Origin: Oxalobacteraceae bacterium
GTDB taxonomy: Bacteria; Pseudomonadota; Gammaproteobacteria; Burkholderiales; Burkholderiaceae_D
Length of the DNA stretch: 64,000 nucleotides
Assembly: GCA_027490255.1 (NCBI GenBank)
Contig: JAIXYM010000064.1
Coordinates: forward strand, 1-64,000
Direction of reading: 5' to 3'
Shown here: piece after piece, positions 1 to 64,000 of the stretch
How positions within the stretch are numbered: position 1 is the first letter of the stretch
How the letters are laid out: every line of letters starts with the position of its first letter
Made by a program: the position numbers and the translations under genes
The notes under the pieces: generated by a model
The model's database searches: none
Seen by the model: only the letters and a program-made list of their open reading frames with translations
What the model was told of the DNA's origin: nothing

Positions 1-296
1 CCGGCAATCGCAATATCAAGCGCATTTTGCGTGTTGATCATATTGCCCTGCGCGTGATTTTTTTCTGTCGCAACGATGCGAGTACCCGTACCGAGCATCA
101 AGCCAGTCGGCGCCTGCGTGGTCTGTGCGGTCTGACCACCAGCCTGACGAACATTCTGATAGAGCAGATCTTCGAACATGGCACGGTCGCGCTTGAAGCC
201 CGTGGTATTGACGTTGGCCAGGTTATTCGAGATAACGTTCAGACGGGTCTGTTGTGCATCCAGACCGGTCTTGGCTACCCACATTGATGCATCCAT
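1..296 (-). CDS. flgG: Flagellar basal-body rod protein FlgG, N-terminal part
   Basis: FlgG is the distal rod subunit that crosses the periplasm inside the P and L rings. The first 98 residues are present; the gene continues beyond the left edge. The N-terminus carries the conserved axial-protein D0 helix with the ANNLAN-like motif (here [14 protein letters not shown]) followed by the FlgG-typical MFEDLLYQ and [11 protein letters not shown] segments. The start at the ATG reading MDASMWVAK is preceded by an AGAGAGG ribosome binding site. It is the last visible gene of the flgB-C-D-E-F-G operon, 36 bases downstream of flgF. Identification is by sequence recognition of a highly conserved family; the only uncertainty is the missing C-terminus. 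Confidence 0.96.
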
Positions 297-332
297 GATG
301 TCCTCTCTTCTTTACTCTATTCTGTCAGTACA

Positions 333-1106
333 TTAATTACGGGTGCGGAGCATGCTGGCGCCGGACTCGTCGAGTGATTTTGCTTCTTTAATCGTTCTTA
401 CTTGCGTCTCAAAAGACCTCGAAAAATCGATGAGTTTGACCATCGCAGTGACTGGATTAACATTACTGCTCTCCAGCGCTCCCGCAGCGATGATGGGTTG
501 ATTCGGGCCATTCTGAAAATCGCCATTACCCCGGCGGAATTCCTGTTGCGGTGTATAGAGACTGTCGGGTCGACGCTGGAAAACGATGTTACTGGCGTCA
601 CGCAGCATCAGTCGCCCCACTAAAATCTGAACCGCAGGCGCAGGCTGTGCAGGATCACGGGCATAGACATCGCCCTCGCGCGTAATTTGTACATCGAAAC
701 CTTGCGGGATCGTGATGGGTACGCCATCTTCAGACAATACTGGATGATATGAACCATTCTCGAGCACGCCCTGACTGTTCAGATGCAGATCGCCGCGACG
801 AGTAAACGCCAGCGTGCCATCTTTGGCCTGTACACCCAAAACTGCTTTGTCGAGCAAGGCGACATCAAGCTTGTTACCCGTGGCCATGATGGTGCCTGGC
901 TCGAGATTGACAGCATTCGTCTTGTCGATGAAGGGCTGGATACGCGTATCAAAGCCGTCACCTTTGGCTTTGACAGCCACCATGGCGCTTTCGAAGCTTT
1001 TCTTGAAGCCGACGGTCGATACGTTAGCCAGCTCATTATTGAGCTGTTCACGCAGTAGACGTCGCTCGTTGATCGACGCCATCGCAGTAAAGGCTAAACG
1101 GTCCAT
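333..1106 (-). CDS. flgF: Flagellar basal-body rod protein FlgF
   Basis: Proximal rod subunit of the flagellar basal body, exported by the flagellar type III apparatus. The 257-residue length is normal for FlgF. The N-terminal D0 helix has NELANVSTVGFKKS (about residues 24-37). The C-terminus has the paired D0 helix with SNVNPVTAMVKLIDFSRSFE (about 214-233), where FlgF/FlgG proteins usually read NVxxVxEMxxMIxxxRxFE. The N-terminal motif is more divergent than usual (NELANVSTVGF rather than NNLANxxTxGF). A GGAG ribosome binding site lies 7 bases before the ATG. It sits between flgE and flgG in the canonical order, which supports the call. Confidence 0.93.
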   Translation of the reverse strand: MDRLAFTAMASINERRLLREQLNNELANVSTVGFKKSFESAMVAVKAKGDGFDTRIQPFIDKTNAVNLEPGTIMATGNKLDVALLDKAVLGVQAKDGTLAFTRRGDLHLNSQGVLENGSYHPVLSEDGVPITIPQGFDVQITREGDVYARDPAQPAPAVQILVGRLMLRDASNIVFQRRPDSLYTPQQEFRRGNGDFQNGPNQPIIAAGALESSNVNPVTAMVKLIDFSRSFETQVRTIKEAKSLDESGASMLRTRN

Positions 1107-1131
1107 GTCAGACTCCGGTTACTTTGCCGTA

Positions 1132-4100
1132 TTAACTACGGATATTAATAATGGCCTGCGTCAGCGTATTGTTGGTTTCAATCGCTTTGGCATTCGCCTG
1201 GAAGTTACGTTGTGCTGTGATTAGCTCGATCAGTTCATTAGTCAAGTCAACGTTCGCACGTTCACGTGCACCTGCACGAACCGTACCAAAGCCTGCCGAA
1301 CCAGCTTCACCGTACTTTGCATCACCTGATTTAGAGGTTGCGTAGTAGCTGGCATCACCGATCTGTCGTAAACCCGTCGGGCTAGCAAAGTTCACTAGCA
1401 CGATCTTTGCCAGCGACTTCTGAGAGCCATTGGAATAGGATGCCGACACCAAACCATCATCGCCAATATCCACACCGATCAAGTCACCTTCGGGCCGACC
1501 GTTCTGATCTTGCTTGAGCACCGAAAATGGTGATGAATACTGGGTGGATGAAACATAATCGATCGCAAACTGCAGCGTTGCACCGGAATCACCAATGGTG
1601 GTTGATTTGAAGGCGATTGCTTCCAGCGGTGATCTGAGATTACCGGCCGTATCAAAGGTCAGTTCGCCCTTGTCCAAGAAGATAGGAGACCAGAGATCAC
1701 GGGTTTCATCTTCGGAGAAAGTACCTGGGTCAGAGGTTTCCAGTCCGTCACGATCGACATAAAGCGGGAAGCCGTCAGCATTTTGTGCCTGCGGTGGCTC
1801 AATCCAACGACTGGTCGTTCCACGCGCACTAGGCAAGCCATCCAGACCCCAGATACTGTTGGCAGAGACCTTCAGGAAGGAATCGTCGCCAGTGGTACCT
1901 GTCTTGAAAACAAAGCTCTTCGTATTGGTACCGGGATTGGTTACGATTTCGAGCTTCACACCGTTGACTGAACGTCCGAAGTTGTCAGCCAATGCGTTGA
2001 CGCGATCTTCCAGCGTCTGACGAAACTCTTCCATCGTATAGTCGGTTTTCTCCGGCATGGTAATCAGGCCAGTGACGTTGTCTACCGTTACAACAAACTG
2101 GTTATTGGAACCGTCAACCCGAAATTTGTTATCCAGATTGATACCAATGGCGTTACCTTTCAATACAGCCGGTGTAGACGTAATACCGCGCAGTGGTGTA
2201 GAGGAAGTATCAACTTCGGTAGGCGTATCACCCTGAACAAAGCCAAACAAAAAATTTGCTAGCGCAGATGACTTGGAAATAGCGATGCTAGACGTATCAC
2301 CTGTGGTGCCCGAGCTAATTAAGAACTCGCCGGTAGTTTCATCGAATTTCACCTCGACACCGTAGCGCTGATCTTCAGCAGACGTAATCAGACCGCCATT
2401 TGGTAGTACGCTCTTACCCCAGGTACCCGTGTCGGGATCGATTGTTGATTCCACATCGGACAGACCAAATAGCTCATTTCTAGCTGTCGTGAAAGAGCGG
2501 ATGGAGACATCCACATCATCCTCAGGCTTGAAAGTGAACGTTTGACGTACTGGGTCATAGCCGACGGTCACCGGCGATGGGAACTCGACTTCTTTGTCCA
2601 CCACAGCCTGAATGGCAGAAATCGCATCCTGCAGCGTGACAGCAGTCAGATCTTTGATGCCAAATTGTCCTTGATTGAGTACGATCGGCTTAGATACGCC
2701 ACCTACCGTCAGCCGGAACATATCGGCTTCGGTAGAATCTTCAGTCGGCTTAAATGCAGTAAAGTCAAAGTAGCGCTCATCACCGTAGGATTTATTGATC
2801 ACATTGGTGATTTCACGAGCAATTTCGATACCAGTAAATTTCTTTGTTGTGGCGAGATCTTTGAGATAGCTCAGATCAATCGTTACCGGCGTTGCAGATC
2901 CATCGACATTCAGATCAAACACGATATCGTCAGCACCAGTCTCCACACCTAAAGCCGAAGCGGTCAGCGAACTAATCGATGGAATGGTAGCGCCCGCACC
3001 GTGAGCATTGATAGTTATAGTCGTACTACCATCTGAGTTGCCAATGGTGGTCGCGTCGTAAATACGATCCTCGTCTTTGCTGAGATACTCCAGTGTATAG
3101 GTGGCATTGATCGCGGTTGCGGTGCCCCGCTCGATGGTCATGCCACTGTTAGTAGCGACAGCAGTATAAGTTCCATCAGCATTGATCTCATCGATCAAAC
3201 TGGCGATGTCATAACCAGTAAATGTCCTCTCATTAGGAGCCGAACCAAACGTCATAGTCAGATCTTTTACATCAGAATTTACTGCAACGCGCAGAGTTGT
3301 GATAACGCCAGCATTCAGTGTTTCAGAAAAATCACCAGGGTCGGCAGATACCTGCGACACACCGTTGATCTCATCTATAAGCTCGTCAATCGATACGCCC
3401 TGATAACGCTCAGAGCCCAAATCTAAGGTGAACGTGTCACTCAGATATTCCACCTTGTAGCTCATACTGCTGGTAGTTTTGCTTTCTGGACGAATTTCGA
3501 AGCCTTCAGCGAATGAGGCTGTCATTGAAAACTCAGGAATCACAAACGGATTCACACCATCTTTAGGCTTGAGCACCAGTTGACCAGATGCATTGACCGA
3601 GGCCTCATATTCCAGCGTTTCATCAACATTTATTTCAGTCGCCAGACCGGTGATCGTATCGGCTTGTAAAGAACCAGTAATATGACTAAGTTTGTAGCTG
3701 CTGTTTATCTGTGTCGGATCTCCGACATCACCAGTCAGACCAATGACTAGTGTATTAGCAGTCGTGTCGAGCGTCGCAGTGTATTTTCCTGCACGGTTGA
3801 TATTCTCTTCCAAGGAGGCGACGTCCTCACCAGTATAGGTGTCATTACCAACCGTCAGCATTAAACTTTGCATGCCCGGGTCTGTAGCACCCGTGCCAGC
3901 ATCAATCGTAAAGGTCAGTTCGGTAATCTTCTGGGTCTTTGCGGTCTCAGGTGAAGGTGTACCGTTAGCGCCCGAGATAAATGAGTAATTCGGATTGATT
4001 TCGCTCGCAGTACCTAGATCAATAGTGAGCTGGCCACCACCATCCGTACCTGCATTCGCACCCACCGCGGTCGTGGTCAAGGTCATCGCACTAATACGCT

Positions 4101-5814
4101 TGGTCACATCTGAGGTAGTCGCAACCAGATTAGTTCCCACGACGCTAACAGTCACGCCCGGGTTCGGAATTCGTGTACTCAACTGGGCGTTCAGATTCGT
4201 TGCCAAAGCCGCAAGAGTGGTCGTCGCTGGCGCGGGAGTGAGACTGTACGCAGTACCGTTAATCGTAATAGCAAAGTTTGTAAAATCAGTCGTTGCTGGC
4301 GTGGTGCCAAAACGTGGACCTGTGATAGTGGCCTTGTTCAGTGAAGCTGCATACTGACCATCTGCATCAATTGCCGCCTTCAATTGTTCCAGAGTCGCTC
4401 CGGAGAAAATATCGCCAGCAATCTCGATCGCATACGACTCATCCGCATCGGATACAGGAACACGTAGCTGCGTGATGTTACCGCCTGTGGTGGATTCTAG
4501 GATGTCAGCGCTATCAACCGCATTCGCTGTAAACACAGTTAATTCGTAATCGTCGGCAATCAATGTCGGGTCACCCGAGTTACCCGTTAGCTGCACGGTC
4601 AGCTTGCCTGCGACGTTAGTTGCCGTGTACTGACTACCCGCGTTGATTTTAGACACCAGATCATCCAGATCTGCCCCTACGTAGGAATCGGTAGCGATAC
4701 TTAACTTCAGGATATTGCCGCGCTCTTCCGGTTCGAATACCAGTTTGGTCACTGCTTTTTGCTGGGCTGCTGTTTCATCAGGGATGGTGGCACGTGTGTT
4801 CAGAATATAAGACTGCGCATTCACGTCAGAGAATACGGCACCTTTGGTAGGGTTAGTATCGACCCAGGCATTCACGCGATCCGGAAAATCAATACCGTTT
4901 TTCCACTCATTCACCAGAGGTACTGGCAATGGGCTGGCACTTTTTGCTGTGGCAGGTGTTGAGGCGATCGGATTTTTCAGGTCGTCCAGGTTGAACAATT
5001 TGGTCACACCACGGGCAATATCCTGCGGCGGAATGTCCGATTCAGATCGTACTTCGCCGTACTTGTTAACGAACTGTGCCTCTCCAGATTTATCTTTGGA
5101 TTGAATCAGCAATTCCTGAAGCTTGGTGTCACCAATATAAACAAAGGTCTGCCATTTGTTGCTGGGATCTTCAGGTTTGGCGACTTGAGTTTTACGGTAA
5201 TACACCGTAGCCAGGTAGTCGTTACCACCCGCGTCATAGACGGTGATGGCGGTGGTTTTGTTATAGGTAGTTGGATCGTTTTTATCAAACGGCAGTGTTG
5301 GAATCTTGGCGTCCGCGGGCAGGTTCAGGCCCAGCTGAATGTTGGTGGTCGCCACAGCATCACCGGTGGTTGAACGCGGAATGATCAATTTAGACAGGTT
5401 ATCCAGATCAGCTTTGCCGGAGGAGTCAACGGACGCTGCGATCAGTGCCTGGCCCGAGCCATTGACCACCGCATACGAGTCATTCAACAAGAAGGTACCG
5501 TTTCGGGTGTAGATGTCCTGCAGACCGTCGGCCGATTTCAGCGGGAAGAAGCCATCACCGGTAATCGCGATATCGAGCGAGTTTGCCGAGAATTGAATAT
5601 TGCCCTGACTGAATTCCTGACTGACCTGTTTCAGAGCCGTACCCTGACCTACCACCGATGATGCTTTCTGCAGTGGTGAAGTTGCGAAGATGTCACCAAA
5701 GTCAGCGCGCGAGCGCTTGAAACCTGTGGTACCCACGTTAGCGATGTTATTACTGGTCACGGACAGCTGCGAGGTTGCGGCGTTCAGACCGGTCAACGAG
5801 GTATAGAAAGACAT
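1132..5814 (-). CDS. flgE: Giant flagellar hook protein FlgE (1560 residues)
   Basis: FlgE polymerises into the hook, the universal joint between rod and filament. Both ends are canonical. Residues 1-45 hold the D0 helix (SNNIANVGTTGFKRSRADF), and residues about 1505-1560 hold the C-terminal D0 helix (NVDLTNELIELITAQRNFQA). The length is about 3.5-4 times the usual 400-450 residues. The extra roughly 1000 residues lie between about 350 and 1330 and contain a recurring motif of the type YxGxDLxxLxxxINAxGxYTA. It occurs near residues 377, 468, 659, 803, 864 and 992. A second motif, LTGxxGDPTxIxxxYxL, recurs near 409 and 693. The pattern resembles the flagellin/hook IN motif that decorates surface domains of axial proteins. 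AGGAGAAG precedes the ATG. The reading frame is intact throughout. Confidence 0.95.
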   Translation of the reverse strand: MSFYTSLTGLNAATSQLSVTSNNIANVGTTGFKRSRADFGDIFATSPLQKASSVVGQGTALKQVSQEFSQGNIQFSANSLDIAITGDGFFPLKSADGLQDIYTRNGTFLLNDSYAVVNGSGQALIAASVDSSGKADLDNLSKLIIPRSTTGDAVATTNIQLGLNLPADAKIPTLPFDKNDPTTYNKTTAITVYDAGGNDYLATVYYRKTQVAKPEDPSNKWQTFVYIGDTKLQELLIQSKDKSGEAQFVNKYGEVRSESDIPPQDIARGVTKLFNLDDLKNPIASTPATAKSASPLPVPLVNEWKNGIDFPDRVNAWVDTNPTKGAVFSDVNAQSYILNTRATIPDETAAQQKAVTKLVFEPEERGNILKLSIATDSYVGADLDDLVSKINAGSQYTATNVAGKLTVQLTGNSGDPTLIADDYELTVFTANAVDSADILESTTGGNITQLRVPVSDADESYAIEIAGDIFSGATLEQLKAAIDADGQYAASLNKATITGPRFGTTPATTDFTNFAITINGTAYSLTPAPATTTLAALATNLNAQLSTRIPNPGVTVSVVGTNLVATTSDVTKRISAMTLTTTAVGANAGTDGGGQLTIDLGTASEINPNYSFISGANGTPSPETAKTQKITELTFTIDAGTGATDPGMQSLMLTVGNDTYTGEDVASLEENINRAGKYTATLDTTANTLVIGLTGDVGDPTQINSSYKLSHITGSLQADTITGLATEINVDETLEYEASVNASGQLVLKPKDGVNPFVIPEFSMTASFAEGFEIRPESKTTSSMSYKVEYLSDTFTLDLGSERYQGVSIDELIDEINGVSQVSADPGDFSETLNAGVITTLRVAVNSDVKDLTMTFGSAPNERTFTGYDIASLIDEINADGTYTAVATNSGMTIERGTATAINATYTLEYLSKDEDRIYDATTIGNSDGSTTITINAHGAGATIPSISSLTASALGVETGADDIVFDLNVDGSATPVTIDLSYLKDLATTKKFTGIEIAREITNVINKSYGDERYFDFTAFKPTEDSTEADMFRLTVGGVSKPIVLNQGQFGIKDLTAVTLQDAISAIQAVVDKEVEFPSPVTVGYDPVRQTFTFKPEDDVDVSIRSFTTARNELFGLSDVESTIDPDTGTWGKSVLPNGGLITSAEDQRYGVEVKFDETTGEFLISSGTTGDTSSIAISKSSALANFLFGFVQGDTPTEVDTSSTPLRGITSTPAVLKGNAIGINLDNKFRVDGSNNQFVVTVDNVTGLITMPEKTDYTMEEFRQTLEDRVNALADNFGRSVNGVKLEIVTNPGTNTKSFVFKTGTTGDDSFLKVSANSIWGLDGLPSARGTTSRWIEPPQAQNADGFPLYVDRDGLETSDPGTFSEDETRDLWSPIFLDKGELTFDTAGNLRSPLEAIAFKSTTIGDSGATLQFAIDYVSSTQYSSPFSVLKQDQNGRPEGDLIGVDIGDDGLVSASYSNGSQKSLAKIVLVNFASPTGLRQIGDASYYATSKSGDAKYGEAGSAGFGTVRAGARERANVDLTNELIELITAQRNFQANAKAIETNNTLTQAIINIRS

Positions 5815-5889
5815 ATTTACTTCTCCTGAATTGCTAGCGGGCGGTTATTTTTGAATTCGTTTTGAATCTGTTGAATCTGTTCTTTATCG

Positions 5890-6609
5890 TTAATTACCAA
5901 TACGTTTTACTTCTGTCAGGCTGACCAGCGAGCCATCATTGAGCTGGACTTTCATATCGCCTGTAAGAGCATCGGTGGTCACACTGCGCACATTGGCCAT
6001 CGTGGAAACGGGTGCTTTGCTGGCGACGCCAAATCGGGTGACACTAGCTTCAATGCGATAGGTGCCATCAGGCAGCGCATTACCGTCGGCATCGTTACCG
6101 TCCCAGCTGAAGGGGTAGTCACCTTTTTTCTGTGCACCGATCTGACCGGTACGCACCAGGGCGCCGGACGATGAAAATACTTTGAGCGTGATGCTGTCGA
6201 CATCGTTGGCCAAGCTGACAGAACCTTCGACCGGCTCGCCAGCCTTGATCGCCTTACCGTCACTGATAGCAACCGATTTACCAATCAGGCTGGCCGCCGA
6301 ACTCATACGCTCGCCTGACATCGAACTGACCAGGGTCTGCAGTGAATCCGACATCTTGGTCGTGGCTTCAAGCTGAGAGAATTGCGCCAACTGAGCAACG
6401 AAAGCTTCGTTTTCCATTGGATCGAGCGGATTCTGATTTTGCAGCTGCGTTGTAAACAGCGTCAGAAATGCGGTTTGCCCCATCTCACCGCCATTGCCGT
6501 TGAGGATGGCGTTTTCCTGATCTTTTTTGTGCTGTGCTGTCGTCTTGATATTTGACGGCAGCGTGTTCATCGAAGTTGACGATGCTGGTCCGGTCGTGGA
6601 GGTTGCCAT
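5890..6609 (-). CDS. flgD: Flagellar hook-capping protein FlgD
   Basis: FlgD forms the temporary scaffold cap under which FlgE subunits assemble. The 239-residue protein has the conserved N-terminal segment TAFLTLFTTQLQNQNPLDPMEN (about residues 46-67), which is diagnostic. It is followed by the FlgD Ig-like/tudor region with FSWDGNDADGNALPDGTYRIEA (about 167-188). AAGGAAA lies 8 bases before the ATG. It sits 11 bases downstream of flgC and upstream of flgE, the canonical order. Here the cap must handle a hook subunit several times larger than normal, yet its own length is ordinary. Confidence 0.95.
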   Translation of the reverse strand: MATSTTGPASSTSMNTLPSNIKTTAQHKKDQENAILNGNGGEMGQTAFLTLFTTQLQNQNPLDPMENEAFVAQLAQFSQLEATTKMSDSLQTLVSSMSGERMSSAASLIGKSVAISDGKAIKAGEPVEGSVSLANDVDSITLKVFSSSGALVRTGQIGAQKKGDYPFSWDGNDADGNALPDGTYRIEASVTRFGVASKAPVSTMANVRSVTTDALTGDMKVQLNDGSLVSLTEVKRIGN

Positions 6610-6620
6610 GTCAGTTTTCC

Positions 6621-7052
6621 TTAAGCTTTAATCATGTCGATCGTGCGCATCATCAGTTCGCGCGCGGTGTTGACGACTTCAACGTTGTTTTGATACGAGC
6701 GGGATGCCGCCATCAGGTCCACCATTTCGGTGACCTCATTCACGTTGGCCTGATAGACGAAACCGTCACGGTCAGCCAGCGGATTATTGGGGTCGTAGAC
6801 GCGGGGAATGGGCTTGCTGTCGTCAACAATCTTGTCGACTTTGACGCCGCCGACATAGGGCGCACCGGCATGAATCATTTCTTCATCCATCAGCGCTTTA
6901 AATACCGTGCGCTTGCCGCGATAGGCTTCTTTCTCGCTGGCTGCGGTGGTGCCGGCATTGGCCAGATTGGACGCCGTGTTATTCATTCGGACCAGCTGCG
7001 CATTGAGCGCGGTACCGCCAATCCCGAAAATGTTATCGATCGACATTGCCAT
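6621..7052 (-). CDS. flgC: Flagellar basal-body rod protein FlgC
   Basis: Proximal rod subunit; 143 residues, standard for the family. The N-terminal D0 helix holds RMNNTASNLANAGTTAASEKEAYR, and the C-terminus has NVNEVTEMVDLMAASRSYQNNVEVVNTAREL, the hallmark FlgC C-terminal helix. The stop codon of flgB lies inside the GAGGAG ribosome binding site of this gene, implying translational coupling. Second gene of the flg operon. Confidence 0.96.
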   Translation of the reverse strand: MAMSIDNIFGIGGTALNAQLVRMNNTASNLANAGTTAASEKEAYRGKRTVFKALMDEEMIHAGAPYVGGVKVDKIVDDSKPIPRVYDPNNPLADRDGFVYQANVNEVTEMVDLMAASRSYQNNVEVVNTARELMMRTIDMIKA

Positions 7053-7054
7053 GA

Positions 7055-7444
7055 TTATTCTCCTCGCAATGCCTTGCGTATGCTCGATACGCGGTTTTCA
7101 AGAAAGGACAAGGTGGCCTGATAGTCAGCGGCTGCCTTACCGTATTTCGCCTGCTCTACCGACAATTCGACGGTATTGCCGTCCAGCGATGCACTAAATG
7201 GCACGCGATAACGCAGGCCATCGTCGTCCGGGTTTTCATCGGCATACGGAAAGTGCGTCATGTGCGTTGAGCTCATGTTGTCGCTGGGCTTGAATTCAGC
7301 CATCACCGATTTGAAATCAAGTTCACGCGCTTTGAAGTGCGGCGTATCGTCGTTGGCAATATTGCGAGCGAGCAGTTCCATGCGCTGGTTGCGCACTCGT
7401 AATGCTTTCTCGTGTATGCCTAAGGCTTTGCTCAATACATCCAT
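7055..7444 (-). CDS. flgB: Flagellar basal-body rod protein FlgB
   Basis: Most proximal rod subunit, contacting the export gate and FliE. The chosen start gives 129 residues beginning MDVLSKALGIHEKALRVRNQR, with AAGGAG 8 bases upstream. A longer upstream extension in the same frame would overlap the promoter and is not supported. Residues 20-40 contain QRMELLARNIANDDTPHFKA, the FlgB-typical axial motif. The C-terminus reads YQATLSFLENRVSSIRKALRG. It is the first gene of flgBCDEFG, 73 bases downstream of a near-consensus sigma-54 promoter. Confidence 0.95.
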   Translation of the reverse strand: MDVLSKALGIHEKALRVRNQRMELLARNIANDDTPHFKARELDFKSVMAEFKPSDNMSSTHMTHFPYADENPDDDGLRYRVPFSASLDGNTVELSVEQAKYGKAAADYQATLSFLENRVSSIRKALRGE

Positions 7445-7516
7445 GTCGTTCTCCTTGCTGTGCGGTCGCCGAATTACCGACAGTCCGCTCAAGTTTCCAG
7501 CTGTCGATCCGACCAT

Positions 7517-7532
7517 TGCAAAGGTCGTGCCA
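7517..7532 (-). promoter_or_regulatory. Sigma-54 promoter of flgBCDEFG
   Basis: On the minus strand the sequence reads TGGCACGACCTTTGCA, matching the -24/-12 consensus TGGCAC-N5-TTGC with exact GG-N10-GC spacing. Initiation about 12 bases after the GC element would leave a leader of about 60 bases before flgB. It implies control by RpoN and a FleQ-type activator. Confidence 0.9.
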
Positions 7533-7646
7533 ACGCTTGTTTTGTGGAAATAACGTCAGGGCTGAGTCGGCAAGCGGCAAGGATTGACCGCTGCAAGCTT
7601 TGCCTCTGGTGGCAAAGGATTGCCGTGGGGCGGCAATGGGTTAATT

Positions 7647-8017
7647 AACGACGCTGGAACCCGGCTTTCGCCGGGATGACGGTTCTGAGGCCAACCGGAT
7701 TTCAAATGTCATCAAGTGAAGGTGACGACAGTACTGCTTGAGGCGACCCTTAAATTTTCTACCGTCATCACTTGCATGTGATGACTGCTGCGTGGGCGTA
7801 TCGCACGCGATCCGAATTCCCCACTCGCTCCCGGCGAAAGGGTGTAGCGGGGGTTTCAGACCGCATGCGGTCTGCCCGCGGAACGGTAATGGCGTACTCG
7901 CCATTACGCGCCCTGCAAGGGTAGCGGGGGTTTCATGCAGCATGCTGCATGCCCGCGGAACGGCACTGGCTTGCAAGCCAGTGCGCGCCCTGCAAGGGGG
8001 GATCCAGCGTCTTTCGT
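7647..8017. repeat. Mosaic palindromic intergenic element, copy A
   Basis: This 371-base non-coding element lies between flgB and the 3' end of the LysM/transglycosylase-like gene. It has inverted ends (ACGCTGGAACC at the left, GGATCCAGCGTCTTTCG at the right). Inside is a chain of palindromes: a CCCGGC/GCCGGG hairpin (7660-7675); an 8-bp stem around TTGCAT (7764-7785); a perfect 18-bp palindrome centred on GCATGC (7857-7874); a 9-bp stem with a TACT loop (7886-7907); a second perfect 18-bp palindrome centred on GCATGC (7934-7951); and a perfect 22-bp palindrome centred on TTGCAA (7963-7984). Two tandem units share the linkers CCCGCGGAACGG and GCGCCCTGCAAGGG but carry different palindromes. 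Short reading frames here are by-products. Confidence 0.85.
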
Positions 8018-8064
8018 AGCGGACCTTCCGGTTTGAAAATGCACCTAAGCTTGATCACTCAAAC

Positions 8065-9024
8065 TCACAAATCTGAACTCTCAATTTTCGCGACAGTCTG
8101 ATTAAACTCACCCAGTCGCTGCTGCGCATTCAGTCGCAAGCCATTCACAATCGAATTGCGGGTGATGATCCCGGCATTCGGATCACGCCCTTCATATAAA
8201 TAGGCGGCCTGGCGTCCGGCGATTTTCAGGGGCACGTCGGCACGGGGCTCGTTACGCGCGCCCGGCGTCAATACCGTGAGGTAGAGGTTATCTAGCGATG
8301 CAGGGCCATAGTCTTTCAGGCGGGTACGGGTGAAATAGCGATCCACCAGTTCCAACTGGTCCATAACGTTGAGGTTCAATATCTCTTTGGGATTGCTGGC
8401 GTAACCCACACCCGTCGCCCCGGTGCCGGCGCAGAACTGGATAATGCCGTGGCAAAAACCGTTGGTTGCCTTGGGGTTCATGCCATTGGATTCCATTAGG
8501 GTCATACGAGCAAAATCGTCGGGCGCGAAGCGATGTTCACTAGCCAGAGAAAGTATCTTGTTGCGCACGTCAGCCTGCTGATCAGCTGGCAAGAAGCCTT
8601 TGGCCACCGCGCGCGCTAGGGTCTTATCAAGCACTGGTGTTGCCACATTGGCATTTGCGCTGAGCTGCACTGACTCCACTGTCCCCGGCCGCAGCTTCAG
8701 GGCGGCCATGGTGGTCATCGGCGTCATGTTCAAGACTTGCCCCGGTACGATGCGATTGGGATCAGCGATGCCGTTTTCACGGGCAATCGTCTTCGCCATC
8801 TCGTAAATCTGGCCATTATTAAACTGGCCGACCGCATTACCGAGGTAATTGCGGGTCAGATTCATCAAGGTGTCGCCCCGCTTGACCGTCACGCTGGCCC
8901 CGTTGCCGTCCTTGGCCTCTGCCAGCACCTGTCGGAAATCCCCCGCCCGGCCCTTGCGTTCGGCGGCACGGGTGGCGTCGGTGGTGTTGGCGGCGAGCTG
9001 GGCTTTATTGGCTAGAATCTGCAT
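8065..9024 (-). CDS. LysM and lytic transglycosylase-like protein, probable flagellar peptidoglycan hydrolase
   Basis: The 319-residue protein has a LysM peptidoglycan-binding domain (about residues 45-100: VKRGDTLMNLTRNYLG to IVPGQVLNM). A C-terminal region (about 150-310) resembles the SLT/lysozyme-like fold, with a candidate catalytic glutamate at about residue 178 in RMTLMESNGMNP. No signal peptide or membrane segment is visible. That fits export through the flagellar type III channel, as for FlgJ, but this is inference. The gene is divergent from flgA and isolated between flgA and the repeat element upstream of flgB. Its product would plausibly open the wall for the rod. A prophage-type endolysin is a weaker alternative, since no phage genes are nearby. 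Confidence 0.65.
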   Translation of the reverse strand: MQILANKAQLAANTTDATRAAERKGRAGDFRQVLAEAKDGNGASVTVKRGDTLMNLTRNYLGNAVGQFNNGQIYEMAKTIARENGIADPNRIVPGQVLNMTPMTTMAALKLRPGTVESVQLSANANVATPVLDKTLARAVAKGFLPADQQADVRNKILSLASEHRFAPDDFARMTLMESNGMNPKATNGFCHGIIQFCAGTGATGVGYASNPKEILNLNVMDQLELVDRYFTRTRLKDYGPASLDNLYLTVLTPGARNEPRADVPLKIAGRQAAYLYEGRDPNAGIITRNSIVNGLRLNAQQRLGEFNQTVAKIESSDL

Positions 9025-9046
9025 AGTGGCTGGCCTTTACATGGGC

Positions 9047-9062
9047 TGGAACTCTTTTTGCT
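9047..9062 (+). promoter_or_regulatory. Putative sigma-54 promoter of flgA
   Basis: The sequence TGGAACTCTTTTTGCT keeps the invariant GG and GC dinucleotides at exact 10-base spacing, plus the TTGC of the -12 element. It differs from the -24 consensus at one core position. Transcription would start near 9073, which rules out any flgA start upstream of that point and supports the ATG cluster at 9150-9165. Confidence 0.65.
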
Positions 9063-9149
9063 TTGAAGCTAACAACTGTCGGGAGTTCAACAGTCGAGAG
9101 CCCCGATGCAGAACGTTTAGCAAGGCTTGTTCCAGTAACCACTTTATTA

Positions 9150-9974
9150 ATGATGCAGACACTTATGATAAAAACTGCTGCTCTGCCCCTCACCCGCCAG
9201 CTACTGGCGCGGATGCTGGCGCTGTGCCTGCTGGGGTCACCCGCTGCCCAAGCTACCAGCCCGCAGGAGACCCTGACGGCCGAATTGGCAAAATGGGTGG
9301 CATTACAAAATGAGGTGCCCATCGATAAGGTGATCATCGCCCCACTGGATTCGCGCGTTTCTGTACAGCCTTGCGCATCGCAATACAGTTTTGATTATCC
9401 TTTTGTTAATCGAGAGAGCGTCCGGGCACGTTGCCTGAAACCGGCCTGGCAGTTGTATGTCAAAGTCGGATTTGCGCAAGTTAATCAAGCACCTGCGGCC
9501 AATGCAAAACCGTCCAATCAATCGGGACAGGTAGCGGCTCAATCAACATCGCCGACGCCTCCAACACCATCAACGCCAGCACCCCCTGAATCTCGCATGG
9601 TGCTGGTGGCCGCGAGCAATCTGACGGTCGGCCAGTTATTGCAACCCGAAATGTTCAAGCTGGAGAAGATGGATGCCGATAAAATCAACAGGTCGTTCCT
9701 CTTTGAAGCCACCGGCCTCGAGGGTCAGGAGCTTGTCAGACCCCTCCGCGCTGGCGAGCCCATCAGAAACGTGGACATGCGACAAGCGATCATGGTCAAA
9801 AGAGGTGAACTGGTGCAGCTGACGGTAGGTAAAGCGGGTGAATTTCAGATTTCAGTACGCCTAGAAGCGATGCAGGACGGCCGCCTCGGCGAACAAATTA
9901 AATTACGGAACAACGAATCTGGCCGAATTTTAGGCGGCGTTGTGACAGGAAAAGGCTTCGTTAAAGGAAGTTAG
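9150..9974 (+). CDS. flgA: P-ring assembly chaperone FlgA
   Basis: FlgA is a periplasmic chaperone for P-ring (FlgI) assembly. ATGs at 9150, 9153 and 9165 all precede a signal peptide (RQLLARMLALCLLGSPAAQA); none has a strong ribosome binding site, so the exact start is uncertain. From 9150 the protein has 274 residues. The C-terminal SAF/FlgA domain runs from RMVLVAASNLTVGQLLQP through LRAGEPIRNVDMRQAIMVKRG to the end, which reads IKLRNNESGRILGGVVTGKG, a signature of the family. A Pro/Thr-rich linker separates the N-terminal domain. It is transcribed away from the flgB operon and toward flgM. Confidence 0.92.
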   Translation: MMQTLMIKTAALPLTRQLLARMLALCLLGSPAAQATSPQETLTAELAKWVALQNEVPIDKVIIAPLDSRVSVQPCASQYSFDYPFVNRESVRARCLKPAWQLYVKVGFAQVNQAPAANAKPSNQSGQVAAQSTSPTPPTPSTPAPPESRMVLVAASNLTVGQLLQPEMFKLEKMDADKINRSFLFEATGLEGQELVRPLRAGEPIRNVDMRQAIMVKRGELVQLTVGKAGEFQISVRLEAMQDGRLGEQIKLRNNESGRILGGVVTGKGFVKGS

Positions 9975-10036
9975 AAGAATTTACCTAAAAATAATCTATT
10001 AGTATGCACTCCGTCATTATTTTTTGCGGAATAGGC

Positions 10037-10063
10037 TAAAGTTTTCTAAAGCCCATCCGATAC
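10037..10063 (+). promoter_or_regulatory. Sigma-28 (FliA) promoter of flgM-flgN
   Basis: A -35 element TAAAGTTT (8 of 8 to consensus) at 10037-10044 is followed by 11 bases and then TCCGATAC at 10056-10063 (6 of 8 to GCCGATAA). This makes flgM a FliA-dependent late gene, closing the usual FliA-FlgM feedback loop. Confidence 0.88.
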
Positions 10064-10111
10064 TCCTTGTGACAGGAATAAAAGGCCGAAGGCCGAAAGT
10101 GAGAGAAGACC

Positions 10112-10423
10112 ATGAGTAACCCGATATCCAGTATTTTTAGCGGCAGCGCCGCCCTGGACAAAGTCGCCCTGGAAAAAACCAAGCGCCGTGCGCTAGAGCG
10201 TCCTGGCGATGGTCAGCCGGAGGCGACCAAAGCGTCCAAACCACCCGTGCCTAATGCGGACACGCTGCAGCTCTCCGAAGTTGCCAAGCGCGCTTCGGCG
10301 GAACCCAGCTTTGATCGCGAGAAGGTCGAGGCAATCAAGGAGGCGCTTCGCGACGGTAATTACCCAATGAACGCTCGCCGCATCGCCGAGAGCTTCGTGG
10401 CCATCGAAAAACTGATCGACTAA
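10112..10423 (+). CDS. flgM: Anti-sigma-28 factor FlgM
   Basis: FlgM binds FliA until it is exported through the completed hook-basal body, timing late gene expression. The 103-residue protein has the family pattern: a disordered N-terminus, then ADTLQLSEVAKRAS (about 49-62) and the C-terminal sigma-binding helices with REKVEAIKEALRDGNYPMNARRIAESF (about 68-95). An AGAGAAG ribosome binding site precedes the ATG. It lies just behind a sigma-28 promoter and 6 bases ahead of flgN. Confidence 0.95.
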   Translation: MSNPISSIFSGSAALDKVALEKTKRRALERPGDGQPEATKASKPPVPNADTLQLSEVAKRASAEPSFDREKVEAIKEALRDGNYPMNARRIAESFVAIEKLID

Positions 10424-10429
10424 TCGTTC

Positions 10430-10870
10430 ATGCTCGAAGCCACAACAGCCATGACAGCCACGGCCTCCTCCGCACCCAGCCCCGAGCTGGTGGCGGCGCT
10501 TGAGCACGGACTGGTTTTGCAGCAGCTGCTACAACAGGAATTCGACGCACTGCGCGAACAAAACCTCGATATCTTCGAAGCGCTGCAACCCGAAAAAACT
10601 CAGATCTTCGATTCACTGATACGCCTCACCGGTGTGGGCACAGAATCGAATCGTCTGGAAGAGCCCGAGTGGGATACCTTCAAAAATCTGATCGCCGATT
10701 GCCGCGACATGCATCGCCGCAATGAGATTCTGATCAGCCGCAAGCTTGACGCCATACGTGGCACGCTACAAACCCTCAACGGCGGTGAGTCCACTGCCTC
10801 AGTCGAAGTCTACGACCGCCTCGGCCGCATGGCCCGCTCGCGCGCTGGTCGTGGTTACGAAGAAGTCTAA
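10430..10870 (+). CDS. flgN: Flagellar chaperone FlgN
   Basis: FlgN is the cytoplasmic export chaperone for the hook-filament junction proteins FlgK and FlgL. The 146-residue, mostly helical protein follows flgM by 6 bases, the standard flgM-flgN arrangement. Recognisable features are a long N-terminal helix (LEHGLVLQQLLQQEFDALRE) and a central region with IADCRDMHRRNEILISRKLDAIRGTLQTL resembling the FlgN family helix. It ends 6 bases from the stop of the convergent FlhB-like gene, with no room for a terminator between them. Confidence 0.85.
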   Translation: MLEATTAMTATASSAPSPELVAALEHGLVLQQLLQQEFDALREQNLDIFEALQPEKTQIFDSLIRLTGVGTESNRLEEPEWDTFKNLIADCRDMHRRNEILISRKLDAIRGTLQTLNGGESTASVEVYDRLGRMARSRAGRGYEEV

Positions 10871-10876
10871 GTACAG

Positions 10877-11149
10877 TTATCCCTTCTCGTCCCCCGGCTT
10901 CATCCCCTGAAGCCAGTAAGCCCATGACAGCACGACTGCCACCGCAACATAAAGTTCGCGCGGTATTTCCTGCTCAAGATCAAGACGAGACAAAGCAGCG
11001 ACGAGCTCGCGATCTTGGGCGATATAAACCCCCTGCTTTTTTGCTTCAGCAATGATGGCGTCGGCCAGCTCATCACGACCTTTGGCTGTCACGACAGGTG
11101 CCTCGCGCTTACCGTAGGCGAGCGCAACGGCTTCGCGCGTGCGCTTCAT
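10877..11149 (-). CDS. FlhB C-terminal-domain homologue (FhlB/FlhX type)
   Basis: The 90-residue protein matches only the cytoplasmic C-terminal domain of FlhB (AVALAYGKREAPVVTAKGRDELADAIIAEAKKQGVYIAQDRELVAALSRLDLEQEIPRELYVAVAVVLSWAYWLQG). It has no membrane segments and starts after the NPTH autocleavage region. In organisms where they have been studied, such free-standing domains can substitute for the cleaved FlhB C-terminus in export-substrate switching. The start codon overlaps the stop of the upstream FliK-like gene by 4 bases, so the two are translationally coupled. A full-length flhB is also present (27929-29089). Confidence 0.88.
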   Translation of the reverse strand: MKRTREAVALAYGKREAPVVTAKGRDELADAIIAEAKKQGVYIAQDRELVAALSRLDLEQEIPRELYVAVAVVLSWAYWLQGMKPGDEKG

Positions 11150-12255
11150 GCGCAGACGTCCAGCATCGCACCCGCCGACGGTGTCCAGCCCTCAGGCAAA
11201 CTGGGGCGAGCCGAATGAAAGATGCGGAAGGAATCCATGGTCAAACCCGCTTTCTGCAAGCGCTGACCCAGCGCATCACTATGTTTACGCGCGAGCCTGA
11301 CTGCGCTGCCTTTGAGTGCCCACATCATCAGGTCCACATGCGATGTGCGTGTGATAGAGGTCTTAAGCCAGATCTCGCCCAGCACCTCATTTTCGGTATG
11401 AATGTCGACCGAGAATGGCGGCGGCTCACGGCCTGGTTGACGAGCCGGCCTAAAAAAACGGATGTGGACAGGATTGGCATCAACAAAGGGCAACACCATG
11501 CTGAACAATAGCTCACCGCGACCTTGCGCGGCGAGCGACTCGACTTGAGCGGACTCGATGTCATCCACAGCTTTTTTTAAACCTGCGACGATCGACGCAT
11601 CCTTATCACCTAGGGCGCGAATCATTCGTCGCAGTAAGGCCTTGGCATCGTTCGCGGGCTGTGATTGGCCACGCGAGAGCAGTGCCTCCATCCAGAAACC
11701 CGAGCCAAGAATAGCGGCCTGTAGGCTAGCCGCGGATAGCCCGCGCATCGACAGTTGCAGACGCTGAAACATGGCGGCCAGTTCGGGATTGCCCGTGGTT
11801 TGTAGCAGAGAAGCCGCCTGGCCCGGGGTGAACAAATCCAGCAAGGTCGGTGACATCGGCGGTCGTAACGACAATGCCGCCAAGCGCGAGGCATTGATCT
11901 GGGCTGCAGGCAATGTGGTCGCCGGCGCGGATGCAGGTGAGGCCGCCGATGCCGATGCAGCTGACTGGGCAGCGGGATCGAAAATCTTCAACAGCCAGCC
12001 ATTGGCTCCCTGATAGGCGCGTAAAAACACACGATCGCCGGGACGAAATCTCAGGGCAGCCGGCAGGTCAAACAGCTTGCCATTAAGGAGAAGCTTGAGC
12101 GCTTCGCCACGCAGCTCGATACTGGCCTGAACGATTTGCCCATCGCGCAAACCAAGCTGCTGGGCGATGGGCGTTTCGAGCTGGAGGGGACGGCCCTCAA
12201 GATAGATTGGATTAAGTCGCCCGGGCAGGGCTGCCTGCTCAGCGCCGGACAACAT
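11146..12255 (-). CDS. Second FliK-like hook-length control family protein
   Basis: The 369-residue protein has an N-terminal region (GLRDGQIVQASIELRGEALKLLLNGKLFDLPAALRFRPGDRVFLRAYQ) and an Ala/Ser-rich linker. The C-terminal domain resembles FliK-type domains, with PFSVDIHTENEVLGEIWLKTSI and VDLMMWALKGSAVRLARKH around residues 270-310. It is translationally coupled to the FlhB C-terminal homologue downstream and lies 15 bases after the FimV-like gene. A separate, more classical fliK lies at 22018-23556. The pairing with an FlhB C-terminal domain suggests a role in the hook-to-filament substrate switch rather than as the main length ruler, but that is inference. Confidence 0.75.
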   Translation of the reverse strand: MLSGAEQAALPGRLNPIYLEGRPLQLETPIAQQLGLRDGQIVQASIELRGEALKLLLNGKLFDLPAALRFRPGDRVFLRAYQGANGWLLKIFDPAAQSAASASAASPASAPATTLPAAQINASRLAALSLRPPMSPTLLDLFTPGQAASLLQTTGNPELAAMFQRLQLSMRGLSAASLQAAILGSGFWMEALLSRGQSQPANDAKALLRRMIRALGDKDASIVAGLKKAVDDIESAQVESLAAQGRGELLFSMVLPFVDANPVHIRFFRPARQPGREPPPFSVDIHTENEVLGEIWLKTSITRTSHVDLMMWALKGSAVRLARKHSDALGQRLQKAGLTMDSFRIFHSARPSLPEGWTPSAGAMLDVCA

Positions 12256-12270
12256 ACGGGACGCTCCGCG

Positions 12271-13248
12271 TCAGGGGTAGCGCACCCACTTCTTCTTTTC
12301 TTCCGGCGAGACTTCCGGTGCCGGATTGGCGCTGCCAGCCACATTGACAGGCAGACGTGGAATGGCGATCGGCGGATTCAGATCATTGGCTGTCGCAGCG
12401 ACGGTCGGTGAAACGACCGGTGCTGTCGAATGCAGGCTGATTTTGCTGTCACTTCCATTGCTGTTGCCGCTCTCGGACATCACCACCGCACGAATTGTCG
12501 CCACATCAGGCACCTGCAGTACTTGGCCCGGACGAAGCTTGACGTTGGTGGCAGTGACCAATGCGGGGTTCGCACGAAGGAAAGCCTGACGCAATACATC
12601 AGCCGCAAACAGGTTGGCCGGCATGGTCTTGCGGATCACGCTGTCCAGGTTGTCGCGGGCCCGCACAACATAGGATTGCGCGCCGGCGTTTTTCTGCTGG
12701 GCTGCAACCTCGCGGGCCAGTTCGACCATCGCCGGAGTTGGCGCTGGCGCTGGCGTTGCCTTGGCCTGCGCGTTGTAGCCAGTACGATTTTTCTTCACCG
12801 CCTTGTTCGGGGTATTTTCCTGCTTGGGCGCCACTGTGGCATGCGCATCTGCCGATTTATCAGCTGGCTTCTCTGCTGCGTGCTTGTCGGCGGCTTTGTC
12901 CGTGCCTGGTTTTGCCGCTGCCTTGTCGCCGCCCTTGTCGGCAGGCTTTTCAGCCGCTTTGTCTGCGGGCTTCTCTTGCCCAGCATCGGCCTTGGGCGCT
13001 GCATCTTTTTTGGGCTGGAAAGCTTTCGGGGTGGCATTAGACGGATAAGGCTTCGAAGGCAGATCCGGCACCGCAGGCGCTTCAGCTTTGGCGTCCTTGC
13101 CGTCCTTACCGTCTTTCTTTTCATCCTTGTTATCGGCTGCCTTGGCATCCTTCGGCGGCTCGGCCTTGGGAGGATCGTTGGCAGCATAACTTGCACTGCA
13201 GAACAGCGCGAGCACGGCGATCAGCAGTTTGCGTTGGGCGATCTTCAT
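12271..13248 (-). CDS. Exported Ala/Lys/Pro-rich protein with FimV-type LysM domain
   Basis: The 325-residue protein has a signal peptide (MKIAQRKLLIAVLALFCSASYA) and a long low-complexity region rich in Ala, Lys, Asp and Pro (about 22-170, with many EKPADK/KAADK repeats). A LysM-like domain of the FimV subtype follows (about 195-255: SYVVRARDNLDSVIRKTMP, FLRANPALVT and LRPGQVLQVPD). FimV/HubP-type LysM domains bind peptidoglycan at the pole in other bacteria. Its place in the flgP-flgT operon suggests it anchors the basal body or polar machinery to the wall. There is no transmembrane segment beyond the signal peptide, so it should be free in the periplasm. It is not a full-length FimV. Confidence 0.65.
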   Translation of the reverse strand: MKIAQRKLLIAVLALFCSASYAANDPPKAEPPKDAKAADNKDEKKDGKDGKDAKAEAPAVPDLPSKPYPSNATPKAFQPKKDAAPKADAGQEKPADKAAEKPADKGGDKAAAKPGTDKAADKHAAEKPADKSADAHATVAPKQENTPNKAVKKNRTGYNAQAKATPAPAPTPAMVELAREVAAQQKNAGAQSYVVRARDNLDSVIRKTMPANLFAADVLRQAFLRANPALVTATNVKLRPGQVLQVPDVATIRAVVMSESGNSNGSDSKISLHSTAPVVSPTVAATANDLNPPIAIPRLPVNVAGSANPAPEVSPEEKKKWVRYP

Positions 13249-13297
13249 TTTTTTCTCCGCAAAATTTCAGGGAAACGCTGAAAAAACCAGTGCTTCG

Positions 13298-14461
13298 TTA
13301 AAAGGGGGTGGCAACCCAGTCGCCCGAACGGGCGATGCTGGCGGGTCCCGCGAGCTTGCGCACGGTGGCGCGCCCTGCGGCAACACTGACCACTTCAACC
13401 AGTGCCAGATGCTGAGCACTGTCGGGTTCCAGAATACGGGCTGGCAGGTGTTCACGGTTCATCAGCAGCAACTGGTCGCCTGCTGTGAGCCCCGCTACCT
13501 GGCCGCCATTAATAACCCAACCGGTGGGTATTTCCTGAAGCACGTTGAACTGCTGCGGACGGCAGGAAAAGTTATTGTCCATGCTTAACTGCCAGCCATC
13601 CAGCACGCGATCGAGCTCTGCCAGCAGACCCGGTGGCAAAGGCTGGCTGGTGGTGACCAGCGTACGCTCCGGGAAGAAAAACGGTACAGCGTCCTGCCAC
13701 AGCAAACGCTGGTTGCTGCGCTCGTACACCGAGAGACGCATCACGAAAGGCACCGGCTCGCTGCGCGGTGGCTCATCCGTCACGTAATTAGAAACGGCTT
13801 TCACCATTTGCGCCGACTTTTGACGAAGCGTCTGCTTGGGGCGAATAGGCTCAATGGCCAGCGCACCCGGGGGTAGCATTTCGATGACCATGTGGTACGG
13901 CGAGATGTCAGGCACCGCGCCGGTCAGCATGCGATCGTAGGTGGTTGACGGCACGCTCACTGGCGTAGAGAGCTGCCACATCCGGTTTGTGGTCGTGCGC
14001 GAGACCAGACGTGCACGCGCCTGATCCATCAGCATGACCCACTGATAGCGATCGGCGCCGCTGGTGTGGATACGCAGTACTGTTTCCAGCGTGGCCTCAC
14101 GACGATAACGCTGCACATTCGCTTTACAGATTTCTTCGCTCGGGGTTGCGCCCCGGGATTCAGCCACGATCGCAGCCGACGGACCGTGTTCGGCGTTCAC
14201 GTAAGACTGCACCCGCACACCGCGCACTTTCATGTCGGAGGTAATGCGGGTGTTTTCATGCAGTTTCCCCGTACTGTCCACCCAAGCAGCCGTGCGCACA
14301 CGGGTCTGGCTGTCCATTGCAGCAGCGACGAGCGCATCCTGCAATGCCCCCAGACGCTCGCGCGGCTCAGTCGGCAAACCCGAGGTATCGGCGAACGACG
14401 GAATGGCAGCGCAAGTCAAAGGCAGCGCGAGCAGCAGGGGTAGAAGTCGGGGAGCGAGCAT
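13298..14461 (-). CDS. flgT: Flagellar H-ring protein FlgT-like
   Basis: The 387-residue periplasmic protein has a signal peptide (PRLLPLLLALPLTCAAIPSFA). Its N-terminal domain resembles the FlgT N-domain (ALQDALVAAAMDSQTRVRTAAWVDSTGKL, then RITSDMKVRGVRVQSY), and the C-terminal part contains WVINGGQVAGLTAGDQLLLMNRE and LVEVVSVAAGRATVRKL, as in FlgT C-domains. Vibrio FlgT (377 residues) builds the H ring around the LP ring and helps recruit the T ring and stators. The ATG at 14461 was chosen; a TTG overlapping the flgP stop is the alternative. The gene lies 6 bases after flgP, which supports the assignment. Confidence 0.75.
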   Translation of the reverse strand: MLAPRLLPLLLALPLTCAAIPSFADTSGLPTEPRERLGALQDALVAAAMDSQTRVRTAAWVDSTGKLHENTRITSDMKVRGVRVQSYVNAEHGPSAAIVAESRGATPSEEICKANVQRYRREATLETVLRIHTSGADRYQWVMLMDQARARLVSRTTTNRMWQLSTPVSVPSTTYDRMLTGAVPDISPYHMVIEMLPPGALAIEPIRPKQTLRQKSAQMVKAVSNYVTDEPPRSEPVPFVMRLSVYERSNQRLLWQDAVPFFFPERTLVTTSQPLPPGLLAELDRVLDGWQLSMDNNFSCRPQQFNVLQEIPTGWVINGGQVAGLTAGDQLLLMNREHLPARILEPDSAQHLALVEVVSVAAGRATVRKLAGPASIARSGDWVATPF

Positions 14462-14467
14462 GATCAA

Positions 14468-15064
14468 TTACCGGTTACGTGCTGCCAGCTGATGCAGGTA
14501 GAGTACGCGCAGGTCGTTGACGACGCGACCGTCCAGAGACATGGTGGTCTCATAGGTGTCGTCGCCAATCGGCGTGATCGATTCCAGCACAGCGCCATAA
14601 ATGATGCCTTGCACGCGAGTGCGGAAGGTATCACTGGTGATCATCATCTCAGCCACAGTGGTGGTGGCATCGAGTTGCTGACCATAGACCTGTTCAGTCA
14701 GGGCACGGTAGGCATCCAGCTTGGAAGCACGAATAGCCATCAGACGCTGCTGGGCACCGTTCTTGTGGTTTTGCGTGCTAATGACTGCATAGCCGGTCGC
14801 GCGGATAGTTTGCTGACGCTCCATCATCGGCGTGATCATGCTCACCGCATCAGGCCCAGGTTTTGGCGCTTCTGCCTTGGCTTCAACTTTTGGTTCAGGC
14901 CTAGGTTCAGGTTTGGCTGCAACCTTGGCTTCAGGCTGAGGATCGACCGGCTTGACTTCCGCCTTGGCCGACGCGTTATCGGCCACAGCGACCGACGGTA
15001 TGGATTGGCAAGCCGAGATCAGCACGGCCAGCGAGACCATCGTGCATTTGGACATTTTGTTCAT
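14468..15064 (-). CDS. flgP: Outer-membrane flagellar lipoprotein FlgP
   Basis: The 198-residue lipoprotein has a lipobox LISAC, so Cys19 would be lipidated, followed by a Pro/Lys/Ala/Glu spacer of KPEPRPEPKVEAK type. The C-terminal LPP20-like domain contains QTIRATGYAVISTQ and RLMAIRASKLDAYRALTEQVYG (about 88-132), which is characteristic of FlgP. In Vibrio and Campylobacter, FlgP forms outer-membrane-associated rings (H-ring rim or basal disk) that support high torque. AAGGGG lies 8 bases before the ATG. It is the first gene of a five-gene minus-strand operon and divergent from flhA. Confidence 0.88.
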   Translation of the reverse strand: MNKMSKCTMVSLAVLISACQSIPSVAVADNASAKAEVKPVDPQPEAKVAAKPEPRPEPKVEAKAEAPKPGPDAVSMITPMMERQQTIRATGYAVISTQNHKNGAQQRLMAIRASKLDAYRALTEQVYGQQLDATTTVAEMMITSDTFRTRVQGIIYGAVLESITPIGDDTYETTMSLDGRVVNDLRVLYLHQLAARNR

Positions 15065-15454
15065 GAATCACCCCTTGGTTAGTCAGCAGCGAGCTAGCGG
15101 CCGGAATACTTCTTGCGGTACGTCTCAGCATTTCCTCCGGGAATCTCTCAAATAATGCCTGATTGAGCCCCTGGTGACACCGCTTTACAAAGTATTAACG
15201 GAAGGCAATAAACCTTCGCTCCCACGGTTTATCGGCAATTGGCCCGGCTTCTTTAGTGCTGACGCTAGTTTGATTGCAATAATGTAATTTTTAAGGCTGA
15301 GCATGAGGATGGCAGTGCATTCCAAGTGGTTTACCAAGGTTTGCGCCGGCGGTTTCCAGAATCGATGGCACATCATTTGCTTATATGTTCCACGAGGAAA
15401 CCCGGCCCTTGAGGCCCCAAATTACAAGTACCTGATTTTTAAAAGAATTTAAAA
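15065..15454. other. Divergent intergenic region flgP / flhA
   Basis: This 390-base gap contains the flhA sigma-54 promoter near its right end. On the flgP side I found no convincing sigma-54 or sigma-28 element, only a weak GG-N10-GC match. No small gene or RNA is recognisable. Confidence 0.6.
15366..15381 (+). promoter_or_regulatory. Sigma-54 promoter of flhA-flhF-flhG-fliA
   Basis: TGGCACATCATTTGCT matches the -24/-12 consensus fully, with GG-N10-GC spacing. Initiation near 15393 gives a leader of about 60 bases before flhA. This places fliA, and so all sigma-28 genes, under RpoN. Confidence 0.9.
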
Positions 15455-17554
<2,100 letters not shown>

Positions 17555-17565
17555 AGGCATAACCC

Positions 17566-18834
17566 ATGGAACTCAAACGCATACTCGCCAAAGACATCCG
17601 CAGAGCGACTGAAAAAGCAGTCGCGCTCTACGGCAAGGACGTTCTTTTCGTCTCGAACGCCAAAGTCAACGGCATGACTGAAGTCATCGTTGCGGTCGAC
17701 GTCGCACCCGAAACGCTACTGGAAACCAGCGATCTGGGTGATGCGCAGCGCTTCGAACAAGTGCTCAAGCAATCGTTCAGAGAAGTGGAGAATGGCGCTA
17801 CGGCGAGCCTGGCTCCCGAGATCATGATTCCATCGCAAAAAAATGCGGAAGATCAGCGCGACTATATTCGTGGCCGCGAGATCGTGGACATGGTGCGTGA
17901 TGAGCTTTCAGCGATTCGTAAAGAATTCAAGCTCGCACAGCGCGTAGCTTCCTGGCAATCGGAGTCCTCTACCAAATCAGCTGTGCGTCCACTGGTGACA
18001 GCACTGGCAGAAGCCAGCATTCCCGTTTCGCTGCGCACGCTGCTGGTGGATCACATCAGCGATATGGATAATTTGCACCAGGCGACCGAAGCACTGCGCG
18101 CTCACCTGATCGAAAGTCTGGGCGAGCACTGGGCTAAGCTGCCCCAGCGCGGTATTCATGCGATAGCAGGTCCTTCCGGAGCAGGTAAGACCATGATGGT
18201 CGCCCGCCTTGCCCGTGCAGCTGCTGAGCGCAAAGGTCCAGAGTCGGTAGCCGTGATCAGCTATTGCGATCAGCGCGCCGGTGCATGGAGCCAAATTCAA
18301 ATGCTGTGCGCGCAAAGCGGCGTCGATTGCCTGCGCGCCACCGATGCTGAGACATTGAAAATGCTGCTCAGTGAACTGGGTAATCGCAAGCTGGTGTTAA
18401 TTGATACCCCCGGCGTTGAAGTCGTGACAAAAATAGATCAGATCCGTACCTGCGCGCAGGATCTCGCCTGTCATCTGGTATTACCCGCAGATGCCTCTGG
18501 CACGACGGTGCGAAAATATCTCGTCGATACTAGAATAAACTGGCACAGCCTGATGGTATCGCGCATGGATGAGGCAACTCAGCCTTGGGCCTTGCTGCAA
18601 GTGCTGTGTGAAAAATCTGTACCGCTGTCGGCCGCATCACATAGCCCATCAGCCACAGAAAGCTGTCAGATTCTGACGGCGACTGAACTGGTCTCACTCG
18701 CTATTCGCGGACTGGGATTGTCGGCGGATGAAACCGCCAACGAACCTGTAGAAGCAGAACCCGATCACTCCGTTGTAACTGCGGCTCAGGCCCTGGTTGC
18801 CCGTATCGAAAAGAGCGCCCATGCCATCAACTAA
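17566..18834 (+). CDS. flhF: Polar flagellar placement GTPase FlhF
   Basis: SRP-type GTPase that marks the cell pole for flagellar assembly. The 422 residues start with MELKRILAKDIRRATEKAVALYGKDVLFVSNAKVNGMTEVIVAVD, the conserved FlhF B-domain. The NG domain begins near residue 190, with P-loop GPSGAGKT (about 204-211) and a G3 motif DTPGVE. AAAGG precedes the start codon. Its stop overlaps the beginning of flhG by 14 bases. The presence of FlhF with FlhG argues for polar rather than peritrichous flagellation. Confidence 0.95.
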   Translation: MELKRILAKDIRRATEKAVALYGKDVLFVSNAKVNGMTEVIVAVDVAPETLLETSDLGDAQRFEQVLKQSFREVENGATASLAPEIMIPSQKNAEDQRDYIRGREIVDMVRDELSAIRKEFKLAQRVASWQSESSTKSAVRPLVTALAEASIPVSLRTLLVDHISDMDNLHQATEALRAHLIESLGEHWAKLPQRGIHAIAGPSGAGKTMMVARLARAAAERKGPESVAVISYCDQRAGAWSQIQMLCAQSGVDCLRATDAETLKMLLSELGNRKLVLIDTPGVEVVTKIDQIRTCAQDLACHLVLPADASGTTVRKYLVDTRINWHSLMVSRMDEATQPWALLQVLCEKSVPLSAASHSPSATESCQILTATELVSLAIRGLGLSADETANEPVEAEPDHSVVTAAQALVARIEKSAHAIN

Positions 18835-19648
18835 ACGAAAAACCGAAGTCATCGGCATCGCCAGCGGCAAGGGTGGCGTGGGTAAAACCACCCTCTCCGC
18901 CAATCTGGCGGTCGCACTGACGATGATGGGCAAGCAGGTGATGCTGCTGGACGCTGATCTCGGTCTGGCGAATGCGCAGATCGCACTGGGCTGCCAAACA
19001 CAGTACAACCTCTCGCACGTAATCGCGGGTGAAAAAACACTTAAAGAAATCATTGTCACCTCGCGTCAGGGCGTCAAGCTCGTGCCCGGTGCCTCAGGTG
19101 TGCATCACATGGCAGCGATCAGCCCGGCCATTACGGCGGGTATCGTGCAGGCCTTCTCTGAGCTTGACGATGAAATCGATTATCTGATCGTCGATACCGC
19201 AGCCGGTATTGCGCCCTCGGTGCTGGCGTTCATGGAAGCCTGCCAGCGACGTTTTGTGGTGGTGCGCGATGAGCCCTCTTCCATCGCCGACGCCTACGGC
19301 ATCATCAAGGTGATGACACGCGATCTGGAACTCGACGAAATTTATCTCATTCCCAATATGGTAGACAGCCAGGCCGCTGGTGCGCAGTTATACCGACGCG
19401 TCAATGAAGTCTGCGATCGTTTTCTGGGTAAAACACTGCAGTACCTGACATCCATCGAAGCCGATGAACTGGTGCTGGCAGCATTAAAAAAATACCAGTC
19501 CATTCTGGAATTCGCTCCCGCCAGTGCTGGCGCGCGTGATTTCAGGCGACTGGCCGATGCGATCACGAATTTGCCGGAAATCAGCGACGCCTCGGGCGGA
19601 CTCCAGTTTTTCATGGAGCGACTGGTGAAACCGGGCAAAGGGGGTTAA
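18821..19648 (+). CDS. flhG: Flagellar number regulator FlhG (FleN/YlxH), MinD-like ATPase
   Basis: FlhG limits flagellar number by antagonising FlhF and, in several systems, the FleQ activator. The 275 residues start at the ATG overlapping flhF; an upstream TTG extension is less likely. The deviant Walker A motif is GKGGVGKTT (about 17-25), with DADLGLANAQIALG as the MinD-family Walker A'/switch I region and LIVDTAAG as Walker B. It belongs to the flhA-flhF-flhG-fliA operon, 3 bases before fliA. Confidence 0.95.
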   Translation: MPSTKRKTEVIGIASGKGGVGKTTLSANLAVALTMMGKQVMLLDADLGLANAQIALGCQTQYNLSHVIAGEKTLKEIIVTSRQGVKLVPGASGVHHMAAISPAITAGIVQAFSELDDEIDYLIVDTAAGIAPSVLAFMEACQRRFVVVRDEPSSIADAYGIIKVMTRDLELDEIYLIPNMVDSQAAGAQLYRRVNEVCDRFLGKTLQYLTSIEADELVLAALKKYQSILEFAPASAGARDFRRLADAITNLPEISDASGGLQFFMERLVKPGKGG

Positions 19649-19651
19649 ACC

Positions 19652-20377
19652 ATGCCACCATCGATCCGACTCTACGATCAGACCGGCAACCACAATGAGG
19701 CGCTGATTCTTGACCATCTTGGCATGGTCAAACGAATTGCCGTTCATTTGAAGGCCCGCATTCCGCCCTTCATGGAGGTCGATGAACTGGTTCAGGTCGG
19801 CATGATCGGCCTGATCGAGGCTGCGCGCGCGTTTGATCCGACCAAGGGTGTCGTGTTTGAAAGCTATGCCCATAACCGCATACGCGGCGCCATGATTGAC
19901 GAGGTACGGAGACTATCCTTCCTGCCCCGCTCTGCTGTGGCATTCAATAAATCCCACAGTGCAGCCAATCAAGCACTGGCTTCTGAACTTGGACGAGCGC
20001 CTTCGCAGGCGGAACTGGCCGAGTACATGGGCGTGGGACTGGATAATTTCGAGAAAGACCGGGGTGCTGCACGACAGTTCGAAACCTTCTCAATGGAAGT
20101 GGTGTCGGATGAAGTCATGAACATGCCGGAACAGGCATCACGACAACCGGAAGCGATTGTCGAGGAATCTCAGATGATGGAAGCGCTCACCGACGCAATC
20201 GAAGGATTGCCTGAGCGCGACCGGCTGGTGATTTCCCTTTACTACGTCGACGAGCTGAATCTGCGCGAAATCGGTGAAGTGCTGGGCGTGTCGGAATCAC
20301 GCGTCTCGCAAATACTGACGGCGAATGTCAAGAAGCTGCGCTCGCAGCTCCAGACTGAGCCGCTCGCGCGTCAATAA
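19652..20377 (+). CDS. fliA: Flagellar sigma factor FliA (sigma-28)
   Basis: Sigma factor for late flagellar genes. 241 residues. Region 2 contains LVQVGMIGLIEAARAFDPTKGVVFESYAHNRIRGAMIDEVR, region 3 SFLPRSAVAFNKS, and region 4 LPERDRLVISLYYVDELNLREIGEVLGVSESRVSQI as the -35-binding helix-turn-helix. Two FliA promoters are visible in this window (flgM and fliS). FlgM, its antagonist, is encoded at 10112. It is the fourth gene of the flhA operon. Confidence 0.97.
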   Translation: MPPSIRLYDQTGNHNEALILDHLGMVKRIAVHLKARIPPFMEVDELVQVGMIGLIEAARAFDPTKGVVFESYAHNRIRGAMIDEVRRLSFLPRSAVAFNKSHSAANQALASELGRAPSQAELAEYMGVGLDNFEKDRGAARQFETFSMEVVSDEVMNMPEQASRQPEAIVEESQMMEALTDAIEGLPERDRLVISLYYVDELNLREIGEVLGVSESRVSQILTANVKKLRSQLQTEPLARQ

Positions 20378-20389
20378 AGAGAGAAACCC

Positions 20390-21283
20390 ATGGGGCAACA
20401 GATGAATACCATCCTGCTTCTGCTGATCTTCACCGGACTGGTGGGACTGCTGCTGGTGGTCTTTTATATGCTCGATCGGCTTAACGAGCTGCACAAGCAT
20501 GCCGATCTGCAAAAGATACCGCATAAACCTGACGATTCTTTTGGCGGTCTGGCCGGCAAAGAATTGTGGGACGCCATGATTGGTATTCCCCTGTCGGGCT
20601 GGGATTCGAAAAAACTCGAGCCGCTCAAGCCACGCTACGAAGCGCTATTGCAAAAACACCTGGAATTGTTGTTTGAAGACGGCAAGCTGGATGCGCGCGA
20701 AGGTTTTGCGATGCCGGTTCGGTGCGACCGTGTCGTCCCAACCCTGCGCGGAGAAATCGAATCCTGGATGCCGCATGAATATGCGTCCGGTATTTATCGC
20801 GCTGCACAGGATCTGATCAACCTGCCGCCCGAAGAACACGAAGCCGTGATGTCACGCATTGATGATATCGGTGACGCGCTCTATTCCGCCACCAATCTAC
20901 CGCCGACGCATCCGCTGTCTAAAGTACTGGTACCGTCGAGCCGACCACCGGAAGAAGAAACATCTGCCGATGGAGAAGCGCCGAGTGAAGAAGATACCCT
21001 GCCGGCAGAGGATGCCGAATGGGATGGCGAACAGCCGGTGCTGGAAGGCGATGCCGTTGCTGCCCTGCCCCCACCGGAAGAAGCGGATTATCTCCAAGTC
21101 GAACTGAATCAGGAAAGCGGCGAAATGTTGCCGCTCTCCGAGAACGCCGAGTCGAATGAAAGTGCGGCGCAGGCGGTTGCTGAAGATGGCCAGGAAACTG
21201 AAGCATCGACTACCACCGAGGAAGCCGGCGACCCCAAAACCGCCGCAACACCATCGGAGCAGGAGACAGCCAGAGTTACCTGA
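20390..21283 (+). CDS. Uncharacterised membrane-anchored acidic protein downstream of fliA
   Basis: I do not recognise this 297-residue protein. It has one N-terminal membrane segment (about 6-26, ILLLLIFTGLVGLLLVVFYML). A folded-looking cytoplasmic domain follows (about 45-175, with GKELWDAMIGIPLSGWDSKKLEPLKPRYEALLQKHLELLFEDGKLDAREG). The tail of about 110 residues is acidic and disordered, rich in Glu, Ala and Pro. AAGAGAGAAA precedes the ATG. It lies 12 bases after fliA and so belongs to the flhA operon under sigma-54 control. Association with flagellar assembly or the pole is an inference from position only. Confidence 0.6.
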   Translation: MGQQMNTILLLLIFTGLVGLLLVVFYMLDRLNELHKHADLQKIPHKPDDSFGGLAGKELWDAMIGIPLSGWDSKKLEPLKPRYEALLQKHLELLFEDGKLDAREGFAMPVRCDRVVPTLRGEIESWMPHEYASGIYRAAQDLINLPPEEHEAVMSRIDDIGDALYSATNLPPTHPLSKVLVPSSRPPEEETSADGEAPSEEDTLPAEDAEWDGEQPVLEGDAVAALPPPEEADYLQVELNQESGEMLPLSENAESNESAAQAVAEDGQETEASTTTEEAGDPKTAATPSEQETARVT

Positions 21284-21324
21284 TAAAAGTTTATTGATTT
21301 GGCAAAGGTCGCTTCGAGTAACGC

Positions 21325-21351
21325 TCAAGTCTTCCAACCACCTGCCGATAC
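21325..21351 (+). promoter_or_regulatory. Sigma-28 (FliA) promoter of fliS
   Basis: TCAAGTCT at 21325-21332 (6 of 8 to TAAAGTTT), an 11-base spacer, then GCCGATAC at 21344-21351 (7 of 8 to GCCGATAA). It lies about 39 bases before the fliS ATG. Confidence 0.82.
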
Positions 21352-21389
21352 ATGGTCTGACGCAATGATTCATCTAGGAGCGACAGACC

Positions 21390-21809
21390 ATGAACATGAG
21401 AGAACGTGCCCTTGCCAGCTATGGCGACGTAAAGGTCACCACCGGTGTTGCCGGTGCTGACAATATTCAGCTGATACAAATGCTGTTTGACGGCCTGATA
21501 GAAAGCCTGGCAACTGCCAAAGGACATATCGAGCGGGGCTCGATCAACGAGAAATCCAAGAGCCTTGCACGTGCGGGCCGTATCGTGGTGGGCCTGCAAG
21601 GCGCACTCGACTTTGACAAAGGTGGCGACATCGCTCGCAACTTGAACGACCTCTACAGCTACGTGACCCGTCGCCTATTCCACGTGAATGCGCACAATGA
21701 TCTTGAAGCGCTTCAGGAAGTACACAACCTGATGAATGAAATCCGTGGCGCTTGGCAAGTGGTACCTTCACTGGTCCCACCCTCTGCGCGGACTTTTGCG
21801 CCGAACTAA
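21390..21809 (+). CDS. fliS: Flagellin export chaperone FliS
   Basis: FliS binds the C-terminus of flagellin and prevents premature polymerisation. The 139-residue helical protein contains YGDVKVTTGVAGADNIQLIQMLFDGLIESLATAKGHIERG (about 11-50), the FliS family signature. LYSYVTRRLFHVNAHNDLEALQEVHNLMNEIRGAW (about 88-122) is the flagellin-groove helix pair. It stands alone, without fliC or fliD beside it, has its own sigma-28 promoter and is closed by a strong terminator. Flagellin must be encoded outside this window. Confidence 0.95.
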   Translation: MNMRERALASYGDVKVTTGVAGADNIQLIQMLFDGLIESLATAKGHIERGSINEKSKSLARAGRIVVGLQGALDFDKGGDIARNLNDLYSYVTRRLFHVNAHNDLEALQEVHNLMNEIRGAWQVVPSLVPPSARTFAPN

Positions 21810-21845
21810 AAATTTACGGGTAGCCCCGAAAAGAAAGCATCAGCA

Positions 21846-21869
21846 CCCGGCTCCGGCCGGGATTTTTTT
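21846..21869 (+). terminator. Rho-independent terminator after fliS
   Basis: CCCGGC / GCCGGG six-base-pair stem with a TCCG tetraloop at 21846-21861, followed by A and seven T residues. It isolates fliS from the fliK operon. Confidence 0.9.
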
Positions 21870-21898
21870 GTTCGGTCGCTTTCCGGCCGTCATTTTAT

Positions 21899-21928
21899 TT
21901 GCAAAAAGTTACTTGAACTAAATATAAT
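21899..21928 (+). promoter_or_regulatory. Possible sigma-70-type promoter for the fliK-flhB operon
   Basis: TTGCAA at 21899-21904 and a perfect TATAAT at 21923-21928 are separated by 18 bases. They lie about 90 bases before fliK. No acceptable sigma-54 or sigma-28 element was found in this gap, so the long export/switch operon may be read from a housekeeping promoter. Confidence 0.5.
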
Positions 21929-22017
21929 TGGGGCACGCAGAAAGGTTAATTTCCGACCTGACACGATTTTTGCTTTGAGACAGGAAACCCTTGGTTAACC
22001 TGGAAACAGAAAGCTCC

Positions 22018-23556
22018 ATGACCTCTGTACTCAACTCAGCAACGTCTGCCGCCCACCACGCCAAAAAGGCTGAAAAACTCAGTCATTCCAAGGCATCTGG
22101 CCCCGATACCGAAGGTGCAAATGGTGCGGATGGTGAATTTGGCGCTCTCTTTGGCGCCATGATGGGTGGCCTTGAGGGGCAAAATCTTGCCGCTCTCGAA
22201 GGCAAAGCCTCGCCACCGACGGTGGGCCTTGCGGCCCAGATCCTCGGGCCAGCCGTGCACATCATCACAGCCAGCACACCCGCACTTAGCGATGACAGTC
22301 TTTATGCCTTCGCCCGATCCCAAGGAATGGACGAAGATGCGCTCGCGCTGATCTTCCAGAAACCGGCGCCCGCCCTTATGCCGACCGGCACGGGAGATCC
22401 TGACTTGGCAGCAGGCCTTGACGGCCTTGACGGTCTGAACGCACTGCAAGGAAAACTGCAGGCGGCAGGTCAGCTGGCTGCGGACCGGCTGGCAACAGCC
22501 CTCACACCCGAACAAAAAGCGATGGCGTCCGTGCTGTCCCAAACGGGATCTGCCACGCGCCCCCCCACCGAAAGCTTGGATTTGGGCGAGGACGCCAGCA
22601 TGCGCTGGACGCTGGGCAAAGCCGCCGATGGACTGACGACAAGCCCGCTGAGTAACCAGAGCAACTTCTTTGGATTGAATGGCTTTCGAAATCTGATGCC
22701 GGCAGCCCCGCCTGTTCAGGCAGCAGCGATCGATCCCGCAGCACACCCAGAATCAGCCCATCAGAATCTGGCAGCCAGCCTGATCCTTGGCGCCCCTGAG
22801 GCGGCCCAGTTTGCGCGCCGCCTGGAAATGAAACAAGCCAGCCAACGTGCCGAACGCGTGGCCCCTGGCTGGCTGCCCCCGACCGTCGCTGGTACGGGTC
22901 CGACCATGCCGAGCGACCTTGCACTAATCACGGAAGAAGTGAAGATTGCCACCCTTGAAACGCTCGTTATCGCACCCGACATCGCACCCGAGGACATGTC
23001 CGAGCTCCTCGCAGGACGTTCGCACGGTAGCGAAGGCCGGACTCAAGGCTCGAACGACAGCGCTACCACGAACACTACCAACTCGGCACCTCGCCCAGAC
23101 CAAGCTCAGCGCACTGAACAGTACGAACGTTTGTCCCAGCGCCTGGGTGAAGCCTTGGGACAACGACTGGCCGCGCAAATCGCCAGGGGTGACTGGCGGG
23201 TCGATCTAGCGCTCAAGCCCCATGAATTAGGCAATATCGACATCGAGCTGCAGATGAAAGACGGCACACTCCAAGCCAGTTTCAGCGCAGGTCAGGCGAT
23301 GACGCGAGAGCTGATCGCGGACAGTCTGCCCAGGCTAAAGGAGATCCTTGGCCAACTAGGCATGGATGTTGCTACCATGGATGTTAACGTAAGGCAAAAT
23401 AGCCAAAATGGCGGAAACCCGACACCTGGACGTTCATCGTCCGGATCTGGCAACCAGGCTGGCAAAGACAAAACAGAGAAAGCCGGCGAGGTTTCCACCT
23501 CAATGGCGGCCCAGAACATCAGCAAGGGCCCCGATGGGCTCGATGTTCTGGTTTGA
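22018..23556 (+). CDS. fliK: Flagellar hook-length control protein FliK
   Basis: FliK measures hook length and triggers the export switch in FlhB. From the ATG at 22018 there are 512 residues; a TTG at 21991 with a better-placed AGGAAA is an alternative start. A long Ala/Gly/Pro-rich N-terminal ruler region precedes the conserved C-terminal domain (about 385-475), which holds LAAQIARGDWRVDLALKPHELGNIDIELQMKDGTLQASFSAGQAMTRELIADSLPRLKEILGQLG. It is the first gene of fliK-L-M-N-O-P-Q-R-flhB. The ruler here must work with a giant FlgE, yet its length is only moderately above average. Confidence 0.93.
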   Translation: MTSVLNSATSAAHHAKKAEKLSHSKASGPDTEGANGADGEFGALFGAMMGGLEGQNLAALEGKASPPTVGLAAQILGPAVHIITASTPALSDDSLYAFARSQGMDEDALALIFQKPAPALMPTGTGDPDLAAGLDGLDGLNALQGKLQAAGQLAADRLATALTPEQKAMASVLSQTGSATRPPTESLDLGEDASMRWTLGKAADGLTTSPLSNQSNFFGLNGFRNLMPAAPPVQAAAIDPAAHPESAHQNLAASLILGAPEAAQFARRLEMKQASQRAERVAPGWLPPTVAGTGPTMPSDLALITEEVKIATLETLVIAPDIAPEDMSELLAGRSHGSEGRTQGSNDSATTNTTNSAPRPDQAQRTEQYERLSQRLGEALGQRLAAQIARGDWRVDLALKPHELGNIDIELQMKDGTLQASFSAGQAMTRELIADSLPRLKEILGQLGMDVATMDVNVRQNSQNGGNPTPGRSSSGSGNQAGKDKTEKAGEVSTSMAAQNISKGPDGLDVLV

Positions 23557-23594
23557 TCGCAATACAAGAATGCAATTAATAGCTGGAGGATGTG

Positions 23595-24272
23595 ATGGCT
23601 GAAGAAGCTGCGGCACCCGAAGAACAAGTCGAAAGCGAACCGAAGAAAAAAGGTCCGCTGATTAAGATCATCCTGATGGTCGTGGCGGTTCTATTTCTCA
23701 TTGGCGCCTCCGTCGGTGGCACCTTGTTGGCGACCGGATTCTTCTCGAAGAAAGATCACGCCAAAGAAGCCGTTGACGAGCAACTCGACAAACTCGAGGG
23801 CGGTGATGGTCATGGCGAGGCTAAAAAGGATGATGGTCACGGTGAGGCCAAAAAAGATGACGGTCACGGCGAAGCCAAAAAAGATGATCAGGGCAAGCCT
23901 GGCGCGGAAGCACCTGCCAAAGAGCTCGTAACGCCGGATGCAGACAATCAGCGCTGGAAGTTTAATTACTATGCGCTGGAAAAGCCCCTGCTCTCCAACC
24001 TTGCTGGCTCGCGTAAAGTAATGCAGGTGACGCTCACGGTCATGACCCACTATGATGATCGAGTGATCAAGAACGTCAAAACACATGAGCTCGCACTGCG
24101 CGCCGGTATTCTTGATGTGATGCGCCAGAAAACCGAGGCTGACCTGCGCGAAGCTGATTTCCGCAAAGCGCTGGCTGAAGAGGTACGTCTGACCATCAAC
24201 TCGCTGCTGGAAAAATATGAAGGCTTTGGCGGCATTGAAGAAGTCATGTTCACCGAGTTTGTTGTCCAATAA
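23595..24272 (+). CDS. fliL: Flagellar basal-body-associated protein FliL, with His-rich repeats
   Basis: FliL is an inner-membrane protein surrounding the stator units. The 225-residue protein has a membrane segment at about 20-42 (LIKIILMVVAVLFLIGASVGG). A periplasmic linker contains about three tandem copies of DGHGEAKKD (about 70-100). The C-terminal stomatin-like domain contains YYALEKPLLSNLAGSRKVMQVTLTVMT and ELALRAGILDVMRQKTEADL. GGAGGA precedes the start; the ATG at 23595 is preferred over a GTG one codon earlier because of spacing. The repeated His/Asp/Lys linker is unusual and could bind metal, but nothing else supports that. Confidence 0.92.
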   Translation: MAEEAAAPEEQVESEPKKKGPLIKIILMVVAVLFLIGASVGGTLLATGFFSKKDHAKEAVDEQLDKLEGGDGHGEAKKDDGHGEAKKDDGHGEAKKDDQGKPGAEAPAKELVTPDADNQRWKFNYYALEKPLLSNLAGSRKVMQVTLTVMTHYDDRVIKNVKTHELALRAGILDVMRQKTEADLREADFRKALAEEVRLTINSLLEKYEGFGGIEEVMFTEFVVQ

Positions 24273-24303
24273 CCCCCTATAGAATCCAGGGACGATCGAC
24301 GCC

Positions 24304-25347
24304 ATGGCTGATACAAGCAACCTGCTGTCACAGGAAGAACTCGCTGCATTAGCCAGCGGGATCGATGACGGCACCATTGCGGTCGATACCGGCTTTAACC
24401 TGACGACCCGGGTCAAGAAGCACGATCTGGCCAGTGAGGACAGCACGCTGGGAGTGAACACCTCGTCCATCGAGATGATCAACGAGCGCTTCGTGCGTCT
24501 GTTCCGTATGGGTTTGATGGAAGTGCTGCGCACGAGTCCACGTATCAATCCCTCGCGCGCTCAGATCGTTCGCTTTGGTGACTATCTCAAAGACCTGCGT
24601 GCGCCGTTGGCGGTGAATACCATCCGCATCAACCCCCTGCGCGGATTTTCGATGGTGACGATCGAGCCTACGCTCGTTTTTTCTGCGCTCGATAATTTTT
24701 TTGGTGGTTCCGGTAGCGGCATGCCAGGCATGCCTAAAAAGCGCGGTGGTGATAAAGACGGCGAGACGCCAGCTAACTGGCTGCCTCCGACGCGCATGTT
24801 TACACCGACCGAATCACGCATCATCAAAATCATCATTGAGGTGTTCTTCCGTTCTCTGAGAGAAGCGTGGGCACCGCTGCTGCAAGTCGACTTAGAGCAC
24901 ATAGGCTCAGAAATCAATCCGCAGTTTGCCCAGATTGCCGACGAAAATGATCTCGTGATCATGACTCGCTTTGAAACCGAAAGCGTCGGTGGAATCAAAG
25001 GCTTCGTCGATTTGGTGTATCCGTATGCCTCGCTTAAACCCCTGCGCGATCTGCTTCGTAACCGTGTGCAAGCTGACGGCAGCGAAGAATCCGATTTGAA
25101 ATGGCGCCAAGATCTGACCAAGGCCGTCGGTGATTCACAGGTGGAGCTGCAAGTACTATTGGGTACCGTCCTTGACGATTATTCGCGTGTCCGGCAGCTC
25201 AAGGAAGGCGATTTGTTATTCTTCAAAAAACCCGAGCTGGCTACGATGCTGATTGGTGGCCTGCCCGCTTTCGAAGTTCAGGTGGGTATGTCGGGTCCGC
25301 AGGTTGCGGTCCGCATCGAAAAAGCCACCAGCCCGGAAACCCTCTAA
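24304..25347 (+). CDS. fliM: Flagellar motor switch protein FliM
   Basis: C-ring component that receives CheY-P and sets rotation direction. 347 residues. The N-terminal CheY-binding peptide reads LLSQEELAALA (about 7-17). The middle CheC-like domain contains RPINPSR-type sequence and GGSGSGMPG (about 139-147), close to the conserved GG motif. The C-terminal SpoA domain holds DLTKAVGDSQVELQVLLGTVLDDYSRVRQLKEGDLL. It is followed 16 bases later by fliN. Confidence 0.96.
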   Translation: MADTSNLLSQEELAALASGIDDGTIAVDTGFNLTTRVKKHDLASEDSTLGVNTSSIEMINERFVRLFRMGLMEVLRTSPRINPSRAQIVRFGDYLKDLRAPLAVNTIRINPLRGFSMVTIEPTLVFSALDNFFGGSGSGMPGMPKKRGGDKDGETPANWLPPTRMFTPTESRIIKIIIEVFFRSLREAWAPLLQVDLEHIGSEINPQFAQIADENDLVIMTRFETESVGGIKGFVDLVYPYASLKPLRDLLRNRVQADGSEESDLKWRQDLTKAVGDSQVELQVLLGTVLDDYSRVRQLKEGDLLFFKKPELATMLIGGLPAFEVQVGMSGPQVAVRIEKATSPETL

Positions 25348-25363
25348 CGATCGAGGATGCATC

Positions 25364-25693
25364 ATGAGTGACGTAACGACAGAACAGAATGACGACGGTG
25401 AAGTGACTGACGCGGTTGAGACGCCGCCGAACCATCACATCAATCCCGATGTCCTGCAAAATATTTCGGTAGCGATCAAGGTAGAAGTTGGTCGTACAAA
25501 AATGAAAATCCGGGATCTGCTGCGCCTGACCCAGGGTAGCGTGGTAGAACTGGAACGCATTGCCGGCGAACCGCTGGATTTGCTGGTCAACGACACGGTC
25601 GTGGCACAAGGCGAAGTGGTGCTGGTCAATGATCGCTACGGCATTCGGCTGACGCGCGTCGTGCCTGCCAGCGACCGCATGAAGAACCTGTAA
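25364..25693 (+). CDS. fliN: Flagellar motor switch protein FliN
   Basis: C-ring base component. The start codon reading MSDVTTEQND lies after a GAGGATG ribosome binding region; an upstream in-frame extension overlapping fliM is rejected. 109 residues. The SpoA domain spans the C-terminal 80: VLQNISVAIKVEVGRTKMKIRDLLRLTQGSVVELERIAGEPLDLLVNDTVVAQGEVVLVNDRYGIRLTRVV, a textbook FliN sequence. The gene overlaps neither neighbour and is 12 bases before fliO. Confidence 0.97.
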   Translation: MSDVTTEQNDDGEVTDAVETPPNHHINPDVLQNISVAIKVEVGRTKMKIRDLLRLTQGSVVELERIAGEPLDLLVNDTVVAQGEVVLVNDRYGIRLTRVVPASDRMKNL

Positions 25694-25705
25694 AGAAAGA
25701 TCATC

Positions 25706-26077
25706 ATGCATGCTTCGGACTGGTTATCGTTTGCTTTAAGCTTTGGCATAGTACTGGCACTGCTGGGCGCCCTGCTCTATGCGCTCAAACGAATGCAAAA
25801 CGGCAACCTGCTCGGTATGGGTCAACGGCGCATCCGCGTCATTGACAGCATGTCGCTCGCACCACGCCAGAAAATCGTGCTGGTGCGCGTCAAAGATCAA
25901 GACATCTTGCTCGGCATCACACCACAAGAAATCAACACGCTGGCCAGCTTCTATTTGTCTGCTGACGAGCTGGCCGCTGACGCAGCGGCTCAGACAAACA
26001 GTGCAGAAAACACGGTACCAATGGCCCAGCGTTTCGCCGAGCTGATCAAATCAGCGCAAAACAAAAACAAGGGCTGA
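25706..26077 (+). CDS. fliO: Flagellar export-gate assembly protein FliO
   Basis: FliO is the accessory chaperone for FliP-ring assembly. The 123-residue protein has one N-terminal membrane segment (about 5-26, DWLSFALSFGIVLALLGALLYAL) and a cytoplasmic domain with RIRVIDSMSLAPRQKIVLVRVKDQDILLGITPQEINTL, the FliO motif around a conserved SL.PRxKIxLVxV. It is positioned between fliN and fliP as usual. Confidence 0.92.
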   Translation: MHASDWLSFALSFGIVLALLGALLYALKRMQNGNLLGMGQRRIRVIDSMSLAPRQKIVLVRVKDQDILLGITPQEINTLASFYLSADELAADAAAQTNSAENTVPMAQRFAELIKSAQNKNKG

Positions 26078-26079
26078 TC

Positions 26080-26832
26080 ATGGCACGCCGACTTTTCATC
26101 GCACTGCTGCTTCTGCTTCCCGTACTGATGCCAGCGCTCGCCTTTGCGCAAGGTCTGCCTGTCGTCAATGTGGTCAGTGGCAAAGGTGGCGTTCAGTCTT
26201 ACAGTCTGACGCTGCAGCTGCTGGCGCTGATGACAGTGCTCACGCTGCTGCCCTCGATGCTGTTGATGATGACTTCGTTTGTTCGCATCATCATCGTCTT
26301 CTCCATTCTTCGCCAAGCGTTGGGCACCGGTCAGACGCCGCCCAATCAGGTGCTGGCCGGACTGGCACTGTTTCTGACTTTGTTCATCATGCAGCCGGTG
26401 ATGATGGATGTGTATAACAATGCGATCCTGCCCTACATGAATCAGGGTATGCCATTCGAAGAGGCTCTGGCAGCTGCCGAGGCGCCCATCCGCGGCTTCA
26501 TGCTGGCACAGACGCGCGAAGAAGATATTGCGATGTTCATGGAAATCGCACGTAACAAAGTTGAGCTCGAAGGCCCTGAATCGGTCCCCTTCACCACGCT
26601 CGTGCCAGCCTTCATGACTTCGGAACTGAAAAGCGCTTTCACGATCGGTTTTCTAATTTACATCCCCTTCGTGGTGATTGATCTGGTGGTATCGAGTGTG
26701 CTCATGTCGATGGGTATGATGATGCTCTCGCCAATGATGATCTCCATGCCTTTCAAATTGATGTTGTTCGTATTGGTCGATGGCTGGAGCATGCTGATGG
26801 GCTCGCTCGCGTCAAGCTTCGCAATGCCCTGA
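26080..26832 (+). CDS. fliP: Flagellar export gate protein FliP
   Basis: FliP forms the pentameric core of the export gate. 250 residues with a cleavable signal peptide (LLLLLPVLMPALAFAQG) and four membrane segments. Conserved stretches are LLPSMLLMMTSFVRIIIVFSILRQALGTGQTPPNQVLAGLALFLT, and DLVVSSVLMSMGMMMLSPMMISMPFKLMLFVLVDGW near the C-terminus. It starts 2 bases after fliO. Confidence 0.98.
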   Translation: MARRLFIALLLLLPVLMPALAFAQGLPVVNVVSGKGGVQSYSLTLQLLALMTVLTLLPSMLLMMTSFVRIIIVFSILRQALGTGQTPPNQVLAGLALFLTLFIMQPVMMDVYNNAILPYMNQGMPFEEALAAAEAPIRGFMLAQTREEDIAMFMEIARNKVELEGPESVPFTTLVPAFMTSELKSAFTIGFLIYIPFVVIDLVVSSVLMSMGMMMLSPMMISMPFKLMLFVLVDGWSMLMGSLASSFAMP

Positions 26833-26859
26833 AGCATCAGACGATCCCAAGGATAAATA

Positions 26860-27129
26860 ATGGAAATCGCTACCGTCGTTGATCTAGGTCGCAGTGCTCT
26901 CTGGGCCGTGTTGATTATCTCTGCACCGCTGCTGACAGTGGCACTGGGCGTTGGTCTGTTCATTGGCGTCATACAGGCAGCCACATCGATTAATGAAATG
27001 ACGCTCTCGTTCATCCCGAAACTGGTGATCATGGGTGCGACACTGGCGCTGTTTGGCGGCTGGCAGCTGAGCATGCTGGTGGATTACACTCGTGATATTT
27101 ACAAGCGCATTCCCGCGCTCTTTTCCTAA
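26860..27129 (+). CDS. fliQ: Flagellar export gate protein FliQ
   Basis: Small export-gate subunit with two membrane hairpins. 89 residues: the ALWAVLIISAPLLTVALGVGLFIGVIQAATSINEMTLSFIPKLV region is the FliQ signature. AAGGATAA lies 7 bases before the ATG. A short CGGGC/GCCCG stem lies between fliQ and fliR but has no T tract. Confidence 0.97.
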   Translation: MEIATVVDLGRSALWAVLIISAPLLTVALGVGLFIGVIQAATSINEMTLSFIPKLVIMGATLALFGGWQLSMLVDYTRDIYKRIPALFS

Positions 27130-27153
27130 CCGGGCCAGCGCCCGAACGATGCC

Positions 27154-27927
27154 ATGACACTTCTTGCCGCGGATATCGTCGAGCGCTTCTACACTTTTCT
27201 CTGGCCGATGCTGCGCATCTCGGCCATGCTGTTGACGGCACCGATTTTTTCGCTGGATGCACTCACCCTACCGATACGCATCATGCTCGCGCTGGTGCTG
27301 ACTTTTTTCATTTATCCAATGGTGGACTGGCCGGTGCTCGATCCCATCAGTGCAATCGGTTTTTTCCAAATTGTGAATCAGCTGTTCATCGGCGCGATGA
27401 TGGGTCTGATGCTACAGGTGGCCGTTGGTGCAATTGTGCTGGGTGGTCAGGCCATGGCGGGCTCCATGGGTCTATCGATGGCCAGCATGTACGATCCAAA
27501 CGTGGGTAACGTTCCGGTCATCTCCCAGTTTCTGGTAATTCTGTCGACCATGATTTTTCTTGGATTCGGCGGCCATGTGATCATGATCTCGATGATCATG
27601 GATAGCTTTACTGCCCTTCCGATTGGTCAGTCCATTTTGAATCAGGCTACTTTCGGCAAGGTGGTCGCCTGGAGCTCAATGCTCTTTTTGGGTGGCGTAC
27701 TTATTTCACTGCCAGTGCTGATCTCACTGCTGTTCATTAACATTGGCCTTGGCATCATTACCCGTGCTGCGCCCAGTCTGAATATTTTCTCTGTCGGCTT
27801 TCCTGCATCGATTGCTGCAGGTTTCGTCATTCTCATTATCGCGCTTGAAAGCATTATCAGCCGCATGCGTTGGCTGTGGACACAGGCTTTTCTGCACGCG
27901 CGTGATCTGGTTGGACTGGTGAACTGA
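27154..27927 (+). CDS. fliR: Flagellar export gate protein FliR
   Basis: Export-gate subunit completing the FliP5-Q4-R1 complex. 257 residues, about six membrane segments, with the conserved region GGQAMAGSMGLSMASMYDPNVGNVPVISQFLVILSTMIFLGFGGHVIMI (about 90-138). It ends 1 base before flhB starts. The ribosome binding site is poor, so translation may depend on coupling to fliQ. Confidence 0.96.
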   Translation: MTLLAADIVERFYTFLWPMLRISAMLLTAPIFSLDALTLPIRIMLALVLTFFIYPMVDWPVLDPISAIGFFQIVNQLFIGAMMGLMLQVAVGAIVLGGQAMAGSMGLSMASMYDPNVGNVPVISQFLVILSTMIFLGFGGHVIMISMIMDSFTALPIGQSILNQATFGKVVAWSSMLFLGGVLISLPVLISLLFINIGLGIITRAAPSLNIFSVGFPASIAAGFVILIIALESIISRMRWLWTQAFLHARDLVGLVN

Positions 27928-27928
27928 T

Positions 27929-29089
27929 ATGTCAGAGTCCAGCTCACAAGAAAAAACCGAAGAACCTACCTCGCGGCGCCTGTCGAAGGCCCGCGAGGAT
28001 GGTCAGGTTGCGCGCTCTACCGAACTGCCCGCTGCAGCGGTGACGATTGCTGCACTCGGTTTTCTGTTTATCACCGGTGGCGTGCTGGTAGCAAAATTAG
28101 CTGAAGCTTTTGCATCCGGCTTCAATTTTGATCGCAAGCTGGTGCATTCGCCCAATCTGTTACCTGCGATTTTCGCGCATGAGCTTTTAGAGAGCTTCAT
28201 CCTGATAGCACCGCTAATGCTGCTGACAGTGGCAGTGGCTATTGCGGCCTCCGGCGCGACCGGTGGCTATCTGTTCTCGCTCAAATCTGTCGTACCAAAA
28301 GCGTCCAAGCTCAATCCACTCAATGGCTTTAAGCGCATGTTTGGTACCAAGGCCTTGGTCGAGCTTACCAAGGCATTGCTAAAATTCTTCCTGGTGTCCG
28401 GTGTGGTCACCTGGGTGCTATCAGACAATATCGCAACCCTTGATGCGTTGGGCAAAATGGCTTTCGAGCCTGGCATGAAGGTCGCCGGCGAAATGCTGTC
28501 GAAGTCCGCGCTGATCATGGCCTGCTCTTTGATCATCATTGCGTTTATTGATGTGCCCTTCCAAAAATGGGAGCACATAAAACAATTGCGCATGACTAAG
28601 CAGGAAGTATTAGACGAGATGAAGGACATGGAGGGTCGCCCCGAGGTCAAGGCGCAAATCCGTCGCCGCCAGCGCGAGATGTCCAATTCACGCATGATCG
28701 ATCGCGTCAAAGACGCCGATGTCATCATCACCAACCCGGAACACTTCGCCGTTGCCCTGTCCTACGATCCCAACGGTGACAGCGCGCCGATACTGCTGGC
28801 CAAAGGCGCCGATGCTGTCGCTGCCCGTATTCGGGAAGAGGCAGAGAAGCACGGTATCGAGATTTTCCAGGCACCGCCGCTGGCGCGAGCGCTCTACTTC
28901 ACGACGGATCTCGAGCGCCCTGTGCCCGAAGACCTGTACTATGCGGTCGCGCAAGTCATTGCGTATATATTCAACCTTGCCAGCGTGCGGCCAGGTGCGC
29001 CGCCAGTACAGCGTCCGCAGCCCAAGGTACCGCCCAACATGCAGTTCGACGCGAACGGCAAGCTGGAAACTGAAGAGGCAACACCATGA
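27929..29089 (+). CDS. flhB: Flagellar export switch protein FlhB
   Basis: FlhB controls the switch from rod/hook to filament export. 386 residues: four membrane segments in residues 30-210, then the cytoplasmic domain. The autocleavage motif reads NPEH (in VIITNPEHFAVALSYDPNG) instead of the common NPTH; the scissile Asn-Pro and the His are retained. The N-terminus EKTEEPTSRRLSKAREDGQVARSTEL is canonical. It is fused in order directly behind fliR and overlaps the next gene by 4 bases, tying that unknown gene to export-gate expression. Confidence 0.96.
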   Translation: MSESSSQEKTEEPTSRRLSKAREDGQVARSTELPAAAVTIAALGFLFITGGVLVAKLAEAFASGFNFDRKLVHSPNLLPAIFAHELLESFILIAPLMLLTVAVAIAASGATGGYLFSLKSVVPKASKLNPLNGFKRMFGTKALVELTKALLKFFLVSGVVTWVLSDNIATLDALGKMAFEPGMKVAGEMLSKSALIMACSLIIIAFIDVPFQKWEHIKQLRMTKQEVLDEMKDMEGRPEVKAQIRRRQREMSNSRMIDRVKDADVIITNPEHFAVALSYDPNGDSAPILLAKGADAVAARIREEAEKHGIEIFQAPPLARALYFTTDLERPVPEDLYYAVAQVIAYIFNLASVRPGAPPVQRPQPKVPPNMQFDANGKLETEEATP

Positions 29090-30627
29090 TCGATACCGCG
29101 CAAGATGTGAGCAACGACACGATCGGCAGCGAAGGTATCTTCCTTCGCACAGCGGATCGCCGCCGTTTTGACTATGTGATGAAGGCCGTGCAGGAGCAGA
29201 GCCTGTCGCTGTCGCTCTCCAGCGAAAACGACGGCGTGCTCGATCATTACGGCCGTATCGTGATTAACAAGCTGCGTAAGATGTCCGATCTGCAGATCGA
29301 AGTCTTCCTGCCGCAAAACACCGAGGCTCTGCTTGACCGGTTCAACCAGATACTCGCCGGACTGTCGTTGGAAGATGCCCGCAATCGCGACAGTTCACCT
29401 GCACCGCGCCGAGTACTGATCGCACACGATGCCAAGGCAATCGGCGTACGCGACCTGCAGCTGCTATCCCGACTTGTCCAGGACTTTCCCGGTGCGAATG
29501 TATCGCTGATACTCCTGCTCGACCGAACAGGCATCGCCCAACACGAAAAAAATCTTGATGCCTTTGGTCAGCGCCTGCTGCGTTGGCCATTGGAACAACC
29601 TACACGCGCCGAGGGCGAATCTCTGCTCAATGTAGCCCGTGGCATGGGCTTTGAAGTCGAAGTCAAAAAGGTATTGGCCGCCACCGGCTTTACCGAGATC
29701 AGAGCCCCGCAACCGGTAGGTGATCCGGGCAGCTTTGAGCGCCACCTGTCCGATGCAAGGACTCGAAAAACTACGCCTGCCCCGACGCCGTCACCGGCTT
29801 CGCGCAAACAAGAAGACGTTCCTGAAGAAGATGAGCGTCCCTCAGTGTTTACCGAGCCTCCTAAGCGCTCCCCCCTACTCAAAACCCTGCTCGGCTGGGT
29901 ATTGGCCTTTGTACTACTTTTTGGCGTCGCTATCGGCACGATCGCGCTGCTATTTCCGCAACGACTCGCCCCCATGCTGGCGAACTCGCCTACGCTAAAG
30001 GAAAACCTGCCGCCCTGGATGATGAGTCTGGTGGTGCAAATGGCGGGCAAGCCAACGACTACCCTGCCCGAGGCAAAACCAGAATCCAAGCCTGCCGCCG
30101 ATGTTGGGCCTTCAGTTCCTCCACCTGCTGCCGATTCATCTGCTAACAAGAGCGAAACCGGTGCAGCGAAGGTTCCTGCGAGCGCAGATCCCGTTGCTTC
30201 GACCGACACTGCACCTGCAAAACCGGCGGACACAGCCAAGCCCGCCGAACCCGCAGCCAGTGTAACGAGCACGACAGACGCCCCAACGACCAAAGCACCG
30301 GTAGAGGACGCACTCGCGCCACGTTCCGAGCGAGGTGTCGATCAGATGATCCGCCAGGCAGCGGCGGGCAGCGTATTCGTGCAACACGTATCGGTAAACT
30401 CAATGGCCGAGGCACAGGAATGGCGCGCTCAGTACGGTGCATTGGTAGGTGCCCGAATTGCCGCGGTGACCACACAGAACAAAGGTGTGCGTTACATCGT
30501 GATTTCAGGGCCTTTTGCGAATATGAAGGAAGCCGAAACCTTCACGCGCAAAGATGGCGTACCGGCGGATCCCTGGCTGAGGCCAGTGAAATCCTTGCAG
30601 CGCGGACTACAGCCAGCCGGTCGTTAA
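29086..30627 (+). CDS. DamX-like single-pass membrane protein with C-terminal SPOR-like domain
   Basis: The 513-residue protein has a cytoplasmic domain (about 1-215), one membrane segment (about 266-290, LLGWVLAFVLLFGVAIGTIALLF), a Pro/Ala/Thr/Lys-rich linker (about 325-410) and a C-terminal SPOR-like domain (about 425-500, SVFVQHVSVNSMAEAQEWRAQYGAL to YIVISGPFANMKEAETF). The cytoplasmic part resembles an ATPase-like fold (RVLIAHDAKAIGVRDLQLLSRLVQDFPGANVSLILLLD) but shows no Walker A. SPOR domains generally bind glycan strands lacking stem peptides. Its start codon overlaps the flhB stop, so it is translationally coupled to the export operon. The flagellar role is unknown; marking the pole or septum is one possibility. 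Confidence 0.65.
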   Translation: MIDTAQDVSNDTIGSEGIFLRTADRRRFDYVMKAVQEQSLSLSLSSENDGVLDHYGRIVINKLRKMSDLQIEVFLPQNTEALLDRFNQILAGLSLEDARNRDSSPAPRRVLIAHDAKAIGVRDLQLLSRLVQDFPGANVSLILLLDRTGIAQHEKNLDAFGQRLLRWPLEQPTRAEGESLLNVARGMGFEVEVKKVLAATGFTEIRAPQPVGDPGSFERHLSDARTRKTTPAPTPSPASRKQEDVPEEDERPSVFTEPPKRSPLLKTLLGWVLAFVLLFGVAIGTIALLFPQRLAPMLANSPTLKENLPPWMMSLVVQMAGKPTTTLPEAKPESKPAADVGPSVPPPAADSSANKSETGAAKVPASADPVASTDTAPAKPADTAKPAEPAASVTSTTDAPTTKAPVEDALAPRSERGVDQMIRQAAAGSVFVQHVSVNSMAEAQEWRAQYGALVGARIAAVTTQNKGVRYIVISGPFANMKEAETFTRKDGVPADPWLRPVKSLQRGLQPAGR

Positions 30628-30656
30628 GGTCGACTCGCGTTTTGGAAAGGTAGCGC

Positions 30657-31490
30657 ATGTCTGAAGAAGAATCGCAAGTATTTCGTACCGATGAACACAT
30701 GGAGGTCGCTGCCGCGGAGGGACAGGCTCGCAAGAAGAAAAAGGCAGCTACGGGTCCAAGCGAACAACGCGCCGTAAAAGATCAGGAAGGTGGCCCTTCA
30801 GAAACACGGGCACTAAAGGATGGTAGCGGCGCCTCCGAGATTCGGCAGATGAATGATGCCCAAGGCGGTGGGGCAACGGCAGGCACAGGCAAAAGTGACG
30901 GACCATCAGATATTCGTGCAACGCAGGACGCAAATGGCAGTGCAGTAGCGGCAAGTACAAGCGACGGCGATGGTCCATCCGACATGCGTGCCATGCTGGA
31001 TGCTGATGGGTCAGCGGCATCGAGTGGAGCGAAGCAGGACGACGGACCTTCGGATCAACGCGGCATCCAAGACGCTGATGGCCCCCAGATAACCAGCGGC
31101 GCGATCGATGGCGATGGTCCTTCCGACCTTCGTAATATGCGCGACTCAGAGGGCAATGCGCTCTTGCGTCAGAGTCAGGATGGTGAAGGCCCATCGGAGC
31201 AGCGGAACATGCAGGATCACTGGGCCGATGTCCCAGATGCGAGCGGTACCGGCGAGCATGAGACCCCTGCCGCAGAGGCGGCAGATGCAGCAGAAGCTGC
31301 AAGCGCAGTGCAGGAACCGACTGAGCCGGACATGGTGTTCATGACCGAAGAAAACGCAGCACCCTGGGTGCTATCGATACACCTGGAAGAACGCATACAA
31401 AATCTGGGCGCAATGACCACCAAGGTCAGCGCACAGCTGGATGTACTTGAAGACGCAGTCAAGAGACTTGGGAAACGGATAGGACGATGA
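30657..31490 (+). CDS. GPS-repeat protein with C-terminal coiled coil
   Basis: I do not recognise this 277-residue protein. From about residue 37 to 195 it contains eight degenerate repeats of consensus GPS-[DE]-x-R-x-x-x-D-x-x-G, for example GPSEQRAVKD, GPSETRALKD, GPSDIRATQD, GPSDMRAMLD, GPSDQRGIQD, GPSDLRNMRD and GPSEQRNMQD. Gly/Ala/Ser spacers of growing length separate them. The last 60 residues (PWVLSIHLEERIQNLGAMTTKVSAQLDVLEDAVKRLGKRIGR) look like an amphipathic coiled coil. There is no signal peptide or membrane segment. Its stop overlaps the next start by 4 bases. It is predicted to be a cytoplasmic, largely disordered scaffold whose repeats could each bind one partner unit. Confidence 0.6.
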   Translation: MSEEESQVFRTDEHMEVAAAEGQARKKKKAATGPSEQRAVKDQEGGPSETRALKDGSGASEIRQMNDAQGGGATAGTGKSDGPSDIRATQDANGSAVAASTSDGDGPSDMRAMLDADGSAASSGAKQDDGPSDQRGIQDADGPQITSGAIDGDGPSDLRNMRDSEGNALLRQSQDGEGPSEQRNMQDHWADVPDASGTGEHETPAAEAADAAEAASAVQEPTEPDMVFMTEENAAPWVLSIHLEERIQNLGAMTTKVSAQLDVLEDAVKRLGKRIGR

Positions 31491-32842
31491 GCGACGACGC
31501 CAAAGACGAACAGGCTGCTTCGGCACCCAGTGGTGACGGTTTTACGCCCGCGCCACCACCGCCGGCATTAAGTGATGAAGAAGCTGCTGCTGCCGAGGCT
31601 GCCGCCGCCATGGACGGCGACACCATCCTGCCCGATGGCACCGTCGCGGTGCCGCAGGATACCGCCAAGCGCGCACTTGAAGCCGTACAGATTTTGGTCG
31701 AGAACAACCGCTCGGCATCGCAGCAGCTCGAATCGCTAATGGGTATCGTGCTGGATGCTGCTGAAGTCGCAAACCGCTCGGCATCTGCGGTCGCCACCAC
31801 CGGTACACACGTCAACAAGGCAGCCGAAAAACTCATTGATGGTGCCAAGAAAACCAGTATGCAGGCCAAGGTTGTTCTTGCCCTCGCCGCCGCTGTATTG
31901 GTCGGTACCGCAGGTACCTTCAGTTTCATGACCGTGCAATTACATGCCAAGGTCGAACAGCTCGACGAAATGCTTCTGGCCGTGGGCAAACGCGCCGTGG
32001 ACCTGAAACGACGCATGGAAACCATGGATGACATCCATGCCGCACTTGAAGAACTGAATCTGAAGCAGGAAAACACGCAATCGGTACAACAGGCGATCGA
32101 AGACAAGATCGGGCGTCTGGCTGATTCGGGCAAACTCCCAACGCGCAAAGAAACCACAACAGCGCCTGCCGAGGAACCCGCACCCGCGCCTGCAAAGCCA
32201 GCACCACAGAAGAAATCCGAGAAGCCGGCGAAATCCGAACAAAAAGCAGAACAGAAACCCGAGCAAAAAGCTGAAGGCGCAGATAAATCTGACGCCGCCA
32301 GTACAACCTCACCGCCAACGACATCAACGGCCAAAGCAGTCAGCCCGAAAAAATCAGCGCCCGCAAAACCCGCGGTCGATGAGGCTGCCCTGTTGCAGCA
32401 GCTGAGTGGGCTTGATTCGCTGATAAAAGAACAATCCCGCGCCGTGCGAGATCTGTCCTCTCAGGTAAACAATCTGCAGGGATCGGTCGCTAATGTCGAC
32501 GTGATCAAAAAAGATGTCGAATCCATCGCGGCCCAACAAAAGCAGCGGGAAAAAGAAGCGGCGCAGCGCGAGAAAGAAGCCAAAGACAAAGAACGTGAAC
32601 TGGTCCGCGAAAGAGAGCGTGCCCGTGAACGGGAGGCCACGCGTGAACGTGAACTGGCCCGAGAGCGCGAAGCGACCAAAGAGCGTGAGCTCGCACGCGA
32701 ACGCGAACTCGCCAGAGACCGCGAAAAGAGTAAAGACAAGGAACGTCCGGTTTCCTACAACCGCGAGCAATCCAAACCGAACGCCGCCGCCTCATTAGAT
32801 GGTGTGCCGTCCTACTCCAAGCCGGCCAGCAAGACCGAATAG
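31487..32842 (+). CDS. Membrane coiled-coil protein with Arg-Glu repeat tail
   Basis: 451 residues, not recognised as a named family. The N-terminal 125 residues are acidic then helical (TAKRALEAVQILVENNRSASQQLESLMGIVLDAAEVANRSASAV). One membrane segment follows at about 126-148 (VVLALAAAVLVGTAGTFSFMTV), then a coiled coil (about 150-205), a Lys/Pro/Glu linker, and a second coiled coil (about 300-350). A tail of about 60 residues is almost entirely Arg, Glu, Lys and Ala (RERERAREREATREREL type), forming a single highly charged helix. It completes the three-gene unit behind flhB. A structural or scaffolding role at the basal body is inferred from context only. Confidence 0.6.
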   Translation: MSDDAKDEQAASAPSGDGFTPAPPPPALSDEEAAAAEAAAAMDGDTILPDGTVAVPQDTAKRALEAVQILVENNRSASQQLESLMGIVLDAAEVANRSASAVATTGTHVNKAAEKLIDGAKKTSMQAKVVLALAAAVLVGTAGTFSFMTVQLHAKVEQLDEMLLAVGKRAVDLKRRMETMDDIHAALEELNLKQENTQSVQQAIEDKIGRLADSGKLPTRKETTTAPAEEPAPAPAKPAPQKKSEKPAKSEQKAEQKPEQKAEGADKSDAASTTSPPTTSTAKAVSPKKSAPAKPAVDEAALLQQLSGLDSLIKEQSRAVRDLSSQVNNLQGSVANVDVIKKDVESIAAQQKQREKEAAQREKEAKDKERELVRERERAREREATRERELAREREATKERELARERELARDREKSKDKERPVSYNREQSKPNAAASLDGVPSYSKPASKTE

Positions 32843-32896
32843 TCCCTGCCCGCGCGACGTTGCGTTTGCGCAACCAACTTACCGCTGATTCTTTGA

Positions 32897-32923
32897 AACG
32901 ACCGGACTTTTGTGCCGGTCGTT
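32897..32923 (+). terminator. Hairpin after the flagellar export operon
   Basis: A perfect 9-bp stem AACGACCGG / CCGGTCGTT with a 9-base loop. It lacks a T tract, so it could be a weak terminator, an attenuator or an RNA-stabilising 3' end. It lies 55 bases after the last gene of the export operon. Confidence 0.5.
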
Positions 32924-33014
32924 GCCATTTCTGAGGATGGAACTTTTGATCTGAAGGCGTCACTACCAGTGACCGATCCGCAACAGATCATCCGATATCT
33001 TCAGGGGAATCCGC

Positions 33015-34376
33015 ATGCCAAACATCGTCATTACCGAGGGGCTGGACACGCCCTGGACGCTAGACAATACCGAGTCCAACATCACCGCCGCAACTGATCT
33101 GACCAGCATCAACCTCGCCAATCAGACCGTTGGCACACTCGCATACACGGCCTCGCAGCTGTTCGCCTCCCTCAAGACCGAAAAAAGTAATCTGGACAAT
33201 ATCGTTGATGCGATTGAGCTGATTAACGAGGAGATTGCGCTTTTTCCGGAGAGGATTGACAAGTGGGATGCAATATCTGACACGTTCGAAAAAACCGACC
33301 TGAGCCCAATACCCAGCCCAGTTAGCGAACGAATCATTGGGTTAGCAACTAGCCTAAGCGATACAGACCTCTCGACAGCAGTACCCTTTCCTTTCGAAAT
33401 TGCAGAGAATGGAAACTTTGACTTTTTCAGGGACCAGACAACAAAAAATCAAGCCTACCTTAAGGCCGTAACCACGCTAATAAACACTAAACCACTTCTG
33501 GATTCCCTCGGCTACTCCCCTCCCATTGAATCCCAATCCTACCTGATTCTTGTACCGCCAACCTTAGACAGAGTCCCCCGAGGCCTCCCCGCCTGGACAG
33601 TTCCAAACAGAGTCAGAGTAGAACCTGTTGAATTTAGCAGCATCAAACCTTACGACCTACTCGTTACAGTAAATGATTACAACGAACCAATCTCTCTAAA
33701 ATACTATGGCTATTACGAGAGCTATGATGTTCCGCTGTCACAGGCTTTCCCTTTTTATGCACCGAAAAATTCAGAAGAAAAAACATCAATGCAACTTGCA
33801 TTGAACTCTGCCGTAGCCATTGCAGCCACTGACGGACTTAAAAACGCGACCGGACTTCCCTCTGGGGTGACGCCACCCGTCACAACGCTAGGGCCTAGCG
33901 TGGAAAAGTACTACAACAAGGCAAGATACGATATGACGGAATACACCACGGACGGCATCAGCACCCCCGCAGGAACGGCGAACGTAGGTGTAACCATGTT
34001 CGGTGACTATCCACCAATACAGGACGCCAATTTCGGTTCGAGAAGAATAACGACATCTGATGTTGGAAAATTTTTTCAGAACGCGGGAGGGACTATTTTC
34101 TACGTCGACCGACAAGGGCCCGGTACCCAATTCGTGGTCAGAGAGGCACTAGGAACACCAACACCTTACATCGCGAGCATGCCCGACGACCTCAAAAAAA
34201 CTCTCCGCGGCGAATACGCCGAAAAACAAATCCTGCTCACCCAGCGCGGCACCGACCAGACCCTGTTCGTTACCTCGATTACTCAGCGCTACACCACCTT
34301 CTCCGACACGGCGACCAATCTGCTGAAAACGCTGGTGAATTTTTATAACGACCTGGCGCGCAATTTACGAGGCTGA
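33015..34376 (+). CDS. Orphan protein of unknown function with terminal helices, AT-richer than its surroundings
   Basis: I do not recognise this 453-residue protein. It has no signal peptide or membrane segment. The N-terminal region (about 20-85) and C-terminal region (about 405-453, ending TATNLLKTLVNFYNDLARNL) are predicted helical and heptad-like. The middle (about 90-390) is rich in Pro, Tyr and Thr and looks beta-rich. Terminal helices enclosing a globular centre are the general design of axial or tip proteins secreted by type III systems, which fits its place after the export operon, but this is inference without a homology hit. AGGGGAAT precedes the ATG. The gene is visibly AT-richer than its neighbours, suggesting later acquisition. 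Confidence 0.6.
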   Translation: MPNIVITEGLDTPWTLDNTESNITAATDLTSINLANQTVGTLAYTASQLFASLKTEKSNLDNIVDAIELINEEIALFPERIDKWDAISDTFEKTDLSPIPSPVSERIIGLATSLSDTDLSTAVPFPFEIAENGNFDFFRDQTTKNQAYLKAVTTLINTKPLLDSLGYSPPIESQSYLILVPPTLDRVPRGLPAWTVPNRVRVEPVEFSSIKPYDLLVTVNDYNEPISLKYYGYYESYDVPLSQAFPFYAPKNSEEKTSMQLALNSAVAIAATDGLKNATGLPSGVTPPVTTLGPSVEKYYNKARYDMTEYTTDGISTPAGTANVGVTMFGDYPPIQDANFGSRRITTSDVGKFFQNAGGTIFYVDRQGPGTQFVVREALGTPTPYIASMPDDLKKTLRGEYAEKQILLTQRGTDQTLFVTSITQRYTTFSDTATNLLKTLVNFYNDLARNLRG

Positions 34377-34443
34377 CATTCACGGAGCGAGTACCAGCGA
34401 CTGACGAGGTCGTAAACCGGGGACGGAGTCTACAGCCGTTAGT

Positions 34444-34626
34444 GAAGCAAAGACGCTGGATCCCCCCTTGCAGGGCGCGCACTGGCTTGCAAGCCAGTGC
34501 CGTTCCGCGGGCATGCAGCATGCTGCATGAAACCCCCGCTACACCTTGCGCCGGGATGACGTTTGAAGAATGGTTGGCCTCAAAATCGTCATCCCGGCGC
34601 AGGCCGGGATCCAGCGTCTTTCGTTG
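34444..34626. repeat. Mosaic palindromic intergenic element, copy B
   Basis: 183-base element in the convergent gap between the orphan gene and motB. Terminal inverted repeats read GAAGCAAAGACGCTGGATCC at the left and its near-complement GGATCCAGCGTCTTTCGTTG at the right. Inside, in inverse orientation to copy A, are the perfect 22-bp TTGCAA-centred palindrome (34479-34500), the perfect 18-bp GCATGC-centred palindrome (34512-34529) and a CCCGGC/GCCGGG hairpin near the right end (about 34593-34608). The linkers are the same as in copy A. It carries only one of the two tandem units of copy A. Confidence 0.85.
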
Positions 34627-34690
34627 TTTATCGACTGAATTTAATAATGGAAAATACTTAGCTGCTTAGATAAGGATTTTTCGGAGTGCG

Positions 34691-34759
34691 ATGTCTCAGC
34701 TACCGATGTCTCAGCTACCGATGTATCTGCTGCCGGTACTGCAAATGCCTATAGCTTAG
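34691..34759 (+). CDS. Possible 22-residue small protein with an internal duplication
   Basis: ATG with GGAGTG 3 bases upstream, reading MSQLPMSQLPMYLLPVLQMP and two further residues before a stop. The first ten residues are a direct MSQLP duplication encoded by a 15-base tandem repeat. The stop overlaps the end of motB on the other strand. The evidence is a plausible ribosome binding site and start only; it may be chance. Confidence 0.25.
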   Translation: MSQLPMSQLPMYLLPVLQMPIA

Positions 34760-35778
34760 GCGCCGAACGCATCCACCAGCACTTCAATCCGGCGGTTCTT
34801 TGCGCGGCCTTCGCGTGTGTCGTTCGGCGCGAGAGGTTTGGTATCCGCCATGCCCCGCACGATCACCCGTTCACGTGGGACGCCTGCCTGTTCGGTCAAA
34901 TAATCTGCGACTGACGCAGCGCGGGCACCGGACAAATCCCAGTTCGAGCGATAGCGATTATGGCCATTGAGCGGTATGTCATCGGTGTGCCCTTCCACCG
35001 TAATCCGACCACCGGCGGCGGCGATACTGCGGCCAATTTTTCTGAGCATGGGCATGAAATCTGGTGACAGATCTGCGCTCCCCGAATAGAAACTACCCTG
35101 CACCACCATGCGGATAACGATACGCTCGCCATCACGCTCGACCTGCGCCTCACCCTTGGCGATTTCGCTGGCGAGCATCTCGCGCAACTGCTTGAGCTGA
35201 CGTGCCGTGTCGTTGCGCTGCTCATCTTCCTCACCGCCCTCACGAATTTCGACCCGGCTCTCCACCTGCGCCTGCGCATCGGCGATGCGGCCATACAGAT
35301 CGATCATTTCCTGCGGCATGATGCCGCTGCCACGTGCAGGCAACTGTAAAACCAGCTTGCCGTTTTCTGTGCGCAGCTGGACTTTTTTACCGACCAGATC
35401 CATCGAGAGTGATTTTTGTAATGTGCCCAGATCACGGGCGAGCTGTTCTGGCAACGGCGCAGTGTCTTTGGTAGGGCCGGCGACGAGTTGTGTTTCTGCG
35501 GGCGGTGCAACCACGGTGGGCAGCGCGTCCTGATTGCCGAGTGACTTTTGCAGAGAACCGCTAACGTCTTTGAAACGATTGACGTTCGTATCGGAGAACG
35601 ACAGGATGAGGACAAAGAACGCCAACAGCAGCGTGATCATGTCCGCGAAGGTGGTCATCCACAAGGGTGAGCCATGCCGTCGTGGCTGTTCATCTTCTTC
35701 ATGGAGCGCAGCATCGAACAGCGAGACAATCTTTACTGGCTCTTTTTCAGCTTCTACTTCTGCTGCTGCCGTGTTCAT
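34756..35778 (-). CDS. motB: Stator protein MotB, PomB-like
   Basis: Stator subunit that couples ion flow to torque and anchors to peptidoglycan. 340 residues. One membrane segment, GSPLWMTTFADMITLLLAFFVLILSFSD, carries the essential ion-binding aspartate at about residue 46. The surrounding LWMxTFADxxxLLxxFFVLxLSFS pattern is closer to sodium-type PomB than to proton-type MotB. The plug/linker region follows, then a C-terminal OmpA domain with EGHTDDIPLNGHNRYRSNWDLSGARAASVADYL. Its start overlaps the motA stop by 4 bases. Confidence 0.93.
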   Translation of the reverse strand: MNTAAAEVEAEKEPVKIVSLFDAALHEEDEQPRRHGSPLWMTTFADMITLLLAFFVLILSFSDTNVNRFKDVSGSLQKSLGNQDALPTVVAPPAETQLVAGPTKDTAPLPEQLARDLGTLQKSLSMDLVGKKVQLRTENGKLVLQLPARGSGIMPQEMIDLYGRIADAQAQVESRVEIREGGEEDEQRNDTARQLKQLREMLASEIAKGEAQVERDGERIVIRMVVQGSFYSGSADLSPDFMPMLRKIGRSIAAAGGRITVEGHTDDIPLNGHNRYRSNWDLSGARAASVADYLTEQAGVPRERVIVRGMADTKPLAPNDTREGRAKNRRIEVLVDAFGA

Positions 35779-36572
35779 TCGGCAGTTACCTTTACTTCGT
35801 CTTCTTTGGTTTCAATCGGTGCTTCGGGTTCGGCTTGCTGGGGAAGCATGTTACCTAACAAGAGATCCGGCAACAAACGCGGATCACCACCTTGGTGGAT
35901 GAACAGAACGCCCGCCATGGCCAATTCATAGTTGCGACGAGCGCGCTTGCCGTGTCCCATGATTTTCTGTACCAACGGACCCAGCAGTACATTGGCTAAT
36001 ACAGCGCCATAAAGTGTCGTGAGTAAAGCCACGGCCATACCGGGACCAATCGAACGCGGATCAGACATATTGCCCATCATGAGCACCAGACCCAACAGCG
36101 TGCCTATCATGCCCATGCCCGGCGCCAGCTCTTGCGCATAGCTAAAAAAATCACGCGCGTTGTCGAAGCGAAGTCTGACCTCGGCAATTTCACGTAGCAA
36201 GGCATCCTTGAGCACACCGTGCTCAATACCATCGACCCACATACGAACTGCTTTTGCGATGAAGGGATCGGTGTATTCGCGGTCCTCCAGCGTAATCATC
36301 CAGCGATCGTCATAGCGCGCGATGCGCCCGATCTCGACCAACTCATCAATCAGGTCTGGCAGAGGGGTCGGTTGGCTGGTGAGTATTTCGCGCGCAGTTT
36401 TGTAGGCATCACGAAATTCCGATAGGGAGCTTTTTGCAAGTACGCAAAGGAAGGTGCCACCGAAAACAATCAGTATCGATGGCAAATCAATGAAGCGCAG
36501 GAAGTCGCCACCGGTGGCCATCGCAATTACCAGCAGCGCACCGACAACACCGACAATACTAGCAATATCCAT
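35775..36572 (-). CDS. motA: Stator protein MotA, PomA-like
   Basis: Stator subunit with four membrane segments. 265 residues. The sequence starts MDIASIVGVVGALLVIAMATGGDFLRFIDLPSILIVFGGTFLCVL, and the third/fourth membrane region reads APGMGMIGTLLGLVLMMGNM with GPGMAVALLTTLYGAVLANVL. The short cytoplasmic loop and MDL/MDI start are typical of PomA-type sodium stators rather than E. coli MotA. It lies 67 bases after the FleQ-like gene on the same strand, so the three may be cotranscribed; no sigma-28 promoter is visible upstream. Confidence 0.93.
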   Translation of the reverse strand: MDIASIVGVVGALLVIAMATGGDFLRFIDLPSILIVFGGTFLCVLAKSSLSEFRDAYKTAREILTSQPTPLPDLIDELVEIGRIARYDDRWMITLEDREYTDPFIAKAVRMWVDGIEHGVLKDALLREIAEVRLRFDNARDFFSYAQELAPGMGMIGTLLGLVLMMGNMSDPRSIGPGMAVALLTTLYGAVLANVLLGPLVQKIMGHGKRARRNYELAMAGVLFIHQGGDPRLLPDLLLGNMLPQQAEPEAPIETKEDEVKVTAE

Positions 36573-36639
36573 GATGGGCAGACGTAGTGAGACGATTAAA
36601 AACCACGCTTAGGACTTAATGTCTGATTTCCAATTCGAT

Positions 36640-37761
36640 TCAGGCAGAACGCAGCCGGTATTTATCGATTTTTTCAATCAGTGTCGTACGTTGTAAATTC
36701 AGCAGACGCGCAGTTTTCGAGACATTACCGTCCGAACGATCTAGCGCCTGCTCGATGAAAGCGCGCTCAATTTCTGCCATGCGTTCTTTGAGCGAGAGAC
36801 CCTCGGGTGGCAATACCGGACCACCCTGAGCGAGCAAGATGATGTCTTCCACGTGATTGTGTTCGGGTTCAGTGATAGTCACTGCTTCGGATAGCGTGGC
36901 GTCGTTGTCACCGACAGCGAACATTTGCAATACGTCGGCGGCATGTGGCTCGTGGTTTTCAACAACAGCATCACCACGCTCGAGTTGCAGTTTCTGCAGA
37001 CCTTTAGGCAGCATGGCTGCGGGCACGCTGCGCAGCGACAGCTTTTGTCCTGAAAACAGCGTAGAAAATCGATGAATCAGATTCGAGAGTTCGCGAACAT
37101 TGCCCGGCCATTCGTAAGCCTTGAGTGCGTCGGCAAAATCCGGAGAAAAAGTCACCGGCGCACTTTTATAAGCAAATTTGTCGGCATAGTATTTCGCCAG
37201 CAGCAGAATATCGTCACCGCGCTCGCGCAACGGTGGCGTAATGACGGGCAATACATTCAGACGGTAATACAAGTCTTCCCGAAAACGACCGGCCGCAATT
37301 TCAGCTTCAAGATCACGGTGGGTTGCAGCGACCACGCGCACGTCAACTTCCACCGGGCGCGACGAACCAACGGGATCAACCGTGCGCTCTTGCAATACAC
37401 GCAAAAGCTTGACTTGCATGTCGAGCGACAGATCACCGATTTCATCCAGAAAGAGCGTGCCACCATGCGCGAGCTCAAAACGCCCAACGCGATCAGCCAG
37501 AGCGCCCGTGAACGCACCCTTGCGATGACCAAACAACTCGCTTTCCATCAGTTCTTTGGGAATCGCCGCACAATTGAGCGGCACAAAATTGGCGTCAGCA
37601 CGCGGCGACTGATAATGCAGAGCCTGCGCGACCAACTCCTTGCCGGTGCCGGATTCGCCGTTGATCATCACCGTCGCAGGAGAATCCGCGATAGTCTCGA
37701 TCAGCTTACGGATCTCGCGCATCGGTTGGCTGTTGCCAATAATGGGACTCGGCTGGCGCAT
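36640..37761 (-). CDS. fleQ: Sigma-54-dependent flagellar activator, FleQ/FlrA family
   Basis: AAA+ enhancer-binding protein activating RpoN promoters. 373 residues. Walker A GESGTGKE (about 35-42), the sigma-54-contacting loop GAFTGA (about 81-86), Walker [13 protein letters not shown], and a Fis-type helix-turn-helix at the C-terminus ([24 protein letters not shown]). Compared with FleQ/FlrA (about 490 residues), the N-terminal regulatory domain is missing: the AAA+ domain begins within the first 10 residues. An alternative name would be a FlrC/NtrC-type protein lacking its receiver. It likely drives the flgB, flgA and flhA promoters seen here, with FlhG as a possible brake. Confidence 0.88.
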
Positions 37762-38039
37762 TCGGTCGGCTTATCCTAGGAGGATGGTTGGGCTGGATGG
37801 TCTCCCTGTCCGTCTAAAAACAGACGGGAACAGTTCTCCAATGTTTCCTGATTGGAACATAGCATAGTGGAACTGTCAACGCGCCCCACAGTCGCTGCCA
37901 TCGCCCAAAATTGCAATTAATACAACCACTTAGCGGTGGGGTGCGGAATCGCTGGTTTTACAGATTCGAATGCACCCGGGTTCGGAGTGTTTACAATGGG
38001 GTTCGCTGTTCACCCTCTTTCTACGGAGCCGACAACGCC

Positions 38040-38498
38040 ATGAGCACGATTGCGCAATTGCGCCGCATTCTCAAAGACAGCCACACGATCGCCGTGGTCG
38101 GGCTGTCGGCGGATTGGTTCAGGCCTTCTTATTTCGCTGCGAAGTATATGCAGGAGCATGGTTACAAGGTCATCCCGGTCAATCCGAAGTACACCGAAAT
38201 TCTGGGGGAGCGCTGCTACCCGGATCTGAAATCCATTCCCGACAAGGTCGATATCGTCGATGTGTTTCGTAAAAGCGAGGATTGCTTACCCATCGCACAG
38301 GATGCCGTGGCGATAGGCGCAAAAGCGCTCTGGCTGCAGATCGGGGTGATCAACGAAGAAGCCGGCCGGATTGCTGAAACCGCCGGCCTGGAGGTGGTGA
38401 TGAACCGCTGTGTGAAAATCGAATATGCCCGCTTGTTTGGAGGTCTGGGCTGGTTTGGTGTCAACACACGCATCATTTCGTCTCGCCGGCCTGTTTAA
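38040..38498 (+). CDS. CoA-binding domain protein (YccU type)
   Basis: 152 residues, starting at MSTIAQLRRILKDSHTIAVVGLSADWFRPSYFAAKYMQEHGYKVIPVNP. The Rossmann-type CoA-binding fold of the succinyl-CoA-synthetase-like family covers the whole protein, with NRCVKIEYARLFGGLGWFGVNT at the end, typical of the YccU subgroup. No precise function is established for this group. The next gene, metY, follows after 94 bases in the same direction. Confidence 0.88.
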   Translation: MSTIAQLRRILKDSHTIAVVGLSADWFRPSYFAAKYMQEHGYKVIPVNPKYTEILGERCYPDLKSIPDKVDIVDVFRKSEDCLPIAQDAVAIGAKALWLQIGVINEEAGRIAETAGLEVVMNRCVKIEYARLFGGLGWFGVNTRIISSRRPV

Positions 38499-38592
38499 GC
38501 ATGACAACCTATCTCTTCAGGGCAAGGTGCTCCCACCACCGCCAGCCATTTTTTGTTAGCGCGTCTTAGTCCGACTTTTTCACACCTACGCT

Positions 38593-39876
38593 ATGTCTAA
38601 AGATCACGTTTACGACTTCGATACCCTCTGCCTGCATGCAGGTCAGATACCCGACGCGGCTACTGGCGCAAGAGCGGTACCGATTTATCAAACGACCTCC
38701 TATGTGTTTGATAGCGCTGAGCATGCGGCCAGCCTGTTCAATCTACAAACCTTCGGCAATGTGTATTCACGGCTCTCCAATCCCACCGTCGCGGTGCTGG
38801 AGGAGCGCGTGGCCGCTCTCGAAGATGGGCGCGCTGCGGTAGCAACCTCCAGCGGTATGGCGGCGCAGATGATTGCGATGCTTAATCTCTGCGAAGCCGG
38901 TGACGAGATCGTTGCTGCACGTACGCTGTATGGCGGCACCCACACGCAACTGCATGTGAATTTCCGCAAGCTGGGTATCAACACGATTTTTGTTGATTCG
39001 GATGATCCTGAAAATTTCGCGCGCGCGATCACGCCCAAAACAAAACTGCTGTACGCAGAGACGATCGGCAACCCATCGATGAACGTGCTGGATATCGAGA
39101 AAGTCGCGACCATTGCAGCGCAAGCTGATCTGCCTCTGTTTATCGATAACACCTTCGCCAGCCCCTACCTGTGCCGTCCGTTTCAGTGGGGTGCCGCGGT
39201 GGTCATGCACTCGGCGACAAAATTTTTAGGCGGGCATGGCACAACGATGGGCGGCATCATCGTGGAATCAGGCAAATTCAACTGGGGCAATGGAAAATTT
39301 CCCACCATGACCGAGCCATCAGACGGCTATCACGGTGTGCGATTTTATGAAACCTTTGGTGACTTTGGCTTCACCATGAAGTGCCGCATGGAGGGATTAC
39401 GCACCTTTGGTCCCGCACTCTCGCCGATGAATGCTTTCATGCTGCTGCAAGGCGTGGAGACGCTGCACCTGCGTATGGAACGCCACTGCAGCAATACGCA
39501 GAAAATCGCTGAGCACTTGTCGTCACACCCGAAGGTGTCGTGGGTGAATTATCCGGGACTGAAGAACAACAAGTACCACGAACTCGCCAAAAAATATCTG
39601 CCCAAAGGTGCAGGTGCTGTCTTGTCGTTTGGTGTCAAAGGTGGCGCTGCGGCGGGACAAAAATTTATCGAAAACGTGGAGTTTCTATCGCATCTAGCCA
39701 ACATTGGTGACGCCAAGACGCTGGTGATTCATCCTGCATCGACTACGCACCGTCAACTATCGGAAGAACAGCAGATCGCCGCCGGTGTGCCACCTGATCT
39801 GATCCGTTTGGCAGTAGGTATTGAATCGGTGGATGACATTCTTTGGGATATTGATCAGGCGCTGTCGAAGACGTGA
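38593..39876 (+). CDS. metY: O-acetylhomoserine sulfhydrylase (O-acetylhomoserine aminocarboxypropyltransferase)
   Basis: PLP enzyme making homocysteine (or methionine) from O-acetylhomoserine and sulfide or methanethiol. 427 residues, the standard length for this branch of the Cys/Met metabolism family. The N-terminus reads FDTLCLHAGQIPDAATGARAVPIYQTTSYVF. The PLP lysine is in HSATKFLGGHGTTMGG (about residue 213). The C-terminal HPASTTHRQLSEEQQIAAGV is a signature. The 3' end is duplicated immediately downstream. Confidence 0.95.
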   Translation: MSKDHVYDFDTLCLHAGQIPDAATGARAVPIYQTTSYVFDSAEHAASLFNLQTFGNVYSRLSNPTVAVLEERVAALEDGRAAVATSSGMAAQMIAMLNLCEAGDEIVAARTLYGGTHTQLHVNFRKLGINTIFVDSDDPENFARAITPKTKLLYAETIGNPSMNVLDIEKVATIAAQADLPLFIDNTFASPYLCRPFQWGAAVVMHSATKFLGGHGTTMGGIIVESGKFNWGNGKFPTMTEPSDGYHGVRFYETFGDFGFTMKCRMEGLRTFGPALSPMNAFMLLQGVETLHLRMERHCSNTQKIAEHLSSHPKVSWVNYPGLKNNKYHELAKKYLPKGAGAVLSFGVKGGAAAGQKFIENVEFLSHLANIGDAKTLVIHPASTTHRQLSEEQQIAAGVPPDLIRLAVGIESVDDILWDIDQALSKT

Positions 39877-39920
39877 TGGGTGGTTGGCGCGGGCGCTATC
39901 GAAGACGTGATGGGTGGCTG
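39859..39920. repeat. 28-bp direct repeat including the metY stop codon
   Basis: Two 28-base copies (39859-39886 and 39893-39920) differing at two positions, both containing TCGAAGACGTGATGGGTGG, separated by 6 bases. The first contains the end of metY including its stop. This looks like a recent local duplication next to repeat copy C. Confidence 0.85.
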
Positions 39921-39937
39921 AGTGATTGTCCTTCGGT

Positions 39938-40230
39938 GAAGCAACGACACTGGATACCGGCCTGCGCCGGTATGACAGTTTTGAGGCCAACAGAGCTTAA
40001 AACGTCATCACTTGCATGTGATGACAGTTTTGAAGCCAACAGACCTTAAAACGTCATCACTTGCATGTGATGACTGCTGCGTGGGCGGATCGCATGCGAT
40101 CCGAATTCCCCACTCGCTCCCGGCGAAAGGTGGAGCGGGGATTTCAGACCGCATGCGGTCTGCCCGCGCAACGGTCATGGCGTACTCGCAATGGCGCGCC
40201 CTGCAAGGGGGGATCCAGTGTCTTTCGTTG
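39938..40230. repeat. Mosaic palindromic intergenic element, copy C
   Basis: 293-base element in the convergent gap between metY and the hupE-like gene. Its ends read GAAGCAACGACACTGGATAC and GGATCCAGTGTCTTTCGTTG. Both ends carry ACACTGG/CCAGTGT, where copies A and B carry ACGCTGG/CCAGCGT. The first hairpin reads ATACCGGC / GCCGGTAT, where copy B has ATCCCGGC-type arms, again a paired change. A unit of about 48 bases with the 8-bp-stem GTCATCAC/GTGATGAC palindrome is tandemly duplicated. Next are a perfect 16-bp GCATGC-centred palindrome (40087-40102) and the perfect 18-bp palindrome shared with copy A (40145-40162). The remaining bases to 40375 show nothing recognisable. Confidence 0.85.
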
Positions 40231-40375
40231 AATACCTGAAAAAATTCTTACTTGTGAATTCGAATTAATGAATTCAAGAAGTAAGTCGCGGTCAATACAT
40301 TCGCGTCAAAAAAACTCTTCCGAACAGAAGTGAGCTCACGCCGAAATGCCTATTGACGCTGTCATTGAGCTCACC

Positions 40376-41566
40376 CTACCCCAACACACGCTCCGCAAGC
40401 CAAACACAAGCCATCAGCAAAATACTGATCGATCCCCAGCGCTGAATCAGCCTGACCACGCGCTCATTGCTCAGCACTGGCCAGAGCAACAAACCGACCA
40501 CCAACACAACGACCAGCTGACCAAACTCCACACCCAGATTGAAGGCCACCAGCGTTTCGATGAAATGTGACGAGGACAGTCCTAACTCACGCAGCCCGTT
40601 CGCAAAACCCATCCCGTGAATCAAACCAAAACCCAGCGCGAGTTTCCATGACTGTCTACCCTCGCCGCCGCGCAGATTGAGTAGTGCGGACGCGATGATG
40701 GAAGCCGCAATCGCGGATTCGATCAGTTTGTCCGGCAAGGTAATCCAGTCGAGTGCAGCTGCTGCCAGCGTGATGGAGTGCGAGAGGGTAAACGCCGTGA
40801 CCACTTTGATCGCATAGATACCGACTGCGCGCAAACCCGAGTCTGCCGAAGACGCTGACGCCGCTGATGTGGCTGATGCCGCTGTCGCATTCGATGCTAT
40901 CGTTTCCGACGACAAGGCGGCTCCCCGCGCTGCTGCCAGACCCAGACCGGGTAGCAGCAAGCACAACAGGAACAGCAGATGATCGGGCCCGCTCCAGATA
41001 TGCAAGGCGCCTTCGCGCGCATAAGTCCACAGGGCTTCGGCCAGCGCGATCTCGCGTAAAGGCAAACGCTGTACCGCATGTCGCGGATCAAGCACGGTGG
41101 TCGATTCCAGCGGTCCACTGTTAAGCTTCAGGAAAGCGCGTGCGACCTTTTCTTCTTCGTTGAAAAAACCATATCGCACCAACAGATAAGCGGCATTGGG
41201 TGGCAACGCCGCTGCGGTATGTGTCTGACGAACATACAGCCCATCGTTATGTACCGTGACTTCCTGTGACTGAAAGGTCAGCGACAGTGGATCACCATCC
41301 ACCTCCAGTGAGAGAGACTCACCCACAAGCGCCGCAAGCCTGTCACGCAGTTCTTCGAGTTCGTGCCGACGGATTTCTTTTTGCTGTGCAGGGGGTATCT
41401 GTAACAAGCCGTTCAGATCGCGCACAGCAAAATCAATCTGCACCGACACACCCGCCTCAGTGCTGCTGATACGCAGATAGCTATTGCCGGACTGATGCGC
41501 AGCTGCCGTCAATGGCAACAGCAAAGTAAATAGCAGAGCGTGGCATAACTGCCGTAACAGGATCAT
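40376..41566 (-). CDS. HupE/UreJ-family membrane protein with periplasmic N-terminal domain
   Basis: 396 residues: signal peptide, a periplasmic beta-rich domain (about 24-165), then about seven membrane segments of the HupE/UreJ_2 family starting with HIWSGPDHLLFLLCLLLPG, the metal-ligand-like motif. Later segments include AFTLSHSITLAAAALDW and GLIHGMGFANGLRELG, with conserved histidines. Classical HupE/UreJ proteins are nickel permeases; this two-domain form is widespread without a proven substrate. An Ala/Ser-rich cytoplasmic loop (about 222-245) is an oddity. Its start overlaps the upstream stop by 4 bases; it is the third gene of a three-gene operon. Confidence 0.8.
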   Translation of the reverse strand: MILLRQLCHALLFTLLLPLTAAAHQSGNSYLRISSTEAGVSVQIDFAVRDLNGLLQIPPAQQKEIRRHELEELRDRLAALVGESLSLEVDGDPLSLTFQSQEVTVHNDGLYVRQTHTAAALPPNAAYLLVRYGFFNEEEKVARAFLKLNSGPLESTTVLDPRHAVQRLPLREIALAEALWTYAREGALHIWSGPDHLLFLLCLLLPGLGLAAARGAALSSETIASNATAASATSAASASSADSGLRAVGIYAIKVVTAFTLSHSITLAAAALDWITLPDKLIESAIAASIIASALLNLRGGEGRQSWKLALGFGLIHGMGFANGLRELGLSSSHFIETLVAFNLGVEFGQLVVVLVVGLLLWPVLSNERVVRLIQRWGSISILLMACVWLAERVLG

Positions 41567-42300
41567 GGCGATGACAAGGCTTCAAGGGTGGCCAGCTTCA
41601 GGCTCGAAGGCCACTGACTGCGAAATTTTTTCAATATTTCAGCAACGCGGGCTTGGCATTTCGCCTTGGGTACGGCGCCCGAATCAAGTGCCTGCAAATA
41701 ATGAATACCCAGAATGAAATGCACCTCTTCGCTATCAATGGCAGGATCACGCTGCGTCAACAGACTTTCGCCAAAGACTATCATCTCGAGCAGGCTTTCC
41801 TTGCTTTGATTGATGGGTTTGAGCGGGTTATCGACGAAGCTGTCATAGAAGTGATGTTTGAATAACAGAAAGCGGGCAAGCATCGCCTGCTTCCCGCGCG
41901 GATCCAGCGCGAGTGATTCACGATAAGGCCGAGGATCGGATAGATACAAACGCGTCTGTGGCGATAACTGAAGTTTATTCGCCGAGGCATTGAGCATATT
42001 GACCAACACGGAAGTCTCGAGACCTTGCGTCTTACCGTGACTGATGATGTCTTCGTTCAGCAGTCCGCGTATTTCATCCAGAATTTTGCCCATCTCCAGC
42101 CAGGCATTGGCTCTGACTGGGGCTGGGCCGTTGCCCTGCGCGGTACGCGTCAATTCATCCAGTCGGGAAAGATAAACCTTGCGTGCATCGGCGCTGATGG
42201 CATCGTGCGCCTCCACACTCATCGCCGACAATAGCAAACCCACCAACAGGAATCCTGTGCGCATGCTTTTTAACAGGCGCGATAACGACATGTCTTGCAT
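41563..42300 (-). CDS. Exported protein of unknown function in the hupE-like operon
   Basis: 245 residues with an N-terminal signal peptide or anchor (TGFLLVGLLLSAMSVEA). The mature part is helical, with ARANAWLEMGKILDEIRGLLNEDIISHGKTQGL-type sequence and no motif I recognise. Its start overlaps the upstream gene's stop (TAATG), and its stop overlaps the hupE-like start, so the three are translationally coupled. A role in periplasmic metal or substrate handling together with the HupE-type protein is inference. Confidence 0.6.
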   Translation of the reverse strand: MQDMSLSRLLKSMRTGFLLVGLLLSAMSVEAHDAISADARKVYLSRLDELTRTAQGNGPAPVRANAWLEMGKILDEIRGLLNEDIISHGKTQGLETSVLVNMLNASANKLQLSPQTRLYLSDPRPYRESLALDPRGKQAMLARFLLFKHHFYDSFVDNPLKPINQSKESLLEMIVFGESLLTQRDPAIDSEEVHFILGIHYLQALDSGAVPKAKCQARVAEILKKFRSQWPSSLKLATLEALSSP

Positions 42301-42875
42301 TACTTGGCTTCCGAAACAGGTAACTCAACTTTCTCACCGAGTGCTGCAGCACGCGCACCGGGATGCACCTTCATATCGAACTTACCTTTCAGGGGTACCG
42401 TCAAGTGCATCGGACCCGCGGCCTCTAGCAGCGTCACCGTAATAAGAAATCCATGATGTAGCGGGAGATCATCACGCGCGACCAATACATGCGTACCATT
42501 ATCGAGCATGATTTGCAGCGGCATATCGGGATAATCTTCAAAAGGCGCGGCCGACTTCATGATCGCTTGTGCGTGCTGATAGGAGAGCACCGCCAGCTTC
42601 GATTGATCTGTTTTGAGCAGACTGGCTACCCGCCCTACATCGCGTGCACGACTCACCATGGCGCGCGATAGCGGTAATTTTTTGTTCAGAAAATCGACCC
42701 ACTCATCGCCGAAGGCATCGCCGGTCAGGTCGCTGTGCGATGTCAGTATCTGCAGATTGCGTTTGCGAAAAAGATCCCATTGCGCATAAGGCGTGTGTGC
42801 GAGTGCTTGTGCCACTGGCCAGAGCCCAGTTGCGAGTACCGCTACTGCGCTCCCGATAAATCGTCTTCTTTGCAT
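42300..42875 (-). CDS. Exported protein with Tat-like leader, unknown function
   Basis: 191 residues. The leader MQRRRFIGSAVAVLATGLWP has a twin-arginine-like RRRFIG motif followed by a hydrophobic stretch and VAQALA. The mature protein contains HTPYAQWDLFRKRNLQILTSHSDLTGDAFGDEW and YQHAQAIMKSA, resembling a periplasmic solute-binding fold, and ends with LTVPLKGKFDMKVHPGA. I cannot name the family. First gene of the hupE-like operon; the formamidase upstream is separated by a terminator. Confidence 0.6.
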   Translation of the reverse strand: MQRRRFIGSAVAVLATGLWPVAQALAHTPYAQWDLFRKRNLQILTSHSDLTGDAFGDEWVDFLNKKLPLSRAMVSRARDVGRVASLLKTDQSKLAVLSYQHAQAIMKSAAPFEDYPDMPLQIMLDNGTHVLVARDDLPLHHGFLITVTLLEAAGPMHLTVPLKGKFDMKVHPGARAAALGEKVELPVSEAK

Positions 42876-42959
42876 GGTTCATCCTGAGGAAACGCTGAAG
42901 CAGCGTCGTGCTTATCATTGTCAATTAATTAGGTGCACAATGAAAGACCCTGCATACCC

Positions 42960-42989
42960 AAAAAAAGAGCGAGGAAAATCCTCGCTCTT
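42960..42989 (-). terminator. Rho-independent terminator of the formamidase-like gene
   Basis: Perfect 11-bp stem with an AAA loop (42965-42989). On the minus strand it is followed by a run of T residues (42960-42966). It lies 24 bases after the stop of the formamidase-like gene. Confidence 0.92.
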
Positions 42990-43013
42990 CTTTGTACTTC
43001 AAAACCGCAGAAA

Positions 43014-44267
43014 TTACTTCTTGCCGAAGATTTCTGTTGGGCAGATCGTAGTGACCGCGTAGTTCGGTACGTCAACCACGTTGCTGATACGCAGATCGCA
43101 AGCGACGCTGGTAACAACAAACGCCTGCTCTTTGCTCAGACCTTTGGTGGCTTGCAGCCAGTCGAGCATCTGAATCAGCGAGTTACGTGCTGCGAGTGTC
43201 ACGTCGTTGGACAGGTTGGTCAGCGGCTTGATTTTTGCGCTGTCCAGATAGGTCCACTGTGGTGGCACTTCACCGGCGTTCTTCAGAGGATAGCCAACAG
43301 TCGCGTGGAAGCTGTCTGGCTCGAGTTTCTTGAGCTGCGAACCACCTTCGAAATGCGGCTGCTTCACAACGGATGCCATGCCTTTGCGGATTTCAGTCTG
43401 CACAGTCACGACAGCGCCCATTTCGATCGCGGTACCTGCCACTTCACCGTCGCCCTGTGCGAAGTGCACGTCGCCGATGAAAAAGCCGCAGCCGTCAATG
43501 AAGCATGGCAACAGCAGTGTGGTGCCTTCGACCATTTGCTTGACGTCCATGTTGCCGCCGTTTTCACGCGGTGGGATGGTGCGCAGGCATTTGTCTTTGT
43601 GGCTACCTTTAGGACCGCAGATTTCTGCAGGACGTGCGCTGGTTGGCTCAGGTGGCAGTGCAACGCCGCCGGCCTTACCCAACTGAGATTCGCGAGCAAG
43701 CCACTTCTCGACTTCAGGCTCGCCTGGCATGACGCCAACGGAACCCATAAAACCATTCATCGGAATACGAACGCCTGGCACTTGCTCAGACACTGCTTCG
43801 CGACGGTTCAGCTTCCAGTTCGCGATAAATGGCTTGGTGAACATGTCAGGCAGAAAACCGAAACCTGGAATGATGGTGGTGTAACCATATTCATTCGGGT
43901 TGATGTCGATCAGTTTGATTGCCAGCACATCGCCGCGCTTAGCGCCTTCGATGTAGATCGGACCCGTCATTGGGTGGATCAGGTTGACGTCAATCGCAGT
44001 AACGTCTTTCGGCTGCGATTTGATGTTCAGTTTCGAATCCAGCGCGTCACGTGTGTGAACGACGATCAGATCGCCCGGCTTTGCACGTGCCACCGGCTTA
44101 ATGGCCGGATGGTAGCGGTTAAAGCAGTTAGGATCTTGCTCGCAGTGAGCGCCTTTCTTTTTGACTTCGACGATGGTCTGAGTCTTGACATCGGCCGTGT
44201 CCGCAAAAGCGAACGGACCGACGCTTGCTGCCGCCATAGCGACGAGCAGTGCTGGCATTAAGCGCAT
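43014..44267 (-). CDS. Exported acetamidase/formamidase family protein
   Basis: 417 residues, beginning at MRLMPALLVAMAAASVGPFA, a signal peptide, with GGAG 6 bases before the ATG. The mature protein matches the FmdA/AmdA family: DLIVVHTRDALDS, VNLIHPMTGPIYIEGAKRGDVLAIKLIDI, GFMGSVGVMPGEPE, PPRENGGNMDVKQMVEGTTLLLPCFIDGCGFFIGDVHFAQGDGEVAGTAIE. These enzymes hydrolyse short amides to ammonia and the acid and are normally cytoplasmic, so the leader is notable. Single-gene transcription unit with its own terminator. The true substrate is not determined. Confidence 0.88.
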   Translation of the reverse strand: MRLMPALLVAMAAASVGPFAFADTADVKTQTIVEVKKKGAHCEQDPNCFNRYHPAIKPVARAKPGDLIVVHTRDALDSKLNIKSQPKDVTAIDVNLIHPMTGPIYIEGAKRGDVLAIKLIDINPNEYGYTTIIPGFGFLPDMFTKPFIANWKLNRREAVSEQVPGVRIPMNGFMGSVGVMPGEPEVEKWLARESQLGKAGGVALPPEPTSARPAEICGPKGSHKDKCLRTIPPRENGGNMDVKQMVEGTTLLLPCFIDGCGFFIGDVHFAQGDGEVAGTAIEMGAVVTVQTEIRKGMASVVKQPHFEGGSQLKKLEPDSFHATVGYPLKNAGEVPPQWTYLDSAKIKPLTNLSNDVTLAARNSLIQMLDWLQATKGLSKEQAFVVTSVACDLRISNVVDVPNYAVTTICPTEIFGKK

Positions 44268-44487
44268 TGCTGTTCTCCGTATTGAGAGGGGGTTTTTATA
44301 GATTTTATTACCAAAAAATAACAACCGGTTACTACCAGTTATTAAAATTGAATGACAAGTACGACTTTATTGTACGGATATCAGCATGTTTGTCTAGAGA
44401 AACATTTAGCAACGGAAATCATTTTGCAGAAAGTCTGATATCCGACCGGGCGGGAGGCTAGCGATGACTTGCCACATCACTTGATAA

Positions 44488-44513
44488 TTTTATAGTTTAT
44501 TGTTTTATAGTTT
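44488..44513 (+). promoter_or_regulatory. Candidate BigR-type operator upstream of the ArsR-family gene
   Basis: The 11-mer TTTTATAGTTT occurs twice (44488-44498 and 44503-44513), offset by 15 bases in a very AT-rich stretch. Each contains a TATAGT -10-like hexamer. AT-rich repeated boxes overlapping the promoter are known for BigR autoregulation. Confidence 0.5.
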
Positions 44514-44561
44514 GTTTTCATGTATATTGTTTCCGTTCCCCGCTTTCTGAAACACGACACC

Positions 44562-44894
44562 ATGTCCTCAACCATCGACTTCGATCTCCCCGCCATGCGG
44601 ACGGCCGCCAATCAGGCCTGTTCGCTAATGCGGGTTATGTCCAATCCTGATCGCCTAATGTTGCTCTGTCAGCTGGCTCAGGGCGAGCACCGCGTGGGCG
44701 AGCTAGAGGAGCTGCTAGATATACAGCAACCCACGCTCTCGCAGCAGCTGGCCGTGTTGCGCGACGAAGCGCTCGTTGAAACGCGGCGCGAAGGCAAACA
44801 GATTTTTTATCGCATCACCAGTGACACCGTGCTTGCCGTACTGGCGGTGCTCTATCAGCAATACTGCGCTTCACCCCAAGGAGACTCTGCATGA
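44562..44894 (+). CDS. bigR: ArsR-family regulator, BigR/SqrR-like (persulfide-sensing type)
   Basis: 110 residues, winged-helix fold with [60 protein letters not shown]. Cys36 (in LMLLCQL) and Cys102 (in YQQYCASP) match the cysteine pair that forms a disulfide or polysulfide bridge in BigR/SqrR. It is followed directly by two YeeE/YedE-type sulfur transporter genes, the classic bigR operon context, and overlaps the first by 4 bases. The MSSTIDF start is preferred over an in-frame ATG 42 bases upstream, which sits at the AT-rich operator. Confidence 0.85.
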
Positions 44895-45322
44895 CCATTG
44901 ACTGGATCCATTTCACACCCGGCATGTCGCTCTTGGGCGGCGTTTTGATCGGCATTTCTTCTGCCTTGTTCATTTTGGCGAATGGCCGCATCGCAGGTAT
45001 CAGCGGCATACTTGGCGGATTGCTGAGCCGCAAGCCGGGCGACATCGTCTGGCGGATCGCCTTTCTGCTCGGTCTGGTTGCAGCGCCCGCTGCCATTTTT
45101 GCCCTGACCGGCCCAATCACCGCAACGATCGAAGCCAATACCGAGGTGCTGGTAATTGCGGGGCTTCTGGTCGGTATCGGCACACGCTACGGCGCGGGCT
45201 GCACCAGCGGTCATGGTGTTTGTGGTTTGTCTCGTCTGTCACCACGCTCACTGGTGGCCACCCTCGCCTTTATGGGCGCAGGCATGGCGATCGTATTCGT
45301 GATGCGTCATCTTCTGGCCTGA
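44891..45322 (+). CDS. YeeE/YedE-family sulfur transporter subunit A
   Basis: 143 residues, about four membrane segments. The family motif [28 protein letters not shown] (about 96-123) contains the cysteines implicated in thiosulfate or sulfane-sulfur transfer by YeeE-type proteins. It overlaps the BigR-like regulator by 4 bases and is followed by its partner half. Likely moves sulfur species across the inner membrane under BigR control. Confidence 0.88.
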
Positions 45323-45333
45323 GGGAATTCAAC

Positions 45334-45786
45334 ATGAAAAAACATATCGATACTCTGTCCTCCTTCATCGTTGGCTTGATCTTTGGCATCGGATTGATTT
45401 TTGCCGGCATGACCGATCCATCGAAAGTCATCGGCTTTCTGGATATCGCCGGCAACTGGGATCCGTCGCTGGCCTTTGTAATGGGTGGCGCGATTCTGGT
45501 GGGCTTTATTGCTTTTCGTTTCGCCAAGAAGCGCACGACGAATTTTATTGGCGGCGCAATGCATCTGCCCACCAAAAATGACATCGACCAGCGCCTGATC
45601 ATCGGTAGCCTGCTGTTTGGTGCCGGCTGGGGCATGGCCGGCTTCTGTCCGGGCCCCGCCATTACCTCGCTCGGGACAGGCAACCCAAAAGCGGTTATCT
45701 TTGTCATTGCGATGGTGGCGGGCATGGCCTTGTACGAGTTGGCCAACCGATTTTTACACCAACCCCGCAGCGTCAGCGCACCGTAA
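45334..45786 (+). CDS. YeeE/YedE-family (DUF6691) sulfur transporter subunit B
   Basis: 150 residues starting MKKHIDTLSSFIVGLIFGIGLIFAGMTDPSKVIGFLDIAGNWDPSLAFVM; four membrane segments. GAGWGMAGFCPGPAITSLGTGNPKA (about 97-121) is the conserved Cys motif of the second half of these two-gene transporters. AGGGAATTC precedes the start. An in-frame upstream extension overlapping the previous gene is rejected. Confidence 0.88.
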   Translation: MKKHIDTLSSFIVGLIFGIGLIFAGMTDPSKVIGFLDIAGNWDPSLAFVMGGAILVGFIAFRFAKKRTTNFIGGAMHLPTKNDIDQRLIIGSLLFGAGWGMAGFCPGPAITSLGTGNPKAVIFVIAMVAGMALYELANRFLHQPRSVSAP

Positions 45787-45828
45787 ATTACCGTTAACCT
45801 TGTTATCCACTCACCAAAGGAGAGTCTC

Positions 45829-46035
45829 ATGAACGCCAACCTTGGATCGACTGATCGTGCACTCCGTATCTTTGCTGGCAGCCTGCTTATCCTGCTTTCA
45901 CTGCTGAACGTGATTGGCGCTTGGGGCTGGATAGGACTCGTGCCGATTGCTACAGGAGCCCTACGCTTCTGCCCTGCCTACGCTGTGCTCGGACTGCGCA
46001 GCTGCCCGGTAGATACCTCGAGCGATCATGCCTAA
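45829..46035 (+). CDS. Small DUF2892 membrane protein
   Basis: 68 residues, two membrane segments: ALRIFAGSLLILLSLLNVIGAWGW and IGLVPIATGALRFCPAYAVLGL. The CPAY/CP motif pair (RFCPAYAVLGLRSCP) is typical of DUF2892 proteins, often linked to rhodanese domains and sulfur metabolism, fitting the BigR operon. AGGAG precedes the start; its end overlaps the next gene by 8 bases. Confidence 0.85.
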   Translation: MNANLGSTDRALRIFAGSLLILLSLLNVIGAWGWIGLVPIATGALRFCPAYAVLGLRSCPVDTSSDHA

Positions 46036-46681
46036 GCGCCGCTCGAAAGGTTTCGCGAATCCTGCCCAGACCTGGGATGCGCGTTTCTCGACAGAGGACT
46101 ACATCTTCGGCACCGCACCGAATGTATGGCTGACACAGCAACGCGACCTGCTCCCCGCGGGCGGTCGCGTGCTGGCCGTGGCCGATGGTGAAGGTCGCAA
46201 CAGCGTCTGGCTGGCGCAGCAAGGCATGCAGGTCGATGCCTTTGATATTTCCCCGGTTGGCGTAGGCAAAGCGAACAAGCTCGCGCAGCAAGCCAACGTG
46301 CAGGTGGATTATCAGGTCTGCGGCGCCGACAAGTTTGATTGGAAGCCTGAGGCGTATGACGCGGTGGTGGCGATTTTCATTCAGTTTGCCGATCCGGATG
46401 CACGCGCCAGACTATTCGCAAACATGAAGTCGGTACTGAAACCCAATGGCCTGATTCTGCTGCAGGGCTACACACCGAAGCAATTGGATTACCGCACCGG
46501 TGGCCCGCCGAATCTTGATCACTTATATACCGAAGCGCTTCTACGCGATGCGTTCGACGACATGACCATCATCGATTTGCAGGCCTATGAAAGCGTGCTC
46601 GCCGAAGGTACGCAGCACAGTGGCCGCTCTGCACTCATCGGCATGGTTGCACGCAACACTGCCAGCAGTATCGCCCAGTAA
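46028..46681 (+). CDS. Class I SAM-dependent methyltransferase
   Basis: 217 residues. Motif I is LAVADGEGRNSVWLAQQG (about 49-66), with DAFDISPVGVGKA as the acidic end of strand 2 and YDAVVAIFIQFADP as motif II. The N-terminal WDARFSTEDYIFGTAPNVWLTQQ resembles the TehB/thiopurine-type group often found beside sulfur or metal stress genes. The substrate is unknown. Last gene of the BigR-like operon, followed by a terminator. Confidence 0.8.
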   Translation: MPKRRSKGFANPAQTWDARFSTEDYIFGTAPNVWLTQQRDLLPAGGRVLAVADGEGRNSVWLAQQGMQVDAFDISPVGVGKANKLAQQANVQVDYQVCGADKFDWKPEAYDAVVAIFIQFADPDARARLFANMKSVLKPNGLILLQGYTPKQLDYRTGGPPNLDHLYTEALLRDAFDDMTIIDLQAYESVLAEGTQHSGRSALIGMVARNTASSIAQ

Positions 46682-46703
46682 ACACGAACTAACTTGCAGG
46701 AAG

Positions 46704-46742
46704 ATCGCTGGCGAAACAAGCTTTCCCCAGCGATTTTTTTTT
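46704..46742 (+). terminator. Rho-independent terminator of the sulfur operon
   Basis: ATCGCTGG / CCAGCGAT 8-bp stem followed by eight T residues; it separates the plus-strand operon from the convergent bioB gene. Confidence 0.88.
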
Positions 46743-46749
46743 GAGGCTC

Positions 46750-47757
46750 TCAGCTTTGAGATGACTTACCGCGGATTCCCAGTCTGTTGAGCAATGCACG
46801 ATCCTCTTCAACTTCAGGGTTACCGGTAACAAGCAACTTGTCGCCATAGAAAATCGAGTTCGCGCCAGCCAAATAGCACAGCGTCTGTACACCCTCGCCC
46901 AACTGGCGACGACCTGCGGACAAACGTACCCGCGCTTTCGGCATGGTGATGCGCGCCACAGCAATCGTGCGCACAAATTCCAGCGGATCCAGTGCCTCTT
47001 GATCTGCCAATGGCGTACCTTCGACCGCAACGAGATGGTTGATCGGAACTGACTCAGGATAGGGATTGAGATTGGCGAGCTGCGAAATCAAGCCTGCGCG
47101 CTGCTGACGTGATTCACCCATACCGACGATGCCGCCGCAACAGACCTTCAGTCCGGCCTGACGCACATGACCCAGCGTGTCGAGTCGGTCTTGGTAGTCA
47201 CGAGTGGTGATGATGTCACCGTAAAATTCAGGGGCAGTGTCGAGATTGTGGTTGTAGTAGTCCAGGCCCGCAGTCTTCAGACGTTCTGCCTGTTCTTCTT
47301 TCAGCATACCCAGCGTTGCGCAGGTTTCCAGACCAAGTGCCTTCACCGCTTTGACCATGTCTTCGACCGCATCCAGATCGCGGTCTTTCGGTGAGCGCCA
47401 CGCAGCACCCATGCAAAAGCGCGTGGCACCACTATCTTTCGCTCCCTGCGCTGCGGCAACCACTTCTTCGACCGGCATCATCTTTTGTGCCGTCACACCC
47501 GTGTCATAGCGCGCGGCCTGTGGGCAGTAGCCGCAATCCTCAGGACAGCCGCCGGTCTTGATTGACAAGAGCGTGGCTAACTCGACTTCATTGGCATCAA
47601 AGTGCGCACGATGCACCTGCTGCGCGCGCCACATCAAATCGTTGAAAGGTAATTCAAACAGCGCGGCGACTTCAGCGACAGGCCAGATCTCGTTAGCTGC
47701 AGCGGTGGCCGCGACTTTTTTGGCGGCGGTATGAAAGGCGATAGTTTGCGATGACAT
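46750..47757 (-). CDS. bioB: Biotin synthase BioB
   Basis: Radical SAM enzyme inserting sulfur into dethiobiotin. 335 residues. The CxxxCxxC cluster motif is [12 protein letters not shown] (Cys71, Cys75, Cys78). Later sections include [34 protein letters not shown] and GGIVGMGE, all characteristic; the second [2Fe-2S] cluster cysteines are in ETCATLG and KVCCGG. The gene ends the long minus-strand operon, 133 bases after bioD with a tandem repeat in the gap. Confidence 0.97.
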
Positions 47758-47792
47758 GCAGGTCTTTCAGAAAATGAGAAACGAAATCAGAT

Positions 47793-47909
47793 GCGAAAGT
47801 CAGATGCAAAAGTCAGATGCGAAAATAAAATACAAAACTCGGGTGCAAAATTCAGATGCAAAACTCAGGCACAAAATTCAGACGAAAAAATCAGGGGCGA
47901 AATTCAGCT
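47793..47909. repeat. Nine tandem copies of a 13-bp repeat between bioD and bioB
   Basis: Nine consecutive 13-base units with no insertions or deletions, consensus GCAAAATTCAGAT (for example GCGAAAGTCAGAT, GCAAAAGTCAGAT, GCAAAATTCAGAT, GCAAAACTCAGGC), preceded by a partial tenth. The last units run into the final codons and stop of bioD. Units differ at several positions, so the array is not a very recent expansion. Confidence 0.92.
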
Positions 47910-48598
47910 GGCACAACGCCGGTCCAGCGAAAATCAAGGTACTGAGCCGCTGCAGCTGCCGATGCTTGCGCGATGTAGGGCACCCTACCGAGCAGCGGCG
48001 CGGACAATCGCGAGCGTAACGCATCGATATTGCCCTGCTGATGCAGCATCGTTGGATCGATCTCATTTGCCACCCATCCGGCCAGCCTCAGACCACGCGC
48101 AGTGATCGCTTCGGCCGTCAGCAGCGCATGATTCAGGCAACCCAAGCGCAGACCGACCACGAGGATAACATCAAGCTGCAGCTTTTCAGCGAGATCGGCA
48201 GTATCAAAATCATCCGTCAGTGGCACCCGAAAACCACCCACGCCCTCCACCACCACCGCCTCAGCCTGAGACGTGAGCTGCGCATAGGCGGTCAGCAGAC
48301 GCTGAGGATCAATCGCGGTATGCTCCAGCGCAGCGGCTATGTGCGGCGCCGCCGGTTCTCGCAGCAGATAAGGCACCACCAGCTCGCGCGACACAGACAG
48401 GCTGGACGCGCCCTCCAGTGCTGCCACATCGTCGTTGTACAAACCACCGTCGCGCATCTCAGCGCCGGCAGCCAAGGGTTTCATGCCCACAGTTTTCAGT
48501 CCGGCTTGCGAGAGCCCATGCAAGAGCGCCGAAGATATCAAGGTCTTGCCCACACCGGTATCTGTGCCCGTGACGAAACAGGCGAAATTTAAACTCAT
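47891..48598 (-). CDS. bioD: Dethiobiotin synthetase BioD
   Basis: ATP-dependent carboxylation of 7,8-diaminopelargonate to dethiobiotin. 235 residues. P-loop GTDTGVGKT (about 11-19), then GMKPLAAG with the substrate-binding Lys, and VVVEGVGGFRVPL with the conserved EGxGG. The start overlaps the bioF stop by 4 bases. The last residues fall within the 13-bp tandem repeat, so the C-terminus may be shaped by repeat drift. Confidence 0.95.
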   Translation of the reverse strand: MSLNFACFVTGTDTGVGKTLISSALLHGLSQAGLKTVGMKPLAAGAEMRDGGLYNDDVAALEGASSLSVSRELVVPYLLREPAAPHIAAALEHTAIDPQRLLTAYAQLTSQAEAVVVEGVGGFRVPLTDDFDTADLAEKLQLDVILVVGLRLGCLNHALLTAEAITARGLRLAGWVANEIDPTMLHQQGNIDALRSRLSAPLLGRVPYIAQASAAAAAQYLDFRWTGVVPAEFRP

Positions 48599-49794
48599 AG
48601 CTCCTCCATGTCACCAATTGCGTTTGCCAAATGTGCGATCTGCTCGCTCTCATGCGCAGCAGACAAAGTAATCCGTAATCGTGCAGTATCTTTGGGCACA
48701 GTGGGCGGCCGTATGGCTGCGACCCACAGACCCTGCGCTCGCAAAGACTCGCCGGCCTGCACACTGGCTTGATTCGCGCCTATCAGAATGGCTTGTATCG
48801 GCGTCTCCGATACCAGCAAGCGCCATTGTCTCAGCCTCAGTGCACTGCGGAGTTGTTCGATGTGGGCCTGTAGTTTCTGCCGCCGGGCGATGCCATCAGA
48901 CCCGCTGATGATGTCCAGACTGGTCAGCAATGCGTGAGCAATCGCCGGTGGTGTAGCTGTAGTGTAAATGTAAGTCCGTGCACGCTGCACCAGCCATTCA
49001 ATCACGGTGGCATGGGCGGCCACGAAAGCACCGGCGACTCCTGCGGCCTTGCCCAGTGTGCCGATGTACACCAGCTGCGGTGAGCGCAATCCAAAATGCT
49101 GCAAGACGCCTGCGCCGTGCTCGCCAAGTACACCAAAACCATGCGCATCATCCACCACCAGCCAGGCCTGATGACGTTCACACAAAGCCAGCAGTTCGGG
49201 CAGGGGCGCGATCGCGCCCTCCATGCTGAACACACTGTCCGTCACCACGAGCTTGGTTGTTGCCGTACTGCTCGCGAGCTGACGATCGAGCGCGGGCAAA
49301 TCATCACGGGTGTAGATCGTCACACGCGCACGCGAGAGCCGCGCACCATCAATCAGCGAGGCATGATTTAGCGCCTCGGAAAAAATGTCCGCGTCTTTTC
49401 CTGCGAGTGCCGTCAGCACGGCCAGATTGGCCATGTAACCTGTCGAAAAAAATAAAGCCCGTGGGTTGATCAGATGCGATGCCTGCATCTCGGCCAGTCT
49501 GGCTTCTAGCGCCGCGTGTGCGATCGAGTGCCCGCTGATTAGATGTGATGCGCCACTGCCCGCACCGTAGCGCAATGCCCCTTCACGCAGTGCTTCGATG
49601 ACCCGCGGATCGGAGGCAAGACCTAAATAGTCATTACTGCAAAACGCGGTGAGCGACTCGCCATCGACAACCATTGAAGGTGCTGTAGGTGTTTGCACCT
49701 CACGCAATTGTCGGCGCAGCTGCTGGTCGGACAAAGAAGTAAGCTGATCTTCGAGTTGACCAAGCAGCGAAAACTCAGGAGGCGTTCGTTGCAT
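48595..49794 (-). CDS. bioF: 8-amino-7-oxononanoate synthase BioF
   Basis: PLP enzyme condensing pimeloyl-ACP/CoA with alanine. 399 residues. Motifs: AFCSNDYLGLASDPRV, GAGSGASHLISGHSIAHAALEARLA, DDAHGFGVLGEHGAG and the PLP lysine in YIGTLGKAAGVAGAF (about residue 247). Its start lies 20 bases inside the upstream enoyl-CoA hydratase gene, an unusually long overlap. bioA and bioC are not in the window. Confidence 0.95.
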   Translation of the reverse strand: MQRTPPEFSLLGQLEDQLTSLSDQQLRRQLREVQTPTAPSMVVDGESLTAFCSNDYLGLASDPRVIEALREGALRYGAGSGASHLISGHSIAHAALEARLAEMQASHLINPRALFFSTGYMANLAVLTALAGKDADIFSEALNHASLIDGARLSRARVTIYTRDDLPALDRQLASSTATTKLVVTDSVFSMEGAIAPLPELLALCERHQAWLVVDDAHGFGVLGEHGAGVLQHFGLRSPQLVYIGTLGKAAGVAGAFVAAHATVIEWLVQRARTYIYTTATPPAIAHALLTSLDIISGSDGIARRQKLQAHIEQLRSALRLRQWRLLVSETPIQAILIGANQASVQAGESLRAQGLWVAAIRPPTVPKDTARLRITLSAAHESEQIAHLANAIGDMEEL

Positions 49795-50578
49795 CGGTCA
49801 GCCACGCAGGTTTGCGTTTATTCAGAAAAGCCTGCACGCCCTCGCGCCCCTGCTCAGACACGCGGATCTGAGCGATGCGGCGCACGGTATCGGTAACAAG
49901 CTCCGGCTCAATGGTTTCGCCAGAAACATCACGCACCAAACGTTTGGCTTCATCGATGGCATGCGGGCTGCAGGCCAATAGCGCGTGCACCAGCTTGTCG
50001 ATTTCATGATCAAGCTGATCCTCAGCCACGACCTCATGCACGAGACCTATACGCCGCGCCTCTTGAGCGTCGAAACGCTCGGCAGTCAGAAAGTAACGAC
50101 GCGATGCGCGCTCGCCAATGGCGCGAATGACATACGGTGAAATGGTGGCCGGGATCAGACCCAGACGCACTTCCGACAAACAAAACCCTGCCGTCTCAAC
50201 CGACAGCGCCATATCGCACGCCGCCACCAAACCCATGCCACCGGCATAGCAATCACCTTGCACGCGCGCTATCGTGGGTTTGTTGCATTCATAAATCACT
50301 TGCATCATCTCGGCCAGCGCCTGCGCATCGGCAAAGTTTTCTTCTTCACTGTAACTGGCCATTTTTTTCATCCAGTTCAGATCAGCACCCGCACAAAATG
50401 CAGTGCCTCGCGCCGCCAAAATAATCACACGTACATCGCGATCATTATCCAGCGCCCGAAACGCTAGTGTGATTTCAGCGATGGAAGTTTCATTGAACGC
50501 ATTGCGTACATCGGGCCGGTTCAGCCAGATTGTGGCGCGTGGTCCTGTTTGAATGATTTCCAATGTCTGATAGGTCAT
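49775..50578 (-). CDS. Enoyl-CoA hydratase/isomerase family protein (methylglutaconyl-CoA hydratase-like)
   Basis: 267 residues, crotonase fold: [15 protein letters not shown], oxyanion-hole segment [71 protein letters not shown]. The GADLNWM and [12 protein letters not shown] segments resemble the LiuC/AUH branch of leucine degradation. However, no other leucine-degradation genes are adjacent; instead the gene overlaps bioF by 20 bases. A role in acyl-CoA supply for biotin is conceivable but unproven. Confidence 0.85.
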
Positions 50579-51219
50579 GTTCTTCCTGTACCGGGGGATT
50601 TGGGTTTGACCATCTCTTCAATTTTCTCAAAACGCAATCGCTTACGATCGGGCTCAACAGCGGTCAGCGGCGCAACTTCGTGCATGTTTTGTCGGCAACG
50701 CACCGCTAGTTGCTGATACTCGAGTGTACCTTTGTATTTCCATTCGATCTCAGCATCCGACAAAGTTCGCACCACACGCGCCGGCATGCCCATCACCAGA
50801 CTTTTAGGCGGTACCTGCATGCCGGTTTTGACGAAGGACATGGCAGCGACGATTGAAGCCTCACCAATCACCGCACCATCCATAATCACCGAGTTCATGC
50901 CGACCAAGGCATTGCGTCCAATGCGGGCACCGTGAATCACCGCGCCATGTCCGATGTGACCGTCCACCTCAATCACGGTGTCGCTGCCCGGAAATCCGTG
51001 CACGACACACGTGTCTTGCAGATTGGAGCCCTGCTCCATGATCAGGCGACCAAAATCACCACGAAGACAGGCCAGTGGCCCAACATAGCAGCCCGGGCCA
51101 ATGATGACGTCACCGATCAAAACGGCCGTGGGGTGGACATAGGCCGTGGGATCAATGACGGGTGTTACGCCATCAATTGAATAAACTTTGGGGCCATTGT
51201 TTTGGGGGGCGTTGTTCAT
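50575..51219 (-). CDS. Gamma-carbonic anhydrase-like hexapeptide protein (PaaY type)
   Basis: 214 residues, starting at [57 protein letters not shown]. Left-handed beta-helix repeats of six residues run to about 175, and the zinc-binding histidines are in CVVHGF and [11 protein letters not shown] helical C-terminus follows. PaaY-type proteins in phenylacetate clusters act as thioesterases on ring-oxepin byproducts. It overlaps the quinone oxidoreductase stop (TAATG) and the following hydratase (ATGA). Confidence 0.85.
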
Positions 51220-52196
51220 TAACGAGGGCGAATCACGATTTTGCCGGTGACCTTGCGCGAGGCCATATCGATCAGTGCTTGCGGTGTGTCTGCAAGCGCA
51301 TAGGTAGCTGATACATGCGGGCGTATCTTGCCCTCTGCATGCCATTGCATCAGTTCATGCATGGCAGCATTGTGATGTGCAGGTTCACGACGTACAAAAT
51401 CACCCCAGAAGACACCCACGACCGATGCGCCTTTGAGCAAAGGCAAGTTCAGCGGCAGCTTGGGTATTTCGCCGTTCGCAAATCCGATCACCACATAACG
51501 ACCACGCCACGCGATGGAACGAAACGCTGGCTCGGTATAACTGCCGCCCACCGGATCGTAGACCACATCAGGGCCTTTGCCGCCGGTGGTGCGTTTGATC
51601 GCTTCGCGTAAATCTTCACTGCTGTAATTAATCAGTTCATCGGCGCCATGCTGTTTGCAGATGGCCAGCTTTTCATCGGTGGATGCCGCGGCAATCACGC
51701 GTGCACCGATAGCCTTGCCGATTTCAATGGCTGCCAGACCGACACCGCCCGCAGCGCCCAGTACCAGCATGGTTTCGCCGGCTTTGAGTTGTGCGCGGTC
51801 GACGATGGCGTGATGCGAAGTACCGTAGGTGAGCGTGAGCGCCGCAGCCGTATCAAAATCCATCGCTTCCGACATAGGAAGCACGGCGTCTTCGGCAACA
51901 GCGATCTGCTGCGCGAAGGCGCCCTGAGGCACGAAAGCAAACACGCGATCGCCCTCTTTAAACTTCGTCACACCCTCGCCAACGGATCTGACAATACCGG
52001 CCAACTCATTACCCGGCGTAAAAGGCAGCTCGGGCTTGAACTGATATTTGTTCTGAATAATCAATACATCCGGAAAGTTCACACCGGCAGCCATGATATC
52101 GATCATGACTTCACCTGCGGCTGGCATCACTTCGGCTTGTTCTTCGATGACCAGTGTTTCAGGCAGACCCCAGGCTTTGCAGACGACGGCTTTCAT
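51219..52196 (-). CDS. NADPH:quinone oxidoreductase, zinc-free MDR family
   Basis: 325 residues. GroES-like N-terminal domain ([40 protein letters not shown]) and Rossmann domain with [34 protein letters not shown] (about 143-176). No zinc-ligand cysteines are seen at the usual alcohol-dehydrogenase positions. These enzymes reduce quinones or enoyl-type substrates with NADPH. Part of the minus-strand CoA/biotin operon. Confidence 0.9.
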
Positions 52197-52228
52197 AGTG
52201 TTCCTGTTTTTTTAAGAGTTATTGTGGA

Positions 52229-53008
52229 TTAATTAAATTTTGGCGCGCGCTTTTCAATGAAAGCGCGTATGCCTTCGTGGCCATCTTCGGTTTCACCAGA
52301 AGCAAACATTGAATCGCGCTCAGCATCAAGATGCTGCAACAGCGAATGATGCGAGGCTGCGCTAATCAGCGCCTTGATACGTGCCTGCGCCTGTGCAGGC
52401 CCTTTGGCCAGTTGGTGCCCCAGGGCACGCGCAGCAGACGCGAGTTCGGCATCCGGATGCACAGCATCCACCAGACCCATACTTAGACATTCGGCCGAGG
52501 AAATCGGCCGGTTCGTCAGAAAAATATCTCGTGCCCGCGCCGCACCGGCACGACGAGTCACAAACCACGAGCCGCCAACGTCAGGCGTAAGACCAATCGC
52601 AGAGTAACCACCGCGAAGTTTCATGGATTCGGCAGCCAGCACGATGTCGCCGCACAAACCGAGTCCGATCCCGCCGCCGCCCACCGCGCCGTTGATGGCG
52701 CATACCACCGGAATCTCAAGCAGCGAGACCAAGCGCAGGGCCGCGTGCACAGGCTCGAGCAATCCCCGGAGGGTATCGACCAACGGACGCGAGGTATCGG
52801 CAAAGGCATTGACATCGCCGCCGACACAGAATTGTTTGCCATTCGCCGTAATGAGTAAGGCTCGGATGGACTTATCACTGGCGACTTGCTCGATCGCTGC
52901 GGCAAAGGCTTGGGCCATCGCCAGATCAAGCGCATTGGCGCGAGATGGGTTGTTAAAAGTAATGATGGCAAGCGCGTGGTCGATCTCGACCGTAAGCGGG
53001 GAGGACAT
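52229..53008 (-). CDS. Enoyl-CoA hydratase/isomerase family protein (PaaG-like)
   Basis: 259 residues, crotonase fold. IITFNNPSRANALDLAMAQAF, oxyanion-hole region ITANGKQFCVGGDVNAFADTSRPL, and INGAVGGGGIGLGLCGDIVLAAESMKLRGGYSAIGLTPDVGGSWFVTRRAG. The FCVGGDV and GLTPDVGGSW segments resemble PaaG-type isomerases, which have Asp for Glu near the active site. It starts the seven-gene minus-strand chain ending in bioB. Confidence 0.85.
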   Translation of the reverse strand: MSSPLTVEIDHALAIITFNNPSRANALDLAMAQAFAAAIEQVASDKSIRALLITANGKQFCVGGDVNAFADTSRPLVDTLRGLLEPVHAALRLVSLLEIPVVCAINGAVGGGGIGLGLCGDIVLAAESMKLRGGYSAIGLTPDVGGSWFVTRRAGAARARDIFLTNRPISSAECLSMGLVDAVHPDAELASAARALGHQLAKGPAQAQARIKALISAASHHSLLQHLDAERDSMFASGETEDGHEGIRAFIEKRAPKFN

Positions 53009-53096
53009 GGCAGACTCCAGAGCAATTCATGAAGGTGGGAAATTCAGCGTCTCTATCCAAAGCCGGCAGCGGCATTTTGGTGGCGCCTCCAAGGAT

Positions 53097-53111
53097 GCGG
53101 AAATATTCCGC
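53097..53111. promoter_or_regulatory. GCGGAA / TTCCGC dyad in the divergent region before the TonB receptor gene
   Basis: A 6-bp perfect dyad with a 3-base centre, about 90 bases before the start of the enoyl-CoA hydratase operon and about 190 before the receptor. It has no T tract. It may be a regulator site; otherwise this 295-base gap shows nothing recognisable. Confidence 0.3.
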
Positions 53112-53303
53112 GTGCCATTTTAACAAAGGAACTGTGCTGACCCGCACTCTCCAGCCCCTGATTTGCGGGAAGAATTCCCATACGCATTGCAGATGGAAAG
53201 CCGTAAGCTTCAACACCGTCAACGTGTCTGCCTGCGCACTCGCGAAGATAAAACTGGCCCACATCATTGGATTGCAAAATTAGAAACTAAAAATAACAAG
53301 ATC

Positions 53304-55649
53304 ATGAGCAAAACCCCTTCCCCAAAATTTTCATTGATTGCACTGTCCGTGATGGCGATCTTTGCCGGTACAGCGTTTGCACAAACCACTGAAGAAAAAG
53401 CCGCAGACAAGAAGTCCGAAAAAGCCCTGCCGCAAGTCGAGGTCGTTGGTACTTCGCCATTGCCCGGCATCGGTATCGAGAAAGACAAGCTGCCCTACGA
53501 TGTGCAGACCGTCACCAGCGAGCAGATGTACAACTCGCAGACACTCAATCTCACTGATTTCATGTCGCGCAATCTGCTGGGTGTGAACATCAATGAAGTT
53601 CAGGGCAGTCCGTTTCAGGCAGACATCACCTACCGGGGTTTTCGTCTGTCCGGGATTCTGGGTTCCTCGCAAGGCTTGTCAGTCTACCTAGACGGCGTGC
53701 GGGTGAATGAGCCCTTTGGTGATGTCGTGAACTGGGACATGATTCCTGAAGCCGCCATCGGCAATGTGTCGCTGGTACCGGGTTCGAATCCTGTGTACGG
53801 CCTCAATACCTTGGGTGGCGCGCTGGCTTTCACCACCAAATCCGGGCTCACCGCGCCGGGTGGCGAGGTGAAACTGCAAGCAGGCAGTTTTGGGCGTGTG
53901 CGCACCGACATCAGCCACGGCAGTAAGGGTAATGATGGCTATCACAGCTTCATCGCCGCGACTGGCTTCCGTGAAGATGGATGGCGGGATTATTCCAGCG
54001 GTAATTTGGGTAATGTGTTTGCGAAGATTGGGCGTCAGCAGAATGACAGCAACTGGGATTTGTCACTGCTGGTGGGGCGGAGTAGTTTGTTGGGGAATGG
54101 GCTGTTGCCGAGTTATAGCTACGGCGCTGATGGCGATGATCCGGCAGCCGCTGGAATGTATGAGACAAACCGCAAATGGGTGTATACCCACCCTGATCGG
54201 ACGCGAAATGAATTGCAGCAGCTGACTTTTAATTTTCAGCGAATTCTGGACAGTAACACTGAGCTAGCGGCTAATGCTTACGTGAGGAACAGCAAACGGA
54301 AAACTGTGGGCGGGGATGCGGAGCGTGAAGAAGTCACTGCAGCTCCAACCTACGCAAACGACGCCGTACTGAACTACACCGCGACATCGCAAAACAGTTA
54401 CGGCACCAGCGTCAATCTCACTAAACTGCTGGACAAGCATCAAATCACTACGGGTGCATCAGTTGATGCAAGCAGAGTCGGCTACGGATCCAGCCAAGCA
54501 GATTGCGACAACAACATCGACTCGACGCGTGCTCCCTTCGGCTGCGACCCTGCGGAAGACCACGCAAGACTCAAGGGCAGAACGACGGCATTTGGCATCT
54601 ATGCATCTGACACCTGGAGCGTCTCGGAAAAAACATTCGTGACGACCTCCGGTCGATTCAATCATGCCACCGTTAACAACAGACTGAATACTTACGTGGA
54701 TCCAGATGGTGATCCGCTTGCGTCTACGAGAGTCACTTCTGATAAATTTACTTACAACAGCTTCAACCCCTCATTTGGGGTCACGTATAAACCAGTTCAG
54801 ACGATTTCAGTTTTTACCAATATCGGCCAAAGTAATCGTGTGCCGACATCTATCGAACTGGGGTGCGCGGACTCAAGCTATCCTTGCCGCCTTCCGACCG
54901 GTTTGCAGGCTGATCCCTATCTGAAGCAGGTCATTGCTCAAACACTGGAAACAGGGTTGCGCTGGCAGCTTTCGAGCGATAGCGGTTTATCTGTCGCCCT
55001 TTATCGCTCGGAAAACAAAGATGATATTTTATTCCGAGCCGTGAACAATCAGGGACTTGGCTACTTCAGCAATTTTTCACGCACTCGTCGGCAGGGCACT
55101 GACATCACTGCCTACACCACGATTCACTCAGTCGCACTCCGCGTCACCTACAGCTATCTGGATGCGACTTACCAAGACAGCGGCACGCTGTTCGGCGGTG
55201 AAAGGGACATCACAATTGCCCGTGGAACAAAGATCGCCGGCCTGCCCGAACACACTCTGCGCATCAATGCCGACTGGCGCGCAACTTCTAAAATGACGCT
55301 TGGCGGCTCAGTCTTAGCAACTTCGAGCCTCACTACGCAAGGTAACGAGGACGGCCTGATTGGCCCAGAAAACAGTGAGGTTACCGCAGTCGATGCAAAG
55401 ATCAAAGGCTATGCATTGTTGAACTTGCACGCGAACTATGAGGCAGAAAAAGGTCTCGATTATTTTGCCCGTATCAACAACGTCTTTGATACGCGCTTCG
55501 AAACCTACGGCATGATGGCAATGAGCATGTTCGGTGCAAATGGTAACCCGCTTGCCGCCGGAACCTCCGGCGTTGGCCCCAACGTCAGCCGCTTCGTCGC
55601 CCCCGGTGCCCCACGTCACCTGATGATAGGCCTGCGTTATCGCTTCTAA
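53304..55649 (+). CDS. TonB-dependent outer-membrane receptor
   Basis: 781 residues starting MSKTPSPKFSLIALSVMAIFAGTAFA, a signal peptide. Plug domain (about 40-190): ALPQVEVVGTSPLPGIG, then SVYLDGVRVNEPFGDVVNWDMIPEAAIGNVSLVPGSNPVYGLNTLGGALAFTTKSG. The beta-barrel ends with the typical aromatic LMIGLRYRF. The TonB box is probably within KALPQVEVVG. The ligand is unknown. An upstream in-frame extension without a ribosome binding site is rejected. It is convergent with a two-component system, from which a terminator separates it. Confidence 0.93.
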   Translation: MSKTPSPKFSLIALSVMAIFAGTAFAQTTEEKAADKKSEKALPQVEVVGTSPLPGIGIEKDKLPYDVQTVTSEQMYNSQTLNLTDFMSRNLLGVNINEVQGSPFQADITYRGFRLSGILGSSQGLSVYLDGVRVNEPFGDVVNWDMIPEAAIGNVSLVPGSNPVYGLNTLGGALAFTTKSGLTAPGGEVKLQAGSFGRVRTDISHGSKGNDGYHSFIAATGFREDGWRDYSSGNLGNVFAKIGRQQNDSNWDLSLLVGRSSLLGNGLLPSYSYGADGDDPAAAGMYETNRKWVYTHPDRTRNELQQLTFNFQRILDSNTELAANAYVRNSKRKTVGGDAEREEVTAAPTYANDAVLNYTATSQNSYGTSVNLTKLLDKHQITTGASVDASRVGYGSSQADCDNNIDSTRAPFGCDPAEDHARLKGRTTAFGIYASDTWSVSEKTFVTTSGRFNHATVNNRLNTYVDPDGDPLASTRVTSDKFTYNSFNPSFGVTYKPVQTISVFTNIGQSNRVPTSIELGCADSSYPCRLPTGLQADPYLKQVIAQTLETGLRWQLSSDSGLSVALYRSENKDDILFRAVNNQGLGYFSNFSRTRRQGTDITAYTTIHSVALRVTYSYLDATYQDSGTLFGGERDITIARGTKIAGLPEHTLRINADWRATSKMTLGGSVLATSSLTTQGNEDGLIGPENSEVTAVDAKIKGYALLNLHANYEAEKGLDYFARINNVFDTRFETYGMMAMSMFGANGNPLAAGTSGVGPNVSRFVAPGAPRHLMIGLRYRF

Positions 55650-55675
55650 TTTTTCTTACCCCCCGTTGTCATCAT

Positions 55676-55708
55676 CGGGCATGCAGATCACTGCATGCCC
55701 GTTTTTTT
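55676..55708 (+). terminator. Rho-independent terminator of the TonB receptor gene
   Basis: Perfect 11-bp stem with an ATCA loop (55676-55701) followed by seven T residues. Confidence 0.93.
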
Positions 55709-55745
55709 ACTGCTTCAGACTGAACCAGCGAGCGAGACTCCAACC

Positions 55746-56378
55746 TCAGGCTAGCCCATGCCGCTTCGCATACTGATGTAATTCAATCGGCGTATACACA
55801 CCGAGCTTTTGCCGAATGGAGGATTGATAATTGGCCACCGTCTTGGTGCCCAGATGCAGGCGCTGTCCGATGTCATCGACGGTTTGTCCATTGGCCAGCA
55901 AGCGAAATATCTCGAATTCTCGCGGCGCCAGTTGCAAATGAGGCGGGCTTTCTTTTTCTGCTTCTGCTACGGCCGAGACCAGATCATTTGAGATCGGTTT
56001 TTCGCCACGCATGACTTGATGAATGGCATCGACCATGCGTTCAGGCGGCATACTTTTGGTGAGATAGCCACTCGCGCCAGCGCGCAATGCTTGCAGGGCG
56101 AGTGCGGCGTTTTCATGCATGGTAAACACCAGTACGCGTTGCTCGGGATAACGCTGCATGATCCTGCGCATACTTTCAAGACCACCCTGCCCCGGCATGG
56201 ATAAATCCATCACGACGACATCAGCAGGGGTTTGCGCGAGCATGCCGTACGCCAGTTCACCACTATCGGCTTCGCCGACCACTTGCAAGGTGGTATCCAG
56301 TTCCAGATAGCGCTTGTAGCCGGCCCGAACCACCGCATGATCATCCACCAACAGCACACGAACAGTGTCAGTTGACAT
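55746..56378 (-). CDS. NarL/FixJ-family response regulator
   Basis: 210 residues. Receiver domain with VLLVDDHAVVRAG (phospho-acceptor Asp in VVVMDLSMPGQGGLESMRRI, about residue 54) and a conserved Lys in GYLTKSMPPERM. C-terminal LuxR-type HTH: LAPREFEIFRLLANGQTVDDIGQRLHLGTKTVANYQSSIRQKLGVYTPIEL. The start chosen is MSTDTVRVLL, overlapping the kinase stop by 11 bases. Target genes unknown; the convergent TonB receptor is one candidate. Confidence 0.93.
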   Translation of the reverse strand: MSTDTVRVLLVDDHAVVRAGYKRYLELDTTLQVVGEADSGELAYGMLAQTPADVVVMDLSMPGQGGLESMRRIMQRYPEQRVLVFTMHENAALALQALRAGASGYLTKSMPPERMVDAIHQVMRGEKPISNDLVSAVAEAEKESPPHLQLAPREFEIFRLLANGQTVDDIGQRLHLGTKTVANYQSSIRQKLGVYTPIELHQYAKRHGLA

Positions 56379-57744
56379 GAGCCACCTCGCCAATCACCGT
56401 CATGTCCAGGGGGAAGATCGCCTCCAGTAGCACACCATGCGGCCTTACGGCATGCCAGTGTAATTGCCCCTGATTGGCCAGCACGCGTTCGCGAATACCA
56501 ATCAGACCCAAGCCGCCCGTGGGTTGCGGATCAGTGCTGGCCATGCCTTTGCCATCATCTGCGACCGTGAGCCGCAAGGCGTGCGCGCTGCTATCAACGG
56601 CAACAGTAATATCGACACAGCTCGCCTCTGAATGGCGCATCACATTGGTGAGCGCTTCCTGAGCGATGCGATAGATTGCTACTGCCAGCCGCTGAGGAAT
56701 GGCGATGTTGTCGAGATTGACGTTGAGCTTGCAATCCAGTTCCACTACACCACGTGACTGCCGCTGCTTGACCAGATCACGCAAGGCCTGCTCGAGTGCG
56801 ATGTCATGTTCTTCGTCACCTTGCAAACCATAGGGACGCAACTGCGCGAGCAAACCCCGCAATTGCGACAGGATGCTACTGCTATTTTCATACATGGCCT
56901 GCGCACAGGCTTCAAGCGCACTCTGACCGGCAGATCGTTTGAGCAGATACGAAGCATCGACCTGAATGGCAGTCAGCAGCTGGCCGAATTCGTCATGTAG
57001 TTCATGGGCAAGTTTGCGTCGTTCTTCTTCTTGTACATCCTGGAGGCGGTGCAACAGTTCGCGCTGCTTGGATATCTGATCGGTGAGCGCTGCGGCCAGA
57101 TGATTGAGCGCCTGCGCGATCTGATTGAGCTCCCGCGTGCCTGAGGCCGCGATCCGCGTTGCGTAGTCACCGGCCTCGATACGCGCAATACCCGCCAAAA
57201 TACCCGACAAGGGTGCCAGCGCCAAACGCAGCGTGCCGCCAATCGCGAAGATCAGCGCCAGTCCCAGCACAGCAAATAACGCCAGCTGCAATAACGCGCC
57301 GGTGACGGACTCGCTGATCTCGGACTCTGGATTGGGCTCCAGCACCAGCGTGACTGGATGGCCATCGCCAAGCTGCAGCGATAAGGCATAGCTGCTCATC
57401 GTGGAATTGCTCGCCAAAAACCGATTGATCATGGCGGGCATCGCTGATGATGGCTTAGCCGCTGGCTGGGTGAGACGACGGCCGGACTCATCCAATAGAG
57501 CCACATGAAAATGTCGTAAGCGTTCACCCCGATTGAGGGCATCGATCGCTGCGATTTGCCGGTCGAGTGAATCGCTGCCCTGTAATTCTGACAAGGTTGT
57601 GATCAGCTGACCGATGCTCTGACTGCTGCGTACTTCGTCTGCGATGTCATGACGAGCAGCAAACATAGTAAACAGCGTGACAAGAATCAGCATGACGAAG
57701 CCGACTGCAAAAAGTCTGAGCAGGAGTCGGGTAACAAGTTGCAT
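56368..57744 (-). CDS. NarX-type sensor histidine kinase
   Basis: 458 residues. Two membrane segments (about 9-30 and 150-172) flank a periplasmic domain of about 120 residues; a HAMP domain follows (about 172-225). The HisKA_3 box is EEERRKLAHELHDEFGQLLTAIQ with the phosphorylated His (about 247), and the ATPase domain has QEALTNVMRHSEAS, DDGKGM and GGLGLIGIRERV. It phosphorylates the downstream regulator. The sensed signal is unknown. Confidence 0.92.
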   Translation of the reverse strand: MQLVTRLLLRLFAVGFVMLILVTLFTMFAARHDIADEVRSSQSIGQLITTLSELQGSDSLDRQIAAIDALNRGERLRHFHVALLDESGRRLTQPAAKPSSAMPAMINRFLASNSTMSSYALSLQLGDGHPVTLVLEPNPESEISESVTGALLQLALFAVLGLALIFAIGGTLRLALAPLSGILAGIARIEAGDYATRIAASGTRELNQIAQALNHLAAALTDQISKQRELLHRLQDVQEEERRKLAHELHDEFGQLLTAIQVDASYLLKRSAGQSALEACAQAMYENSSSILSQLRGLLAQLRPYGLQGDEEHDIALEQALRDLVKQRQSRGVVELDCKLNVNLDNIAIPQRLAVAIYRIAQEALTNVMRHSEASCVDITVAVDSSAHALRLTVADDGKGMASTDPQPTGGLGLIGIRERVLANQGQLHWHAVRPHGVLLEAIFPLDMTVIGEVAHVN

Positions 57745-57921
57745 GGCGGCTCCGGGAGATTGGCGAATACGATGACGTGGCTGTTAAAAAACAGGTCATG
57801 TATTCATGAAGTTGCTGTGCGTCAATAACCTGCCCGATTATACGATCAGCGAACGAATGTTGACCGGAAAACGCTGTCCAATTCTCTGCTCATCCGCCGA
57901 CCACCCCGGGACTCCCAAGCT

Positions 57922-59724
57922 ATGCCGGAACATTTTTCCGGACTGCCTTACCTTCGCGAGACGCTGATTTTTCTTGCGCTGGCAGGCATTCTGATTCCGC
58001 TGCTCCAGCGCTTGCGCATCAACCAAATTCTGGGGTTTCTGGCGATCGGTGTTTTGCTGGGTCCGTTCGGGCTGTGGCTGTGGGTGGGGCATTTGCCTTG
58101 GCTTGAGAACATCACCTTTATTCGTATCGAAGGTATGGTGGCGCTGGGTGAACTGGGTGTGCTGTTCCTGATGTTCACGATAGGGCTGGAGCTATCAGCA
58201 GAGCGTTTGTGGCTGCTGCGGCGCTGGGTGTTTGGTGCGGGTACGGCTCAGGTCCTATTGTCTGCGGTGCTTATTGGCCTAGCGGCACTGATGCTTCACA
58301 ACGAGCTGCCGACCGCGATTGTGCTGGGTCTGATGCTGGCGCTGTCGTCGACGGCCGTGGTGATGGAACTGATGGGAGACCGGCATTTACTGGATACGCC
58401 GATGGGTCAAGCCAGTTTTTCTATACTGATGCTGCAAGATCTGGCGGTCGTGCCCATTGTGGTTCTTACCGGCGGGCTTTCACAGGACAACACTGAGCAT
58501 CTTTCTTTCGTGTTGGTTGCGGTGGCACTGAAGTCTGCTGGCGTGATTTTGCTCATCTATTTTCTGGGTCGGCGGGTGATACGACCTTTATTCAAGGCAC
58601 TGGGAAAACAGTATCGACATCGGCACCAACCCGCCACCTTTGTCGCCCTGATTCTGCTGTGCACACTGGGTATCGCAGGTCTCACCGCCTATGCAGGATT
58701 ATCTATGGCACTGGGCGCGTTTCTCGCCGGGCTACTGCTGGCTGAGACAGAGTTTCGTCATGAAGTTGAAGTGACCATCGAGCCTTTCAAAAGTCTGTTG
58801 CTAGGCTTATTTTTTATGTCCGTGGGTATGCAAATGGATGTACGAGTGATCCTTGCGTCCCCGCTCTGGCTTGCTGCATGCGTCGCAGGTCTGTTCATCA
58901 TTAAGGCTGCGGTCGTGCTGATGGTTTTAGTTGTGGGTAGGCTGTCCTTGGGTCGGGCGTTTGAAGGCGGCATGCTGATGGGTCAGGGTGGCGAGTTTGC
59001 TTTCATTGTGACCAGCTACGCGCTTGCCAGCGGACTTTTCACGCGCGAGTTATCGCAGTTTGTGTTGCTGCTGGTAGGACTGTCGATGTTTGTGACGCCG
59101 GTGATGGCGCGCTTGGGTCACGTGCTCGGCAATACGTGGGAGAAGTCTCATCATTGTGCGCCAGCGGCACTGGACAATGCCGAGACCGGCGCTCTGGAAG
59201 GACACGTCATTATTGTCGGCTTCGGTCGCATGGGCCAGCTGTTGGCGGAGATTCTGAATGCACAGGGAGTACGCTACGTCGCCATCGATATCGACATGTA
59301 TCAGTCGACGCGCAAACATCCACTGGGTGAACCAGTGTATTTCGGCGATGTCAGTCGCCCTGAACTGCTGCATCGGGTACATGCCAGCAAATGCGCTGCC
59401 ATCGTGCTGACGATGGATCATCCAGAGGCGACGCTGCATGCCACGCGCGCTATTCGTCGCGAGTTTGCCGACATTCCCCTACTGGCCCGCGCGCATGATG
59501 AAGATCACGCTCGTGCGTTGCGAGAAGCGGGTGCGACTCAGGTCATGCCCGAGACACTAGCGGCAGGCTTGCAACTTTCATCTGCCGTGTTGAGCATGAT
59601 GGGCATGAGTAAAACACAAGTGAACCATGCCATTCGCGTGGAGCGACACGCGCGTCTGTTACGCGTGCTGGGAACGCAGGGCGATCTGTTTGGCGCTGTG
59701 AACGATGATGATTCGTTAACTTGA
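57922..59724 (+). CDS. Monovalent cation:proton antiporter-2 (KefB/KefC-like)
   Basis: 600 residues: about 12 membrane segments (residues 10-385) with the CPA2 motifs LGELGVLFLMFTIGLELS, SSTAVVMELM and LQDLAVVPIVV, then a TrkA-N Rossmann domain (about 415-530) with GHVIIVGFGRMGQLLAEIL and YVAIDIDM. Likely exchanges K+ (or Na+) for H+ in response to redox or electrophile signals, as for KefB/C, but no glutathione-binding partner is adjacent. Single gene. Confidence 0.92.
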   Translation: MPEHFSGLPYLRETLIFLALAGILIPLLQRLRINQILGFLAIGVLLGPFGLWLWVGHLPWLENITFIRIEGMVALGELGVLFLMFTIGLELSAERLWLLRRWVFGAGTAQVLLSAVLIGLAALMLHNELPTAIVLGLMLALSSTAVVMELMGDRHLLDTPMGQASFSILMLQDLAVVPIVVLTGGLSQDNTEHLSFVLVAVALKSAGVILLIYFLGRRVIRPLFKALGKQYRHRHQPATFVALILLCTLGIAGLTAYAGLSMALGAFLAGLLLAETEFRHEVEVTIEPFKSLLLGLFFMSVGMQMDVRVILASPLWLAACVAGLFIIKAAVVLMVLVVGRLSLGRAFEGGMLMGQGGEFAFIVTSYALASGLFTRELSQFVLLLVGLSMFVTPVMARLGHVLGNTWEKSHHCAPAALDNAETGALEGHVIIVGFGRMGQLLAEILNAQGVRYVAIDIDMYQSTRKHPLGEPVYFGDVSRPELLHRVHASKCAAIVLTMDHPEATLHATRAIRREFADIPLLARAHDEDHARALREAGATQVMPETLAAGLQLSSAVLSMMGMSKTQVNHAIRVERHARLLRVLGTQGDLFGAVNDDDSLT

Positions 59725-60117
59725 ATGGTCAGGAAAATTTTGACAAAGCCCGGTGTATTCTCGTTCGTGGTTCGTGGTTCGTCGTTTGCTGTTTGCTTGC
59801 GCCAAGGCCGGTAGAAAAAATCACGGCCACTGCGTTAGCGACGGAAAAGCCTCTGGATGTATTCTCAAGTCATGGTTACCGACTCGGCCCAGATTATTAT
59901 CGTTTTGTTATTTTTTGACGTGAACTGAATAAATCTGCGATGCAGCTTGCGCTACTTTTCTGCTTAGGACACAGTGAATTCAACACATAATATGTAAAAT
60001 TTTTTGGCGACGCATAAAAGAATATCAATTGAAGCGTCTCAGGATTTCATGCACACTCCTGCTCGATAAGGTATTATCTTTTCACATAAGAAAGTCAATT
60101 AAAAGGAAGCACCGCTC
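59725..60117. other. Intergenic region with no recognisable gene
   Basis: 393 bases of lower GC. It contains a short microrepeat (TTCGTGG repeated at about 59763-59778) and nothing else I can identify, apart from the AAAAGGAAG ribosome binding site of the next gene. Confidence 0.5.
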
Positions 60118-60477
60118 GTGAGCAAACGAACCCGTCCTGCAGATATTTATTTACGTTTTCTACAACTATCCGAAGCCCTGCGTGATTTACCCTCTCTGCC
60201 GGCATTGGAACCACTAGAAGAACGTATTTTGTCGCTCATCGCCTTTGCGAGGCAAAACAAGGAACGTTTGTCCGTCAAGGATCTGATGGGCAAACGAGAA
60301 TTGGGCTCCCCCGCGATGCTTCATGGGCGCCTGAAATCCATGCGCGCCAAGGGCTGGATACTGCTCGCCGAAACCGAAGATGCGCGCCGAAAGCAGTTAG
60401 AGCTCACACAAGCCGCCCTGCTCCATTTCGACAAGCTCTCTAAGTGTTTATTGCAAGCCGCTAAAAAAGCAGGCTAG
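60118..60477 (+). CDS. MarR-like winged-helix protein
   Basis: 119 residues with a GTG start preceded by AAAAGGAAG. The winged-helix core is EERILSLIAFARQNKERLSVKDLMGKRELGSPAMLHGRLKSMRAKGWILLAETEDARRKQLELTQAAL, fitting a MarR-type DNA-binding domain. It is shorter than full MarR proteins and lacks the long dimerisation helices. Stand-alone gene; ligand and targets unknown. Confidence 0.7.
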   Translation: MSKRTRPADIYLRFLQLSEALRDLPSLPALEPLEERILSLIAFARQNKERLSVKDLMGKRELGSPAMLHGRLKSMRAKGWILLAETEDARRKQLELTQAALLHFDKLSKCLLQAAKKAG

Positions 60478-60496
60478 ATTTTCACTTTCCAAAAAC

Positions 60497-60533
60497 AATG
60501 CACCGGCTCAGTAACTGACCCGGTGCATTTTTT
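60497..60533. terminator. Bidirectional Rho-independent terminator
   Basis: 10-bp stem AATGCACCGG / CCGGTGCATT (60497-60529) with T residues after it on the plus strand and a GTTTTT run after it on the minus strand. It serves the MarR-like gene and probably the small membrane protein gene on the other strand. Confidence 0.88.
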
Positions 60534-60696
60534 ATGGCGAAGGCTGAATAAATTCGCGTTATCCGACAAGTCAGCGCCGCAATACTGCGCACAGCGGGCT
60601 TGAAAAATAAAAGGGGTTAACGCCATTTCTCGATGTGGCAGATTTCTGCCAAGGTAGTACCGGAGGCTTGAGGCAGGCCTAGCAGCTTCTTTCAAC

Positions 60697-60777
60697 TTAT
60701 TTACGCAGCGTGAGATAAATCGCCAGCCCAATAATCGCTGGCACACCCAATTCCACAGCAAGCACCCACCATTCCAT
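60697..60777 (-). CDS. Small single-pass membrane protein of 26 residues
   Basis: A short frame reading MEWWVLAVELGVPAI and ending IYLTLRK. Most of it is one hydrophobic helix, with aromatic residues at one end and Arg/Lys at the other. GAGG lies 5 bases before the ATG at 60777; an ATG one codon earlier gives 27 residues. It ends upstream of a bidirectional terminator. No longer frame explains the region. Function unknown. Confidence 0.55.
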   Translation of the reverse strand: MEWWVLAVELGVPAIIGLAIYLTLRK

Positions 60778-60888
60778 CATCACCTCGGCACAAACGTTAT
60801 GAAGATAATGCCATTGTATCGACATCATCTTCTCGGGCGAACTTCTGCTTTGTTGAACGCTCTAACAAAAAGCCGTCTGCTTTGATAC

Positions 60889-60970
60889 TCCTCGCAGGGA
60901 GCACACTGGTTTGCAAGCCACACCCGTTTCGCGGGTATGCAGCTAGCCGGACGAATTTCCCTCTACATCC
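60889..60970. repeat. Decayed copy D of the mosaic palindromic element
   Basis: About 80 bases align without major gaps to the central part of copy B (GCAGGG, CACTGG-TTTGCAAGCC, CGTTTCGCGGGTATGCAGC, CCCTCTACA), but both palindromes are broken by substitutions. No terminal repeats are visible. The rest of the 60781-61161 gap shows a short AGAGC/GCTCT stem and no gene. Confidence 0.65.
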
Positions 60971-61161
60971 TCGAGAGCAATCGCTCTGCTCTACGACTTT
61001 GCTTTGCGGCGCTGATTTGTCCATTCGGATAAAAAATTGTGCCACAGATATTTTTTGATGAAATACCTTGCGAAACATCAATTCAAGTTTAAATTTCCAT
61101 GCAGAGCGGATAGCTTCGGCGCAATGAAAGTTCTACAGTGGCGCCCATCATCCAAGAGCTT

Positions 61162-62628
61162 ATGACCATGGAAAATCACGCAACCATGTTGGTATCCCCG
61201 GATCTAAAACAATCTGTCTGCGCCTCAGACACGAGGATGATCATTTTTTCTGCAGATAGTCTGCGCTTAATGACGACCAGCGAAGCGCTTCGACATGATC
61301 TCAATTACTCCCAGGCGGCGCTGAATTCGATGAAAGTCACTGATCTGCTACGTGACTTGGACAGCGAGAAATTTCTGGGCATTGTTTACCAGATACAAAC
61401 GAATCGTACGAATGACTTTCACCTGAACACCGCCATGCAGCGGTCCGATGGCAGTTCTTTTTCTGTTGTGCTCAAACTCAGCCTGATGCAATTACAAAAC
61501 AGTCCCGTTATTGTCGCGACGATAGAAGCACCTCAGCGACAGCCCATGATACGAGTGTCCGAGCGCGAAGCACGTCTGGAACAGATTGTGGCCAAGGTGC
61601 CGAGTCTGCTTTTTCAGATGCGGCAGGGATCGACTGGCTTGATTCAATTCAGCTTCCTTTCAGAGGGTTGCGAAAATTTACTCGGTATTCCACCCGAGGC
61701 TCTGTATGCCAACGCTCGTCAACTCTTTGCACAAATCATTGATGAAGATCGTGAGAGCTGGTCCATCCAGTTGCGCGAATCCGCAGAAAAACTGGAAGTG
61801 CTTAATTGGGAAGGCCGAATCCAGATAGACGCATGGAAGGACACTAAATGGATCAGCTTGCGTGCCACGCCCGAGGATGATGGAGAAAACGGCATTCAGT
61901 GGACAGGGCTGATGACGAACATCAGTCATAGCAAATCTCATGAGCAATCGCTGCGTCAGTCACGTGCAGAGCTTGCGGATCTTTATGTGCACTTGAATCA
62001 TGAACAAGAGGAAGAAGATATACATATCCGGCACACGTTGCATGATGACTTGGGAGGCAATTTGTCAGCATTGAAAATGATGCTGACTCACTTTTGGGAA
62101 ACGTCGCCCGATATCAACGAATTCCTGACACAAAAACCCTACATAGAAAAACTCGTCAACCGATCATTACGCTTAGTCCAGCAGATTTCAACCGAGATCC
62201 GTCCGGGCATTCTGGATGCAGGTATCGTCGCCGCACTCGATTGGCTGGCCACCGAGCAGGAGAACCAGACCGGTATTCACTATGAGCTCCGCAGCAACGA
62301 TGACGAGATGGCTCTGGACCCTTCGCTGGTCACCCAGTTGTTCAGAATCGCACAGGCGGCGTGCGCCAATATCCGTGAATACGCTCAGGCGAGTGCCGCC
62401 GAGATACATCTTTACGATGGTTGCTCTGAATTGCTGATGGAGATTATCGATAACGGCAAAGGCTATCCGGCATCGGCGCAAGCAAACACACCACTAAACT
62501 ATCGTCTGCGCGAGATGCGAGAACGTGTCGCTTTATTAGGCGGCGACTTTTCGGTGGCATCTCGATCGGGCAAAGGCACCCTGATCAGTCTGCGTATCCC
62601 TTTACCGGAAAAAACTGTGATCGATTAA
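61162..62628 (+). CDS. Orphan PAS-type HisKA_3 histidine kinase with altered N box
   Basis: 488 residues, soluble. Two PAS-like regions (about 25-120 and 140-265) precede a HisKA_3 box, IRHTLHDDLGGNLSALKMML, with the His at about 294. The ATPase domain has DNGKGY and RSGKGT. In the N box, where related kinases read QEALxNxxxHA, this one reads QAACANIREYA: the usual catalytic Glu and the His are replaced. Activity may be changed or it may act as a partner kinase. No response regulator is adjacent. ATG at 61162 is chosen over a GTG at 61138; neither has a strong ribosome binding site. Confidence 0.8.
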   Translation: MTMENHATMLVSPDLKQSVCASDTRMIIFSADSLRLMTTSEALRHDLNYSQAALNSMKVTDLLRDLDSEKFLGIVYQIQTNRTNDFHLNTAMQRSDGSSFSVVLKLSLMQLQNSPVIVATIEAPQRQPMIRVSEREARLEQIVAKVPSLLFQMRQGSTGLIQFSFLSEGCENLLGIPPEALYANARQLFAQIIDEDRESWSIQLRESAEKLEVLNWEGRIQIDAWKDTKWISLRATPEDDGENGIQWTGLMTNISHSKSHEQSLRQSRAELADLYVHLNHEQEEEDIHIRHTLHDDLGGNLSALKMMLTHFWETSPDINEFLTQKPYIEKLVNRSLRLVQQISTEIRPGILDAGIVAALDWLATEQENQTGIHYELRSNDDEMALDPSLVTQLFRIAQAACANIREYAQASAAEIHLYDGCSELLMEIIDNGKGYPASAQANTPLNYRLREMRERVALLGGDFSVASRSGKGTLISLRIPLPEKTVID

Positions 62629-62651
62629 TGGGAATCTTCTGCCAGGCTTGC

Positions 62652-63593
62652 TCATAGCTCATAGCTGTCTTTTTGCCCCGCCAATACCTGTTCAACCAGT
62701 TTGCGTGACAAGCTGGGCGCGAGCAGTTCAATGAAGGTAAATACGTACCCGCGCAAGTACGCGCCTTCCTTCAGTGCCACCCGCGAGAGATTGGTACCGA
62801 ACAAATGACCTGCAGATATCGCCGTCAGATTGACATCGCGAGCTGCGTTGTAAGCCAGACCTGCGATGATGCCCACGCCCATGCCCAGCTCGACATAGGT
62901 CTTGATGACATCAGCATCAATGGCTTCAAGAATCACATCTGGCTTCAGCCCTCGCCGCGCGAAGGCCTGATCAATCTTTTTGCGGCCGGCGAAAGCGGTG
63001 TCATAAGTAATTAACGGATAGGCCGCGATATCTTCCAGAGTCAGGGTCTTCTGTCGGCTCAGTGGATGGTCCGGCGGCGCCACCACCAGATGCTCCCACT
63101 GAAAGCAAGGCATGGTCACCAAACCATCAATATCGGCGATCGCTTCGGTGGCAATCGCAAGATCGGCCTGACCATTGAGCACCATCTCGGCGACCTGACG
63201 GGGATTTCCCTGCAACAGCGATAAACGTACCTTCGGAAATTTTTGCGAAAACGCCTGCACCACGGTCGGCAATGAATAGCGTGCCTGCGTGTGGGTGGTA
63301 GCGATCGTGAAGCTGCCGGAATCCTGTGCAGCAAATTCCTTGCCGATGCGCTTGAGACCCTCGATTTCCTGGAGGATCAGTTCCACTGATTTCAACACCT
63401 CCCGCCCCGGCTCGGTCAGGCCGCGGATGCGCTTGCCATGACGAGTGAAGATGTCGATGCCCAGCTCTTCCTCGAGCTCAATGATCGCTTTGGATACGCC
63501 GGGCTGCGAGGTGAATAACGCCTTGGCGGCCTCGGTCAGGTTGAAGTTTTGCCTGACGGCCTCTCGGACGAAGCGGAATTGATGAATATTCAT
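62652..63593 (-). CDS. cysB: CysB-family LysR-type regulator of sulfur assimilation
   Basis: 313 residues, starting MNIHQFRFVREAVRQNFNLTEAAKALFTSQPGVSKAIIELEEELGIDIFTRHGKRIRGLTEPG, the CysB-type HTH. The effector domain contains TTHTQARYSLPTVVQAF (sulfate/thiosulfate/acetylserine-binding Thr), QGNPRQVAEMVLNGQADLAIATE and GVGIIAGLAY. GGAAAG precedes the ATG. It is divergent from cysI, the expected target. Confidence 0.95.
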   Translation of the reverse strand: MNIHQFRFVREAVRQNFNLTEAAKALFTSQPGVSKAIIELEEELGIDIFTRHGKRIRGLTEPGREVLKSVELILQEIEGLKRIGKEFAAQDSGSFTIATTHTQARYSLPTVVQAFSQKFPKVRLSLLQGNPRQVAEMVLNGQADLAIATEAIADIDGLVTMPCFQWEHLVVAPPDHPLSRQKTLTLEDIAAYPLITYDTAFAGRKKIDQAFARRGLKPDVILEAIDADVIKTYVELGMGVGIIAGLAYNAARDVNLTAISAGHLFGTNLSRVALKEGAYLRGYVFTFIELLAPSLSRKLVEQVLAGQKDSYEL

Positions 63594-63672
63594 GATCTTT
63601 CCCGGAAAACGGTGCTTAATGTTTTCATAAAACAAACAAAATCACCCGAAAATCGGGCTATAGGGGTTTTAA

Positions 63673-63701
63673 TTGCTTATATCTGAGAATCATATAAGCA
63701 A
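63673..63701. promoter_or_regulatory. Inverted repeat in the cysB-cysI divergent region
   Basis: TTGCTTATAT (63673-63682) and ATATAAGCAA (63692-63701) form a perfect 10-bp dyad with a 9-base centre. AT-rich dyads of this kind are typical LysR operators, so this is a candidate CysB site. Confidence 0.55.
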
Positions 63702-63833
63702 ATAAATACTCTGTTGTTTGGAATAAGGAGGGAGTTTATTAGCATTCTGGCTTCTTTGCGCGAAGCTTTATAACTCTGACTTATGTAGTGTCGGGATTCG
63801 CTGTGCTCTGAAACGAACCACTTAAGGATCATC

Positions 63834-64000
63834 ATGTACCGCTACGACCAATACGACCACCAAATCGTCCGTGAACGCGTTGCACAGTTCCGAAGCCAAG
63901 TGGAACGCCGCATCTCGGGTGAACTCACGGAAGATGAATTCCGCCCCCTGCGTCTGCAAAATGGCCTATACCTGCAGCGCCATGCCTATATGCTGCGCGT
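63834..64000 (+). CDS. cysI: Sulfite reductase hemoprotein CysI, N-terminal part
   Basis: First 55 codons only; the gene runs off the right edge. The start MYRYDQYDHQIVRERVAQFRSQVERRISGELTEDEFRPLRLQNGLYLQRHAYMLRV is characteristic of betaproteobacterial CysI, which reduces sulfite to sulfide with siroheme and [4Fe-4S]. AAGGATC precedes the ATG. Sulfide made here would feed MetY and cysteine synthesis. Confidence 0.93.
   Translation, partial: MYRYDQYDHQIVRERVAQFRSQVERRISGELTEDEFRPLRLQNGLYLQRHAYMLR

Follow-up and report, generated by a model that had tools for sequence, protein, structure and literature searches.

A gene-less two-hairpin unit in the loops of CGTC-type REP dimers: a candidate mobile element of Burkholderiales

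According to the parts of PMC3733652 drawn on here, REPs of the CGTC-1 form carry a CGTC tag, an 8-bp stem beginning with AT, a 4-nt loop, and a CCA tail, occur mostly as head-to-head dimers, are described without a dedicated transposase, and associate with other repeats in mosaic arrays, Neisseria NIME/dRS3 being named among them. The Caulobacter CIR repeats, as portrayed in the portion of PMC2229807 used here, are small, gene-less, and intergenic, with two base-paired arms and a linker. We describe here a gene-less unit, K, found within REP loops in the window, a 64,000-nucleotide stretch that is part of the 3.09-Mb draft genome of an Oxalobacteraceae bacterium. The initial annotation had proposed a mosaic family of palindromic elements with three copies (A, B, and C) and a decayed fourth (D), all of which are present with slightly shifted ends; the family stands, but what had been taken for one element is two, a CGTC REP dimer of a known type and, inside it, a distinct unit with a wider distribution.

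The outer arms, judged by their sequence, are CGTC-type REP dimers of the known kind, fitting the CGTC tag, the AT-initial 8-bp stem, the 4-nt loop, and the CCA tail alike. The pattern CTGGATCCCRGCNNNNGCYGGGATGAC finds 131 exact REPs in the genome to which the window belongs and none in the reversed control, and many of the listed neighbors (an impression rather than an exact count) lie 54–60 bp apart on opposite strands, as head-to-head dimers. Copy A, used as a 371-bp query, has 105 matches in the same genome, and covariance model R1 scores seven units in the window, with rough E-values of 1.6e-20 to 8.5e-7. In elements A, B, and C alike a K unit fills one REP loop (Table 1); the palindromes labeled P and Q prove to be a K-type unit in reverse, a second subtype that is scored by the K-built model. 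The arms of these elements are inverted repeats, direct repeats having been detected only at some of the hprK and zwf copies discussed below. By eye, 2 or 3 bases are gone from one REP arm in K-filled REPs, so insertion was not perfectly clean.

Table 1. Positions of the elements and their component units in the window; E-values are those of model R1.
Feature	Position	Strand	Basis
Element A: CGTC-REP arms around one reversed unit and two tandem K units	7650..8014	+	sequence, R1
Left CGTC-type REP, element A	7650..7682	+	sequence; form as in the part of PMC3733652 used
Reversed unit, Q/P subtype, element A	7763..7825	-	R1, E 3.5e-8
K unit 1, element A	7838..7920	+	R1, E 5.6e-20
K unit 2, element A, tandem	7921..7997	+	R1, E 1.6e-14; 77-bp direct repeat
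Right terminal arm GGATCCAGCGTCTTT, element A	8000..8014	+	sequence
Element B: CGTC-REP dimer holding one K unit	34449..34621	-	sequence, R1
K unit, element B	34466..34548	-	R1, E 1.6e-20
Element C: CGTC-REP arms, one reversed unit, and one K unit	39944..40225	+	sequence, R1
Q/P subtype unit, element C	40044..40122	-	R1, E 1.3e-10
K unit, element C	40126..40208	+	R1, E 9.1e-18
Copy D: decayed K unit	60890..60972	-	R1, E 8.5e-7

As modeled, K is 83 nt long, has no gene, and combines two variable hairpins with conserved unpaired motifs. An alignment of 112 distinct copies begins with a closing stem GGYG/CGCC followed by two unpaired bases; hairpin 1 then opens with GCRGG/CCYGC, carries a 5-nt bulge (GGTTT) on its 5′ side only, and continues with seven further pairs, the middle five of which vary widely, to a loop of about 4 nt; a conserved joiner, GNARCG, leads to hairpin 2, with eight pairs (six widely variable) and a loop of about 6 nt; and the unit closes with the conserved tail CTGCAAGG. 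Most stem pairs are thus nearly free in sequence and the unpaired motifs are fixed, also across genera in which the host repeats differ, although linker conservation is partly built in, 62 of the 112 aligned copies having been found with an exact linker pattern that leaves the stems free. The alignment comprises 23 copies from this genome, 24 from relatives, and 65 from named records (the latter including the 62 that fit the linker pattern); 132 regular-expression matches in all gave 127 when one was kept per 3′ end, and 112 distinct copies were aligned after identical, truncated, and odd-length ones were dropped. The proposal that different palindromes are exchanged at equivalent slots between constant linkers is borne out. 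The GCATGC and TTGCAA centers are there as described, but they are hairpin loops plus their closing pairs; the slots are hairpins rather than duplex palindromes, because non-palindromic and one-base-longer loops occur in other genera. Folding programs return the three-way junction as the minimum-energy structure for three of four copies as RNA and for two of four as DNA, the copy L081 folding differently as both.

Covariation in the inner hairpins is far above chance. Across the 112 copies, 97.4% of 2680 pair cells are standard pairs, compared with 78.4% after shuffling (500 shuffles), and both-side changes number 547 against a shuffled mean of 169 and 18–81 with slid partners. On a minimum spanning tree of the 94 copies of uniform length, 59 both-side changes keep a standard pair and one does not, alongside 63 one-sided changes; within the genome of the window (22 copies entered) there are 14 both-side changes, 12 of them keeping the pair, and 27 one-sided, where shuffling the partners gives a mean of 1.7 both-side changes and a maximum of 8 in 2000 trials. 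An excess of paired over unpaired changes, which the initial annotation had made the touchstone of its claim, is therefore seen in the inner hairpins. The terminal repeat behaves otherwise: the outer pair GACGCTGG/CCAGCGTC as against GACACTGG/CCAGTGTC, formerly the leading example of covariation, agrees between the arms in 17 of the 32 elements scored in this genome and disagrees in the other 15, and so does not generalize.

K is not confined to this host. The exact linker pattern occurs in 79 stretches of named genomes, from Cupriavidus, Undibacterium, Noviherbaspirillum, Lacisediminimonas, Glaciimonas, Herminiimonas, Methylophilus, Methylotenera, and Propionivibrio, as well as from unclassified Gallionellaceae, Oxalobacteraceae, Burkholderiales, and Betaproteobacteria. 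Under the stricter filters applied in both model surveys, matches (E 1e-6) were found in 169 of 294 genomes and 31 of 44 genera sampled from the family of the window, and in none of 368 other genomes sampled from the class. Which repeat serves as host depends on the lineage: in this genome it is a CGTC REP, in some relatives (L042, L051, L056) a repeat of the GTAG type, and in Cupriavidus, Noviherbaspirillum, and Undibacterium a long hairpin that has its own arms; K is thus independent of the REP that carries it. No exact match was found in viral contigs, nor any match in phage records for one Cupriavidus unit used as a query; in plasmid records one Cupriavidus query matched only two Cupriavidus metallidurans replicons, at 11 places each, and the stretch that was fetched is unannotated. 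In Cupriavidus sp. YR651 the terminal inverted repeats of the host seem to differ between copies, both arms together (L060, L061, L066, L077), and in the same strain two whole host elements stand in tandem with identical K units (L119). In a Propionivibrio stretch (L080, 4205–5829), a K unit at 5261–5343 has matches to domains D1-D4 of a group II intron on one side and, on the other, a weak match to the 3′ part of the intron.

Comparison with relatives, as the initial annotation had suggested, reveals sites that lack the element at loci A and C and at hprK. All that relative G005 has at locus A is an 18-bp palindrome built from the two termini; G018 has a short, different stretch there that possibly includes a remnant. 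Locus C exists in several states: a REP with the reversed unit and without K (G005), reversed unit and K together (G017), K without the reversed unit (G012), and the reversed unit with another insert (G018). This last insert (L178, contig C47) lies in the REP loop, is bounded by the inverted repeat CCCACTGCTGTCCGGAACAT, is flanked by copies of GCGAAAG, and holds a REP-like dimer of its own. Element B is missing, by eye, at the matching place in G005, G017, G018, and G012, where divergence of the intergenic DNA on either side leaves the exact ends unassignable.

In genera with few copies the unit stands at gene 3′ ends: at hprK (L257, L259, L261, L262, L268, L270; name confirmed by NCBIfam for L261), at zwf (L256, L258, L275; confirmed for L256), and adjoining tmRNA genes (L260, L266, L267). 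In L266 and L267 the tmRNA gene and the K-like unit are separated by DNA that includes a short, inverted copy of the tmRNA T-arm. Direct repeats of 16–28 bp surround several hprK copies, the longer ones inflated by tandem units, and repeats of 11–13 bp surround two zwf copies. We searched 40 genomes of one related genus and fetched 30 hprK loci, of which 19 have between one and three units where the gene stops, at its stop codon, 10 have no recognized unit (L320, and perhaps L316, with an apparent remnant), and one (L307) is cut by a contig end; among the ten unfetched genomes nine give a match that begins only at the expected end of a unit, as it would if none were there, and one gives a partial match. 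Successive units are spaced every 103–106 bp, and with each comes a separate copy of the hprK end. Of 22 bases compared in L291, 5 differ between the gene-proximal and the distal end, differences that we read as synonymous from the codons, and the distal end is identical to the vacant allele of L309, so that the gene end seems to come with the unit, an arrival that on such comparisons may have proceeded by site-specific or by homologous recombination. Hairpin types are also recombined at hprK: for the commonest pair of types, hairpins 1 and 2 occur together in three of the four possible ways, and L259 has a combination that closely resembles the remaining one. IS110-family elements lie in a palindromic repeat adjoining hprK in L310 and L315 (by eye; NCBIfam identification for L310).

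The strand on which K folds can be approached through wobble pairs. At three pairs G-T outnumbers A-C by 132 to 3, a sign that it is the K strand that folds; at the other 21 pairs G-T and A-C are equal (30 each), as expected of resident copies that decay without selection. Among 92 copies with a gene on either side, 9 lie inside a frame of at least 150 aa, whereas the neighboring genes converge around 35, run in tandem around 38, and diverge around 10, and the units in tandem settings are divided between gene sense (17) and the opposite (21). With replichores assigned by GC skew, 21 of 26 copies on four replicons, counting family-survey copies and two from sampled stretches, are oriented alike with respect to replication (p 0.0025, kinship ignored); two replicons stand outside this count, one with a skew near zero and three of five copies in the same sense (G142:C3), the other with four of five on the + strand, two of them where the local skew has the other sign (G031:C10). 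With this bias, by our reasoning, the lagging-strand template would carry the complement of K, and replication sense and wobble evidence are in no simple agreement.

Our preferred reading, to which we give a probability of about 0.55, is that CGTC-type REP dimers here hold in their loops a gene-less mobile unit, defined by its shape and moved in trans as a folded strand. It sets out from direct observation of a family, its fold and covariation, its host range, its presence or absence at individual sites, its tandem arrays, the gene ends it carries, and its swapped hairpins. On this foundation, i) a putative recombinase acting in trans would recognize a folded, single-stranded cassette; ii) the cassette would be inserted by preference at hairpin tips, such as REP loops, and at gene 3′ ends; iii) folding would be required for movement, so that selection would act at the moving step, compensated changes would accumulate in the moving lineage, and resident copies would decay; iv) recombination between units would exchange hairpins; and v) templated repair of one arm from the other might sometimes regain symmetry. 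We consider such a folded-strand cassette the best account because of the fixed unpaired motifs, the complementary but nearly free stems, the hairpin targets, the gene-less length, and the variable presence, and we count in its favor the few units between divergent genes, the lack of bias in gene orientation, the shared replication sense of 21 of 26 copies, and the parity of G-T and A-C at most pairs. Against it stand the G-T excess at three pairs, which is also expected of RNA; the presumed lagging-strand placement of the K complement, which does not fit simply with folding of the K strand; the two hprK-end alleles, which could spread by homologous recombination; the bases gone from one REP arm; the partly built-in linker conservation; and the searches for a mobilizing enzyme, which found none. 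A RAYT/TnpA mobilizer, as initially suggested, is not borne out: Y1_Tnp (PF01797, E 0.001) has no match in this genome or in four other unit-rich genomes of the genus, compared with matches in 13 of the 16 other genus genomes (8 of the 13 past the cut-off), a contrast with a chance of 0.003 if genomes are independent, although the five, which are 71 to 99.6% complete, may share ancestry. The integron integrase model TIGR02249 exceeds its cut-off in none of 21 genomes of the genus. Genes neighboring the 79 named-record loci form no transposase-like cluster by eye among the clusters from at least three organisms, and the open reading frames between two units in L063 and L109 look ordinary on inspection.

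The initial annotation had allowed for selection, gene conversion, or movement through a hairpin; there is some evidence for each, and they are not fully separated here. Arm conversion alone, in which one arm would be rewritten from the other by foldback template switching, with symmetry but without any selection for the fold, is in our estimation unlikely. It would explain the REP arm of G005 at locus C, where two bases depart from the usual arm and both match the other arm of that REP, and the paired transversions between near copies such as L008 and L016, which differ at four positions in total. But conversion would erase asymmetry, and different genera have kept the one-sided 5-nt bulge as well as the joiner and the tail; the asymmetric loops of the Q/P hairpin are oriented one way in 23 cases and the other in 1 (1 undecided, n=25), and loop inversion was not found; and copy pairs differing at no more than three sites show 37 one-side and no both-side changes. 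Arm conversion probably also takes place, and the persistence of bulge, joiner, and loop orientation implies that it is not the whole story. Somewhat less likely again is integron-like or other site-specific recombination, with the units as cassettes whose att site would be a gene end or a REP hairpin and with a tyrosine-type recombinase acting in trans. The insertions at the hprK stop codon, with their carried gene ends, regular tandems, and direct repeats there and at zwf, and the copies adjoining tmRNA genes all suit it; the integrase search and the REP-loop copies, which by eye have no comparable direct repeat, do not.

An improbable alternative is that K is a structured RNA or an mRNA 3′-UTR element whose RNA fold is selected at each resident site. 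The wobble excess at three positions, the compact three-way junction favored by RNA folding, and the hprK copies in three genera would be in keeping with such a role; the parity of G-T and A-C elsewhere, the near-even strands in tandem gene pairs, and the variable presence inside one genus speak against it, as does Rfam, which has no match in the window at the gathering score and, for seven loci at E 0.5, a lone overlap of a unit with EFASI (L073) on the other strand at 27.1 bits, below the cut-off of 51.2. Least probable of all, and in our opinion highly so, is a REP/BIME moved by a RAYT (a Y1 HUH transposase), as with GTAG REPs: the REP hosts, the scarcity in divergent intergenic regions, and the replication-linked orientation would agree with it, but the distribution of Y1_Tnp among unit-rich and other genomes runs the opposite way.

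A bolder form of the folded-strand reading is possible, though we advance it tentatively: K could represent a new class of gene-less mobile DNA in Burkholderiales that is encoded by shape, a two-hairpin strand whose unpaired motifs would be read and whose stem sequence would be largely a matter of indifference to a recombinase acting in trans, which would insert it at hairpin tips and gene 3′ ends, bring replacement gene ends along, and build gene-less arrays. Whatever the enzyme, a unit that sits in CGTC REPs, is present in over half of the family's genomes that were sampled, and varies in presence within one genus offers a concrete substrate for an enzyme hunt. Its hairpins, which do not resemble RNA genes, further provide a natural example of compensatory change in DNA, and a system that could separate selection for shape from arm-to-arm conversion.

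In integrons, the folded strand of attC is recognized, with free stem sequence, fixed unpaired bases, and cassettes in arrays. The likeness of K to attC would be one of function only, since K cassettes are gene-less and occur in a genus without an integron integrase over the cut-off. The REPs compared here agree with CGTC-1 REPs in tag, stem, loop, tail, dimers, and the lack of a dedicated transposase, but the parts of PMC3733652 consulted describe them without the in-loop K unit that is present here. Neisseria NIME/dRS3 mosaics similarly combine CGTC-1 REPs with other repeats in arrays, whereas the unit described here lies inside the REP loop, has a covarying two-hairpin fold, and uses other hosts too. 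Compared by description with Caulobacter CIR, as given in part of PMC2229807, K differs in its nested hosts, nearly free stems, and gene-end arrays. A literature search that included sequence strings, with most subscription journals outside its coverage, found no description of the K unit; the outer arms are known, and K has neither an Rfam match at threshold nor a literature description that we found. Its conserved two-hairpin shape, its changeable but still paired stems, and its presence or absence at corresponding sites in relatives hint at a very small type of mobile element that has yet to be described. We would place K as a variant among the small bacterial interspersed repeats, and as possibly something categorically new if a shape-specific recombinase exists.
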